Below are positions 1-45,040 of a stretch of 45,040 bases of DNA, one piece after another (the stretch's first letter is position 1; each line of letters begins with the position of its first letter). Origin of the DNA: Christensenella intestinihominis (GTDB lineage: Bacteria > Bacillota > Clostridia > Christensenellales > Christensenellaceae); the NCBI RefSeq assembly GCF_001678845.1, contig NZ_MAIQ01000013.1, positions 1-45,040 of the forward strand, given 5' to 3'. The translations under genes and the position numbers were made by a program. The notes beneath the pieces are model-generated. The model made no database searches. It was not told the origin of the DNA and saw nothing but the letters and a program-made list of their open reading frames with translations.

Positions 1-61
1 TTTCTCTTTCATGACTGCTATTCAGTTTTGAATGTGCTTGGCACTTTTAAAACAAGTTTAT

Positions 62-206
62 AAAATTTCCGGCGGCGACGCTGTGAGCATGAGGCGAAAA
101 CAAGCCGCAGGCGCAGTTTAAGCCCATAGCGAATGTGTTTCGCGCTTGACAGCCGGGAAGAAGCAGGAAGCATAGCGACCTGTACAATTAAATAGTTTTC
201 AAAATT

Positions 207-217
<11 letters not shown>
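62..217 (+). repeat. Imperfect direct repeat of the 5S front end in the rRNA spacer
   Basis: The 17-mer AAAATTTCCGGCGGCGA at 62-78 recurs as AAAATTTCCGGTGGCGA at 201-217, one mismatch and 139 bp apart. The second copy is the start of the real 5S gene. The 122 bp between the copies does not continue as 5S. It may be a spacer insertion or a recombination scar left by exchange between rRNA operons. I see no gene in it. Confidence 0.6.
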
Positions 218-322
<105 letters not shown>

Positions 323-576
323 TTCAATTTTTTCAATATCCTATGTAGAGGGTCCTTTTGCCTAGAGCTTAAGGGCTTTTTACTTTGCAGTATTTAATTA
401 TTTGCAGATATACACTTCGTTGACCGCGACATGCGGATATGCTAAACTTTTAATGGCGGATGAAAAGAGCGGCATATTTTGAGACGGTCCCTTGCTTTCC
501 TGATCGTGATCGCATTGCCCGGGTCATCTGCCTTGTTGCAAATTTGACAGAAATAATATATATGGAAGGAAAATCA

Positions 577-1518
577 ATGGATAAAATTGCAGTATTGATC
601 CCTTGCTATAATGAAAGCAAAACGATCGGGAAAGTAGTTCGTGACTATAAAGCGGCATTGCCGGAAGCGACGATCTATGTTTATGACAATAATTCCGCCG
701 ACCATACGGATGAAATCGCGCGGGAAGCGGGCGCGGTAGTCCGCTACGAATATCAGCAGGGGAAAGGCAACGTAATCCGGCGCATGTTCCGCGAAATCGA
801 AGCGGAATGCTACCTGATGATAGACGGCGACGATACCTACCCTGCGGAATACGCGCGGCAGATGGTCTCGGAGGTGCTTGAGAAACAGGCGGATATGGCC
901 GTGGGAGACAGGCTTTCATCAACCTATTTTACGGAAAACAAACGGCCTTTCCACAATATGGGAAATTCTCTTGTACGTAAGTCGATCAATGCGCTTTTCA
1001 AAAGCGATATCAAAGATGTTATGACGGGCTATCGCGCGTTCAGCTATTTATTTGTAAAAACGTTCCCGGTTCTGTCCAAGGGGTTTGAAATAGAAACGGA
1101 GATGACGATCCATGCCGTGGATAAGAATATGCGCGTCTCTAATGTAATCATAGAGTACCGAGACAGACCAGAAGGCAGCGAATCAAAGCTTAACACCTAT
1201 TCGGATGGAATCAAGGTGCTCAAAACCATTTTTAAATTCTATAAGAACTATAAGCCGCTGGCCTTCTTTTCAATCATTGGTCTGATTTTGTTCATAATCG
1301 GAGCATGCTTCTTCCTGCCTGTTCTAATCACTTACATTGGGACCGGCCTGGTCCCGCAATTCCCATCCTTCATTGCAAGCGGATTTTTCGTGCTTGCCGC
1401 GCTTCAATCGATATTTGTCGGCCTGACGCTCGATGTTTTGCGGCAGAAGGACCGTCATGATTTCGAGATGCGTCTTAACGATATGCAGGCGCGGTTTGGA
1501 AAGGAAAAAGAACAGTGA
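577..1518 (+). CDS. Family 2 glycosyltransferase, polyprenyl-phosphate sugar transferase type
   Basis: A 313-residue membrane-anchored GT2 enzyme that probably moves a sugar from a nucleotide donor to undecaprenyl phosphate on the inner membrane face. The GT-A fold starts at once (IAVLIPCYNES, residues 4-14), with acidic motif DGDD near residues 83-86. Two predicted membrane helices lie near 229-255 and 266-292, as in DPM1/GtrB/CsbB relatives. I chose the ATG at 577 because GGAAGGA sits 6 bp before it; an in-frame ATG at 562 lacks a site. The stop overlaps the next start by 4 bp (GTGA), so the four genes to 4372 are one operon. A weak promoter (TTGACC 420-425, TAAACT 444-449) lies upstream. 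The sugar cannot be read from sequence. Confidence 0.88.
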   Translation: MDKIAVLIPCYNESKTIGKVVRDYKAALPEATIYVYDNNSADHTDEIAREAGAVVRYEYQQGKGNVIRRMFREIEAECYLMIDGDDTYPAEYARQMVSEVLEKQADMAVGDRLSSTYFTENKRPFHNMGNSLVRKSINALFKSDIKDVMTGYRAFSYLFVKTFPVLSKGFEIETEMTIHAVDKNMRVSNVIIEYRDRPEGSESKLNTYSDGIKVLKTIFKFYKNYKPLAFFSIIGLILFIIGACFFLPVLITYIGTGLVPQFPSFIASGFFVLAALQSIFVGLTLDVLRQKDRHDFEMRLNDMQARFGKEKEQ

Positions 1519-1859
1519 GTATGGGGGAGTCCTTTGCGAAAAACAAAAAAGGGATTGTTCTGATGATCCTGTCTTCGATATGCGTCTGTATCGGGCAGCT
1601 TTTTTGGAAGCTCTCTGTAACGGACGGAATATCTTTCATGATCGTAGGCTTTGCGTTTTATGCGTTTGGCGCCCTTATTATGCTTGTCGCATATAAATAT
1701 GGAAGCCTTTCCGTACTTCAGCCGATGCTGAGCCTAAATTACATTTTTACAATCTTCCTTGCGGCTTTTGTATTGGGGGAAGTTATCACGCCGATGAAAC
1801 TTGCCGGAATCCTGGTGATCACGGCAAGCGTTGTATTGATCGGGGGTGGAGACCGTTAA
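1515..1859 (+). CDS. Small EamA/SMR-type membrane protein, probable lipid-sugar flippase subunit
   Basis: A 114-residue protein of four predicted membrane helices, resembling small multidrug resistance and ArnE/ArnF-type proteins. In arabinose-lipid and teichoic-acid modification systems such proteins work as pairs that flip a polyprenyl-phosphate sugar. Here it sits directly after a GT2 enzyme and before a second protein of the same size, which favours a heterodimeric flippase over drug efflux. The GTG start at 1515 overlaps the previous stop; the ATG at 1521 is an alternative two codons later. The end overlaps the next gene by 14 bp, pointing to translational coupling. Confidence 0.8.
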   Translation: MSMGESFAKNKKGIVLMILSSICVCIGQLFWKLSVTDGISFMIVGFAFYAFGALIMLVAYKYGSLSVLQPMLSLNYIFTIFLAAFVLGEVITPMKLAGILVITASVVLIGGGDR

Positions 1860-2187
1860 GCCGTTTTATATTTTGATTTTAATCGTTATGACCATATTTG
1901 GATCGGTCGCCGCATTGTTCCTGAAAAAGGCCTCGTCCTTTCAGAATTTCAGGGAGCTTCTGCGCAACCGCAATCTTTATATTGGCGGCTTTCTATATCT
2001 CGCCGCTGCACTGCTCAATATTTATATTTTACGCTTTCTCGATTATTCCGTTGTATTGCCGCTTACCTCCATTACCTATATTTGGACGATGATCCTATCT
2101 TATCTTATTTTAAAGGAGAAGATCACGGTGAAAAAAGTAATTGGAACGGTTGGAATATTGATCGGTGCTTTATTGATTACGTTGTAA
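1846..2187 (+). CDS. Second small EamA/SMR-type membrane protein, probable flippase partner
   Basis: A 113-residue protein with four predicted membrane helices and the EamA-like ending where a conserved Leu-Lys-Glu-Lys (LKEKIT, near residue 85) precedes the last helix. It begins with GTG at 1846 inside the preceding gene, 14 bp before that gene stops. The tight overlap of two small paralogous subunits matches ArnE/ArnF-like pairs. Its likely job is moving the lipid-linked sugar made by the GT2 enzyme to the outer face for the large membrane protein downstream. Substrate unknown. Confidence 0.8.
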   Translation: METVKPFYILILIVMTIFGSVAALFLKKASSFQNFRELLRNRNLYIGGFLYLAAALLNIYILRFLDYSVVLPLTSITYIWTMILSYLILKEKITVKKVIGTVGILIGALLITL

Positions 2188-2212
2188 AATTGGAAGAAAG
2201 GTGCGGCATGGC

Positions 2213-4372
2213 ATGGAAATTAATTTAAAAAATACTTACAGAGTAAAAACTCCGGCGCTTTGGCTCGCATTGGGTATAGGGATATGTATCATCGCGGCCT
2301 ACGGACTAGAGGCGCTTTATGTACGCATATTTCCATATGTCGTGACTGAAAAACAGATTCTATTACAGAGCCCTGAGAGATGGGTTGCCTTTTTTATATT
2401 TTGTTACTATATTTTCCTGCATTTTGTGATCCAACCTAAAAAGATTTACCATTTTATTTATAAATATCGGTTTTTGCTTGCTTTTGCGGTGTTTATTTTA
2501 TGCGTCCTGTTGCAGTTGCATGGTTCCTCTATGAGCATTTGGAATACTTATCTTTCTAAGGGGGATGATCCAAGCCGGTTTCAAGAACCAATATTCGGGC
2601 TGACACGCGGCATCCGCTCAGATGAATGGAATGTATTTACACCGCTTGCCATGTCGCAGGAATTCAATGATTATGGGATCGTCAATTCGATCTCCCGTGC
2701 ATGGCCGACCGATATGCTGACGATCTATAACCAGCCGGTATGGGATATAACGCTGATTGCGAAACCTTTCTACTGGGGATATCTCCTGCTTGGATCAAGC
2801 TACGGCCTTTCGTGGTTCTGGGCAGGCAGGATGATCGCGTTGTTTCTTGTTACCTTTGAATTGTTTATGTTACTGACCAAAGGAAAAAAGGGTTATTCCG
2901 TCATGGCGGCGTTCCTGATCTCGTTTGCGCCGGTGGTGCAATGGTGGTTTGCCATTAACTTTTTTGTGGAAATGCTGGTGGCAGGACAGCTTGCAATTTT
3001 AATGATCTATCATTTTATGAATACAAGTAGTTTGCTGAAAAAGGCGCTTTACGCATTTGTATTTGCACTGTGCGGATTGGCTTATATTTTTGCGCTGTAT
3101 CCGGCCTGGATGATTCCGCTTCTGTATGTATTTGCTGCGCTTGCGGTATGGGTGATCATCTCAAATTTCAAAAATGGGAAGCGGAGAAAAGCGGAATGGT
3201 TTTATATTGCCGGTGCGTTGCTCATGATCGGTGGGATCGCCGCTTTTTGGTACCTGCGGTCTGAAGAAGCATTTACGCTCACCATGAATACAGTGTATCC
3301 GGGAAGCCGTGTATATACGGGCGGTGACGGTATCGATTGGATATTTGCTTATACAACAAATCTGGCCACCCCCTATCTTAGTACACAAAATCCATGTGAA
3401 GGGGCAATGATGTATGGATTCTTCCCATTAACGGAAATACTCGCCTGCATTTATCTGTTTAAAAGAAAGTTTAAAGATTTATTTGTCATATTATTGATGG
3501 CATTGGATATATTTTTTCTGCTTTTCGTGATATTGGGAGCGCCTGTATGGCTTGCCAAGGCAACGTTGCTTTCCAATACGACAGCGCGTATCATGCCAAT
3601 CATATGCTTTATTGAGATATTGATTTTTATTAAGATATTGTCATCGGATGATGAACCGCTAATTTCCGCTAAGTTGCCAAGGGCAATTTTTATATTGGCT
3701 GGCATAGGTCTTTCGGTTTTAGCGGTTTATACAGCGGCACATTCCTACTATACGTCGATTCTTCCAACCAATAATACGCCTACGGTATATTGGATTGCTT
3801 TTGCCGCAGTAATGAGCGCATTTATGGCGTATTTTTTCCTGAATCGCAAAGGAAAGTTAAAGACTGTGTTTACTCTATGTATGTGTTTGCTTGCATTTCT
3901 ATCGGGGGTGTTCGTCAATCCGGTTATGCGGACGACGGATGCGATCTATGATAAGCCACTGGCAGAAGCGGTACAGGAAATACAGCAGAAAGAGCCAGGG
4001 ATATGGATTGGCGCAGATATGACCTCTAACTTCTTAATTGCAAACGGGGCGCCAACCATTACTTCTACTAATATTTTCCCGGCGCTCGAGCGATGGAAAG
4101 TATTTGATGAAACTGGAGAGAAACAAGATATTTATAATCGCTATGCGCATATATTCCTCTATTTTACAGAAGAAGAAACGGAATTAGCGCCGGGGCCATC
4201 CGGGGATACGTTCGCTCTATACTTGAATCCGAACGATTTGTTCACATTAGGTGTGGATTATATTTGCACTTCAATAGGAACCGAAATCCCAACAGGGGGT
4301 TTCCAAGGAGCGCTGACACCAATCTATGAGGACGGCAACGCAAGAATCTACCGCGTTGACCCCATAGAATAG
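2213..4372 (+). CDS. Large polytopic membrane protein, GT-C-like outer-face glycosyltransferase
   Basis: A 719-residue protein with many predicted membrane helices from about residue 10 to 570 and a soluble C-terminal part of about 150 residues. The layout resembles YfhO and related GT-C proteins, which take a sugar from a polyprenyl-phosphate donor outside the cell and attach it to a wall polymer or protein. Family membership is inferred from architecture and operon position; I do not see a diagnostic motif with certainty. The ATG at 2213 has GAAAGG about 10 bp upstream; the GTG at 2201 would overlap that site, so I rejected it. It ends before a strong terminator. Confidence 0.72.
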   Translation: MEINLKNTYRVKTPALWLALGIGICIIAAYGLEALYVRIFPYVVTEKQILLQSPERWVAFFIFCYYIFLHFVIQPKKIYHFIYKYRFLLAFAVFILCVLLQLHGSSMSIWNTYLSKGDDPSRFQEPIFGLTRGIRSDEWNVFTPLAMSQEFNDYGIVNSISRAWPTDMLTIYNQPVWDITLIAKPFYWGYLLLGSSYGLSWFWAGRMIALFLVTFELFMLLTKGKKGYSVMAAFLISFAPVVQWWFAINFFVEMLVAGQLAILMIYHFMNTSSLLKKALYAFVFALCGLAYIFALYPAWMIPLLYVFAALAVWVIISNFKNGKRRKAEWFYIAGALLMIGGIAAFWYLRSEEAFTLTMNTVYPGSRVYTGGDGIDWIFAYTTNLATPYLSTQNPCEGAMMYGFFPLTEILACIYLFKRKFKDLFVILLMALDIFFLLFVILGAPVWLAKATLLSNTTARIMPIICFIEILIFIKILSSDDEPLISAKLPRAIFILAGIGLSVLAVYTAAHSYYTSILPTNNTPTVYWIAFAAVMSAFMAYFFLNRKGKLKTVFTLCMCLLAFLSGVFVNPVMRTTDAIYDKPLAEAVQEIQQKEPGIWIGADMTSNFLIANGAPTITSTNIFPALERWKVFDETGEKQDIYNRYAHIFLYFTEEETELAPGPSGDTFALYLNPNDLFTLGVDYICTSIGTEIPTGGFQGALTPIYEDGNARIYRVDPIE

Positions 4373-4417
4373 AAAAGTGGCCGCCGCTTCCCTAAAAAAC
4401 TATTTTCATAGCGAAAC

Positions 4418-4457
4418 AAAAAAGCATTTCCTGTCAGGTGTCAGGAAATGCTTTTTT
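4418..4457. terminator. Bidirectional intrinsic terminator
   Basis: A perfect 16-bp inverted repeat (AAAAAAGCATTTCCTG at 4418-4433 against 4442-4457) with an 8-nt loop and A/T runs on both sides. It lies between the convergent glycosylation operon (+) and the CrtI-like gene (-) and would stop transcription from both. Confidence 0.92.
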
Positions 4458-4513
4458 GAAAAGAGCTGCAATTTGCAGCATAACCACGGCGCTTTCCAAG
4501 AGTTGCAAAAAAT

Positions 4514-5998
4514 TTAGATTTCACCTTCAAATACGGTTTTTGAGTCCCGGCATAAATATTGCACGGCGGTCCTGCCTGTGGAAACCGCCACGGGCAGCCC
4601 GCCGGGAGCAAGCATACGCTGTCCCGCAAAGTACAGGCCGGAAACCTCTGCTTTGAGGGGATAGGAGGCCTGGGGAACCCCGGGCTCCATTACAGTCATC
4701 CATGAGCCCTTATAAGTCCCGCAGTAACGTTCGTAGGTGAGCGGCGTTGCGACGTCCCATACGGCAAACCTGCCGCGCATTTGCGGGAATTGTTCCCCGA
4801 GGATATCCATCATATCGCTTGCCAGCCTTTCCTTTTTGGACTGGTAGGAGCCGTCCTCCTTTGCCCTTTTCCAGTAATCGTAGGAATCCCCCATGAGCGC
4901 GCTCGTGACGGCGGTGCAGCCCTTCGGCGCATATCCCGCGAAAGAGGCGTAATTGTTGATGCCAAGGCAAGGAAAGCTTTCCCCTGCAAACATCAGGGGT
5001 TTTTTGGGGGAAAACAGCAAATTTTCCGGAAGCTCCGAAAGATCGGCCTCGACACCGAAACACAGGAAGGTATTGAGCAGGGGCTTCACTGCCCGGCGCA
5101 TTTCGTCCATCCATGGCTCGTGGAGCGGCGGATCGAACAATGCGTCTACGGCAGCCAGGGCGTCTGCCGTGACAATCACCGCATCCGCAGGTATGAATTC
5201 ACCGCCTGCAACAACGCCGGTTACACGGCCATCCTGAAGTATGACCTTTTCTGCGCGCGTGCTATAACGGATTGTTCCGTCCAGCTCTTCAAAACGGCTT
5301 GCCATATTACGTGCCATTGCGAGGGAACCACCCACAGGGTAACCGCCGTCGCCTGCGGCAAGCGTACCCAGTGTAAAATGAATTGAATTCGCGGTAAAAT
5401 CATTGGAACCGATCATGCTTCCAAACAGCTTGCGCAGCGTAGGATTTTTGAACTTTGCAACATATTCGCCGCAGCTGGTCTTTCCGAGTGCGTTCATACG
5501 CGGGAGCACTGACAGCATGGAAAACATCAGAGAGAGCGGTGGAGTGCTTTTATGTTTCACCTCGACGCCCTTTATATCCATCACAGGCATTGCCATTTTA
5601 CGGAATTTTTTGATATCCCGGCACAAAGAATGGATCATTTTGGCATCCTCGGGGGCAATATCCCGCAGGTGGCGCTCAAGGCGGTCGGGATCGCGGTACA
5701 GGCAAACGCTCCGGCTGCCTTCAAGGCAGGTGAAAAAGGGGTCGCGGTTATAAATTTCCGTATCCTCCCGCAGCGCACCCGTTTCCTGCCACAGCCTGTG
5801 GAGCGGGCTCCCGGAAGAAGAACCGGTGAGCCAGTGCATACCTCCCTCAAATAAATAGCCGCCGCGCCGCCAGCTTGTGCTGTTGCCGCCCGGAATCGTG
5901 TGCATCTCAAGGATTTCCGCGTCAAAGCCGCTGCGCCGCGCATAAACGCCGGCGGAAAGCCCCGCGATTCCCGCGCCGATAATCAATACTTTTTTCAT
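4514..5998 (-). CDS. CrtI-like FAD-dependent oxidoreductase (phytoene desaturase superfamily)
   Basis: A 494-residue flavoprotein. The N-terminus has the FAD-binding Rossmann motif GAGIAGLSAG (residues 8-17) with an acidic residue after strand 2, and the C-terminus carries a YFAGQRMLAPGGLPVAV-type FAD segment, as in phytoene desaturases and all-trans-retinol saturase-like enzymes. No phytoene synthase or other carotenoid gene is nearby, so a carotenoid role is not supported; gut Firmicutes often carry such proteins with unknown substrates. Start ATG is preceded by GAGGAG at 6 bp. A TetR gene lies upstream on the same strand, but an IS110 element now separates them. A TATAAT (complement of 6013-6018) close to the start could serve as a new -10. 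Confidence 0.85.
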   Translation of the reverse strand: MKKVLIIGAGIAGLSAGVYARRSGFDAEILEMHTIPGGNSTSWRRGGYLFEGGMHWLTGSSSGSPLHRLWQETGALREDTEIYNRDPFFTCLEGSRSVCLYRDPDRLERHLRDIAPEDAKMIHSLCRDIKKFRKMAMPVMDIKGVEVKHKSTPPLSLMFSMLSVLPRMNALGKTSCGEYVAKFKNPTLRKLFGSMIGSNDFTANSIHFTLGTLAAGDGGYPVGGSLAMARNMASRFEELDGTIRYSTRAEKVILQDGRVTGVVAGGEFIPADAVIVTADALAAVDALFDPPLHEPWMDEMRRAVKPLLNTFLCFGVEADLSELPENLLFSPKKPLMFAGESFPCLGINNYASFAGYAPKGCTAVTSALMGDSYDYWKRAKEDGSYQSKKERLASDMMDILGEQFPQMRGRFAVWDVATPLTYERYCGTYKGSWMTVMEPGVPQASYPLKAEVSGLYFAGQRMLAPGGLPVAVSTGRTAVQYLCRDSKTVFEGEI

Positions 5999-6039
5999 GG
6001 TTTTCTCCTCGTATTATAAAGTAGTAGTTATTAAAGTCC

Positions 6040-6215
6040 CTCTCCAAGGGCTGTGCTACACTGTAAGGGATGCTGTGGATTGGTTTGTTTCTCCTACCAC
6101 CAGATGGTTCTCATAAGGCTCCAACCACAGCCCTTTACCAGTTTGTTGATTAGTTAGATACCGCCAGACGGTTTATGTAGAGCGAGGTTACAAGCGTAAA
6201 GTGTTCTGTGGTACA
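6040..6215 (+). ncRNA. Candidate IS110 bridge RNA
   Basis: The non-coding left end of the IS110 element folds into successive hairpins. One long hairpin pairs GCTGTGG (6071-6077) and TGG with CCA and CCACAGC (to 6131) and encloses a small hairpin whose core reads ACCACCAGATGGT. A second hairpin near 6160-6175 has the matching core ACCGCCAGACGGT. Two related loops before the transposase fit the target-binding and donor-binding loops known for IS110-group bridge RNAs. Limits are approximate. The hairpins are seen; the RNA identity is inferred from the family. Confidence 0.6.
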
Positions 6216-6248
6216 GCAGCATCAAATATATTTCCCCGGAGGTTCGTT

Positions 6249-7424
6249 ATGATTTATGTTGGTATTGATGTTGCAAAGGATAAGCATGATTGTTTTATCA
6301 TGAATTCCGAGGGTATTATCATCGCGGATGGGTTCACCATTTCCAATAACATGGAGGGCTTCAACACCCTGCTGGATAGGATTCGCTGCTGTTCCTCGCG
6401 CCAAGATAAAATAAAAGTAGGACTTGAGGCTACCGGACACTACAGCTACAATATCCTCGGATTCCTTCTTGACAATGGTCTGCCAACCTACGTCTTGAAT
6501 CCCCTGCACACCAACCTCTACCGGAAAAGCCTTAGCCTTAGAAAGACCAAGACCGACCGTGTCGACGCACGTTCCATTGCGGCTATGCTCATGTCTGATG
6601 TGGGCCTCAAACCCTACACAGATACAGCTTACCACAACGAGGAATTAAAATCACTCACCAGATACCGTTTCGACAAGGTGAAGGAACGCGGTCAGCTCAA
6701 ACAGTCCATTGCTCGCTTGGTTTGCATTCTGTTTCCCGAACTGGAAAACCTTGTTTCAACACTCCATATGGCCTCTGTCTATGCCTTGCTGGAAGAGCTT
6801 CCCGGAGCAAGGCAAATTTCCGAGGCGCACCTCACACACCTCAAGACGCTTCTATCCACCGCCTCCAAAGGCCATTACAAGCGGGATATGGCACTGCTGA
6901 TCCGCGAGACCGCTCAATCCTCCATTGGCTCCCATAGGCCCGCTAAATCACTGGAGCTGAAGCATACCATCCACCTCATCCGGGAATTGGATACGGAGAT
7001 TCAAGAAATTGAGACGGCTATCCAAGCTATCATGGACAAGCTCCATTCTCCCATCACCACCATTCCCGGTATCAGCTACCGCATGGGCGCTATGATACTG
7101 GCTGAGGTAGGCGATTTCTCCCGCTTTGATTCTCCGGATAAGGTGCTTGCATACGCCGGTCTTTCGCCCTCTACCTACCAATCCGGAAAACTGGCAAATT
7201 GTTATCCCCACATGGAGAAACGTGGCTCCCGATACTTACGGTATGCTCTTTTCAATGCCGCCAAGTATGTCTGCCATTGGGATGCTGCCTTTGCAGCATA
7301 CCTTGCCAAAAAGCGTTCGGAAGGCAAGCATTACAATGTCGCTGTTTCCCATGCGGCCAAGAAACTCGTACGGCTCATCTTTGCCCTGGAAAAATCCGGC
7401 GAGCCGTACCATTTGGCGGCATAA
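6249..7424 (+). CDS. IS110-family DEDD transposase (recombinase)
   Basis: A 391-residue recombinase with an N-terminal RuvC-like DEDD domain, opening with YVGIDVAKDKHD (catalytic Asp near residue 6), a Glu in LEATGHYS, and acidic residues in KTDRVDARSIA. The C-terminal Transposase_20 domain has the family block AGLSPSTYQSGKL, whose serine region is thought to make the covalent DNA bond. Full length, with no frameshift, so probably active. Start ATG 6249 follows GGAGG at 6 bp; the open frame extends upstream to 6201 but lacks a ribosome site. Direction is opposite to both flanking genes. Confidence 0.94.
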   Translation: MIYVGIDVAKDKHDCFIMNSEGIIIADGFTISNNMEGFNTLLDRIRCCSSRQDKIKVGLEATGHYSYNILGFLLDNGLPTYVLNPLHTNLYRKSLSLRKTKTDRVDARSIAAMLMSDVGLKPYTDTAYHNEELKSLTRYRFDKVKERGQLKQSIARLVCILFPELENLVSTLHMASVYALLEELPGARQISEAHLTHLKTLLSTASKGHYKRDMALLIRETAQSSIGSHRPAKSLELKHTIHLIRELDTEIQEIETAIQAIMDKLHSPITTIPGISYRMGAMILAEVGDFSRFDSPDKVLAYAGLSPSTYQSGKLANCYPHMEKRGSRYLRYALFNAAKYVCHWDAAFAAYLAKKRSEGKHYNVAVSHAAKKLVRLIFALEKSGEPYHLAA

Positions 7425-7513
7425 TATTCTGCTTTGTTGATAATCCGTCTTATCTGACGCTTGCTTTTTGTACCTTTTTTGACCCATCTGGTTTTTTACA
7501 TCACTCCCAACTT

Positions 7514-8104
7514 TCAGACTTGACTTTTAATAGTTAGTCTTATAATATCTATGATCCAGTCACTTTCCGGGCATGGCATGTGGAAAAGCGCGACAGCCTG
7601 CGCGCATCCCTGGATCGCCGTCCAATAAGCGACGGAGAGCGCCAGGGGATCGCCCGCGCGGATCGTTCCTTCTTCCTGCCCCTTTTGAATTAGGGGGACT
7701 GATTTTTCATAATAGTTGACACGTTGGATGATTTGATGGATATGTTCCGGCGTCGCGTCGCTGTAAAAGGCCTGGTTCATGAGTACGAACATTTTTGCGG
7801 CGAAGGGCTCCCTGCGGATCATGGAAAAAATAAATTCACAGGCCCTTTCAAAAAAGGCGAGGGGCGCAAGCCCGGAAAGGCCCGCAGACATGTTTTCCGG
7901 ACCGCTGATTCCAAGACCAATCAATTCCTCATACAATTCTTCCTTAGAGGAAAAATAGTGGAATAAAAGCCCCGTGCTCATATCCGCCGCAGCGGCAATA
8001 TCGCTGATTTTAGTTGCGGAATAGCCCTTGCGTATAAAAAGGTCGAGGCCTGTTTCGAGTATCTGGCTGCGCCGTTTTTCCTTTTGGTCCGATCGTTTGC
8101 CCAT
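7514..8104 (-). CDS. TetR/AcrR-family transcriptional regulator
   Basis: A 196-residue repressor. The N-terminal helix-turn-helix is typical (LFIRKGYSATKISDIAAAA, then GLLFHYFSSKEELYEEL), and the C-terminal half is a variable ligand-binding domain whose ligand is unknown. Its own promoter (TTGACT, 17 bp, TATAAT) overlaps a perfect 18-bp palindrome, which argues for autorepression. Downstream on the same strand is the CrtI-like gene, now cut off by the IS110 element about 90 bp after this stop. The C-terminus ends normally, so the insertion does not seem to have truncated it. Confidence 0.9.
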   Translation of the reverse strand: MGKRSDQKEKRRSQILETGLDLFIRKGYSATKISDIAAAADMSTGLLFHYFSSKEELYEELIGLGISGPENMSAGLSGLAPLAFFERACEFIFSMIRREPFAAKMFVLMNQAFYSDATPEHIHQIIQRVNYYEKSVPLIQKGQEEGTIRAGDPLALSVAYWTAIQGCAQAVALFHMPCPESDWIIDIIRLTIKSQV

Positions 8105-8121
8105 TTATTGACTCCGCGTTC

Positions 8122-8139
8122 ATTGAATAATAATTCAAT
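8122..8139. promoter_or_regulatory. Palindromic operator of the TetR gene
   Basis: A perfect inverted repeat, ATTGAAT-AATA-ATTCAAT, 18 bp before the TetR start. It touches the -10 element of the TetR promoter, the place expected for an autorepressor site. Binding by this TetR is inferred from position. Confidence 0.75.
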
Positions 8140-8166
8140 TATATGTTTTATTCCTTGAGAAGTCAA
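8138..8166 (-). promoter_or_regulatory. Sigma-A promoter of the TetR gene
   Basis: On the minus strand TTGACT (complement of 8161-8166), a 17-bp spacer and TATAAT (complement of 8138-8143). Near-consensus spacing and hexamers. The operator palindrome overlaps its downstream edge. Confidence 0.78.
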
Positions 8167-8170
8167 ACAA

Positions 8171-8198
8171 AAAGCACCTTCCTTTCGGAAGATGCTTT
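8171..8198 (-). terminator. Intrinsic terminator of the InlB-B-repeat protein gene
   Basis: Hairpin AAAGCA/TGCTTT plus CTTCC/GGAAG with one mismatch and a 4-nt loop. Read on the minus strand it is followed by a T-rich run, ending the gene at 8212-9111 before the TetR promoter. Confidence 0.8.
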
Positions 8199-8211
8199 CC
8201 GGTTCCGTCAA

Positions 8212-9111
8212 TTAAAATCTCCGCGGGCGTCTCCTGCGGTTGCGGCGCCGTGCAATACGGAAATGACGAATGGTCCGCATTACGACTACAAACACCGCAA
8301 AACAAATTCCAATCCAGATCAGCACCCAAATCAGGATATAAGTGTAACTGCGCTCAAACAGCGCGCCCAATGTACGGTTTTCATCGAGGTTAAACGAATA
8401 TTCGGGATTTGTGCTGATTATTTTCCCGGGGATTGCCGCGTCATACCAGCCGGAAAAACGCCAGTCTTTCTCAGGCGACGCCCCGATGGTCACGACGCTG
8501 CCGCCGGGAAATGCGCCCGCACCCGTTACGGAGCCTGTGCCCTCCGGGCTGACCGTAAGGTCAAGCTGATAGGTCGCCGCAAATTTTGCGGTCAACGTTG
8601 CGGGAGTATCCTCTGTGATCGTAAACGTATAGCTCTGGTCCGTGCTGACCGGGTCCTCTGCGGACGGGTCGGTAAACCAGCCGATAAAATTATAACTATC
8701 CACAGCGTTTGCCGTTACGGTAACGCTGTCTCCCAGTCCATATTCCGTACCGCTCTGGGAAACGGAGCCACCCTCCTGCGGCGAGGCGTCTACCGTAACC
8801 GTATACTTTTTCTCGAATTTTGCGACATAAGAACGGTTTTCTTCCAGCGTATAAGTAAACTCGGCGCCGGATTCATCCACCGGGGTTCCGTCTGCCCGGA
8901 ACCATCCTGCAAAAATATAGCCGTCCCTGGCAACGGCTTTTATCGTGGCATTTGTTCCGGCCGGGATTTCTCCGCCGCCGGCAACATCATTTACAGATAC
9001 GTCGCCGCCCTCCGCGGGCTCGGCGGTTACATCCACTGTATAAGCAAATGCAGGGACCGCACATGCAACGATCAGCAGTATGGTCACAAGGAAAACAACA
9101 ATTTTCTTCAT
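8212..9111 (-). CDS. Exported surface protein with three InlB-B-type repeats
   Basis: A 299-residue protein. Residues 1-23 form a signal peptide ending AFA. Three divergent repeats of about 75 residues follow (roughly 26-100, 101-180, 182-258), each with a Gly-Gly-x-Val/Ser turn, a GWF or GWY motif and a closing Ala-Lys-Phe or Leu-Phe strand, typical of the bacterial-repeat / InlB B-repeat group. A membrane helix near 262-284 is followed by a very arginine-rich cytoplasmic tail (RRRNRRRRPRRF at the end). So the repeats should face outside and the tail stay inside. There is no LPxTG motif. Start follows GGAG. Function is probably adhesion or a cell-surface scaffold, but the partner is unknown. 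Confidence 0.82.
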   Translation of the reverse strand: MKKIVVFLVTILLIVACAVPAFAYTVDVTAEPAEGGDVSVNDVAGGGEIPAGTNATIKAVARDGYIFAGWFRADGTPVDESGAEFTYTLEENRSYVAKFEKKYTVTVDASPQEGGSVSQSGTEYGLGDSVTVTANAVDSYNFIGWFTDPSAEDPVSTDQSYTFTITEDTPATLTAKFAATYQLDLTVSPEGTGSVTGAGAFPGGSVVTIGASPEKDWRFSGWYDAAIPGKIISTNPEYSFNLDENRTLGALFERSYTYILIWVLIWIGICFAVFVVVMRTIRHFRIARRRNRRRRPRRF

Positions 9112-9136
9112 AAAACTCTCCTAACTAATACATAAT

Positions 9137-9165
9137 ATTCTATCCAGAATCTGAAAAAGTGTCAA
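9137..9165 (-). promoter_or_regulatory. Promoter of the InlB-B-repeat protein gene
   Basis: On the minus strand a perfect TTGACA (complement of 9160-9165), 17-bp spacer and TAGAAT (complement of 9137-9142), about 25 bp before the start codon. The rest of the 9112-9376 gap is AT-rich and should also hold the msrA promoter, which I could not place with confidence. Confidence 0.8.
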
Positions 9166-9376
9166 TCTTTTGGGGTAAGTTTCAAAAAAAGTTAATAATA
9201 TACATTAATTTATGTAAAAAATGATTATACACTATGGCGCACGGGGTACATATAAATGCGAAAGGGCTGGCTTAAGGAAAGACAACTTAAAATTTTATGC
9301 CTGCGAAAATAAAAAATACGTTGAATGTCTCTAATTATTTTATTTTGAATTAAGAACGGAAAAAGGAGGCCTGTAG

Positions 9377-9895
9377 ATGAGAGAAATTTTTTTAGCCGGC
9401 GGCTGCTTCTGGGGAATGCAAAAATATTTTGACCGGGTGGTTGGCGTAATTACAACCCAGGTAGGCTATGCCAACGGCAGGACCGTGAACCCGACCTATG
9501 AAGAAGTGTGCTGCGGCAATTCGAATTTTACGGAAACCGTATGGGTACGCTATAACGAAAATATAATTGATTTCAGGGGAATACTGGATTTGTTTTTCAA
9601 GGTGATTGACCCGACGGCGCGCAACCGGCAGGGAAGTGATTTTGGAACGCAATACCGGAGCGGAATTTATTATACCAACGCCGCGGAAGGCGCGGTGGCC
9701 AGGGAATACATTGAAAAACTCCAGCAGCAGTATGCCCGTCCGATTGTGACGGAGGTGGAAAAGCTGCGGAATTATTATACGGCGGAACCTTATCACCAGA
9801 ATTACCTGGAAAAGAATCCGGGAGGCTACTGCCACATTGGAAAGGAGGCGTTCCAGTATGCCGGAACGTATACACCGTTACAAACGGCCCGGTGA
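9377..9895 (+). CDS. msrA: Peptide-methionine (S)-S-oxide reductase MsrA, cytoplasmic
   Basis: A 172-residue enzyme that reduces the S form of methionine sulfoxide in proteins. The active-site motif GGCFWG is at residues 8-13 (nucleophile Cys10), followed by VGYANGR and the conserved [14 protein letters not shown] block. There is no signal peptide, so it acts in the cytoplasm, unlike the MsrAB lipoprotein at 28156. AAAAAGGAGG precedes the start. The end overlaps the MsrB start by 38 bp, so the two are co-translated. Confidence 0.97.
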   Translation: MREIFLAGGCFWGMQKYFDRVVGVITTQVGYANGRTVNPTYEEVCCGNSNFTETVWVRYNENIIDFRGILDLFFKVIDPTARNRQGSDFGTQYRSGIYYTNAAEGAVAREYIEKLQQQYARPIVTEVEKLRNYYTAEPYHQNYLEKNPGGYCHIGKEAFQYAGTYTPLQTAR

Positions 9896-10337
9896 CGACG
9901 CCTTAAAGCAGGAGCTTCCGGCGGAACGGTATAATGTCATGGTGTCGGACGGAACGGAACGGCCCTTTTCAAGCGAATATTGGGATTATGAAAATGAGGG
10001 CATTTACGTGGACGCCATAACGGGTGAACCGCTTTTTTCTTCCTATGATAAATTCACATCGGGGTGCGGATGGCCAAGCTTTTCAAGACCGCTGCCAGGC
10101 GGACATATTACCACGCGTAGGGATATTTCACATGGAATGATCCGCACGGAGGTAAGGAGTGCGGAAGGGGATTTCCATCTGGGCCATGTGTTTGACGACG
10201 GTCCGGCGGAAATGGGCAGCCAGCGTTATTGCATTAACGGCGCGGCGCTTCGTTTTATTCCGGCGGAGCGCCTTGGCGCCGAAGGGTATGAGTACCTGCT
10301 GCCTTACATGGAAGACAGGCGAAAGGAAGAAAAATAG
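9858..10337 (+). CDS. msrB: Peptide-methionine (R)-S-oxide reductase MsrB, cytoplasmic
   Basis: A 159-residue partner of MsrA that reduces the R form of methionine sulfoxide. It shows GEPLFSSYDKF, the GCGWPSF motif, [10 protein letters not shown] and the catalytic Cys in RYCING. The paired CxxC zinc-binding cysteines of some MsrB proteins are absent, as in many Firmicutes. The start is ATG 9858, 9 bp after AAAGGAGG and inside the end of msrA; a TTG further upstream lacks a site. Confidence 0.96.
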   Translation: MPERIHRYKRPGDDALKQELPAERYNVMVSDGTERPFSSEYWDYENEGIYVDAITGEPLFSSYDKFTSGCGWPSFSRPLPGGHITTRRDISHGMIRTEVRSAEGDFHLGHVFDDGPAEMGSQRYCINGAALRFIPAERLGAEGYEYLLPYMEDRRKEEK

Positions 10338-10340
10338 CTC

Positions 10341-10365
10341 CGCATGTGGGATTGACACACATGCG
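10341..10365. promoter_or_regulatory. Dyad overlapping the -35 of the yjdF promoter
   Basis: Inverted repeat CGCATGTG (10341-10348) and CACATGCG (10358-10365) spaced by 9 nt, 3 bp after the msrB stop. No T-run follows, so it is a poor terminator. Its loop contains the -35 TTGACA of the next promoter, which suggests an operator, or a hairpin protecting the msrB mRNA end. Confidence 0.5.
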
Positions 10366-10380
10366 CCGTATGAATACAAT
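10352..10380 (+). promoter_or_regulatory. Sigma-A promoter of yjdF
   Basis: TTGACA (10352-10357), 17-bp spacer, TACAAT (10375-10380). Five to six matches per hexamer and ideal spacing. Transcription should begin near 10387, leaving a leader of about 114 nt before the yjdF start. Confidence 0.82.
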
Positions 10381-10386
10381 GGAGAT

Positions 10387-10500
10387 GCAAAGATAAAAAC
10401 ACAGCCCCGGTTGGTAGTCCGGGCGCGGACTGATCCGTCAGTAACCTGCCTCCTTGGTTGTCCCTTCTTTGTGCAGTAAACTGGAAAGGAGGGAACCATT
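10387..10500 (+). promoter_or_regulatory. Candidate yjdF (azaaromatic-sensing) riboswitch leader
   Basis: The leader directly precedes a DUF2992/YjdF gene; such genes are known to sit under the yjdF RNA, which binds azaaromatic compounds. The leader has nested hairpins (for example ACTGA/TCAGT near 10428-10441) and an anti-Shine-Dalgarno CCTCCTT (10449-10455) fully complementary to AAGGAGG (10486-10492), the ribosome site of yjdF. That pairing fits translational control. I could not check the RNA consensus from memory, so the class rests mainly on the gene behind it. Confidence 0.62.
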
Positions 10501-10923
10501 ATGGACAGCGCGGCGCTCAGCCTGACGGTGTTTTTTGAAGAACCGTTCTGGATAGGCGTGTTCGAGCGGCGGTCTGCGGGCATGCTCTCCGTGTGCAAGG
10601 TAACCTTTGGGGCGGAACCCAGGGATTACGAGGTGTACGCGGCATGGCTCGGGCATTGGAACGAGCTTTGTTTCAGTCCGCCGGTGAAAGCGGAAAAATA
10701 TCCGGCGCGGACGGCATTGAATCCCAAGCGCATGCAGCGTGCGGCAACCCGTGAGCTGCGGCGGCCGGGAACGGGAACCAAAGCGCAGGAAGCCCTGAAA
10801 CTGCAGCATGAGCAGGGGAAACGGGAGCGGAAAACGTTCAGCCGCGGGCAGGCAGAGCAGGAAAAGGAGCGCAGGTACGAGCTGCGGCAGCAGAAGAGAA
10901 AAGAAAAGCACCGGGGGAGGTAA
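10501..10923 (+). CDS. yjdF: YjdF family protein (DUF2992)
   Basis: A 140-residue basic protein close to Bacillus subtilis YjdF. Shared features are the N-terminal LTVFFEEPFWIGVFE strand pattern, NPKRMQR (residues about 73-79), the TKAQEALKL segment and the Arg/Lys/Glu/Gln-rich helical tail ending KRKEKHRGR. The biochemical role is not established. In other species its expression is switched by azaaromatic compounds through a leader RNA, suggesting a role in coping with such molecules. AAAGGAGGG lies 7 bp before the ATG. A terminator overlaps the stop codon. Confidence 0.94.
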   Translation: MDSAALSLTVFFEEPFWIGVFERRSAGMLSVCKVTFGAEPRDYEVYAAWLGHWNELCFSPPVKAEKYPARTALNPKRMQRAATRELRRPGTGTKAQEALKLQHEQGKRERKTFSRGQAEQEKERRYELRQQKRKEKHRGR

Positions 10924-10938
10924 ACCCCGGTGCTTTTT
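10904..10938. terminator. Bidirectional intrinsic terminator after yjdF
   Basis: A 13-bp perfect stem (AAAAGCACCGGGG against 10925-10937) with an 8-nt loop that contains the yjdF stop codon, with A and T runs on the two sides. It also serves the convergent lipoprotein gene at 10952. Confidence 0.92.
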
Positions 10939-10951
10939 GCTTCTGCCTTGC

Positions 10952-11548
10952 TTAAGCCCACTCAAAGCTGTAGGCGATTGACCTTGCCGTTTCCTGAAGA
11001 TCGGGAATGGCCTCGTCATAAAAATCGGTGGCATGGACCATCACATATTGTTTATCTCCCACGATGTAATATTGAATGGTTGTCGTGCCGTCGCTGTTTT
11101 CAATGGTAAAAACATAGAGGACATCGCCCGCGTCCGTAGAAGTTCCCGTTCCGGTCATGGAAGTGGAACCGGCGGCGCTTGTTTGCTGGGCGAGCTGCGA
11201 AACGATTGCCTGGCGGAATGCTTCATGCTGGTCTGCGGAATAACGGTTGGTGCCGCATTCCACGGAAATATTACTGGTTGGGGAGGAAAGGTCCGTGCCG
11301 TCCTTGACATAGAACCATTTTTCGTCGGTAGAAAATTCCGGCGCTTCGGTCCATCCGGCAGGAATGGTATACGTGCCGAAAAAACGCGTTTCCCGTATAT
11401 TTCCGTCCGCATCCACCACAGAAGAAGCCTCCGAGTTTTCCGCCCTGGCCTTTTGTGAGGATTGGCGCATCAGCGCCCCCATGCTGCACGAGGTAAAAAG
11501 CAGGATACACAGCGCGGCGGAAATGACCGCCCATATTTTCGTCTTCAT
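10952..11548 (-). CDS. Exported lipoprotein of unknown function
   Basis: A 198-residue protein with a lipoprotein signal: a Lys near the start, a hydrophobic core and a lipobox LFTSC (lipidated Cys near residue 20). The mature part has a TIPAGWTEAPEF segment, serine/threonine-rich stretches and a beta-rich C-terminal half, reminiscent of PsbP-like or DUF1795-type proteins, though I cannot assign a family. The open frame extends 32 codons upstream, but the ATG at 11548 has AAGGA 7-8 bp before it and starts the signal peptide. It begins 22 bp after the NYN-domain gene and is probably co-transcribed. Confidence 0.8.
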   Translation of the reverse strand: MKTKIWAVISAALCILLFTSCSMGALMRQSSQKARAENSEASSVVDADGNIRETRFFGTYTIPAGWTEAPEFSTDEKWFYVKDGTDLSSPTSNISVECGTNRYSADQHEAFRQAIVSQLAQQTSAAGSTSMTGTGTSTDAGDVLYVFTIENSDGTTTIQYYIVGDKQYVMVHATDFYDEAIPDLQETARSIAYSFEWA

Positions 11549-11570
11549 AAAGTCGTCCTTTCGCAGCCGG

Positions 11571-12341
11571 TTATTTTCCTTTTTTGGGTTTGAGGCGGAT
11601 AAAGGCATGCCTGATATGCGGATTGCTTGTGGGGCGGCGGTCAATATCGAACTGCTTTAAAGATTCCACCAGCTGCGACAGCTTGGGATAACCATAGTTG
11701 CGCGAGTCGAAATCCGGGTAGCGCTTGTTCAGCAGGTTGCCAACCGCGCCGAGGAACGCCCAGCCGTCGTCGTCTGAAATATCCTTAACGATGGCTTCCA
11801 TTGCCCGCGTAACCTGCATAAGGCTCGCCATGGAAGACTTTTGCGCGGCTTTCCCCGTCGCTGGCCGTTCGGCGGGAACCTTCTGCACGTCCTCCGTGCT
11901 GGAGGCGAGGACCTCGAGGTATTTGAATTTTTCACATGCCGCAATAAAGGGCGACGGGGTTTTTTGCTCGCCCATGCCGACCACAAACATTCCCGCCTCC
12001 CGCAGCCGCGCCGCGAGGCGTGTGAAATCGCTGTCCGAGGACACAATGCAAAAACCGTCCACGTTCCCGGAATAGAGGATATCCATCGCATCGATGATAA
12101 GCGCCGAATCGGTTGCGTTTTTGCCCTTGGTATAGCTGTATTGCTGGATCGGGGCAATCGAATAGTTCAGCAGCACCTTTTTCCAGGCCGCGTTTTGCGG
12201 CGTCGTCCAGTCCCCGTAAATGCGCTTATACGTGGGGATTCCATAGTTGGATATCTCGTCGAAAATAAAAGAAATATATTTATCGGAGACATTATCCGCG
12301 TCGATCAATACCGCAATCCTTTTATCATTTTCACTTTCCAT
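11571..12341 (-). CDS. NYN-domain putative ribonuclease with C-terminal LOTUS/OST-HTH domain
   Basis: A 256-residue protein of the LabA/DUF88 type. Residues 8-150 form a NYN (PIN-like) nuclease domain with acidic signature residues in VLIDADNVSD, DSALIIDAMD and VSSDSDF. After a linker, residues about 165-255 form a LOTUS/OST-HTH domain (GWAFLGAVGNLL, FDSRNYG, LSQLVES), which binds RNA in other systems. The pair suggests RNA binding and cleavage, but the substrate is unknown. The gene is divergent from iorA and is followed after 22 bp by the lipoprotein gene. Confidence 0.9.
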   Translation of the reverse strand: MESENDKRIAVLIDADNVSDKYISFIFDEISNYGIPTYKRIYGDWTTPQNAAWKKVLLNYSIAPIQQYSYTKGKNATDSALIIDAMDILYSGNVDGFCIVSSDSDFTRLAARLREAGMFVVGMGEQKTPSPFIAACEKFKYLEVLASSTEDVQKVPAERPATGKAAQKSSMASLMQVTRAMEAIVKDISDDDGWAFLGAVGNLLNKRYPDFDSRNYGYPKLSQLVESLKQFDIDRRPTSNPHIRHAFIRLKPKKGK

Positions 12342-12416
12342 AAAATTCTTCTTTCCTGATGATTAAAATAATATAATCTTATTATAACACAAAGAGGGGC
12401 CGCTATGCGTATTTCG

Positions 12417-12445
12417 TTTACAAAAGTGCGCCTTTTTTGTATAAT
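12417..12445 (+). promoter_or_regulatory. Promoter of the iorAB operon
   Basis: TTTACA (12417-12422), 17-bp spacer, TATAAT (12440-12445). Transcription would begin near 12452, about 30 nt before the iorA start. Confidence 0.83.
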
Positions 12446-12481
12446 AGAAAGAGTTTTTGCTGGAGCCATAAGGAGGCAATT

Positions 12482-14263
12482 TTGGAATTATTAATGGGGA
12501 ATGAAGCAATCGCGCTCGGGGCCATTCGCGCAGGGGTCAACCTTGTGTGCGGATATCCGGGCACACCCTCTACAGAGGTGCTGGAAACGGTTGCAAAACA
12601 TAATCCGGGCGACATCCATGTGGAGTGGGCGTCCAACGAAAAAGCGGCGATGGAGGTCGGCGGGGGCGCAAGCTTTACCGGGGCGCGCGTGATGGTGACG
12701 ATGAAGCAGATGGGGCTTAACGTGGCGGCGGACCCGCTGATGTGCCTTTCCTACCTTGGGGTGAAAGGCGGGCTGGTGGTTCTTGTGGCGGACGACCCGG
12801 GCCCGATTTCCTCGCAGACGGAGCAGGACACGCGGCATTTCGCAAAATTTGCCAACCTGCCTGTGCTCGATCCGGCAACGCCCGAAGAGGCTTACCAAAT
12901 GGTGCAGGAAGCGTTCGGGCTTTCGGAACGGTGGGGTCTGCCGGTGATCCTGCGGCCGACGACGCGCATCTGCCATGCGTCCGCGTCGATCGCGGCGGAG
13001 CCGCGCAGTGGAAAGCATGAATACCCGGGCTTTGAAAAGGACCCGCGCTGGGTCATTTTCCCGAGCCTGTCCCTGAAAAACCACGGGGAACTGGAACGCA
13101 AGCAAAAGGAGATTGGAAAAGAGTTTTCGCACAGCGTGTTCAATGATGTGGAGGGAAACGGCAGCATCGGCATCGTGGCATCCGGCGCCGCCTATACCTA
13201 TGCGAAGGAAGCGGTGGAAGAGCTTGGGGCGAACGTAACGCTTGTGAAGATCGGTACGCCATATCCCTTCCCGGAAGACTTTGCGCTGGAATTTATGAAG
13301 GAGCTCGATAAGGTGCTGGTGGTCGAGGAGCTTGACGCGGTGATCGAACGCAGCCTGGCGGAGGCTCTGGGGAAGCATAACATAAAGCTTGGCGTTTACG
13401 GGAAAGAGACGGGGAACCTTCCCGCGGCGGGCGAATATACGCATGAAATTGTGCGCGGCGCAATTGCGGAGTTCCTCGGCGGCGGTGAAAGGGAAACGGC
13501 GGCGGAAGCGCCGCCCGTGCTTCCTGTCCGTCCGCCCGTGCTGTGCGCGGGCTGCCCGCACCGGGCGTCATTCTATGCCGTTAAGACGGCGATGAAGGGC
13601 ATTCCGGCGGTGTTTACGGGCGACATCGGATGCTATACGCTGGGAAACGCGAAGCCGCTTGACATGGTGGATACCTGCCTGTGCATGGGCGCGGGCGTTA
13701 CCGTGGCTCAGGGGCTTTACCACATGGAACCGGACAAAAAGTATTTTGCCTTTATCGGCGATTCGACGTTTTTCCACACGGGCATTCCGGGAGTGGTGAA
13801 CGCCGCCTATAACCAGGCGAAAATTACGGTGGCGGTGCTCGACAACAGCACGACGGCAATGACGGGACAGCAGCCCCATCCGGGAACCGGACGCACGATG
13901 ATGGGAACGGACTCGCCGAAAATCGATATTGAAGCGATGCTCCGCGCGAGCGGCGCGGGCTGGGTGAAAACCGTCGATCCGTTCGACTTCGGCGCGGCGG
14001 TCGCGGCGGCAAAAGAGGCGGCGGAATTTGACGGCGTATCGGCGATTATCTTTAAAGCGCCGTGCATTGCGCTGCACAAACCGCAGGGGGCGTACGAAAT
14101 TCATGAAAGCTGTATCGGCTGTAAAAAATGCATCCGCGAGATTGGCTGCCCCGCCATTTCCGTAACGGGCGGCGCCGTGCGGATCGAGCCGTCGCTGTGC
14201 TATGGCTGCGGCCTGTGCGCCTACGTGTGCCCGGCAGCGGCAATCGGGGAGGTGCGGAAATGA
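12482..14263 (+). CDS. iorA: Indolepyruvate ferredoxin oxidoreductase, alpha subunit
   Basis: A 593-residue thiamine-diphosphate enzyme subunit that, with IorB, oxidatively decarboxylates aryl-pyruvates from Trp, Phe and Tyr to aryl-acetyl-CoA and reduces ferredoxin. It has the pyrimidine-binding N-terminal domain (LLMGNEAIALGAIRAG, GYPGTPSTE), the CAGCPHR segment, the thiamine-binding GDIGCYTLG region and a C-terminal pair of [4Fe-4S] motifs (CIGCKKCIREIGCP and CYGCGLCAYVCP). I chose the TTG at 12482: AAGGAGG ends 5 bp before it, while the ATG at 12494 would be 17 bp away. The stop overlaps iorB by 4 bp. Confidence 0.96.
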   Translation: MELLMGNEAIALGAIRAGVNLVCGYPGTPSTEVLETVAKHNPGDIHVEWASNEKAAMEVGGGASFTGARVMVTMKQMGLNVAADPLMCLSYLGVKGGLVVLVADDPGPISSQTEQDTRHFAKFANLPVLDPATPEEAYQMVQEAFGLSERWGLPVILRPTTRICHASASIAAEPRSGKHEYPGFEKDPRWVIFPSLSLKNHGELERKQKEIGKEFSHSVFNDVEGNGSIGIVASGAAYTYAKEAVEELGANVTLVKIGTPYPFPEDFALEFMKELDKVLVVEELDAVIERSLAEALGKHNIKLGVYGKETGNLPAAGEYTHEIVRGAIAEFLGGGERETAAEAPPVLPVRPPVLCAGCPHRASFYAVKTAMKGIPAVFTGDIGCYTLGNAKPLDMVDTCLCMGAGVTVAQGLYHMEPDKKYFAFIGDSTFFHTGIPGVVNAAYNQAKITVAVLDNSTTAMTGQQPHPGTGRTMMGTDSPKIDIEAMLRASGAGWVKTVDPFDFGAAVAAAKEAAEFDGVSAIIFKAPCIALHKPQGAYEIHESCIGCKKCIREIGCPAISVTGGAVRIEPSLCYGCGLCAYVCPAAAIGEVRK

Positions 14264-14862
14264 AATACGATATCCTGATTGCGGGCGTCGGCGGGCAGGG
14301 AACGATACTTGCTTCAAAGCTGATCGCGCAGGCGGCGATGGAAGAGGGACGGTTCGTACGCACCTCCGAAACAATCGGCATGGCGCAGCGGGGCGGCTGC
14401 GTGGTGAGCCATGTGCGCATCGGCTCCCGGGACGAAAGCAGCGTGATTCCCATGCACGGGGCAGACCTGCTGCTGGGCTTTGAACCAGCAGAAGCGGCGC
14501 GCAGCCTTGGACGCCTCCGGAAGGGCGGGAAAGCGGTTGTCAATACGGCAAGGGTTGTCCCGGTGACGGCGTCCCTTTCCGGCAAGGCCTATGAAACGGA
14601 AGAAATCTTTGAATATATCAGGCGCGGCGCGCAGGTATGGACGCTCGATGCGACGGCAATTGCGGAAGCATGCGGCAGCGCGAAGGCGGCGAATGTGGTA
14701 ATGCTCGGCGCGGGAATCGGCGTAGGCGCGCTGCCATTCAGCGTGGAGTGCATGGAAGGGCTGCTGGCCCGGCGGCTCCCGGAAAAATTGTTTGCTGCCA
14801 ACCGGAAGGCGCTCTATGCGGGGTACGATTGCGTAGGCGGGGCAAAAGGAGAGACGGAGTGA
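14260..14862 (+). CDS. iorB: Indolepyruvate ferredoxin oxidoreductase, beta subunit
   Basis: A 200-residue gamma-type 2-oxoacid:ferredoxin oxidoreductase subunit (POR_N/KorC fold). The opening DILIAGVGGQGTILASKLIAQ and SETIGMAQRGG motifs are diagnostic. It completes the IorAB enzyme. The ATG overlaps the iorA stop (ATGA), and its own end overlaps the ligase start by 4 bp, so all three genes are translationally coupled. The open frame extends further upstream inside iorA but has no reason to be used. Confidence 0.95.
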   Translation: MKYDILIAGVGGQGTILASKLIAQAAMEEGRFVRTSETIGMAQRGGCVVSHVRIGSRDESSVIPMHGADLLLGFEPAEAARSLGRLRKGGKAVVNTARVVPVTASLSGKAYETEEIFEYIRRGAQVWTLDATAIAEACGSAKAANVVMLGAGIGVGALPFSVECMEGLLARRLPEKLFAANRKALYAGYDCVGGAKGETE

Positions 14863-16094
14863 CGGAGACACAGTACAAGCTGTTTTTGAAGCAGCTGAAA
14901 AACGTGTATGAAAACAGCGCGTTTTATAAACAGAAATTTGCGGAATGCGGGCTTTTGCCGGAGGATATCAAATCGCCGGAGGACATTAAAAAGATTCCCT
15001 TTACGGATAAAACAGACCTTCGCAGGGCATATCCGCTGGGGCTGATGGCCGTGCCGGAGGAGCGGGTTGTGCGCATCCATTCCACCTCGGGAACAACGGG
15101 CGACCCGGTGATTATCCCTTATACGGCGCAGGACGTCGCCGACTGGTGCGGGATGTTCAAACGCTGCTACGAGATTGCCGGCGTGACGGCGGCCGACCGG
15201 GTACAGATTACGCCGGGCTTTGGCCTGTGGACGGCGGGCATCGGGTTCCAGGCGGGCTGCGAGGCGCTGGGGGCGATGGCGGTGCCTATGGGGCCGGGCA
15301 ACACGGAAAAACAGCTGAAGATGATGACGGACCTTAAAACAACGGTAATCGGCTCCACCTCGTCTTATGCCCTGCTGCTTGCAGAGCAGGTGCAGGAGCT
15401 GGGACTCCGGGACGGGTTGGCGCTTAAAAAGGGCATCATCGGCTCGGAACGGTGGAGCGACAAGATGCGCAAGCGCATCCGCGAGGGCCTCGGCATCGAG
15501 CTTTTTGACATCTACGGCCTGACCGAAATTTATGGCCCGGGGATTTCCATTGACTGTGAATATCATACGGGGCTCCATTATTTCGACGATTTCCTGTATT
15601 TCGAGATCATAGACCCGGAAACGGGTGAAAATGTGCCGGACGGGGCATACGGGGAAATCGTTATCACGACGCTCCGCAAGGAGGGCGCGCCGCTGCTGCG
15701 CTACCGCACGCACGATATGTCCCGCCTGATTCCGGGAAAATGCGCCTGCGGGCGGAGTTATCCCCGCCACGACCGGATTCTCGGGCGTACGGACGATGTG
15801 GTCAAGGTGAAGGGCGTCAATATCCACCCGAGCCAGATCGATATTTTGCTGAAGGGCGTGGAAGGCGTGAGCAGCGAATATATGGTGTCGCTTACCAAAG
15901 AGGGAAGCAAGGATAAAATGATCCTGCGGTTTGAGGCGGAGGAAGGCGCGGACCTGCGGGAGCTGGAGCAATTTGTCGGCCATGCGTTCAAGCAGAAGAT
16001 CGGCATCCGCATCAATGTGGAGGCCGTGCCCGTGGGGGTGCTTCCGCGCAGCGAGAAAAAGACGAAACGAATCCATGATTTACGGTATCAGTAA
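14859..16094 (+). CDS. paaK: Phenylacetate-CoA ligase family enzyme (AMP-forming)
   Basis: A 411-residue adenylate-forming enzyme. It has the ATP-binding motif HSTSGTTGDPV, GLTEIYGPG, the YRTHD motif near the domain junction and the C-terminal GRTDDVVKVKGVNIHPSQI segment typical of PaaK. Starting with GTG at 14859 (AAAGGAGA upstream), it is coupled to iorB. In ior clusters such a ligase probably interconverts aryl-acetate and aryl-acetyl-CoA; running toward the free acid would conserve energy. Whether it acts in that direction is an inference from context. Confidence 0.9.
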   Translation: MTETQYKLFLKQLKNVYENSAFYKQKFAECGLLPEDIKSPEDIKKIPFTDKTDLRRAYPLGLMAVPEERVVRIHSTSGTTGDPVIIPYTAQDVADWCGMFKRCYEIAGVTAADRVQITPGFGLWTAGIGFQAGCEALGAMAVPMGPGNTEKQLKMMTDLKTTVIGSTSSYALLLAEQVQELGLRDGLALKKGIIGSERWSDKMRKRIREGLGIELFDIYGLTEIYGPGISIDCEYHTGLHYFDDFLYFEIIDPETGENVPDGAYGEIVITTLRKEGAPLLRYRTHDMSRLIPGKCACGRSYPRHDRILGRTDDVVKVKGVNIHPSQIDILLKGVEGVSSEYMVSLTKEGSKDKMILRFEAEEGADLRELEQFVGHAFKQKIGIRINVEAVPVGVLPRSEKKTKRIHDLRYQ

Positions 16095-16140
16095 ATTGGA
16101 ATAAAGGGACGCTCACTCAAATGAATACGGAGGCCTTGGA

Positions 16141-16683
16141 ATGGGGAAAAAAGCGGTTATTCTGGTAGATATGCTGAACGATTTTGTAACCGGCGCGCTT
16201 ACGTGCGACCGGGCGAAGGCAATTGTTCCGCATCTTGAAAAGCTTGTGCGGGAAGCGCGGAAAAAGGGCGTATATGTCATTTATGCGAACGATGCGCACA
16301 TCAAGGGAATCGACAGGGAGCTCGAGCTGTGGGGCGACCACGCGATTATCGGCACCGAGGGCGCGGAGGTAATCCCCGAGCTTGCGCCGCAGGAAGGGGA
16401 TTTTGTGATCCCCAAGCGCCGGTACAGCGGATTTTTCGGGACGGATATGCACCTTCTCCTTACCGAGCTCGGGGTGGACACGGTGATTATGACCGGCCTG
16501 CACGCGCATATGTGTGTGCGGCACACGACGGCGGACGCGTACTACTGGGGCTACAAAATCATCGTGCCCACGGATGCCACGGATTCCTTCACCAGAGAGG
16601 ATTACGAATACGGCATCCAATATTTGAAGGATATTTACGGCGCGAAGCTTACAACGGTGGACGAGCTTATCAAAACATTCTGA
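16141..16683 (+). CDS. Isochorismatase-family cysteine hydrolase
   Basis: A 180-residue hydrolase of the nicotinamidase/isochorismatase fold. The catalytic triad is visible: Asp in ILVDMLNDF (near residue 10), Lys in VIPKRRYSGFFGT, and Cys in GLHAHMCVRHTTADA. The substrate may be nicotinamide or another amide; the family is broad. It starts 46 bp after the CoA ligase with GGAGG upstream, likely in the same transcript, and is followed by a terminator. Confidence 0.9.
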   Translation: MGKKAVILVDMLNDFVTGALTCDRAKAIVPHLEKLVREARKKGVYVIYANDAHIKGIDRELELWGDHAIIGTEGAEVIPELAPQEGDFVIPKRRYSGFFGTDMHLLLTELGVDTVIMTGLHAHMCVRHTTADAYYWGYKIIVPTDATDSFTREDYEYGIQYLKDIYGAKLTTVDELIKTF

Positions 16684-16727
16684 AAAACGGCGGTCGCTTT
16701 CCCGGACGGGAAGGCGGCTGTTTTTTT
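16684..16727 (+). terminator. Intrinsic terminator after the ior cluster
   Basis: An imperfect stem centred on TTTCCCG/CGGGAA with flanking GGCGGTCGC/GGCGGCTG pairing, then seven T residues (16721-16727). Confidence 0.75.
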
Positions 16728-16798
16728 ACAGACGGGCGGGAAATATTTGCGCCGGGGAAAATGGTGAAAAAGGGAATCCGCAAAATAGGCGCGGCGCA

Positions 16799-16827
16799 TT
16801 GTCATGTACGCGGAAATGGGGTAAAAT
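16799..16827 (+). promoter_or_regulatory. Promoter of glpK
   Basis: TTGTCA (16799-16804), 17-bp spacer, TAAAAT (16822-16827), followed by the glpK ribosome site 13 bp later. Good spacing and hexamers. Confidence 0.75.
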
Positions 16828-16853
16828 AGAAGTAATATTGGAGGGTGCGTGAA

Positions 16854-18341
16854 ATGAAACGTTATATCATTGCCCTTGACCAGGGAACAACCAGTTCCCG
16901 GTGTATCATCTTCGACCAGGATTGCAACATCATATGTGTAAAGCAGCGCGAATTTACGCAGTATTTCCCGCAGGACGGATGGGTGGAGCACGACCCGATG
17001 GAAATTGTGTCGACCCAGCTCGGCGTGCTCGAGGAAGCTGTGGATACGGCGGGAATTTTTTTAGACGAGGTAGCCGGGATCGGCATTACCAACCAGCGCG
17101 AAACCACGATTGTATGGGAAAAGGAAACGGGAAAGCCTATTTATAACGCCATTGTATGGCAGTGCAGGCGCACCGCGTCCATCTGCGAGCAATTGAAGCG
17201 GGACGGAATGGCGGAGTATATCAAAGAAACGACGGGACTTGTGGTCGACGCGTATTTTTCCGCGACCAAGGTAAAGTGGATTCTCGACCATGTGGACGGC
17301 GCGCGCGCGCGTGCGGAAAAAGGAGAGCTTCTGTTCGGCACGGTGGATACGTGGCTGCTGTGGAACCTGACGAAAGGCAAGGCGCATGTGACGGATTATA
17401 CCAATGCGTCGCGCACCATGATGTTCAACATCAAAACGCTCGAGTGGGACGGGACAATTTTGAAAGCGCTCGGGATTCCGCGCGCCATGCTGCCCGAGGT
17501 AAAAAGCTCGAGCGAGCTTTACGGATACGCGGAGGTCTATGGAAAAAAGATTCCCGTTGCCGGTATTGCCGGGGACCAGCAGTCCGCACTGTTCGGTCAG
17601 GCGTGCTTTGGCGCGGGGCAGGCGAAAAACACCTATGGAACGGGCTGCTTTATGCTGATGAACACGGGCGAAAGGCTGTGCCGCAGCAAAAACGGGCTTC
17701 TTACGACCATCGCGGCTACGCCCAAAGGCACGGTGCATTATGCGATCGAAGGCAGCGTGTTTATGGGCGGCGCGGTGATCCAATGGCTGCGCGATGAAAT
17801 GCGGCTGATCCAGTCAAGCGCCGACAGCGAATATTTTGCGCAGAAGGTGCCGGACAACGGCGGGGTCTATCTTGTGCCCGCGTTTACGGGCCTTGGCGCG
17901 CCCTATTGGGATATGTATGCGCGGGGCACGATTATCGGCCTCACGCGCGGGGCGACGGCGGAGCACATTATCCGCGCGGCGCTCGAGTCCATCGCCTACC
18001 AGACGAAGGATGTGCTGGATGCGATGCAGGCGGATACGAAAATAGAGCTTGGCAGGCTGAAGGTGGACGGCGGCGCTTCGGCAAACAATTTCCTGATGCA
18101 GTTCCAGGCCGATATCACCGGGACTCCGGTTATGCGGCCACGGGTGCGCGAAACGACGGCGCTTGGCGCGGCGTACCTCGCCGGGCTTGCGACGGGCGTA
18201 TGGGAAAACACGGAGGAAATTGCGGGAAAATGGACGCTCGACAAGCGGTTCACCCCGGCGATGCCCGGCGAAAAACGGGATAAGCTGGTGGCGCACTGGT
18301 ATAAGGCGGTGTCCCGCGCGAAAGACTGGCAGGCGCATTAG
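16854..18341 (+). CDS. glpK: Glycerol kinase
   Basis: A 495-residue FGGY-family kinase that makes sn-glycerol 3-phosphate. It opens with [18 protein letters not shown], and shows [19 protein letters not shown], the [19 protein letters not shown] segment ([14 protein letters not shown]) and [19 protein letters not shown]. Length is normal. The ATG at 16854 is 8 bp after GGAGGG; a GTG at 16845 overlaps that site. It opens a glycerol and glycerol-3-phosphate gene block continuing to 22684. Confidence 0.98.
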
Positions 18342-18344
18342 GCA

Positions 18345-18467
18345 GGTAATAACTAAAAATAATAAGTAATAGGTAATAAGTAATAAGCAATGAAGGGAAA
18401 TGATTTATAAACCGTTGCCGTGCCGCCCGGCAGGTGACGGGCAGGCTCCCATGAAAGAGGAATTTTT
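18345..18467. repeat. AT-rich TAATAAGTAAT repeat between glpK and the GlpA-like gene
   Basis: A 126-bp gap. It holds near-tandem TAATAAGTAATA units (18357-18392), then a GC-rich hairpin-prone part around 18418-18446 (TGCCGTGCCGCCCGGCAGG). The order of AT-rich runs and GC-rich hairpin resembles the reverse strand of the element at 37814-37925, so both may belong to one small repeat family. It could slow transcription but shows no clear terminator. Confidence 0.4.
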
Positions 18468-19895
18468 ATGCAGTATGACGTAATTATCATCGGCGGCGGT
18501 ATCACGGGCTGCGCCGCCGCGTATGAATTTTCAAAATACGATTTTAAAACGGCGCTTCTTGAAAAGGAAAACGACGTGGCCTGCGGAAGCACGAAGGCAA
18601 ACAGCGCCATTATCCATGCGGGTTACGATCCCGAGCCGGGGACGCTGATGGCAAAATACAACGCGCGCGGAAACGAGCTTGCGCATGAGCTTGCCAAAAA
18701 GCTCGATATCCCCTTCCGGGAAACAGGCTCGCTGGTGCTTGCCTTTTCGGACGAGGAAGTGCGCGAGGTGCGCAGGCTCTATGAGAACGGCGTGGCCAAC
18801 GGCGTACCGGTGGAAATTATTTCCGGGGAAGAGGTTCTGCGGCGGGAGCCGAATATTTCAGACCGGGTGAGGTGCGCGCTGTGGGCGCCCACCGGCGCGA
18901 TCATCAGTCCGTGGGAGTTTGCCGCCGCGCTGGTTGAAACGGCGGTCCAAAACGGCGTCGACTGTTACCTTTCAAGCGGCGTGAAGCGTTTAAGCCGAAA
19001 GGACGGCATGTTTGAAATTACGGCGGGCGGCGAAAAATACCGCGCGAAATATATTATCAACGCCGCCGGGCTGTATGCGGACAAGGTCTATGAAATGGCG
19101 GGCGGCACGGGCCTTCATATTACGCCCGTGCGGGGGGAATATTTCCTGTTCGACAAAACAATGGGCGGCATTGTTTCCACCGTGGTGTTCCAGTGCCCGA
19201 CCAAGCTTGGAAAAGGGGTTGTGGTCGCGCCCACCGTGCACGGGAACCTGTATGCCGGGCCGGACAGCAGGAATGCGGACGCCCGCGACGATACGGCGAC
19301 CCATACGGAAGACCTCGCGTATGTCCGGCAGATGGCGGTAAAATCCGTGCCGACCATCGATTTTTCACAGAACATCCGTAATTTCGCGGGCCTTCGCGCC
19401 GTGGCGGGGGACGATTTTGTGGTGGGGGAATCCGAAATTCCCAATTTCATCAATGCCGCGGGAATCAAATCGCCCGGGCTATCCTCCGCTCCGGCGATTG
19501 CGGAAGACCTTGTGCGGATACTCGAAGGCTGCGGGCTCGCCCTGCACAGGAAAGAAGCGTTCCGCGGGGAACGCAGGGTGCTGCGGATCAATGAAATGTC
19601 TTACGAGGCGCAGGACGCGCTGATTAAGGAAAATCCGGCTTACGGACGGGTGGTGTGCCGCTGCCAGACCATCACGGAAGGCGAAATTGTGGATATCCTG
19701 AAACGTCCCGTCGTGCCGCGCAGCATCGACGGCATCAAACGGCGGTGCGCGGCGGGAATGGGAAGGTGCCAGGGCGGTTTTTGCGAACCGCGCATCCATG
19801 ATATCATGGCGCGGACCCTGGGGGTGCCTATGAAGGATATTTTGCAGGATACGGAAGGAAGCTATATTGTGACCGGGGAAACGAAAGAGGACTGA
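18468..19895 (+). CDS. GlpA-like FAD-dependent glycerol-3-phosphate dehydrogenase with BFD-type [2Fe-2S] domain
   Basis: A 475-residue flavoprotein. The DAO-type FAD domain begins VIIIGGGITGCAAAYE, with GSTKANSAIIHAGYDP nearby. The C-terminal 90 residues form a BFD-like [2Fe-2S] domain with cysteines in VCRCQTITE and GRCQGGFC. Sitting directly after glpK it most likely oxidises glycerol 3-phosphate to dihydroxyacetone phosphate. Together with the next two genes it resembles the GlpA-GlpB-DUF1667 set found in Firmicutes and Thermotogae. A different 2-hydroxyacid substrate cannot be excluded. Confidence 0.88.
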   Translation: MQYDVIIIGGGITGCAAAYEFSKYDFKTALLEKENDVACGSTKANSAIIHAGYDPEPGTLMAKYNARGNELAHELAKKLDIPFRETGSLVLAFSDEEVREVRRLYENGVANGVPVEIISGEEVLRREPNISDRVRCALWAPTGAIISPWEFAAALVETAVQNGVDCYLSSGVKRLSRKDGMFEITAGGEKYRAKYIINAAGLYADKVYEMAGGTGLHITPVRGEYFLFDKTMGGIVSTVVFQCPTKLGKGVVVAPTVHGNLYAGPDSRNADARDDTATHTEDLAYVRQMAVKSVPTIDFSQNIRNFAGLRAVAGDDFVVGESEIPNFINAAGIKSPGLSSAPAIAEDLVRILEGCGLALHRKEAFRGERRVLRINEMSYEAQDALIKENPAYGRVVCRCQTITEGEIVDILKRPVVPRSIDGIKRRCAAGMGRCQGGFCEPRIHDIMARTLGVPMKDILQDTEGSYIVTGETKED

Positions 19896-19902
19896 CAAGC
19901 GC

Positions 19903-20010
19903 ATGCAGTATGGCGCATTTCTGCGTTAAGCCATCGTCTCCCCTTGTGCGGCGTATGTCAGAATACGCCTCCGCGGGTCGCTCGGCTTGCCTTGAACTGC
20001 ATCCATCCTG
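19903..20010. repeat. Palindromic intergenic repeat-like element
   Basis: A 168-bp gap is filled by a nested palindrome. Outer arms ATGCAGT (19903-19909) and ACTGCAT (19996-20002) enclose an inner perfect hairpin GGCGTAT-GTCAGA-ATACGCC (19950-19969). Such layouts occur as dispersed REP-like elements in Clostridia. No T-run follows, so it is unlikely to be a strong terminator. Only one copy is seen in this window. Confidence 0.55.
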
Positions 20011-20063
20011 CACACGCTTGGTGAAATGGGATTTTTAAAGAAACAAAGGAAGACGGAAAAACG

Positions 20064-21323
20064 ATGGAAAAATATTACGACGTAGCGGTGATCGGCGCGG
20101 GCCCGGCGGGGCTGGCGGCGGCCCTCGAGGCCAGGAAAACCGGCGCGGAAAAGGTTGTGGTTCTGGAGCGCGATTTTGAAGCGGGCGGAATCCTCAACCA
20201 GTGTATCCATAACGGGTTTGGGCTGCACTATTTTAAAGAGGAACTGACCGGGCCGGAATATGCGGAGCGTTTTATATGCGAGCTCCACAAAACGGATATT
20301 GAGTTGAAGCTCAACACAATGGTGCTCGGTATTTCACGTGCAAAGCATATTACGGCGGTAAACCCGCAGGAGGGTGTGCTCGGGATTGATGCGGGCGCGG
20401 TCGTTTTGGCAATGGGATGCAGGGAGCGCCCGCGCGGCTCGCTCGGCATTCCGGGAACGCGCCCGGCGGGAATTTTCACCGCGGGCACGGCGCAGCGCTA
20501 TGTCAACATGGAAGGATGCATGGTGGGCCGGAAGGTGCTGATCCTCGGGTCGGGCGATATCGGCCTGATTATGGCCCGGCGCATGGTGCTCGAGGGCGCG
20601 GAGGTCGTGGCGTGCGTAGAGCTGATGCCGTATTCGGCGGGACTTCGGCGCAACATTGTACAGTGCCTCGACGATTTCGATATCCCGCTGTACCTTTCCA
20701 GCACGATCACGGAAATCAGGGGAAAGCACCGTGTGGAAGGCGTGGTGATCTCGCGGGTGGATAAGGACAGGAAGCCTATTCCGGGCACGGAAAAGGAGAT
20801 CGGGTGCGATACGGTCTTGCTTTCGGTGGGCCTGATCCCGGAAAACGAGCTTTCCCAAAACGCGGGCGTGGAGATGGATATGCGCACAAAGGGGCCGGTC
20901 GTCTATGAAAATATGGAGACGAGCGTGCCGGGAATTTTTGCGTGCGGCAATGTGGCGCAGGTTCACGACCTTGTGGACTTTGTGACAATGGAAAGCATCC
21001 GGGCCGGCAGGGCGGCGGCGGAATTTGCGGCGCACGGCGAAAAAGAGGCTCCCTTTTTTGAACTGTATGCAAGCCGGGGGCTTAACTATATCCTGCCCCA
21101 GCGGGCGCGTATGGACCGCATCGACCAGTTTTTGGACGTGTTTTTCCGTGTGAACGATATCTATAAGAATATCAGCATTGTGGTGAAATCAAACGGCGGC
21201 GAAATCGCGCGCTTCAAACGCGATTATGCGGTGCCCGGGGAAATGGAAAGAATCCGTATCCCGAAAAAATTGCTGACAGGAAATGAAATCGAGGTTTCGC
21301 TGAAAGGGGGCGAACAGGAATGA
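20064..21323 (+). CDS. GlpB-like NAD(P)/FAD-dependent oxidoreductase
   Basis: A 419-residue pyridine nucleotide-disulfide-type flavoprotein. It has an N-terminal GAGPAGLAAALEA FAD motif, a second dinucleotide-binding GSGDIGLIMARRM motif near residue 160, and the C-terminal FACGNVAQVHDLVDFV segment. No redox-active CxxC is near the first domain. It probably passes electrons from the GlpA-like subunit to a soluble acceptor. The start lies after a palindromic gap, and the end overlaps the DUF1667 gene by 4 bp. Confidence 0.87.
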   Translation: MEKYYDVAVIGAGPAGLAAALEARKTGAEKVVVLERDFEAGGILNQCIHNGFGLHYFKEELTGPEYAERFICELHKTDIELKLNTMVLGISRAKHITAVNPQEGVLGIDAGAVVLAMGCRERPRGSLGIPGTRPAGIFTAGTAQRYVNMEGCMVGRKVLILGSGDIGLIMARRMVLEGAEVVACVELMPYSAGLRRNIVQCLDDFDIPLYLSSTITEIRGKHRVEGVVISRVDKDRKPIPGTEKEIGCDTVLLSVGLIPENELSQNAGVEMDMRTKGPVVYENMETSVPGIFACGNVAQVHDLVDFVTMESIRAGRAAAEFAAHGEKEAPFFELYASRGLNYILPQRARMDRIDQFLDVFFRVNDIYKNISIVVKSNGGEIARFKRDYAVPGEMERIRIPKKLLTGNEIEVSLKGGEQE

Positions 21324-21682
21324 GGGAATTTACCTGTATTGTATGCCCGAAGGGCTGCCGTATTTTTGCAGACGATAACGGAAAGCTTACGGGCGCGGGA
21401 TGCGAACGGGGAATCAGTTATGTGGAATCCGAAATGGAAAACCCGACGCGCATGATTACCTCTACGGTAAGGCTGCGCGGCGCACAGCTTCCGCGGCTGC
21501 CCGTCAAAACGAGCGCGCCCGTCCCCAAAAAGATAATGATGCGCGCGGTTGCGCTCCTCAACGATATAACAGTGGAGGCGCCCGTCCGGTGCGGGGATGT
21601 GGTTTTGAAAAACGTGCTCGACACGGGTGTGGACTTTGTTGCGACAAAAAGCACGGGAGAAACGGCAGGAAATCGGGAATAA
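21320..21682 (+). CDS. DUF1667 protein, third component of the glycerol-3-phosphate dehydrogenase-like set
   Basis: A 120-residue protein with an N-terminal Cys cluster (TCIVCPKGCRIF then GAGCERG), likely a metal or Fe-S site, followed by a conserved VRLRGAQLPRLPVKTSAPVPKK region. DUF1667 proteins occur next to GlpA-like and NAD(P)/FAD proteins exactly as here. The ATG overlaps the preceding stop by 4 bp (ATGA), so the product probably assembles with it. Unlike GlpC of enteric bacteria, it has no membrane-anchor features. Confidence 0.88.
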   Translation: MREFTCIVCPKGCRIFADDNGKLTGAGCERGISYVESEMENPTRMITSTVRLRGAQLPRLPVKTSAPVPKKIMMRAVALLNDITVEAPVRCGDVVLKNVLDTGVDFVATKSTGETAGNRE

Positions 21683-21748
21683 GCCGGTTATGGCGGATAT
21701 ATCCATGATTCCAGGGTGCTTACGGTCTATTATTCGGGAGGCTTGGAA

Positions 21749-22684
21749 ATGGCGTTTATAAGCGAAGAACTGGACTTTTTATCGGCGGACGGGAAGAGCA
21801 GGGTGTTTGCGCGCGTGTGGCGGGACAGCGGTGTGCAGCCAAAATTTATCCTGCAAATCTGCCACGGGATGTGCGAGTATATTGACCGTTATGCGGAGTT
21901 TGCGGAATATATCGCAGGGTGCGGCGGTGTTGTGTGCGGGAACGACCACCTTGGGCATGGTTTTACCAAGCAGCGCAACGAAAACAGCTTTTACGGATAT
22001 TTTGCCGATAAGGACGGCGAGAAGCTTGTGGTCCGGGATGTTTATTCCCTGACGGGGCTGATCCGCGGGCGCTATCCGGGGCTTCCCCTTGTGCTGATGG
22101 GGCACAGTATGGGCAGTATGGTGGCGCGCAGCTATATGACGGAATATGGAGACGAGCCCGCGTGCGCGGTGTTTATGGGGACGTCGGGCGCGAATAAACT
22201 GACGGGCCTCATTCGTTTCCTTGCGAACGTGGGGATGTTTTTCGGCCGGGCGAAAAAGCCCGCCACCCTTCTTTCCCACCTTGCGTTCTCAAAATATAAC
22301 GACAGGTATGAGGACGTGCGTTCCAAAAACGACTGGATCACGCGTGACCGTGTGCGGGTGGATCAATATAACGCGGACCCGCAGTGCACCTTCCTGTTCA
22401 CAGACCGCGCGGCCTACGATTTTGCCAACCTGGTGGACGAGGTTTCGGGAATGCAGTGGGCGCGGCGTATGCCGAAGGATAAGCCCTGCCTGCTTGTTTC
22501 GGGCGGCATGGACCCGGTGGGAAACTACGGCGGGGGCGTGGAAGAGGTATTCGGCTGGATGAAGGAAGCGGGCCTTCCCGTGGAAATGAAGCTTTACGAG
22601 GGGGCGCGGCACGAGCTTTTGAATGAAACCAACCGGGACGAGGTCTTTTCCGGGCTTGCCGGATGGATCGAAGCCCACATCTGA
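21749..22684 (+). CDS. Alpha/beta hydrolase, monoacylglycerol lipase/lysophospholipase type
   Basis: A 311-residue serine hydrolase of the Hydrolase_4 group. It shows the oxyanion HGMCEYIDRY block, GNDHLGHG, the nucleophile elbow GHSMGS, the acid in GGMDPVGNYG and the His in ARHELLNE. There is no signal peptide. The start ATG 21749 is 7 bp after GGGAGG. Ending the glycerol block, it may release glycerol from monoacylglycerols or lysolipids, an inference from context only. A strong terminator follows. Confidence 0.87.
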   Translation: MAFISEELDFLSADGKSRVFARVWRDSGVQPKFILQICHGMCEYIDRYAEFAEYIAGCGGVVCGNDHLGHGFTKQRNENSFYGYFADKDGEKLVVRDVYSLTGLIRGRYPGLPLVLMGHSMGSMVARSYMTEYGDEPACAVFMGTSGANKLTGLIRFLANVGMFFGRAKKPATLLSHLAFSKYNDRYEDVRSKNDWITRDRVRVDQYNADPQCTFLFTDRAAYDFANLVDEVSGMQWARRMPKDKPCLLVSGGMDPVGNYGGGVEEVFGWMKEAGLPVEMKLYEGARHELLNETNRDEVFSGLAGWIEAHI

Positions 22685-22691
22685 AAAAAGC

Positions 22692-22729
22692 AAAACGCGC
22701 GGCCGCCCTCCGGTTCCCGCGCGTTTTTT
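22692..22729 (+). terminator. Intrinsic terminator of the glycerol block
   Basis: An 11-bp perfect stem AAAACGCGCGG / CCGCGCGTTTT with a 14-nt loop, ending in six T residues. Confidence 0.92.
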
Positions 22730-22740
22730 GTGCGCAAAGG

Positions 22741-22770
22741 TTGAAGAACCCGGCGCGGGCATGCTATAAT
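22741..22770 (+). promoter_or_regulatory. Promoter of the Lrp-aminotransferase operon
   Basis: TTGAAG (22741-22746), 18-bp spacer, TATAAT (22765-22770). Transcription would begin near 22777, giving a 140-nt leader. Confidence 0.75.
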
Positions 22771-22777
22771 GACTGTC

Positions 22778-22885
22778 ACGGCAATTCATCGAAAGTGACG
22801 CGTGCTGCCGAAATAATGTATGCCGTGCAGCCTTTTGAGGAATTGCGATAATTGCGAAATATTGGGCGCGGAATGTGCGCCCGCA
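22778..22885 (+). ncRNA. Structured leader of unknown class before the Lrp gene
   Basis: The leader can form a three-way junction. The closing helix is GCAATTC (22781-22787) with GAATTGC (22840-22846). Inside lie a hairpin TCAT-CGAAA-GTGA (22786-22798) and a second hairpin GCTGC (22804-22808) with GCAGC (22827-22831). A further GC hairpin follows (GGGCGC/GCGCCC, 22864-22882). CGGCA at 22779 could instead pair with either of two TGCCG copies, giving alternative folds. It recalls a c-di-GMP-I riboswitch but does not match its core well. Regulatory function is inferred. Confidence 0.45.
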
Positions 22886-22916
22886 TAACCGGAACTCGCC
22901 GACAGGGAGGCTTATT

Positions 22917-23414
22917 ATGGAAAACGATTTAAAACTGGAAATCCTCGATATACTGGAAGACAACGCCAAAACCACGGCGGAAGAAATGTCGCTGATGCTG
23001 AACGTTCCCGCCGCCACAATAGAAAAAACGGTAAAGGAACTTGAGGACGAAAAGGCGATCATCAAATACAGCGCGCTTGTGAACCGCGACGTTGTGGACG
23101 AGGACGGGGACGCGGAGGCGCTGATCGAGGTGGAAATCACCCCCCAGCGCGATTACGGCTACGACGATATGGCAAAGCGTATTTACCGCTTTGAAGAGGT
23201 GCGCGCGGTTTACCTGATGGCGGGCACCTATGATTTGTGCGTGCGCATCAAAAGCCGCAGCATGAAGGATATATCCAAATTCGTATTTGAAAAGCTCTCG
23301 GTGATCGACGGGGTCACGAAAACGGTTACCGTGTTCATTATGCGCAAGTATAAGGAACAGGGCGTGATCCTGGTGGGCGATGAAACGGATGAAAGATTGG
23401 TGGTTACCCCGTGA
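22917..23414 (+). CDS. Lrp/AsnC-family transcriptional regulator
   Basis: A 165-residue regulator with an N-terminal winged helix (LEILDILEDNAKTTAEEMSLML) and a C-terminal RAM ligand-binding domain (VRAVYLMAGTYDLCVRIKSRSMKDI). Such proteins sense amino acids. The ATG at 22917 follows GGGAGG; an upstream in-frame ATG lacks a site. The stop overlaps the aminotransferase start by 4 bp (GTGA), so this regulator and the enzyme are coupled, which suggests it controls that amino-acid step. The N-terminal helix is slightly shorter than in Lrp. Confidence 0.92.
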   Translation: MENDLKLEILDILEDNAKTTAEEMSLMLNVPAATIEKTVKELEDEKAIIKYSALVNRDVVDEDGDAEALIEVEITPQRDYGYDDMAKRIYRFEEVRAVYLMAGTYDLCVRIKSRSMKDISKFVFEKLSVIDGVTKTVTVFIMRKYKEQGVILVGDETDERLVVTP

Positions 23415-24586
23415 GAAATTTTATTGCGAAAACAGTGGAGGATATGCCGCCTTCGGGAATCCGGAAGTTCTTTGATATCGCGAGCGAGATGAAGGACATT
23501 ATTTCCCTTTCCGTGGGCGAGCCCGATTTTGTAACGCCGTGGAACGTGCGCGAGGCGGCGATCGCCTCCATAGAGCGCGGTTATACGCACTATACGTCCA
23601 ACCACGGCAACCCGGCGCTCAGGAAGCTGATTGCGCGATACCTGCGCGAGCGTTACGATGTGGACTACGACTGGAAGACGCAAACGATTGTCACGGTCGG
23701 CGCGAGCGAGGCGCTTGACCTTGCGTTCCGCTCGGTGATCGAGCCGGGAGACGAAATCCTCGTGCCCGCGCCGTCGTATGTTTCGTATATGCCGGGGGTT
23801 ACATTTGCGGGCGGCGTTGCGGTGCCCATCGAAACGAAGGAATGCGATAATTTTACGGTCACGCCCGAGGCGCTTAAAGCGGCGGTCACGCCGAAAACAA
23901 AGGCGATTATCCTGCCGTACCCGAACAACCCGACGGGCGCGATCATGACACAGGAACAGCTTGCGGCCATCGTTCCGGTGATCGAAGCGCACGACCTGTT
24001 TGTGATTTCAGACGAAATTTATTCCGAGCTTACCTATGGCGAACGGCACCGGTCAATTGCCTCGTTCCCGGAAATATATCCGCGCACGGTGGTTATCAAC
24101 GGCTTTTCCAAGGCGTTTGCCATGACCGGCTTCCGCCTCGGCTATGCGGCGGGCCCGGAAGACATGATTGCCGCGATGGTAAAGCTGCACCAGTATTTTA
24201 TGCTGTGCGCGCCCACGGCCAGCCAGCATGCGGGCGAGGAAGCGCTCCGGCACGAGATGGACACGGATTTTACGCAGGTGGGCAAAATGGTGTCGGATTA
24301 TAACCGCCGCCGGACGTTTGTTTATAACGCTTTCAAAAAAATGGGGCTCTCCTGCTTTGAACCCCGCGGCGCATTCTATGTATTCCCCAACATTTCGGGA
24401 ATGGGAATGACGTCCGAGGAATTCTGCCACAAGCTGATTAACGAAAAGCATGTTGCGTGTGTGCCGGGTACGGCGTTCGGAGCCGCGGGCGAGGGCTTCA
24501 TGCGGTGCTCGTATGCATCGTCGATGGACAATTTGAAGGAAGCGCTGAAACGGATTGCGGAGTTTGTAGACGAATGCAGGAAATAA
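23411..24586 (+). CDS. Class I/II aminotransferase, PLP-dependent
   Basis: A 391-residue fold-type I enzyme. The PLP lysine lies in NGFSKAFAMTGFRLGY, and DEIYSELTY and PYPNNPTGAI mark the active site. It is similar to AspC/PatA-like transaminases whose acceptors include aromatic and aspartate-type 2-oxoacids. It starts with GTG at 23411 inside the Lrp stop. Because an IorAB cluster lies 9 kb away, it could supply aryl-pyruvates, but this is only a hypothesis. The HAD gene starts 13 bp before its end. Confidence 0.92.
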   Translation: MRNFIAKTVEDMPPSGIRKFFDIASEMKDIISLSVGEPDFVTPWNVREAAIASIERGYTHYTSNHGNPALRKLIARYLRERYDVDYDWKTQTIVTVGASEALDLAFRSVIEPGDEILVPAPSYVSYMPGVTFAGGVAVPIETKECDNFTVTPEALKAAVTPKTKAIILPYPNNPTGAIMTQEQLAAIVPVIEAHDLFVISDEIYSELTYGERHRSIASFPEIYPRTVVINGFSKAFAMTGFRLGYAAGPEDMIAAMVKLHQYFMLCAPTASQHAGEEALRHEMDTDFTQVGKMVSDYNRRRTFVYNAFKKMGLSCFEPRGAFYVFPNISGMGMTSEEFCHKLINEKHVACVPGTAFGAAGEGFMRCSYASSMDNLKEALKRIAEFVDECRK

Positions 24587-25398
24587 AATTACTGGCGCTG
24601 GATATTGACGGAACGCTGATTGCGGACATGGGGATGAACGTCGCGCCCCGGGATATGGACGCAATCGAACGGGCGCGGGCGGCGGGCGTGTATGTAACAA
24701 TCGCGACGGGGCGCATCCTTGAGACGGCAAAGCGGTGGATTCATGCCCTGCGGATCGATATTCCCGTTATCATATGCAACGGCGCGGATATCCGTGACGA
24801 GGAAAAGTCGTGGTTTCGCGACAGCATCCCGAAGGACGCAACGCGGGACATCATGGCCGCATACCGCGGAACCGGGCAGAAACGCTATATTTTCAGCGAT
24901 AATAAAATTTATTGTACGCGGGACGATTATTACCAGGTTTTGTTCGATAAATGGCAGCAGGGGGAGGAAGCGGTATTCCCGGTGGTCATCAGGGACACGG
25001 AGGAAGAGATGTACCGGGCGATGTATACGGACGCGGAAAAGGTGCTGGTCTGGTCCCCTTCCACGGAACTGGAGCCGGAGCTGCGTGAAATTGCGCGGAC
25101 GTTCGCGGGAAAATATAATATTGTGCGCGGCGAGGCGCGCAATGTGGAGTTTAACAAGCTTGGCGTATCCAAAGGTTCGGGCCTGAAAAAGCTGGCGGAG
25201 CTTCTCCGCGTGCCGCCGGAGCAGGTGATGGCGGTCGGCGACGGCGGGAACGACGTGGAAATGCTGCGCGCGGCAGGCGTGGGCGTTGCGATGGAAAATG
25301 CGATGGAAGAGGCAAAGGACGCGGCGGATTATATCACCGCGGACGTAAGGGAATGCGGTGTCGCGCAGGCGATCGACCGGTTTGTTTTCGGGAAATAA
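24574..25398 (+). CDS. Cof-type HAD-superfamily phosphatase
   Basis: A 274-residue HAD IIB hydrolase. Motif I is LALDIDGTL near residues 8-16, motif II lies near VTIATGR, and the C-terminal motif GDGGNDVEML (motif IV) follows KGSGLKKLAELL. These enzymes dephosphorylate sugar phosphates, flavin mononucleotide or PLP. The start ATG 24574 overlaps the end of the aminotransferase by 13 bp. It could act on PLP or a sugar phosphate, but context does not decide. Confidence 0.92.
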   Translation: MQEIKLLALDIDGTLIADMGMNVAPRDMDAIERARAAGVYVTIATGRILETAKRWIHALRIDIPVIICNGADIRDEEKSWFRDSIPKDATRDIMAAYRGTGQKRYIFSDNKIYCTRDDYYQVLFDKWQQGEEAVFPVVIRDTEEEMYRAMYTDAEKVLVWSPSTELEPELREIARTFAGKYNIVRGEARNVEFNKLGVSKGSGLKKLAELLRVPPEQVMAVGDGGNDVEMLRAAGVGVAMENAMEEAKDAADYITADVRECGVAQAIDRFVFGK

Positions 25399-25512
25399 GG
25401 GGATGCGCGGGCGGCATCCGCGGGGTTTGCCTGATGATAGCGGGGCCTGAAAAGGGTCTGCAGCAGGGCAAAAACATACCGGAAAATTAAAGCGGCTATT
25501 TGAAAGGATAAC

Positions 25513-25547
25513 AAAAAGTATTTTACCGGGAGGTAAAATGCTTTTTT
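25513..25547. terminator. Bidirectional intrinsic terminator between HAD and histidine kinase genes
   Basis: A 15-bp stem (AAAAAGTATTTTACC with GGTAAAATGCTTTTT, one G-T pair) and a GGGA loop, with A and T runs on either side. It separates the plus-strand HAD gene from the minus-strand histidine kinase. Confidence 0.9.
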
Positions 25548-25576
25548 GTTGCCCGTGTTCTCAATGCGGCGGTAAA

Positions 25577-27316
25577 TCAGGCCCCGGCGCCGGTGTTCCC
25601 GATTTGTTTCCCGGCGATAAGGCGCACCGTGCAGCCCTTGCCCGGCGCGGAATGAATTTCCACGCCGCAGCCTGCGCCGTAATAAAGCCGGAGGCGCTCG
25701 TCCACATTCCGCAGGCCCACGCTGCCCGGACGGCTTTGCCCGGCGGCAGGCTGTGTGGAAGGGTCGAAGCCCACGCCGTTATCCGTCACGGTAAAAACCA
25801 ACCGTTCGCCCTCTTCACGGACAGTTATGGAAATTTTTCCGGAACCGTCCAACGGCTTGATGCCGTGATAGATGCTGTTTTCCACAATGGGCTGGAGGAT
25901 GATTTTTGGGACCGTGTAATCAAGCAGCGCCTCCGGCGCGCTGATCTCATAGCTCAGCTTTTCCTCATACCGTTCCTTCTGGATGTAAAGGTACTGCCGC
26001 ACATGCTCAAGCTCGTCGGCAACGGTAATAAGCTCCCGTCCGCCGCTGAGGGACAGGCGAAAGAAGGAAGCGAGGGACTTTGTGAGGGCGATGACCCTGG
26101 CGCTGTCGTTGAATTCCGCCATCCATACGATGGTGTCCAGGGTGTTGTAGAGAAAATGGGGATTGATCTGGCTGACCAGGGTGCTGAGCTCTGCCTGGCG
26201 CAGGGTCTCTTCCTTTTTTGTTATTTCAGACATCAGCGCCCGGATGCGGTGGATCATCCGGTTATAATTTCCGGCCAGCAGTTCTACCTCGTAAAAGCTG
26301 TTTTTCCGTACGCTGATTTCCGCAAGCTTTTCAATTTCGCCCATACCCCGCTCGAGGTCGGCCATCGGGGTCGCCAAACGACGGGTGAAGAGGAGGCCCA
26401 GGAGCAGCACGGCGCAAAAAAGCAGGCTCCCGGTGAGCAGCACCGCTTCAAAAAGCTGCCGCTTGAGCATGGTAAGCGTATCGAGGGAAACCACGCCTAC
26501 CATAGTCCAGCCGGTATTTGGAATTTCCGTCTGGTAGGTAAGCAGGTTTCGGCGTTCGTCATAGCCGTCCCCCGCGCGTGCGGTTGCATGCAGCTCTTCC
26601 AGCTTGGCGGGGTCGGAAAAATAGCTGGTATCCTGGTGATATACCGGCGCTCCCTTGTCGTTGAGGAGAAAAACATAGCCCTCCATTCCAAGGTCAAGGC
26701 TGCGCAGATAGTTTTCAATGACGCTGTAATCCATATCGATCAAAAGGACGCCGAGGTTTTCGCCGGAATCGTCCGTGATTTCCGTACTGACCGAAACGAC
26801 CCAATTGTCCTTGTCGGCGGAAAAACTCTGCATCCGCGCGCCGGTAAGGACGGGCATGGTGTTATGGATGGATTCCATATACCAGTCCTCCTTCATCATA
26901 TCTTCCGAAACCGACATATCGAGGCCTTCCTCGTTGGAAAGGATGCGTCCATCCTTGGATACGACGACAACAGACTTAATGGACGGGTCGTATTCGAGCA
27001 TCGCGCCGATGCGGGAAAGCAAATCCGCCTGCAGGCCTTCATCGTCCCCCGCAAGGTACTGACGGAGGGTGGGGTCGCTGGCAAAGACGTTGGATTCGCC
27101 TTTAACACGGGCAATATAGGTGGAGATGTTAATGCCGCTCATTTCGAGCTGGTCGTGGGTATTTGAGACCGTTTCATCCATCAGCAGGTCCGCCGCGAAA
27201 AAATAGACCGCCCCGCTGAGCACCAGGATGACCACCAGCCCGGCGACGAGAAAAAAAAGGGATAACTGTACGCCGAAACGCCGCAGCCAGCCCCGGAGCC
27301 TAGAATTTTTCTTCAC
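25577..27316 (-). CDS. LytS/YesM-type sensor histidine kinase with extracellular Cache domain
   Basis: A 579-residue membrane kinase. Helix 1 is near residues 17-42, an extracellular dCache-like sensor spans about 46-275, helix 2 is near 289-311, and HAMP (about 312-365) follows. The phosphoacceptor is H387 in SQINPHFLYN. ATP binding shows QPIVENSIYHG (475-485), DNGVGF (512-517) and GLRN (534-537). It starts with GTG inside the response regulator's end (17-bp overlap), so the two are coupled. Position next to exported methionine-sulfoxide repair genes suggests it senses oxidant or a related envelope signal. Confidence 0.94.
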   Translation of the reverse strand: MKKNSRLRGWLRRFGVQLSLFFLVAGLVVILVLSGAVYFFAADLLMDETVSNTHDQLEMSGINISTYIARVKGESNVFASDPTLRQYLAGDDEGLQADLLSRIGAMLEYDPSIKSVVVVSKDGRILSNEEGLDMSVSEDMMKEDWYMESIHNTMPVLTGARMQSFSADKDNWVVSVSTEITDDSGENLGVLLIDMDYSVIENYLRSLDLGMEGYVFLLNDKGAPVYHQDTSYFSDPAKLEELHATARAGDGYDERRNLLTYQTEIPNTGWTMVGVVSLDTLTMLKRQLFEAVLLTGSLLFCAVLLLGLLFTRRLATPMADLERGMGEIEKLAEISVRKNSFYEVELLAGNYNRMIHRIRALMSEITKKEETLRQAELSTLVSQINPHFLYNTLDTIVWMAEFNDSARVIALTKSLASFFRLSLSGGRELITVADELEHVRQYLYIQKERYEEKLSYEISAPEALLDYTVPKIILQPIVENSIYHGIKPLDGSGKISITVREEGERLVFTVTDNGVGFDPSTQPAAGQSRPGSVGLRNVDERLRLYYGAGCGVEIHSAPGKGCTVRLIAGKQIGNTGAGA

Positions 27317-28079
27317 GTCCCGCCTCCGCTCTGAACTCCCTGGGCGACTTCCGGTATTTGCGCCGGAAACACACGCTGAAATAGTTGGGGTCGTCGATTC
27401 CTACCGCCGCGGCAATCTCGTAATTTTTCATCCGCGTTGAAAGGAGAAGTATTTTGGCCCGTTCCAGCCGCAGGCCCAGCAGGTAATCCCTGAAATTTTC
27501 GCCGAAGCATTTTTTGAAAAGGGTGCTTAGGTAGCTGGTGCTGTAACCCAGTAGGGCGGCCATGGAATTGAGCGAAAAGCCGGTGTCGGACAGATGTTCT
27601 TCCAGCATATCCGCCATCCTTGAACGGATGCTTTCGTCGCCGTCCGCGCCTGCGTCCCCGGCCAGCCGGTCAACCGCCTGCCGCACGGCGGCGAAGCTGT
27701 CCGCTTCCTTCTTCTTTTCCACAAGCCGGAAAAGCAGCTTTTGCACATCGTCCCGGGAGAGGGGTTTTAAGGCGTAGTCGTCCACGCCGAGCTTTATGGC
27801 GCGGATGGCGTAATCCAGGTAATCGTAGCCGGTGAGGATGGCAATTTTTAGGGAAGGGTCCCGCTCCTTCGCCCGCCTGCAAAATTCAAGGCCGTCCATC
27901 CTCGGCATGTTGATGTCGGCAAGAACCAGGTCGATTTGCTGTGCTTCCATAACTTCCATGGCCTGTTCGCCGTTTTCGGCTTCAAAGCACGCGCCGATCC
28001 CCAGGGTTTTTAAATCGACCAAAGAGCGGATTCCCGAACGGATGATGCTTTCGTCGTCCACTACCAGCAAACTGTACAT
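27300..28079 (-). CDS. YesN-type response regulator with AraC DNA-binding domain
   Basis: A 259-residue regulator. The receiver domain has paired acidic residues DDE (8-10), phosphoacceptor D55 in LADINMPRMDG and K105 in LKPLS. After a linker, the C-terminal 100 residues are an AraC-type double helix-turn-helix (AALLGYSTSYLSTLFKKCFGENF and IAAAVGIDDPNYFSVCFRRKY). It probably controls the ccdA-tlpA-msrAB transcript ahead of it. The start ATG follows a G-rich AAAGGGGGG ribosome site. Confidence 0.94.
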   Translation of the reverse strand: MYSLLVVDDESIIRSGIRSLVDLKTLGIGACFEAENGEQAMEVMEAQQIDLVLADINMPRMDGLEFCRRAKERDPSLKIAILTGYDYLDYAIRAIKLGVDDYALKPLSRDDVQKLLFRLVEKKKEADSFAAVRQAVDRLAGDAGADGDESIRSRMADMLEEHLSDTGFSLNSMAALLGYSTSYLSTLFKKCFGENFRDYLLGLRLERAKILLLSTRMKNYEIAAAVGIDDPNYFSVCFRRKYRKSPREFRAEAGREEKF

Positions 28080-28113
28080 ATTCCCGCCCCCCTTTGCAAC
28101 AATTATATATTAT

Positions 28114-28146
28114 CGGGACCCGCGGGGCAAGCGCCCGCGGGCCCGG
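28114..28146 (-). other. Very strong GC hairpin between MsrAB and response-regulator genes
   Basis: CCCGCGGG (28119-28126) and an identical palindrome CCCGCGGG (28134-28141) are separated by 7 nt, with flanking CGGG/CCCG extending the stem. No T-run follows on the minus strand, so it may slow RNA decay or lower expression of the two-component genes relative to msrAB instead of ending transcription. A TATAAT lies just downstream and may be a separate -10 for the regulator genes. Confidence 0.6.
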
Positions 28147-28155
28147 GAAGGCGGG

Positions 28156-29289
28156 TTAGTCAAAGATTTGCTTGAGGAAGCCGTAGCCCCCGGCATCGAG
28201 GTCGCCGTAGGGGATGAAGCGGATGGAGGCGCTGTTGATGCAGTAGCGCAGCCCGCCCAATTCCTTGGGGCCGTCGTCAAAGACGTGGCCGAGGTGGGTG
28301 TCGCCCGCGCGGCTGCGTACCTCCGTGCGCAGCATATTGAAGCTGCTGCCCGCCTTCTCGACCACAACCTCCGGGACAATAGGCTTTGAAAAGCTGGGCC
28401 AGCCGCAGCCGGACTCGAACTTGTCCTCCGAGCTGAAAAGGGGTTCCCCGGTGACCACGTCCACATAGACGCCCTTTTCAAAATTACCGGCGTATTCGTT
28501 GCTGTAAGGGCTTTCGGTGTCGCCCTGCCGGGCGACCCTGTACTGGATATCGGTCAGCCTTTCCTTCAGCTCCTCATCACTGGGAACGGGATAGTCCTCG
28601 GGCCTGATAAGACTGGAAAATTTGGATGTATCGAGGCCCTCCTCCTCAATAAATTCAGCGGCGTCATTCAGGTTGATGTGGCAGTAGCCGCCCGGGTTTT
28701 TATCCAGGTAATCCTGGTGGTATTCCTCCGCCGTATAGAAGTTATCGAGGGGCAGGATTTCGGTAACGATGGGGCTGGCGTACCTGGCCTGCTGCTTTTC
28801 TGCCACGGATTGGGCGACGGCCTTGTCAGCCTCGTCCTCGTAATAGATGCCGGAACGGTATTGGCTGCCGTGGTCGTTGCCCTGCTGGTTGACGCTGGTG
28901 GGGTCCACGACCTTGAAAAAGCCGTCCAGAAGCTGTTCTGTCGAAATGTGGGAAGGGTCGTAAACCACCTTAACGGTTTCGGCATGGCCGGTGTTGTCGT
29001 AACATACCTGCTCGTAGGTCGGGTTTTCCGTGTTTCCGTTGGCGTAGCCCACGTCGGTGTCGTATACGCCGGGAAGTTCCTTCATGTAGGCCTCGAGCCC
29101 CCAAAAGCATCCGCCCGCCAGGTAAATCGTGTGCAAACCTTTTTCGGCGGGCATTTCCGCCTCCGCAGATACATTTGCTGCGCTTTCCGCCTCCGCCGCT
29201 TTGCCCGCCGGGACGGCGGAGCATCCCGTAAGGAACGCCAGCGTAACGGCAAGCAGTCCTGTGCTTACCAGTGTAATGAATTTTTTCAT
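28156..29289 (-). CDS. msrAB: MsrAB fusion lipoprotein, exported methionine-sulfoxide reductase
   Basis: A 377-residue protein joining both reductases. The signal peptide ends in lipobox LTGC (lipidated Cys23). MsrA (about 50-205) has GGCFWG with nucleophile Cys61, and MsrB (about 245-375) has [17 protein letters not shown] and the catalytic Cys in RYCINS. It is thus anchored outside the membrane and repairs exported proteins, using electrons from the TlpA-like thioredoxin and CcdA encoded upstream. The operon order ccdA-tlpA-msrAB with short gaps (20-23 bp) supports this. Start is preceded by AAAGGAG. Confidence 0.96.
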
Positions 29290-29312
29290 AATATGTACTC
29301 CTTTCCGTAGGT

Positions 29313-29861
29313 TTAACTGATGGCCTCGAAGGTGGCCCTGATGGTATCGTTGTCCGCATGGCCGGGGACCTGGCTGACCAGGATGCCGTCGGAACCGATA
29401 TATGCGGAGGTAGGATAGCCCCGGACGCCTGCCTGCGTGCCGTAAGCGCCGTCCGTATCGAACAGCACCGTGATATGTTCCGTGTGCTCCACGCCCGCAA
29501 ACCAGGCCTTAAAATTCTCCATGCTTTTCTCGCCCCTTTGACCGGGAGCCACAATGGTCAGCACACGGAAATCGTTATCTTCGGAGGAGAGGGTGTTGAT
29601 ATCCTCGAGGCCGCCCAGGCAGACGGGGCACCAGGAAGCCCAGTATTTGAGGTATACCTTTTCCCCGGAAAAATCTGAAAGCTTTACGGTGTTGCCGTCA
29701 AGGTCCGTCATTTCAAAATCGGGCGCGGGTTCGCCGCGGTTCATCTTTTCCATGCCTGCCGTCGCGCTTTCCTGCCCTCCAGCAGCACCGGGGACGGCGC
29801 CGCATGCGGACAGGAACAGGAGCAGGAGGCCGACGGCGGCGAATAAATAGCTGCGTTTCAT
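29313..29861 (-). CDS. TlpA/ResA-type thioredoxin-fold lipoprotein
   Basis: A 182-residue exported redox protein with lipobox FLSAC (lipidated Cys20). The thioredoxin fold carries the redox motif WCPVC (Cys78, Cys81) and a cis-proline segment in [11 protein letters not shown]. It resembles Etrx-type partners that pass electrons from CcdA to extracytoplasmic MsrAB. It starts 20 bp after the ccdA stop with AAAGGAG upstream. Role inferred from the order of the genes. Confidence 0.93.
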
Positions 29862-29881
29862 AATGCATCTCCTTTCATGGT

Positions 29882-30580
29882 TCAGGGAAAGACCGTAAAA
29901 ATACTGTTCAGGGTGCCCGTCATTAAAAGCACGCCCATCAGGATGATTACGACGCCCCCGGCAATTTCGATTTTTCGCAGGTGTTTATTGAATTTCCGCA
30001 CCTTGGCCAGCAATACGTCGGAAAAGAGGGCCAGCACAAGGAAGGGCACCAGGAACCCGAGGGAGTAAACACCCATCAGGAATCCGCCGTACAGCGGCTG
30101 GCTGCTGGCCGCTGAAAGCCCCAGGATAGCGCCCAGGACGGGGCCGATGCAGGGCGTCCAGCCAAAGCTGAACGTGAGGCCCAGCAGGAAGGAGCCGAGG
30201 CAATCACCCTTGCGGGAACGCTCAAAGTCTGCTTTTTTCTGGTAAGACAGCCATTTGATGCGGACCAGCCCCGTCTGGTGCAGGCCGAGGATAATTACAA
30301 TAATCCCCATTGCGATCATAAAGGGTGTGCTGCCGATGACCGAGCCAAGCGCACCCGCGCCGAACCCCAGCAGGATAAAGCATACCGAAATGCCCGCCAC
30401 GAAGAGCACGCTTTTGAGGATGACGCGCAGCCTGCGCCGGGCGGCGCTTTCTTCCGCGGAAGTCATGCCGGAGGAAAACTGCACGACATACACGGGGAGC
30501 AGCGGCAGGATGCATGGAGAGAAAAAGGACAGCAGGCCCGCCGCCAGCACCGTGCCTAAATAGAGTGTTTGAGGACCCAT
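29882..30580 (-). CDS. ccdA: CcdA-type transmembrane thiol-disulfide reductase
   Basis: A 232-residue membrane protein with six predicted helices, in two repeats of three. Its redox cysteines sit in SFFSPCILPLLPVY (residues about 18-31) and in WTPCIGPVLG. It carries electrons from cytoplasmic thioredoxin to the outer TlpA-like protein. The ATG at 30580 is chosen because an extended frame to 30784 has no ribosome site and adds a non-homologous leader; GAAAGGGG lies about 10 bp before the chosen start. Confidence 0.94.
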   Translation of the reverse strand: MGPQTLYLGTVLAAGLLSFFSPCILPLLPVYVVQFSSGMTSAEESAARRRLRVILKSVLFVAGISVCFILLGFGAGALGSVIGSTPFMIAMGIIVIILGLHQTGLVRIKWLSYQKKADFERSRKGDCLGSFLLGLTFSFGWTPCIGPVLGAILGLSAASSQPLYGGFLMGVYSLGFLVPFLVLALFSDVLLAKVRKFNKHLRKIEIAGGVVIILMGVLLMTGTLNSIFTVFP

Positions 30581-30611
30581 ATGCGTCGCCCCTTTCCTGT
30601 TTGATGTACCA

Positions 30612-30640
30612 ATTGTACCGTTATACCGGTGAAATGGTAA
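30612..30640 (-). promoter_or_regulatory. Probable promoter of the ccdA-tlpA-msrAB transcript
   Basis: On the minus strand TTACCA (complement of 30635-30640), 17-bp spacer, TACAAT (complement of 30612-30617). A short dyad of GTAC half-sites sits over the -10 and might bind the nearby regulator. The -35 is weak, as expected for an activated promoter. Confidence 0.5.
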
Positions 30641-30775
30641 TGGAATTGCTTTCGCTGTTTCTTTGATTTTTTGCGGTAGGATGAAAAAAGCGGGCCGGGG
30701 ACCTGCGCAGGATTTCCAATCATCCGCGGGGGGCGGACAAAGCGGCTGGATTACCGGAGGAATGGAGGGAACAAA

Positions 30776-30807
30776 AAACGGCACGACGGGAAACCGCCGT
30801 GCCGTTT
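30776..30807 (-). terminator. Intrinsic terminator of the BFD-type gene
   Basis: Stem AAACGGCACG / CGTGCCGTTT (10 bp) with a small inner CGG/CCG pairing; read on the minus strand it ends in a T-run. It isolates the [2Fe-2S] gene from the ccdA operon downstream of it. Confidence 0.85.
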
Positions 30808-30839
30808 AAGGCTTATCGTGCCTTACGCATACTTTTTGT

Positions 30840-31046
30840 TCAGATCATGTTATACATCATATCCGAAATCGCGTCCATAATTTTGTCGTGACACTGGCCG
30901 CAGCCTGTGGAGCAATGCGTCACCTTCTGGACATCCTCGAACGCGGAAGTCACGTCCGTAAATTTTTTAGAGCTCCGCAGGGCGCTTTCGATATCCGCCA
31001 GCGTTACCTGCTTACAATTGCAGATCACTTTGTTTTCCATTGCCAT
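30840..31046 (-). CDS. Small BFD-type [2Fe-2S]-binding protein
   Basis: A 68-residue stand-alone BFD (bacterioferritin-associated ferredoxin-like) domain. The four cysteines are in VICNCKQVT and STGCGQCHD. It probably carries one [2Fe-2S] cluster and passes electrons, but its partner is not nearby. The GlpA-like protein at 18468 contains the same domain as a fusion. GGAGGG lies 8 bp before the ATG. Confidence 0.88.
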   Translation of the reverse strand: MAMENKVICNCKQVTLADIESALRSSKKFTDVTSAFEDVQKVTHCSTGCGQCHDKIMDAISDMMYNMI

Positions 31047-31115
31047 AGGGCATACCCTCCATTCATTTGCCTATCAATAATATACCCCTTTCCGGCGTTA
31101 CTATGCAACAAAATT

Positions 31116-33569
31116 TTACTGCGGGGGATAACGGTCCCGGATTGCTTTCAGGAAATCTTCAAATGTCTCCGTGGAGGCGGCGATCACGTTGGCGGAGGTC
31201 AGTGGAATTCCGGGCCCGATTTCGACAGTAGCAGCCAGTGCGCTGTAAGTCGAAGTTGCCACCTGATATCTTTCCCCGACAGGTTCATCGCTGTCCTTAT
31301 CATATTTTTGCGCGTAAACCGTATACTGCCCGCCGCCTTGCTCCACGGATGTTTTCCGGATATCGTATTCCCCGAGCGCGGGGTTACTCACTAATTTTGT
31401 TACTCCATATCCAGGGGGCGGGGTTTCATCCTCGAGTACGCTTTCAAACTGCAAATAGTAATCCCGTTCCGTCGAACCAAAAAATTCTACCGTGACACTG
31501 GAATCGGGGATATTGCAGTTCACGACCAGTATCATATCGGAATCGTAAGGATTTTTGACCTTGAAATCCGGTCCGCCGGTGGCAATCGCCGCGTCCATTC
31601 CCTGCGGGACATAGCTTGCCATAATCGTGTTCGGCACGCGCTCCACGATATCCATTTCCGCTTTCAAGGCGGCGTCATACATGGTAGACGTGACCTGGCA
31701 GATGCCGCCGCCCGCCTGTTCCGTATAGACTCCGTTTTCGATGCCCGGCGCAAGCGCCCATCCGTCCTCCGCAGTCCGGTCTCCTACATAATCGTTGACG
31801 GAAAACGTCTCGCCCGGATGGATAACGGCGCCGTTCAGTTCGTTGCTGATTTTCCACACGTTAAATTTCCGTGCATGATCGCTTCCGCCGACGGTTGTGG
31901 TGGCGGCCCCCATCAGCACGGGCGCGGGTCCCGCCTCCGGTGCGGCGGTTTCCGTTTTTCCCGGCGCGGCGAAGGAGTGGAAATCCTGGTTTCTAATTTG
32001 TTTTTTAATCTGCTCCCTGAGCGCGTCCTCGTCCACGCGGAAAAAGGTTTCCGGCTCGTTCACGACAATTTTTCCCGAAGTGGTGAGCGCGTCCTCGTCG
32101 GATGCCTTTTCTACGGAATAGGAGGCCGCGGGCCGGTTCCAGCCCGCGCTGTCCCCGGCAATCGCCGCCTTGATCGGGGCGTCGTCAACAGAGAACTCCA
32201 TCGGGAAGTTTTTGCCTTCGCCGCCGTTTTCCATCGCGTGCGCAAGCGCGGCCTCCATATCGAAGGTAACGCCGAGCACGGAAAGGGGATGCCTGTAAGG
32301 CGTATCGATATTTTTCACGGTATACTCAACCTCCCTGGAAAGGAGATCGTCCACCACCGGCTGGAGTGCGCTCTTCCCTTCCTCAAAGGTCATGCCGCCC
32401 ATATTGATCCCGGCGACGGAGGTTCCCCCGGCAAACTTATCGCGGTCCGTGATGCCGGGGTAGATTTCACGGGCAGGCTGGCATGCGGTGGTAAAGCATA
32501 CGACGGCGAGCAAGGCCGCCGCAAATACGGAAATAAGTTTAATTCCTTTTTTGGTATTGTTTTTCATAAAAATTCCCCGGATTCGCTTTTCCGCGGTTTT
32601 TTTGTTGTTTTGCAAAGACATCCCGAGAACGGGCTGCGGGCACATCCGTCCTGAAAACATTTCCAATATTGTACTGGCATACGCCTTCTTTTCCTCTAAG
32701 GGGAGGGGCGCGGTTGCGATATTGTCGCATGCCGTTTCCATATCTGTTTTAATGGGCTTCTGCATCAGCCATACCACCGGATTGAACCAATAGACGGCGC
32801 GCAGCGCAAGCATCAGCAGGCAGACGATGTAATCCCCCCGCTTAAAATGTACGAGCTCGTGCCGCACGGCAAAGCGGAGTTTCCCGGGATTCCCAAGGAG
32901 GGAGACGGGCAAAATAAGCTTCGGAAAGAAGGAAGCGGTGAGCGCCGGGGAAGAAACGGAATTCTGGACGAATACGCGTAAATTCCGCCGGATTCCAAGC
33001 TCGTGCCGTACCTCGTCCACAACCCGCATGACCTCTCCCGGCGGAAGGACGCACGAACGCCTGATTTTCCACGAGAGGGAAATATAGCTTCCGGCTGTTT
33101 TTAAAGCTGCGGCCAAAATACCGGCGAGCCAGACGGTTAAAAATATGTTTTCGGGTCTTATATCCGGCGCTGTAGCCGTGCCGCTTCCGGCGGGAATCAT
33201 GCTGCTTTGCGCTTCCGGTACGTTTTCCGTGCCGCCTGCGGCCGTATTGCCTGTCGGGGTGGAACCGGGCTGCATTCCGGCAGGAACAACCCCGGACTGC
33301 GGCGCGGCGGCCGTTGTCCCCGGCACAGCGGCTGCCGGCGCTTCCGCTTCCGCCGCTGCGGCCGGAACGGAAGCCTGCGGGATGGTGATAAACCCGAAAC
33401 TGCTCTCGGCGGTAAATGGCATCGCCAGCCGCGCAAGCAGCAGGAACCATATAAAGTATTGCAAAGACGGCGAGAATTGTTTCCTGAAGACGCGCTTTAG
33501 AAGAAGGATCAGCGCGAACAATACCGCGGAATAAACGGTAACTTCAAGCAACATGCGCAGGATATTCAT
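31116..33569 (-). CDS. BlaR1/MecR1-type M56 metallopeptidase fused to a VanW region
   Basis: An 817-residue membrane protein. The N-terminal part (about 1-300) is an M56 (BlaR1-like) protease: helices near 5-25 and 36-52, an Ala/Pro/Thr-rich external linker (65-135), the zinc motif HELVH (237-241) and the following DMETACDNI (E278). A helix near 344-361 leads outside. Instead of the usual penicillin-binding sensor, residues 370-550 look like a peptidoglycan-binding-4 type region and about 555-700 is a VanW domain (VNDYVGDRTAEDGW, GGGICQVTSTMY). It overlaps blaI by 4 bp, so it probably relays a wall signal by cleaving BlaI. Ligand unknown. Confidence 0.9.
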   Translation of the reverse strand: MNILRMLLEVTVYSAVLFALILLLKRVFRKQFSPSLQYFIWFLLLARLAMPFTAESSFGFITIPQASVPAAAAEAEAPAAAVPGTTAAAPQSGVVPAGMQPGSTPTGNTAAGGTENVPEAQSSMIPAGSGTATAPDIRPENIFLTVWLAGILAAALKTAGSYISLSWKIRRSCVLPPGEVMRVVDEVRHELGIRRNLRVFVQNSVSSPALTASFFPKLILPVSLLGNPGKLRFAVRHELVHFKRGDYIVCLLMLALRAVYWFNPVVWLMQKPIKTDMETACDNIATAPLPLEEKKAYASTILEMFSGRMCPQPVLGMSLQNNKKTAEKRIRGIFMKNNTKKGIKLISVFAAALLAVVCFTTACQPAREIYPGITDRDKFAGGTSVAGINMGGMTFEEGKSALQPVVDDLLSREVEYTVKNIDTPYRHPLSVLGVTFDMEAALAHAMENGGEGKNFPMEFSVDDAPIKAAIAGDSAGWNRPAASYSVEKASDEDALTTSGKIVVNEPETFFRVDEDALREQIKKQIRNQDFHSFAAPGKTETAAPEAGPAPVLMGAATTTVGGSDHARKFNVWKISNELNGAVIHPGETFSVNDYVGDRTAEDGWALAPGIENGVYTEQAGGGICQVTSTMYDAALKAEMDIVERVPNTIMASYVPQGMDAAIATGGPDFKVKNPYDSDMILVVNCNIPDSSVTVEFFGSTERDYYLQFESVLEDETPPPGYGVTKLVSNPALGEYDIRKTSVEQGGGQYTVYAQKYDKDSDEPVGERYQVATSTYSALAATVEIGPGIPLTSANVIAASTETFEDFLKAIRDRYPPQ

Positions 33570-33940
33570 TTTGATTCCCCCAAACGGTCAATCAGCGATT
33601 TAAGCTCGGCCTGGTCCTCGCTGCGGAGGCCGCTTTCCTCGATCATGCACAGCAGCAAATCCTTCCGGCTACGCGAGCTGACTTTTTTAAGCAGGCTGCG
33701 GCTTTCCGCACGGATGCAGTCTTCACGCTGCACGAGCGGATAGTAAAACTTATCGCGCCCCTTGGCCTCAAAACCGACAAACCCTTTGTCACAAAGCTTT
33801 TTCAGGTAAGAAGCATAGGTGCGGTAACTCCAGTCGACGGTTTCGCCCATGGCCTCGATCACCCCGGAAAGGGGTTGGGGGTCCCTGCCCCAGAGGGCGT
33901 TCATAACCATCCATTCACGGTAAGTCAAGGTTTCCGTCAT
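33566..33940 (-). CDS. blaI: BlaI/MecI-family transcriptional repressor
   Basis: A 124-residue winged-helix repressor (LTYREWMVMNALW, SYRTYASYLKKLCDKGFVGFEAKGRDKFYYPLV). The C-terminal helical half dimerises and in relatives is cut by the paired M56 protease between helices. The downstream gene begins in its last codons (ATGA overlap). A strong GGAGG precedes the start. An AT-rich double dyad upstream is the expected operator, so the pair should autoregulate. No beta-lactamase gene is in the window; targets lie elsewhere. Confidence 0.95.
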   Translation of the reverse strand: MTETLTYREWMVMNALWGRDPQPLSGVIEAMGETVDWSYRTYASYLKKLCDKGFVGFEAKGRDKFYYPLVQREDCIRAESRSLLKKVSSRSRKDLLLCMIEESGLRSEDQAELKSLIDRLGESK

Positions 33941-33988
33941 TTGCTGATCCTCCGTTTTTTTTGTTTGATTTACATAAAGAATAATCCA

Positions 33989-34028
33989 ATGATTATAGAA
34001 ACAAGCTTATGACTATAAGTATAATCAT
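33989..34028. promoter_or_regulatory. BlaI operator and -10 region
   Basis: Perfect 9-bp inverted arms ATGATTATA (33989-33997) and TATAATCAT (34020-34028) enclose a second dyad CTTAT-GACT-ATAAG (34006-34019). On the minus strand TATAAT (complement of 33992-33997) forms the blaI -10. Nested symmetric AT-rich sites over a promoter fit BlaI-type control; the exact TACA-type consensus is not matched. Confidence 0.65.
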
Positions 34029-34171
34029 AAAGCGGTACATGTCAATAGGAAAAGAAAAAATAGCCCTTGCGGTAATACAAAAAATAATTTTTCCCGAATT
34101 GTTTAAAAAAAGGGCTGAAAACCGGGTTGCGGAGCGGAAAAAATAAATCGCGGTTTTACTGAATTTTTACA

Positions 34172-34200
34172 TTGCGTACATCCGGATTTTACCTTATAAT
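34172..34200 (+). promoter_or_regulatory. Promoter of trmL
   Basis: TTGCGT (34172-34177), 17-bp spacer, TATAAT (34195-34200). The gap 34029-34303 holds no gene; besides this promoter and the blaI operator I see nothing else in it. Confidence 0.7.
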
Positions 34201-34303
34201 TATCATGGATTGATTTTCGGATTGATATCAATTTTGAATGGCCGGAGGCGCGGAAAAGCCGCTCCCCTATACGTTCAAAAGGCAGAAAAAGGCTAGGTTT
34301 AAG

Positions 34304-34768
34304 ATGGCAGTTCAGGTTGTTCTTGTCGAACCCGAAATCCCGCAGAACACGGGAAATATTGCGCGCACCTGTGTCGTTACAGGGAGCGTGCTTCATATTG
34401 TCGGGCCGATGGGCTTCTCGCTCGACGAAAAGCACGTGCGCCGTGCGGGCCTTGATTATTGGAAGGACCTTACCTTATATACATATGAAAGTCTTGAGGA
34501 GTTATACCAAAAATACCCGGAGGGGGATTTTTGGTATTTTTCTTCCAAGGTTCAAAAAAACTTTGACCGGGCGGAGTATTCAAAGGATTGTTTTCTGGTG
34601 TTCGGAAAGGAAACGGCAGGGCTGCCAAAGGAGCTTTTGGATAAAAATGCGGACCGCTGCGTGCGTATTCCGATGCAAAACGGGCAGCGGTGCCTGAACC
34701 TTTCCAACGCGGCGTGTGTGGGGGTCTATGAGGCGCTGCGCCAAAACGGCTATTTTCACATGAAATGA
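34304..34768 (+). CDS. trmL: tRNA (cytidine(34)-2'-O)-methyltransferase
   Basis: A 154-residue SPOUT methyltransferase that 2'-O-methylates the wobble base of leucine tRNAs. Recognised motifs are VLVEPEIPQNTGNIARTC, the FGKETAGLPKELL segment in the knot and RCLNLSNAACVGVYEALRQ. The open frame begins at 34238, but the ATG at 34304 starts the conserved fold; its ribosome site is weak. A phosphate transporter gene follows 24 bp later. Confidence 0.95.
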   Translation: MAVQVVLVEPEIPQNTGNIARTCVVTGSVLHIVGPMGFSLDEKHVRRAGLDYWKDLTLYTYESLEELYQKYPEGDFWYFSSKVQKNFDRAEYSKDCFLVFGKETAGLPKELLDKNADRCVRIPMQNGQRCLNLSNAACVGVYEALRQNGYFHMK

Positions 34769-34792
34769 AAATTTCTTATGGGGGAAATTTAT

Positions 34793-36409
34793 ATGGATTT
34801 ATGGAATATCTTAATGCTCATCGGGGGTCTCGGGCTGTTTTTGTACGGCATGAAGCTGATGTCGGACGGGCTTGAGGCGGCGGCGGGCGATAAGCTGAGG
34901 ACGGGCCTTGAGTTGATGACGAAGAACCGCTTTTCGGCGCTTGGCCTCGGCGCGGGCGTAACGGCGGTGATCCAAAGCTCGTCGGCGACTACGGTTATGG
35001 TGGTCGGCTTCGTAAACGCCGGGCTGATGTCGCTTACCCAGGCCATCAACGTAGGCATCGGCGCCAACATCGGTACGACGATCACCGCGCAGATTGTTGC
35101 GCTCAAGGTAACGGAATTTGCGCCCCTCGTACTCTTTGCCGGCGTAATTATCATGCTCTTTGTGAAAAAGCGTTCGGTACGGCGCATCGGTGAAATTATC
35201 GGCGGCCTCGGCATCCTGCTTTTCGGTATGGAGCTGATGTCGGAGGCGGTCGCCCCGCTGCGGGACTACCAGCCCTTTATCGACCTGCTGTCCTCCTTCC
35301 AGAACCCGTGGATCGGGCTTCTTGCCGGTCTTGCGGTGACGGCGATCATCCAAAGCTCGTCGGCGACGATGGGCATCATCCAGGCGTTTGCCATGCAGGG
35401 AGTCATGGGCCTCGATGCGGCGGTCTATGTGATCCTCGGCCTTAATATCGGCACCTGCGTTACGGCGATCCTGGCAAGCCTTTCGGGAACCAAAACGGCC
35501 AAACGCACTGCGCTTGCTTTGTTGTTTTTTAACGTCATCGGGGCGTTTATCTTTATGGGCGCAATGCAGTTCCTGCCCATTGTGGACTGGATCAAATCGT
35601 GGACGCCCGGTTCCCCGGTCAACCAGCTTGCAAACTTCCATACGTTCTTCAATGTGGTGAACGCGTTTATCTTTATCGGCATCCCGCAGGTCCTGACAAA
35701 AATAGCTTACTTCTTTGTGCGCGGCGAGGACAAGCAGCTCGAGGGCAAAAAGCTCAAATATATTGATAAAAACGCGGACAGCGCGCCTGTTGCGGTCGGC
35801 CAGGCGATCCTCGAGGTCTCGCGGATGGAACGCCTTTCCGGCGAAAATTTCAGCCTCGCGATCAAGAGCTTCCTCGAACGGGACGAGAAATTAATCGACG
35901 AGGTTGGGGAGAACGAAAAGGTCGTCAATTACCTCAACCATGAAATCACGGACGCCCTTGCGAACGTCAGCCAGACCGGCCTTTCCGAGGTGGATTCTCG
36001 TACGGTAACGGGGCTGCTGCACGTCATTATGGATATTGAGCGCATTTCGGATATCGCCCAGAATATCGCCGATATTGCGGCAATCCGGCTGGATAAGAAA
36101 ATCAAGATGTCGAAGAAGGGCGTGGTGGAAATACAGTTCATGGCCGACAAAATCGGCGAGGCGTTCCGCCTTTTGCGCGAAGCGCTCAAGGAAGGGAACC
36201 TCGAGAGCGCCCAGCGCGTAATCGAAATCGAGGACGAGGTCGACCGCTATGAAGCCAAGATCAAGAAAAACCACGTCAAGCGTCTTAAAAAGGGCGAATG
36301 CAGCGCACAGGCGAGCACCGTGTTTACGGATGTAATCACCATGTGCGAGCGTGTCGCCGACCATGTGGCCAATATTGCGGCGGTGTACCTGCGCGGCGAA
36401 ATGCAGTAA
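34793..36409 (+). CDS. Na+/phosphate cotransporter, NptA/PhoU-fusion type
   Basis: A 538-residue transporter. Two inverted repeats each contain the signature QSSSAT (near residues 61-66 and 184-189), with about eight or nine helices to residue 310. The C-terminal 200 residues form a PhoU-like helical domain (cytoplasmic). It moves phosphate with sodium. The ATG at 34793 has GGGGGA about 7 bp before it; the ATG at 34778 lacks a site. A GC-rich terminator lies after the stop. Confidence 0.94.
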   Translation: MDLWNILMLIGGLGLFLYGMKLMSDGLEAAAGDKLRTGLELMTKNRFSALGLGAGVTAVIQSSSATTVMVVGFVNAGLMSLTQAINVGIGANIGTTITAQIVALKVTEFAPLVLFAGVIIMLFVKKRSVRRIGEIIGGLGILLFGMELMSEAVAPLRDYQPFIDLLSSFQNPWIGLLAGLAVTAIIQSSSATMGIIQAFAMQGVMGLDAAVYVILGLNIGTCVTAILASLSGTKTAKRTALALLFFNVIGAFIFMGAMQFLPIVDWIKSWTPGSPVNQLANFHTFFNVVNAFIFIGIPQVLTKIAYFFVRGEDKQLEGKKLKYIDKNADSAPVAVGQAILEVSRMERLSGENFSLAIKSFLERDEKLIDEVGENEKVVNYLNHEITDALANVSQTGLSEVDSRTVTGLLHVIMDIERISDIAQNIADIAAIRLDKKIKMSKKGVVEIQFMADKIGEAFRLLREALKEGNLESAQRVIEIEDEVDRYEAKIKKNHVKRLKKGECSAQASTVFTDVITMCERVADHVANIAAVYLRGEMQ

Positions 36410-36449
36410 ACGAAAGCCGCAGGCGGACGCCGTTTGGAAAATTTGCTTT

Positions 36450-36493
36450 AAAAGCCGCAGGCGGGCGCTGTTATGCCCGTGGCTGCGGCTTTT
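36450..36493 (+). terminator. Intrinsic terminator after the phosphate transporter
   Basis: Stem AAAAGCCGCAG / CTGCGGCTTTT (11 bp) with inner CGGGC/GCCCG pairing. A partial copy of its left arm (AAGCCGCAGGCGG) occurs at 36414-36426. The remaining gap to 36626 is AT-rich and probably carries the pgk promoter (possible TTGATT 36575-36580). Confidence 0.85.
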
Positions 36494-36626
36494 CCGTTTT
36501 TCTGCCAATGGTCCCTTTGCGGCGGCGCGCGGATTTGTACAATCATCAAGTTATGCTTGATTATTAGGGGCTTATTGATTAAAATAAAAGGGTATGTGAA
36601 TAATCATTCAAAAAGGAGTAAAGATC

Positions 36627-37808
36627 ATGAAAAAGACGATTGAAGATATCGACGTTCAGGGCAAAAAGGTGCTTGTGCGGGTCGATTTTAATGTTCCGCT
36701 GAACGAAAACAGGGAAATTACGGACGAGACCCGGATCAGGGCGGCTCTTCCCACGATTCAGTACCTCCTCGACCACGGCGCAAAGGTGATCCTGATGTCC
36801 CACCTTGGCCGTCCGAAGGGCGAAGTAAAGCCCGAGTTTTCACTCGCGCCCGTCGCGAAACGGCTTGGCGAACTCCTGGACACCAAAGTGATCTTTGCAA
36901 AAGACTGCATCGGCAAGGAAGCGCAGGACGCGGTGGATTCCATGGAAGCGGGGCAGGTTGTGCTGCTTGAAAACCTCCGTTTCCATAAGGAGGAAACGGC
37001 AAACGATCCGGAGTTTGCGAAACAGCTTGCGGCACTTGGCGATGTTTTTGTACTCGACGCATTCGGCACGGCCCACCGCGCGCATGCTTCCACGGCGGGC
37101 GTCGCGGATTATCTTCCGGCAGTCGCGGGCTTCCTGATCGGCAAAGAGCTTTCCGTGATGGGAAAAGCGCTTGAAGACCCGGCGCGCCCCTTCATCGCGA
37201 TCCTTGGCGGCGCTAAGGTGTCGGATAAGATCGGCGTGATCGAAAACCTGCTGACCAAGGTAGACGGCCTCATTATTGGCGGCGGCATGGCGAACACGTT
37301 CGTTAAGGCGCAGGGCTATGAAATGGGAAAATCCCTCGTGGACGACGAACGCCTCGGTCTCGCGCGTGACCTGATGGAGCAGGCGAAGAAAAAGGGCATT
37401 AAAATCATGCTTCCGTCCGACTTTGTCGTAGCAAAGGAATTCAAGGCGGATGCGGAAACGCAGATTGTCGCGGCGGAAAATATTCCGGCGGACGCAATGG
37501 CGCTTGATATCGGGCCTTCCTCGCGCATCATTTTCGCCAACGAAATCAAGAGCGCGAAAACGGTCATCTGGAACGGGCCGATGGGCGTTGCGGAAATGCC
37601 CGCGTTTGCGAACGGCACCAAGGCCATCGCGGAAGCGCTGGCGGATTCCTCGGCAATCACGATTATCGGCGGCGGCGACAGCGCGGCGGCTGTGAAAAAC
37701 CTTGGCTTTGCAGATAAGATGTCGCATATTTCCACGGGCGGCGGCGCATCCCTCGAATTCCTTGAGGGGAAAGAGCTGCCGGGCGTAGCGGCTTTGAACG
37801 ACAAGTAA
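36627..37808 (+). CDS. pgk: Phosphoglycerate kinase
   Basis: A 393-residue glycolytic kinase of normal length that makes ATP from 1,3-bisphosphoglycerate. It has [12 protein letters not shown] near the start, SHLGRPKG, the [10 protein letters not shown] segment, [17 protein letters not shown] and the C-terminal [10 protein letters not shown] and [13 protein letters not shown] motifs. AAAAGGAG precedes the ATG. It is first of three glycolytic genes (pgk, tpiA, gpmI), without gap ahead or eno behind in this window. Confidence 0.98.
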
Positions 37809-37813
37809 AAAGG

Positions 37814-37925
37814 AATAGGGAATAATGAATAAGTTCGGTATCCGCCTGCGGCGGATGGTTTATGCCCGCCAGCTAAACCGGCACAGCCACTGTTCATTAT
37901 TACTTATTAATTATTAATTTAAAAA
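37814..37925. repeat. MITE-like palindromic insertion between pgk and tpiA
   Basis: About 110 bp with AT-rich ends in inverted orientation (GAATAATGAATAA at 37821 against TTCATTATTACTTATT near 37893) flanking GC-rich hairpins (ATCCGCC-TGC-GGCGGAT near 37841-37857). The layout is that of a small non-autonomous repeat. A related AT-rich pattern appears, reversed, at 18345-18467. No gene is present. Confidence 0.45.
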
Positions 37926-37949
37926 AGGACGGAGGCTCTCCGTCCTTTT
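37923..37949. terminator. Hairpin terminator between pgk and tpiA
   Basis: A 12-bp perfect stem AAAAGGACGGAG / CTCCGTCCTTTT with a 3-nt loop. The T-run after the stem is short, so partial read-through into tpiA is plausible, which would set the ratio of the two enzymes. Confidence 0.75.
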
Positions 37950-37983
37950 CAAAAAGATTACAATTTAAAAGGAGTTCCATATT

Positions 37984-38727
37984 ATGAGAAAACCGATTAT
38001 TGCGGGAAATTGGAAGATGAACAAAACGGCGAGTGAAGCAGTGGCGCTGATTAACGAATTAAAACCCCTCGTTGCGGATGCGAAGGCAGACGTGGTGGTG
38101 TGCCCGCCTGCGGCAGACCTTGCGGCGGCGGCCCAGGCGCTCAGCGGTTCCGGAATCGGCCTTGGGGCACAGAACCTCGATTACCACGATTCCGGCGCGT
38201 TCACAGGCGAAATTTCAGCGGATATGCTGCTTGACCTTGGCGTGCAATATGTTATCATCGGCCACTCCGAACGCCGCGAATATTATGCGGAAACGGACGA
38301 GACCGTAAACCTCAAGGTGAAAAAGGCGCTTGAAAAGGGCCTCATTCCCATCGTATGCGTGGGCGAGAAGCTCGAGGAACGTGAAAGCGGCGTCACGGCG
38401 GAAGTGGTGCGCAAGCAAACGAAGCTCGCGCTGCTTGGCGTAGCGGAGGGCGACGTTGCCCGGGTGGTGATCGCGTATGAGCCGATCTGGGCGATTGGCA
38501 CGGGCAAAACGGCAACGGCGGACGACGCCAACGATACCATCAAAGAGATACGCGCGGCGGTAAAAGAAGTGTTTGGCAGCGTTGCGGACGAGGTAAGAAT
38601 ACAGTATGGCGGCAGCATGAACCCCAAGAACGCTTCCGAGCTTATGGCGATGAGCGACATTGACGGCGGGCTGATTGGCGGCGCTTCGCTGAAGGCGGAG
38701 GATTTTTCCAAGGTTGTAAATTATTAA
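37984..38727 (+). CDS. tpiA: Triose-phosphate isomerase
   Basis: A 247-residue TIM barrel that interconverts dihydroxyacetone phosphate and glyceraldehyde 3-phosphate. Catalytic residues are visible: Lys in AGNWKMNKT, His in IIGHSERRE and Glu in [16 protein letters not shown]. Length is normal. AAAAGGAG lies before the start. It links the glycerol pathway (product dihydroxyacetone phosphate) to lower glycolysis. Confidence 0.98.
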
Positions 38728-38780
38728 AGGATATTCCTTGGAAGGTATTTCGATTTTCTAATAGAAACAGGTGACATTAT

Positions 38781-40316
38781 ATGGCATTTACAGCATTAAT
38801 TATTATGGACGGCTTTGGCCTTACGGCGCAGACGGAAGGAAACGCCATCTATGCGGAAGGAACGCCGAACATCAAAAAGCTGATGGAAGAGTATCCCACC
38901 ACGCAGCTCGGCGCGAGCGGCATGTCGGTCGGCCTCCCGGACGGGCAGATGGGGAATTCCGAGGTCGGGCACCTCAACATTGGCGCGGGCAGGATTGTCT
39001 ACCAGGAACTGACGCGGATCACAAAATCCATCGCGGACGGCGATTTTTACAGCAAACAGGAATTCATGGATGCGGTGAAGAACGTGAAAGAAAAGGGCGG
39101 CGCGCTCCATCTCATCGGCCTTATTTCCGACGGCGGCGTGCACAGCCACCAGGAGCACCTTTACGCGCTTCTAAAGCTGGCGAAGGAAAACGGCATCGGC
39201 GACCGGACGTATGTGCATTGCCTGATGGACGGCAGGGATGTTCCGCCGGACAGCGGCAAAGAATTCATCCGGCAGCTTGAAGCGAAGATCAAAGAGATCG
39301 GGGCCGGAAAGATCGCCACGGTGATGGGCCGCTATTACGCAATGGACAGGGATAACCGCTGGGAACGCGTAAAGCTTGCCTATGACGCAATCGTAAAGGG
39401 CGAAGGCATGAATGCGCCGGATGCGGTAAGCGCAATGCAGGATTCCTATGACAAAAAGGAATTTGACGAATTTGTAAAACCGACGGTCATCACGGAAAAT
39501 GGCGAACCGGTGGCGAAGCTGAAGGCGAACGACTCGGTGATTTTCTTCAATTTCCGGCCGGACCGTGCGCGGGAGCTTACGCACAGCATCACACAGGAGG
39601 ATTTTACGGGCTTTGAGCATGAATATTTCCCGACGTTCTTTGTGTCCATGACGCAGTATGATAAGACGTTCAAAAATATCCATGTGGCCTATAAGCCGCA
39701 GGTGCTCCAGAATACGCTGGGGGAATACCTGGCAAAGAATAACAAGAAGCAGTTCCGCATCGCGGAAACGGAAAAATATGCGCACGTTACTTTCTTTTTC
39801 AACGGCGGCGTAGAACAGCCGAACGAGGGTGAAGAACGGTTCCTGATTCCTTCCCCCAAGGTCGCGACTTATGACCTCCAGCCGGAAATGAGCGCGCCGG
39901 AGGTATGCAAAAAAGCGGTTGAGCTGATTGAGTCGCAGGAATACGACGTGATGATCCTCAACTTCGCGAACTGCGACATGGTCGGGCACACGGGCATCTT
40001 TGAAGCGGCGGTGAAAGCGGTGAAAGCGGTGGACGAATGCGTGGGCAAGGTAGTGGACGCCATCCTTTCGGTGGGCGGCGAAGTGCTGATTACGGCAGAC
40101 CACGGCAATGCGGAAATTATGGTTGACCCGGCGACGGGCGGGCCGTTCACGGCGCACAGCACCAATCCCGTTCCCTGCATTCTGGTTTCAAAGCGGCACC
40201 AGCTGGATCAGCTGCGGGAGGACGGAATCCTTGCGGACCTCGCGCCGACAATGCTTGACCTGATGGGGCTTCCACAGCCGCTTGAAATGGAAGGCAAGAG
40301 CCTGCTTGAAAAATAA
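38781..40316 (+). CDS. gpmI: 2,3-bisphosphoglycerate-independent phosphoglycerate mutase
   Basis: A 511-residue Mn-dependent mutase of normal length. The alkaline-phosphatase-type core begins LIIMDGFGL, and the catalytic serine lies in QMGNSEVGHLNIGAGR. HLIGLISDGGVHSH, DGRDVPP and the metal site ITADHGNAE are present. It starts 53 bp after tpiA, with AGGTGA upstream. It completes the triose part of glycolysis seen here. Confidence 0.98.
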   Translation: MAFTALIIMDGFGLTAQTEGNAIYAEGTPNIKKLMEEYPTTQLGASGMSVGLPDGQMGNSEVGHLNIGAGRIVYQELTRITKSIADGDFYSKQEFMDAVKNVKEKGGALHLIGLISDGGVHSHQEHLYALLKLAKENGIGDRTYVHCLMDGRDVPPDSGKEFIRQLEAKIKEIGAGKIATVMGRYYAMDRDNRWERVKLAYDAIVKGEGMNAPDAVSAMQDSYDKKEFDEFVKPTVITENGEPVAKLKANDSVIFFNFRPDRARELTHSITQEDFTGFEHEYFPTFFVSMTQYDKTFKNIHVAYKPQVLQNTLGEYLAKNNKKQFRIAETEKYAHVTFFFNGGVEQPNEGEERFLIPSPKVATYDLQPEMSAPEVCKKAVELIESQEYDVMILNFANCDMVGHTGIFEAAVKAVKAVDECVGKVVDAILSVGGEVLITADHGNAEIMVDPATGGPFTAHSTNPVPCILVSKRHQLDQLREDGILADLAPTMLDLMGLPQPLEMEGKSLLEK

Positions 40317-40322
40317 TCAAGG

Positions 40323-40353
40323 CTGCTCCGGTATTTTCCGGGGCAGTTTTTTT
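40323..40353 (+). terminator. Intrinsic terminator after gpmI
   Basis: Stem CTGCTCCGG / CCGGGGCAG with one G-T pair, a 6-nt loop and seven T residues. The rest of the 258-bp gap is AT-rich near 40490-40532 (TTGTAG, TATAAT with long spacing) and likely holds the next promoter. Confidence 0.9.
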
Positions 40354-40574
40354 ATGGCCCGTGTCCCGAAAAAATATTTTAAATTGAGATAGTGGAAACG
40401 GGTGCTGCGTGTATACCACCTCCCGCTGCGGGCGGGGAAGGAAGCGTGCAGACGTATTTTCCCGCCCGGGGCGGCTTTTCTTCCCAAAAATAATTTTTTG
40501 TTGTAGATAAAACAGGACATATATATTATAATGGTCTTAAACGGAACCTATCAAAAAACAAGGGGGTCTTTACC

Positions 40575-40985
40575 ATGATACAATTAATTTATGCAAAAAA
40601 GGGCAGTGGGAAAACAAAAAGACTGATCGATCTTGCAAACGCGGAGTTGAACTCCACAAAAGGAGACGTCGTTTTCATCGATGACGACAAGCGCTATATG
40701 TACGATGTTGCGCACCAGGCACGCTTCGTGGACGTGAAGGACTTCGGGATCGACTCGGGCGACGCCCTTTATGGCATGTTATGCGGCATGGTATCTCAGA
40801 ATTACGATATAGAAGCGGTATTTATCGACGCATTCCTCAAGATTGTAAAGATGGAAGTGACGGAGCTTAAGGAGCTTTTGGGAAAGATCGAAGCGCTTTC
40901 CGAGAAAAACGGCTTCAAGGCGGTTATCATCGTCAGTGCGGACCCGGCGCAGGCGCCGGACTTCCTCAAGCAGTACATCATCTGA
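40575..40985 (+). CDS. Small P-loop ATPase-like protein, function unknown
   Basis: A 136-residue protein with a Walker A motif near the start (YAKKGSGKTKRL, residues about 6-17). Later strands read VVFIDDDKRY and AVFIDAFLKI, and the latter could be a Walker B. There is no known partner domain, and length is too short for a full AAA or helicase unit. Databases often label such proteins loosely as twitching-motility ATPases, which I would not accept from sequence. It has its own promoter region and is followed by a stem-loop. Confidence 0.8.
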   Translation: MIQLIYAKKGSGKTKRLIDLANAELNSTKGDVVFIDDDKRYMYDVAHQARFVDVKDFGIDSGDALYGMLCGMVSQNYDIEAVFIDAFLKIVKMEVTELKELLGKIEALSEKNGFKAVIIVSADPAQAPDFLKQYII

Positions 40986-41065
40986 GGATGCGCCTTTTTG
41001 TTTTGCCGGATGCGGCTGCAGCCGGTTTATAATGGAAAGAATTGCGTTAAGCCGTTTGGCTTAAG

Positions 41066-41131
41066 GCGGACAGCATGTGCGGGCGGAAGGGAGCGCCTTT
41101 CCGCGGCGAATTCGTGCGGCTGTCCGCTTTT
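41066..41131 (+). other. Two-arm stem-loop before thrC
   Basis: Outer arms GCGGACAGC (41066-41074) and GCTGTCCGC (41119-41127) pair perfectly and enclose an inner hairpin GCGGAA-GG / CC-T-TTCCGC (41083-41104). TTTT follows the outer stem. It may be a terminator for the P-loop gene or a structured leader of thrC. No T-box (AGGGTGGnACCGCG) motif is present. Confidence 0.6.
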
Positions 41132-41160
41132 CACGTTTCATATGAAGGAGAAAAAAGACA

Positions 41161-42651
41161 ATGCAGGTTTTAAGCACGCGCGGAAAAATGAATTCCATCC
41201 CCGCCACCCAGGCGGTGCTCCAGGGGATTGCGGCGGACGGCGGGCTGTTTGTGCCCGAGGCGTTCCCGCAGATCGACCTTGAAGAGATGAAGGCGTATGC
41301 GGCGCACGAGTATGATATTCTCGCGGCGCGCGTATTGCGGTATTTCTTTGACATGGAGGAAGCGGCCCTTGCGGAGATTACCCAGCAGGCCTACGGGACG
41401 TTTGACGATTCACGGGTCGTTCCCTTAAAAGAGCTTACCCCTGCGGAATACGTGATGGAGCTTACGCACGGGCCCACGCTTGCGTTCAAGGATATGGCGC
41501 TGCAGGTTTTGCCGCGCCTGATCCGCAAGGCGCTCGATATCCATAAGCAGTCGGAAAATGTGCTGATCCTGACCGCGACTTCCGGGGATACGGGCAAGGC
41601 TGCGCTCGAGGGCTTCCGGGATGTTCCGCGCACGGCGATCGAGGTGTTTTACCCGGCGGACGGCGTGGCGACGATGCAAAAGCTGCAAATGGTCACACAG
41701 GAAGGCGGGAACGTCGCGGTGTGCGGCGTACAGGGGAATTTTGACGACGCGCAGACGGGCGTAAAAGCACTGTTTGCGGACGGGGAACTGAAAGCGTTCC
41801 TGAAAGAGGCGGGCTATACGTTCTCTTCCGCCAATTCCATCAATTTCGGACGGCTGATCCCGCAGGTTGCCTACTATATTTATGCGTACGCGAAGCTTGC
41901 GGCGGACGGAAAGATCGAAAACGGACAGGAAATTAATTTTGTCGTACCGACCGGCAACTTTGGAAATATCCTCGCGGGGTATTATGCGAAGCGTATGGGC
42001 CTTCCCATAAAGAAGCTGGTGTGCGCGTCCAACGGGAATAACGTGCTCACGGATTTCTTCAATAAAAGCGTCTATGACGCGAACCGGCCCTTCCACAAAA
42101 CGATGTCCCCGTCCATGGATATCCTGATTTCAAGCAACCTCGAACGGCTGCTGTTCGAGGTTTCGGGGCGCGACGACGCGCAGGTGCGCGCATGGATGGA
42201 AGCGCTCCGGCAAAACGGGAAATACGAAATTCCGGCCGCCACGCAGGCGGGGCTTAGGCAAACGTTCTGGGCGGATTTCTGCGACGAGGCGGAAACGGCG
42301 CAAACCATAAAAAGGGTGTTTGAAACCTACGGCTACCTGATTGACCCGCATACGGCGGTCGCGCAGTGCGTGGGCGAAAAATACCGCCGCCAGACAGGCG
42401 ACGGAACGCTCTGCGTCGTGGTTTCCACGGCGAACCCCTACAAGTTTACGCAGGATGTGCTCCGCTGCGTATCCGGGCAGGATGTGCCGGACGCGTTCGA
42501 GGCGGCCGGGCGGCTTTCCCAGCTTACGGGGACGCAGATTCCGCCGCAGATTGCCGATTTGCGCGAAAAGCCGGTGCTGCATCCGGATTGCGTAGAGCGC
42601 ACGGGGCTCAAAACGGCGGTGGAAAAATTTATCCATCAGATGGGGGACTGA
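41161..42651 (+). CDS. thrC: Threonine synthase
   Basis: A 496-residue PLP enzyme that turns O-phosphohomoserine into threonine. The PLP lysine is in [13 protein letters not shown], the phosphate loop in [12 protein letters not shown], and [15 protein letters not shown]-type segments are present. The N-terminal STRG start with the Thr_synth_N domain fits the long class of the enzyme. GAAGGAG precedes the ATG. The stop lies 4 bp before trpS, so the two form an operon. Confidence 0.97.
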
Positions 42652-42655
42652 ACCT

Positions 42656-43657
42656 ATGGACGGAAAGAAAACGATATTCAGCGGCATCCAGCCTTCGGGG
42701 ATTTTAACGCTTGGGAACTATCTCGGGGCGGTTAAAAACTGGGTGGCGCTCCAGAACGAATATGATTGTTATTACTGCGTGGTGGACCTGCACGCGATTA
42801 CCGTGCGGCAGGACCCGGCCATGCTTCGCAGGCGCACGCTGGACACCATGTCGATCCTGATTGCATCGGGAATCGATCCGAAAGAGAACGTGCTGTATAT
42901 GCAGTCCCACGTAAGCGCGCATGCGGAGCTTGCATGGCTCCTTAATTGCTTCACTTATATGGGAGAGCTTTCGCGCATGACGCAGTTTAAGGAAAAGAGC
43001 GCCCGGGCGGGGGATAACATAAACGCAGGCCTGTTTACCTATCCGGTTTTAATGGCGGCGGATATTTTGCTCTACCAGGCAGACCTTGTGCCCGTAGGGG
43101 TCGACCAGAAACAGCACCTGGAATTGACGCGCGATATTGCCATCCGTTTCAACAATATTTACGGCGACGTATTCACGGTTCCGGAGCCGTATATCCCCAA
43201 AGCGGGGGCGAAGATCATGAGCCTGCAGGAGCCGGAAAAGAAAATGTCCAAGTCGGACGAAAACGAAAATGCGTTTATTTCACTGCTCGATCCGCCGGAC
43301 GCAATTGCGCGGAAGCTCCGGCGCGCGGTGACGGACAGCGACGGGGAAATCCGTTTCGCGGAAGAAAAACCGGGGGTTTCCAACCTGCTCACCATTTATT
43401 CGGCGCTTACGGGGAAGACGATCGCGGAAAGCGAAAAGGATTTTGCGGGGCAGGGCTACGGCGTATTGAAGCAGGGCGTGATGGACGCCGTAATTGCAGA
43501 GCTTGAGCCGCTGCAAAAGCGCTACCGGGAGGTGCGCGCCGACAAGGCGTTCCTTGAAAGCGTGATGACGGAAAATGCGGAAAAGGCGGCCTATGCGGCG
43601 CGCAAGACGCTTTCCAAGGCGCAGCGCAAGATCGGGCTTGCGCCAAGGAAGCTGTAA
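42656..43657 (+). CDS. trpS: Tryptophanyl-tRNA synthetase
   Basis: A 333-residue class I synthetase of normal length that charges tRNA-Trp. The HIGH-equivalent motif is GNYLGAV (near residues 21-27), and the second ATP motif KMSKS lies near residue 197. It opens [17 protein letters not shown]. It is tightly linked to thrC. I see no leader RNA for it; a terminator follows. Confidence 0.98.
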
Positions 43658-43671
43658 AAAAGAGGAAGCGG

Positions 43672-43702
43672 GCTCTCTGCCGTATGGGCGGGGAGCTTTT
43701 TT
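43672..43702 (+). terminator. Intrinsic terminator after trpS
   Basis: Stem GCTCTCTGCC / GGCGGGGAGC (10 bp with two G-T pairs), 5-nt loop and six T residues. Confidence 0.88.
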
Positions 43703-43706
43703 CAAG

Positions 43707-43736
43707 TTGGACAAAATAAACGGGGAATGTTACAAT
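43707..43736 (+). promoter_or_regulatory. Promoter of the LacI-family gene
   Basis: TTGGAC (43707-43712), 18-bp spacer, TACAAT (43731-43736), 28 bp before the start codon. Confidence 0.7.
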
Positions 43737-43764
43737 CAAAGCGATTGAAAGGAAACCGGATCAA

Positions 43765-44763
43765 ATGGCAAATAAGCGAATTACAATCAGGGAAGTGGCA
43801 AAATATGCGGGCGTTTCGATCGGCACGGTTTCCCGTTTCCTTAATAACAGCGGTTATGTTGGCAAGGATGCGCGGGAGAAAGTCGAGGATGCGGTCAAGC
43901 AGCTGAATTACCTTCCCAACAGCGCGGCGCGCAGCATGATTAAACGTAAATCGAATATCGTGGGAATTGCCGTGCCGGAAATCAACAATCCTTTCCTGGC
44001 CGACCTGGTGGTAAAGCTGGAGGACCGGCTCACAAAAAATAATTATTCCATGATGCTGTGCAACACGAAATTCAGCCGGGAGAAAATTGCCAATTTTGTG
44101 GACGACCTTATTATGCGCAATGCCGAGGGCCTGATCCTTGTTTCCATCAACGTCAAGGAAAAAAAAGTAATCCAGAAAATGGGCGAATATATGCGTACGA
44201 TCAGCATAGGCGAGCACGTCGCATATTTCGACTGTATCAAATTGACCGATTACAGCGCGGCCTGCAGCCTTACGCAGTACCTGATCGATATGGGGCACCG
44301 TAAAATTGCGTTTGTCGGCTTCCATCCCAATTCCACGCAGACTATGGAACGCCTCCAGGGGTATAAGGATACGCTGGAAAAAAATGGACTCCCGCTTATC
44401 GACGGCTATATGCTGAAAACGTCAAGCGAGTATGACGAAACCAAGAAGCTGCTGGAGGAAAAGGACCCCCCGACGGCGATCATCAATATCAACGACTTTA
44501 ACGCGCTGAAATCCTACGACGAGATTGCGAAAAAAGGGCTTACCGTAGGAAAAGAGGTTTCGGTCGTCGGTTTTGACGATATTTCCGTCGCGCGTTTTTT
44601 GTCGCCCGCGCTGACGACCGTCGCCTGCGATACGAAAAAAATGGCAGTGGACGCGGTGGCAATGCTTCTTCATAATATCCGGGAGGACAGCAAGGGAAGC
44701 GGCCTCGAGGTGGAACTTCCGGCGCAAATGGTGGTCCGCGATTCGGTGGCCGACCTGCGCTGA
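43765..44763 (+). CDS. LacI-family transcriptional regulator
   Basis: A 332-residue regulator with an N-terminal helix-turn-helix (ITIREVAKYAGVSIGTVSRFLNNSG), a hinge segment (LNYLPNSAARSMIKRKS) and a periplasmic-binding-protein-like sensor domain (GIAVPEINNPFLADLV to VSVVGFDDISVARFLSPALTT). Two matching operators lie downstream before the epimerase gene, so it probably represses a sugar operon that begins there. The effector is likely a ketohexose or a phosphorylated form. GAAAGGA precedes the ATG. Confidence 0.94.
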   Translation: MANKRITIREVAKYAGVSIGTVSRFLNNSGYVGKDAREKVEDAVKQLNYLPNSAARSMIKRKSNIVGIAVPEINNPFLADLVVKLEDRLTKNNYSMMLCNTKFSREKIANFVDDLIMRNAEGLILVSINVKEKKVIQKMGEYMRTISIGEHVAYFDCIKLTDYSAACSLTQYLIDMGHRKIAFVGFHPNSTQTMERLQGYKDTLEKNGLPLIDGYMLKTSSEYDETKKLLEEKDPPTAIININDFNALKSYDEIAKKGLTVGKEVSVVGFDDISVARFLSPALTTVACDTKKMAVDAVAMLLHNIREDSKGSGLEVELPAQMVVRDSVADLR

Positions 44764-44808
44764 TTTTTGCCGCCGCAAATTCTTTTTTTAAAAAACTTGA
44801 AAAAGCAC

Positions 44809-44838
44809 TTGACATTTTAATATGGTTTCATTTATAAT
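44809..44838 (+). promoter_or_regulatory. Promoter of the epimerase operon
   Basis: Perfect TTGACA (44809-44814), 18-bp spacer, TATAAT (44833-44838). The first operator lies about 16 bp after the -10, over the transcription start, as expected for repression. The leader runs to 44988. Confidence 0.8.
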
Positions 44839-44854
44839 TCAATTAATCAATTTA

Positions 44855-44868
44855 TGGAAACGTTCACA
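44855..44868. promoter_or_regulatory. LacI-type operator O1
   Basis: TGGAAACGTTCACA, a near-palindrome with centre AACGTT, the classic LacI/GalR-family shape. One base differs from O2. Confidence 0.85.
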
Positions 44869-44944
44869 CAATTATAATTTCATCTTAGGGTAAACACGTG
44901 ATTATTTTGCGAAGGAAAGTAAGGATAATTCTTTGTTCAGAATG

Positions 44945-44958
44945 TGGAAACGTTTACA
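44945..44958. promoter_or_regulatory. LacI-type operator O2
   Basis: TGGAAACGTTTACA, centre 90 bp after that of O1. Two sites suggest DNA looping by a tetramer or cooperative repression. It could also act as a cre site for CcpA, whose consensus is similar. Confidence 0.85.
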
Positions 44959-44988
44959 CATATAAATCGAATGAATGGAGTGATTACA

Positions 44989-45040
44989 ATGAAATTCGGG
45001 ACATATTTTGCGTATTGGGAACGGGAGTGGGACGCGGATT
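44989..45040 (+). CDS. D-psicose/D-tagatose 3-epimerase-like gene, 5' part only
   Basis: The first 17 codons before the window ends read MKFGTYFAYWEREWDAD. This matches the start of D-psicose (allulose) 3-epimerases of Clostridia, which begin MKHGIYYAYWEQEW and continue as a TIM-barrel ketose epimerase. GGAG precedes the ATG by 7-8 bp. The two operators and the LacI gene upstream suggest a regulated ketohexose operon. The call rests on a short stretch, so identity is likely but not proven. Confidence 0.72.
   Translation, partial: MKFGTYFAYWEREWDAD

Follow-up and report, generated by a model that had tools for sequence, protein, structure and literature searches.

An M56 metalloprotease of the BlaR1 type with a VanW-family outer domain in Christensenella intestinihominis, a candidate receptor for the state of L,D-cross-linking

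The window, meaning the whole stretch of DNA analysed here, is one whole contig of 45,040 bases. Christensenella intestinihominis harbours on its minus strand an open reading frame of 817 aa, with an ATG start and zero internal stops, in which a membrane metalloprotease of the BlaR1 type is joined to a VanW domain. A blaI-like gene lies upstream and overlaps the fusion gene by 4 bp. The features of the locus are the following.

34018..34045, minus strand: blaI promoter, with TTGACA at 34045-34040, a spacing of 16 bp and TATACT at 34023-34018 (11 of 12 consensus bases)
34009..34028, no strand assigned: putative palindromic operator ATGACTATAAGTATAATCAT (from palindrome, position and conservation)
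33566..33940, minus strand: blaI-like repressor of 124 aa, first gene of the operon (Penicillinase_R, E=6.8e-25)
31116..33569, minus strand: M56-VanW fusion protein (full-length orthologues with 72% identity in genome G003 and 54% in genome G002)
32577..33551, minus strand: M56 (BlaR1-type) membrane metalloprotease, residues 7-331 (Pfam Peptidase_M56)
33156..33410, minus strand: Ala/Pro-rich outer loop, residues 54-138 (low pLDDT, divergence from G003)
32847..32861, minus strand: HELVH zinc motif, residues 237-241 (by comparison with BlaR1 residues in excerpts of PMC9834060)
32481..32549, minus strand: last membrane helix and its end, residues 341-363 (structure model; motif common to M56 paralogues)
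31905..32447, minus strand: stem, residues 375-555 (homologous to the stretch of a stand-alone VanW paralogue that matches PG_binding_4)
31482..31871, minus strand: VanW (L,D-transpeptidase-type) domain, residues 567-696 (PF04294, E=9.1e-38)
30840..31046, minus strand: gene for a BFD-like [2Fe-2S] protein, directly downstream (PF04324, E=4.8e-10)

A sequence-only reading of this DNA had proposed a BlaI/M56 pair with VanW in the place of the penicillin-binding sensor, and the domain searches bear this out. Peptidase_M56 was detected with E=2.5e-45 and 155.3 bits against a cut-off of 31. VanW was found in the C-terminal half, as predicted, with 129.1 bits against a curated cut-off of 27, and penicillin-binding PF00905 gave no match in the fusion at E up to 1. 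The HELVH motif lies where that reading had placed it. The M56 part possesses HEXXH...EXXXD plus D and Y at set spacings, and the spacings of E278/D282, D246 and Y297 equal those of BlaR1, with reference residues taken from excerpts of PMC9834060; every BlaR1 active-site residue checked is present. The Ala/Pro-rich loop, with pLDDT below 50 at residues 54-104 and 106-133 of the predicted structure, sits at the place of the EL1 loop of BlaR1 and, judged by position, may be its equivalent. The membrane helix expected after M56 appears in the structure model at residues 341-360, between the two halves. For the fusion's own stem (about 375-555), there was no Pfam match to a PG-binding family at E up to 1. 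Fusion residues 318-796 match a stand-alone VanW protein of the same genome, VanW-A (VanW-A and VanW-B are labels of this analysis), with 49% identity, and the same stretch of this paralogue matches PG_binding_4 (PF12229, E=4.9e-8). In the VanW domain GGGICQ begins at residue 620, which makes its Cys residue 624.

The last helix ends in CFTTAC, a lipobox-like motif that M56 paralogues also possess. This is compatible with a pre-protein, in which the helix serves as a lipoprotein signal and the ectodomain is released as a VanW lipoprotein, leaving M56 to signal on its own. A simple and crude pattern detected a lipobox-like tetrapeptide in 26 of 75 helix-bearing M56 frames, and excerpts of PMC9834060 describe cleavage of BlaR1 by a signal peptidase at Gly331, a position that separates its last helix from the sensor. 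However, TTAC and AVVC of the window are poor lipoboxes, 49 of the 75 frames have no such tetrapeptide, and the fused order has been conserved although two separate genes would do. We therefore regard a pre-protein as quite improbable.

Full-length fusions are present in three of the six genomes of the genus, those of the window, G003 and G002, and no other match spanning both the M56 and the VanW halves was found among 18 genomes of the family. The three loci have trmL, a Na/Pi cotransporter gene and pgk in common on one side and the BFD gene on the other. The blaI orthologues adjoining the orthologous fusions are 95% and 90% identical, and the BFD-like orthologues downstream 91% (G003) and 88% (G002). 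Chance or an assembly artefact as the source of the fusion is excluded by the same fusion in two single-contig genomes. A stop or assembly error at residues 340-380, named in the sequence-only reading as a possible flaw, was looked for and is absent, and the junction is kept in both of these further genomes. Between the window and G003, the protease (140-362) has a dN/dS of 0.13, the stem 0.14 and VanW 0.08; with dS at 0.9-1.7 these ratios are rough. The Ala/Pro-rich loop (57-139) has 37% identity and a dN/dS of 0.49, and the C-terminal tail (697-790), too diverged, lay outside the scoring. The VanW ratio indicates purifying selection on this domain. Because of the low ratios over protease, stem and VanW, a recent or decaying fusion was rejected as the main reading.

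A PF05569 survey of the order detected M56 in 71 of 396 genomes, with 150 matches (at most five candidates scored per genome). The loci of 17 matches were left out, comprising 16 frames shorter than 430 aa and G043:C197, of 482 aa with a stop. This survey and other searches gave 173 M56 frames, distinct by our own de-duplication, of which 169 were long enough for a tree. A homologue survey had been suggested in the sequence-only reading; VanW-like domains were found in six of the 173 frames, the three of Christensenella and those of genomes G064, G157 and G038. The G064 fusion possesses two VanW repeats, and those of G157 and G038 are both cut by contig ends. In the tree of 169 M56 domains, the Christensenella fusions form one clade (0.999) and the three others a second one (0.964); the smallest group that contains both clades takes in 165 of the 169 domains. 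A distant second M56 clade with VanW ectodomains means that the pairing arose at least two times, and the tree points to a second, independent recruitment in distant relatives. Each of the clade-II fusion genes is preceded by blaI, and their promoters contain, by our reading by eye, TTACAnTGTAA-type palindromes, which differ in sequence from the window operator. A YkuD L,D-transpeptidase gene is located about 220 bp before blaI in G064, on the same strand. Confinement of the fusion to Christensenella was considered and rejected, as weaker VanW domains surfaced on scanning the M56 loci themselves. Class-level searches, in 391 genomes each, revealed no further fusion among the matches listed (at most two candidates scored per genome), and no M56-VanW fusion was found in the literature among the open-licence PubMed Central matches listed.

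The statement in the sequence-only reading that the function of VanW is unknown is out of date. According to excerpts of a 2025 review (PMC12729407), there are two L,D-transpeptidase families, YkuD and VanW, and the activity of the latter was identified in 2024 in C. difficile; excerpts of PMC11986978 agree on two VanW enzymes in this species. The fusion's sensor is therefore a transpeptidase-type domain. The same excerpts of the review describe a triad of Cys, His and a small residue, the inhibition by meropenem of LdtCd4 and LdtCd5, VanW proteins of C. difficile, and certain VanW proteins without L,D-transpeptidase activity. VanW biology need not be drug-responsive, since in the excerpted texts none of the C. 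difficile L,D-transpeptidases is directly upregulated by beta-lactams (PMC12729407), and VanW genes were not differently expressed between mutant and parent in RNA-seq with ceftriaxone (PMC11986978). VanW was first recorded alongside vancomycin resistance (PMC12729407, in excerpt), in line with the glycopeptide-stress sensor that had also been suggested for this locus. Nonetheless, the fusion scores 47.5 bits, far below the NCBI equivalog cut-off of 365 for van-operon VanW, inspection of the window revealed no van-type cluster, and VanW is common across the order, with at least 69 of the 71 M56-bearing genomes containing it. The glycopeptide link is unsupported, and such a sensor is barely credible.

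Stand-alone VanW genes of Christensenella are of two types, VanW-A and VanW-B, located side by side. In 40-residue blocks over residues 560-680, the fusions of the window and of G003 share 65-95% identity with A genes, and that of G002 shares 88-98% with the B gene of its own genome. Before residue 560 the three fusions are closer to each other (48-85%) than to stand-alone genes, with block 520-560 nearly tied (window against G002 49%, window against its own A gene 45%). The G002 fusion and the resident VanW-B share 89.9% DNA identity over 705 ungapped bases. The three fusions group together in the stem tree (100), whereas in the VanW-region tree the G002 fusion pairs with the G002 B gene (89) inside the B clade (100). 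The VanW-B gene of the window's own genome is absent from both trees, as the motif filter passed over its GGGICQTNST. Block identities, the 705-base stretch and the trees together indicate that the VanW region of the G002 fusion was replaced by the resident VanW-B type through recombination within the genome.

The outer sensor thus appears to belong to the same class of domain as the resident VanW-family L,D-transpeptidases and to exchange sequence with them, and most likely it reads the ligands of these enzymes. The reading we favour, with slightly better than even confidence, is that of a decoy transpeptidase, a BlaR1-type receptor for the state of L,D-cross-linking that signals through BlaI; the purpose of the fusion is probably to sense trouble in wall cross-linking. 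The intact fusion, the checked protease residues, the BlaI partner and a putative operator on its own promoter can be read from the DNA itself. The VanW domain would bind the ligands of the cell's own VanW enzymes, either the stem peptide of peptidoglycan that serves as donor or a beta-lactam directed at their active site, for example a carbapenem. A retained Cys may become acylated. Occupancy of the domain would release the membrane-embedded M56 from self-inhibition. M56 would then cut the BlaI repressor, a step suggested by homology, and the blaI/M56-VanW operon would be induced. We infer the ligand, the signalling by occupancy and the physiological output, and presume that the Christensenella VanW genes encode active transpeptidases. 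Induction in Bacillus licheniformis has been proposed to require, in addition, a dipeptide from the cell wall that acts on BlaI (abstract of PMC3305447), so the receptor may be only part of the signal.

The VanW domain has one conserved Cys column and one conserved His column, located in the window as follows.

31698..31700, minus strand: codon of Cys624 (TGC), the domain's only conserved Cys column (Cys in 35 of 38 stand-alone domains)
31629..31631, minus strand: codon of residue 647, Asn (AAC), the domain's only conserved His column (His in 36 of 38 stand-alone domains)

From the triad in excerpts of the review (PMC12729407) and their sole conservation, these columns are probably the catalytic pair. 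Both residues are present in 35 of the 38 stand-alone domains, and three are without the pair. These 38 were taken without a motif filter from loci gathered mostly by similarity, hence a non-random sample, and one more row without residues at the two columns was set aside. His was also found in 26 of 27 stand-alone sequences; this set was chosen by its Cys motif, so the 38-domain count was relied on instead. Cys624 is kept in all three Christensenella fusions, accompanied by His in G003 and G002 and by Asn647 in the window. The Cys position is occupied by Glu and Asp in the two G064 domains and, read by eye, by Gly in G038, and the G157 domain keeps Cys and has a gap at the His position. Both residues are thus found in two of seven fused domains against 35 of 38 stand-alone ones (Fisher 0.0008), or, per protein, in two of six fusions (Fisher 0.003). 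Among fused domains with a residue in both columns, it is two of four against 35 of 38 (Fisher 0.063, a small set); all three tests ignore relatedness. In the window, Asn instead of His comes down to a single base of a draft genome; it may be an error or peculiar to the strain. The two of six fusions that keep both residues could be enzymes.

A narrower version of the decoy receptor is a strict carbapenem sensor in the manner of BlaR1, where a beta-lactam acylates Cys624 as it does the serine of BlaR1 and acylation alone triggers the signal. The conservation of Cys624 in Christensenella and the inhibition of C. difficile VanW enzymes by meropenem (PMC12729407, in excerpt) are consistent with it. 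Nevertheless, the window copy has lost the His partner, a further operator target was not found with the ATGACTATAAGTATAATCAT motif, and acylation cannot be general because the domains of G064 and G038 are without Cys. This version is unlikely.

The operator role of ATGACTATAAGTATAATCAT is suggested by its palindrome. It is the sole match in the window at up to three mismatches, where 0.03 are expected. The site overlaps the -10 box of the blaI promoter, which is kept in three genomes, and G002 and G003 each have an exact site in the corresponding position. The pattern has one exact match per genome in the three Christensenella fusion genomes, with a second exact one not found in them, and none in the three Christensenella genomes without the fusion. 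At up to three mismatches, the genome of the window has eight sites against one when the pattern is run backward as a control. Of these eight, one is the exact site, another precedes a paralogous blaI, and the remaining six fall within other ORFs or at their edges. The corresponding counts are 8 against 2 in G002 and 7 against 4 in G003, and, in other genomes, 10 against 7 (G001), 5 against 4 (G004) and 8 against 8 (G005). The operon may control hardly anything beyond itself; alternatively, further sites diverge too far for the pattern to detect. A sensor that targets itself alone would be odd, which counts against the decoy receptor.

As the sole exact operator found sits on the fusion's own promoter, induction is predicted to yield chiefly the fusion itself. 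This agrees with a self-controlled working enzyme, the main rival to the decoy receptor: VanW would be a working L,D-transpeptidase and the fusion its own effector, so that wall stress leads M56 to cut BlaI and the product adds cross-linking at the membrane. The G003 and G002 fusions, with Cys and His, fit this bifunctional enzyme, as does the G002 domain, a near-copy of a stand-alone VanW. However, the window copy is without the conserved His, and the Cys is replaced in G064 (Asp, Glu) and, by eye, in G038 (Gly). We consider the bifunctional enzyme rather unlikely.

Two sets of M56 ectodomains were examined, one of 76 ectodomains (43 from a contig profile search of many phyla and 33 from whole-genome searches) and one of 89, all from the order. 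With Pfam, the penicillin-binding transpeptidase (PF00905) was found in 27 of the 76, and in none of the 89 among the best 25 of 26 families. DUF6034 was detected in nine and seven ectodomains of the two sets, and VanW in four and two, respectively; LRR, RCC1, PG_binding_1, OmpA and others were few or single cases. With such varied ectodomains, M56/BlaI looks like a general receptor chassis. More tentatively, this chassis may have captured VanW L,D-transpeptidase domains at least twice to make receptors of the L,D-cross-linking state, kept matched by recombination with resident VanW genes and often catalytically dead through loss of Cys or His. Bacteria would then monitor cross-linking through decoys of both known chemistries, that of serine (BlaR1) and that of cysteine (VanW class).

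The sensor with which BlaR1 detects drugs imitates the enzymes that those drugs encounter. The same kind of signalling protease has, at least twice, also acquired an unrelated transpeptidase domain, which points to mimicry of wall enzymes as a general way to sense wall stress. Two questions can now be tested at the bench, namely what VanW domains bind and whether bacteria monitor 3-3 cross-linking, and a reporter on the fusion promoter would read out the VanW ligand. M56/BlaI pairs, often annotated as beta-lactam sensors, can bear quite different ectodomains.

Similar to BlaR1 and MecR1, the fusion possesses an M56 gluzincin core with matching active-site spacings, an autocleavage-type loop, an outer C-terminal sensor, a blaI partner upstream and a putative operator on the promoter. 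The BlaR1 sensor is related to class D beta-lactamases (PMC9834060, in excerpt), whereas the fusion has a stem and a VanW domain instead of PF00905. No beta-lactamase or PBP2a gene was seen beside it, and at 128.7 bits it stays far below the NCBI BlaR1 equivalog cut-off of 400. Its mode of action would be that of BlaR1, but without the defining penicillin-binding sensor it does not count as a BlaR1. With LdtCd4 and LdtCd5 of C. difficile it shares a VanW domain preceded by a stem, which in the fusion is probably related to PG_binding_4 (architecture from excerpts of PMC12729407); its membrane anchor, however, is a whole M56 protease. The fusion holds a VanW domain, yet the window copy has Asn in place of the conserved His expected of a VanW transpeptidase. 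The VanW-A and VanW-B proteins of Christensenella, homologous over fusion residues 318-796, differ in lacking the protease and, in those aligned, possess both Cys and His; the G002 fusion derives its VanW region from the VanW-B type. The M56-DUF6034 and M56-OmpA proteins of the same genome are similar to the fusion in the M56 core, the CFTTAC junction and the position of each behind a blaI-like gene, and differ from it in their ectodomains.

Besides the pair that includes the M56-VanW fusion of the window, the Christensenella intestinihominis genome harbours four further blaI/M56 pairs (loci L020, L021, L022 and L023). The ectodomains of these four M56 proteins carry DUF6034 in three cases and an OmpA domain in one. 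The pair at L021 is flanked on both sides by stand-alone ORFs with lipoprotein-like starts:

L021:1345-2910, ORF on one side of the pair
L021:7974-9536, ORF on the other side

The initial residues of both ORFs are similar to the M56 junction, the end of the last M56 helix before the ectodomain.

A lipobox-like motif closes the last helix in 26 out of 75 M56 frames, as CFTTAC in Christensenella and LTAC in others. Judging from this motif, some M56 ectodomains might be lipid-anchored or cleaved.

The same genome also encodes a stand-alone VanW domain:

L025:4218-5507 (contig C24), motif GGGLNHLAST, LCP-family gene two ORFs away

Asn and Arg occupy its Cys and His positions (columns 624 and 647 of the fusion), and by its residues this VanW is likely dead. 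Ser replaces Cys in two stand-alone VanW domains from another genus of Christensenellaceae (L050 and L057), and L050 has Tyr at the His position.

Other genes in the window include:

28156-30784, adjacent genes for an MsrAB fusion, a thioredoxin-like lipoprotein and a CcdA-like membrane protein
9377-10337, second msrA/msrB pair
6201-7424, IS110-family transposase

The first of these rows is perhaps an outer methionine-sulfoxide repair set.

Among 25 listed of the 26 families of M56 ectodomains in the order (89 ectodomains, L168-L263), the penicillin-binding sensor was not found; these ectodomains are highly diverse, including LRR, RCC1, PG_binding_1, NAGPA and beta-helix.
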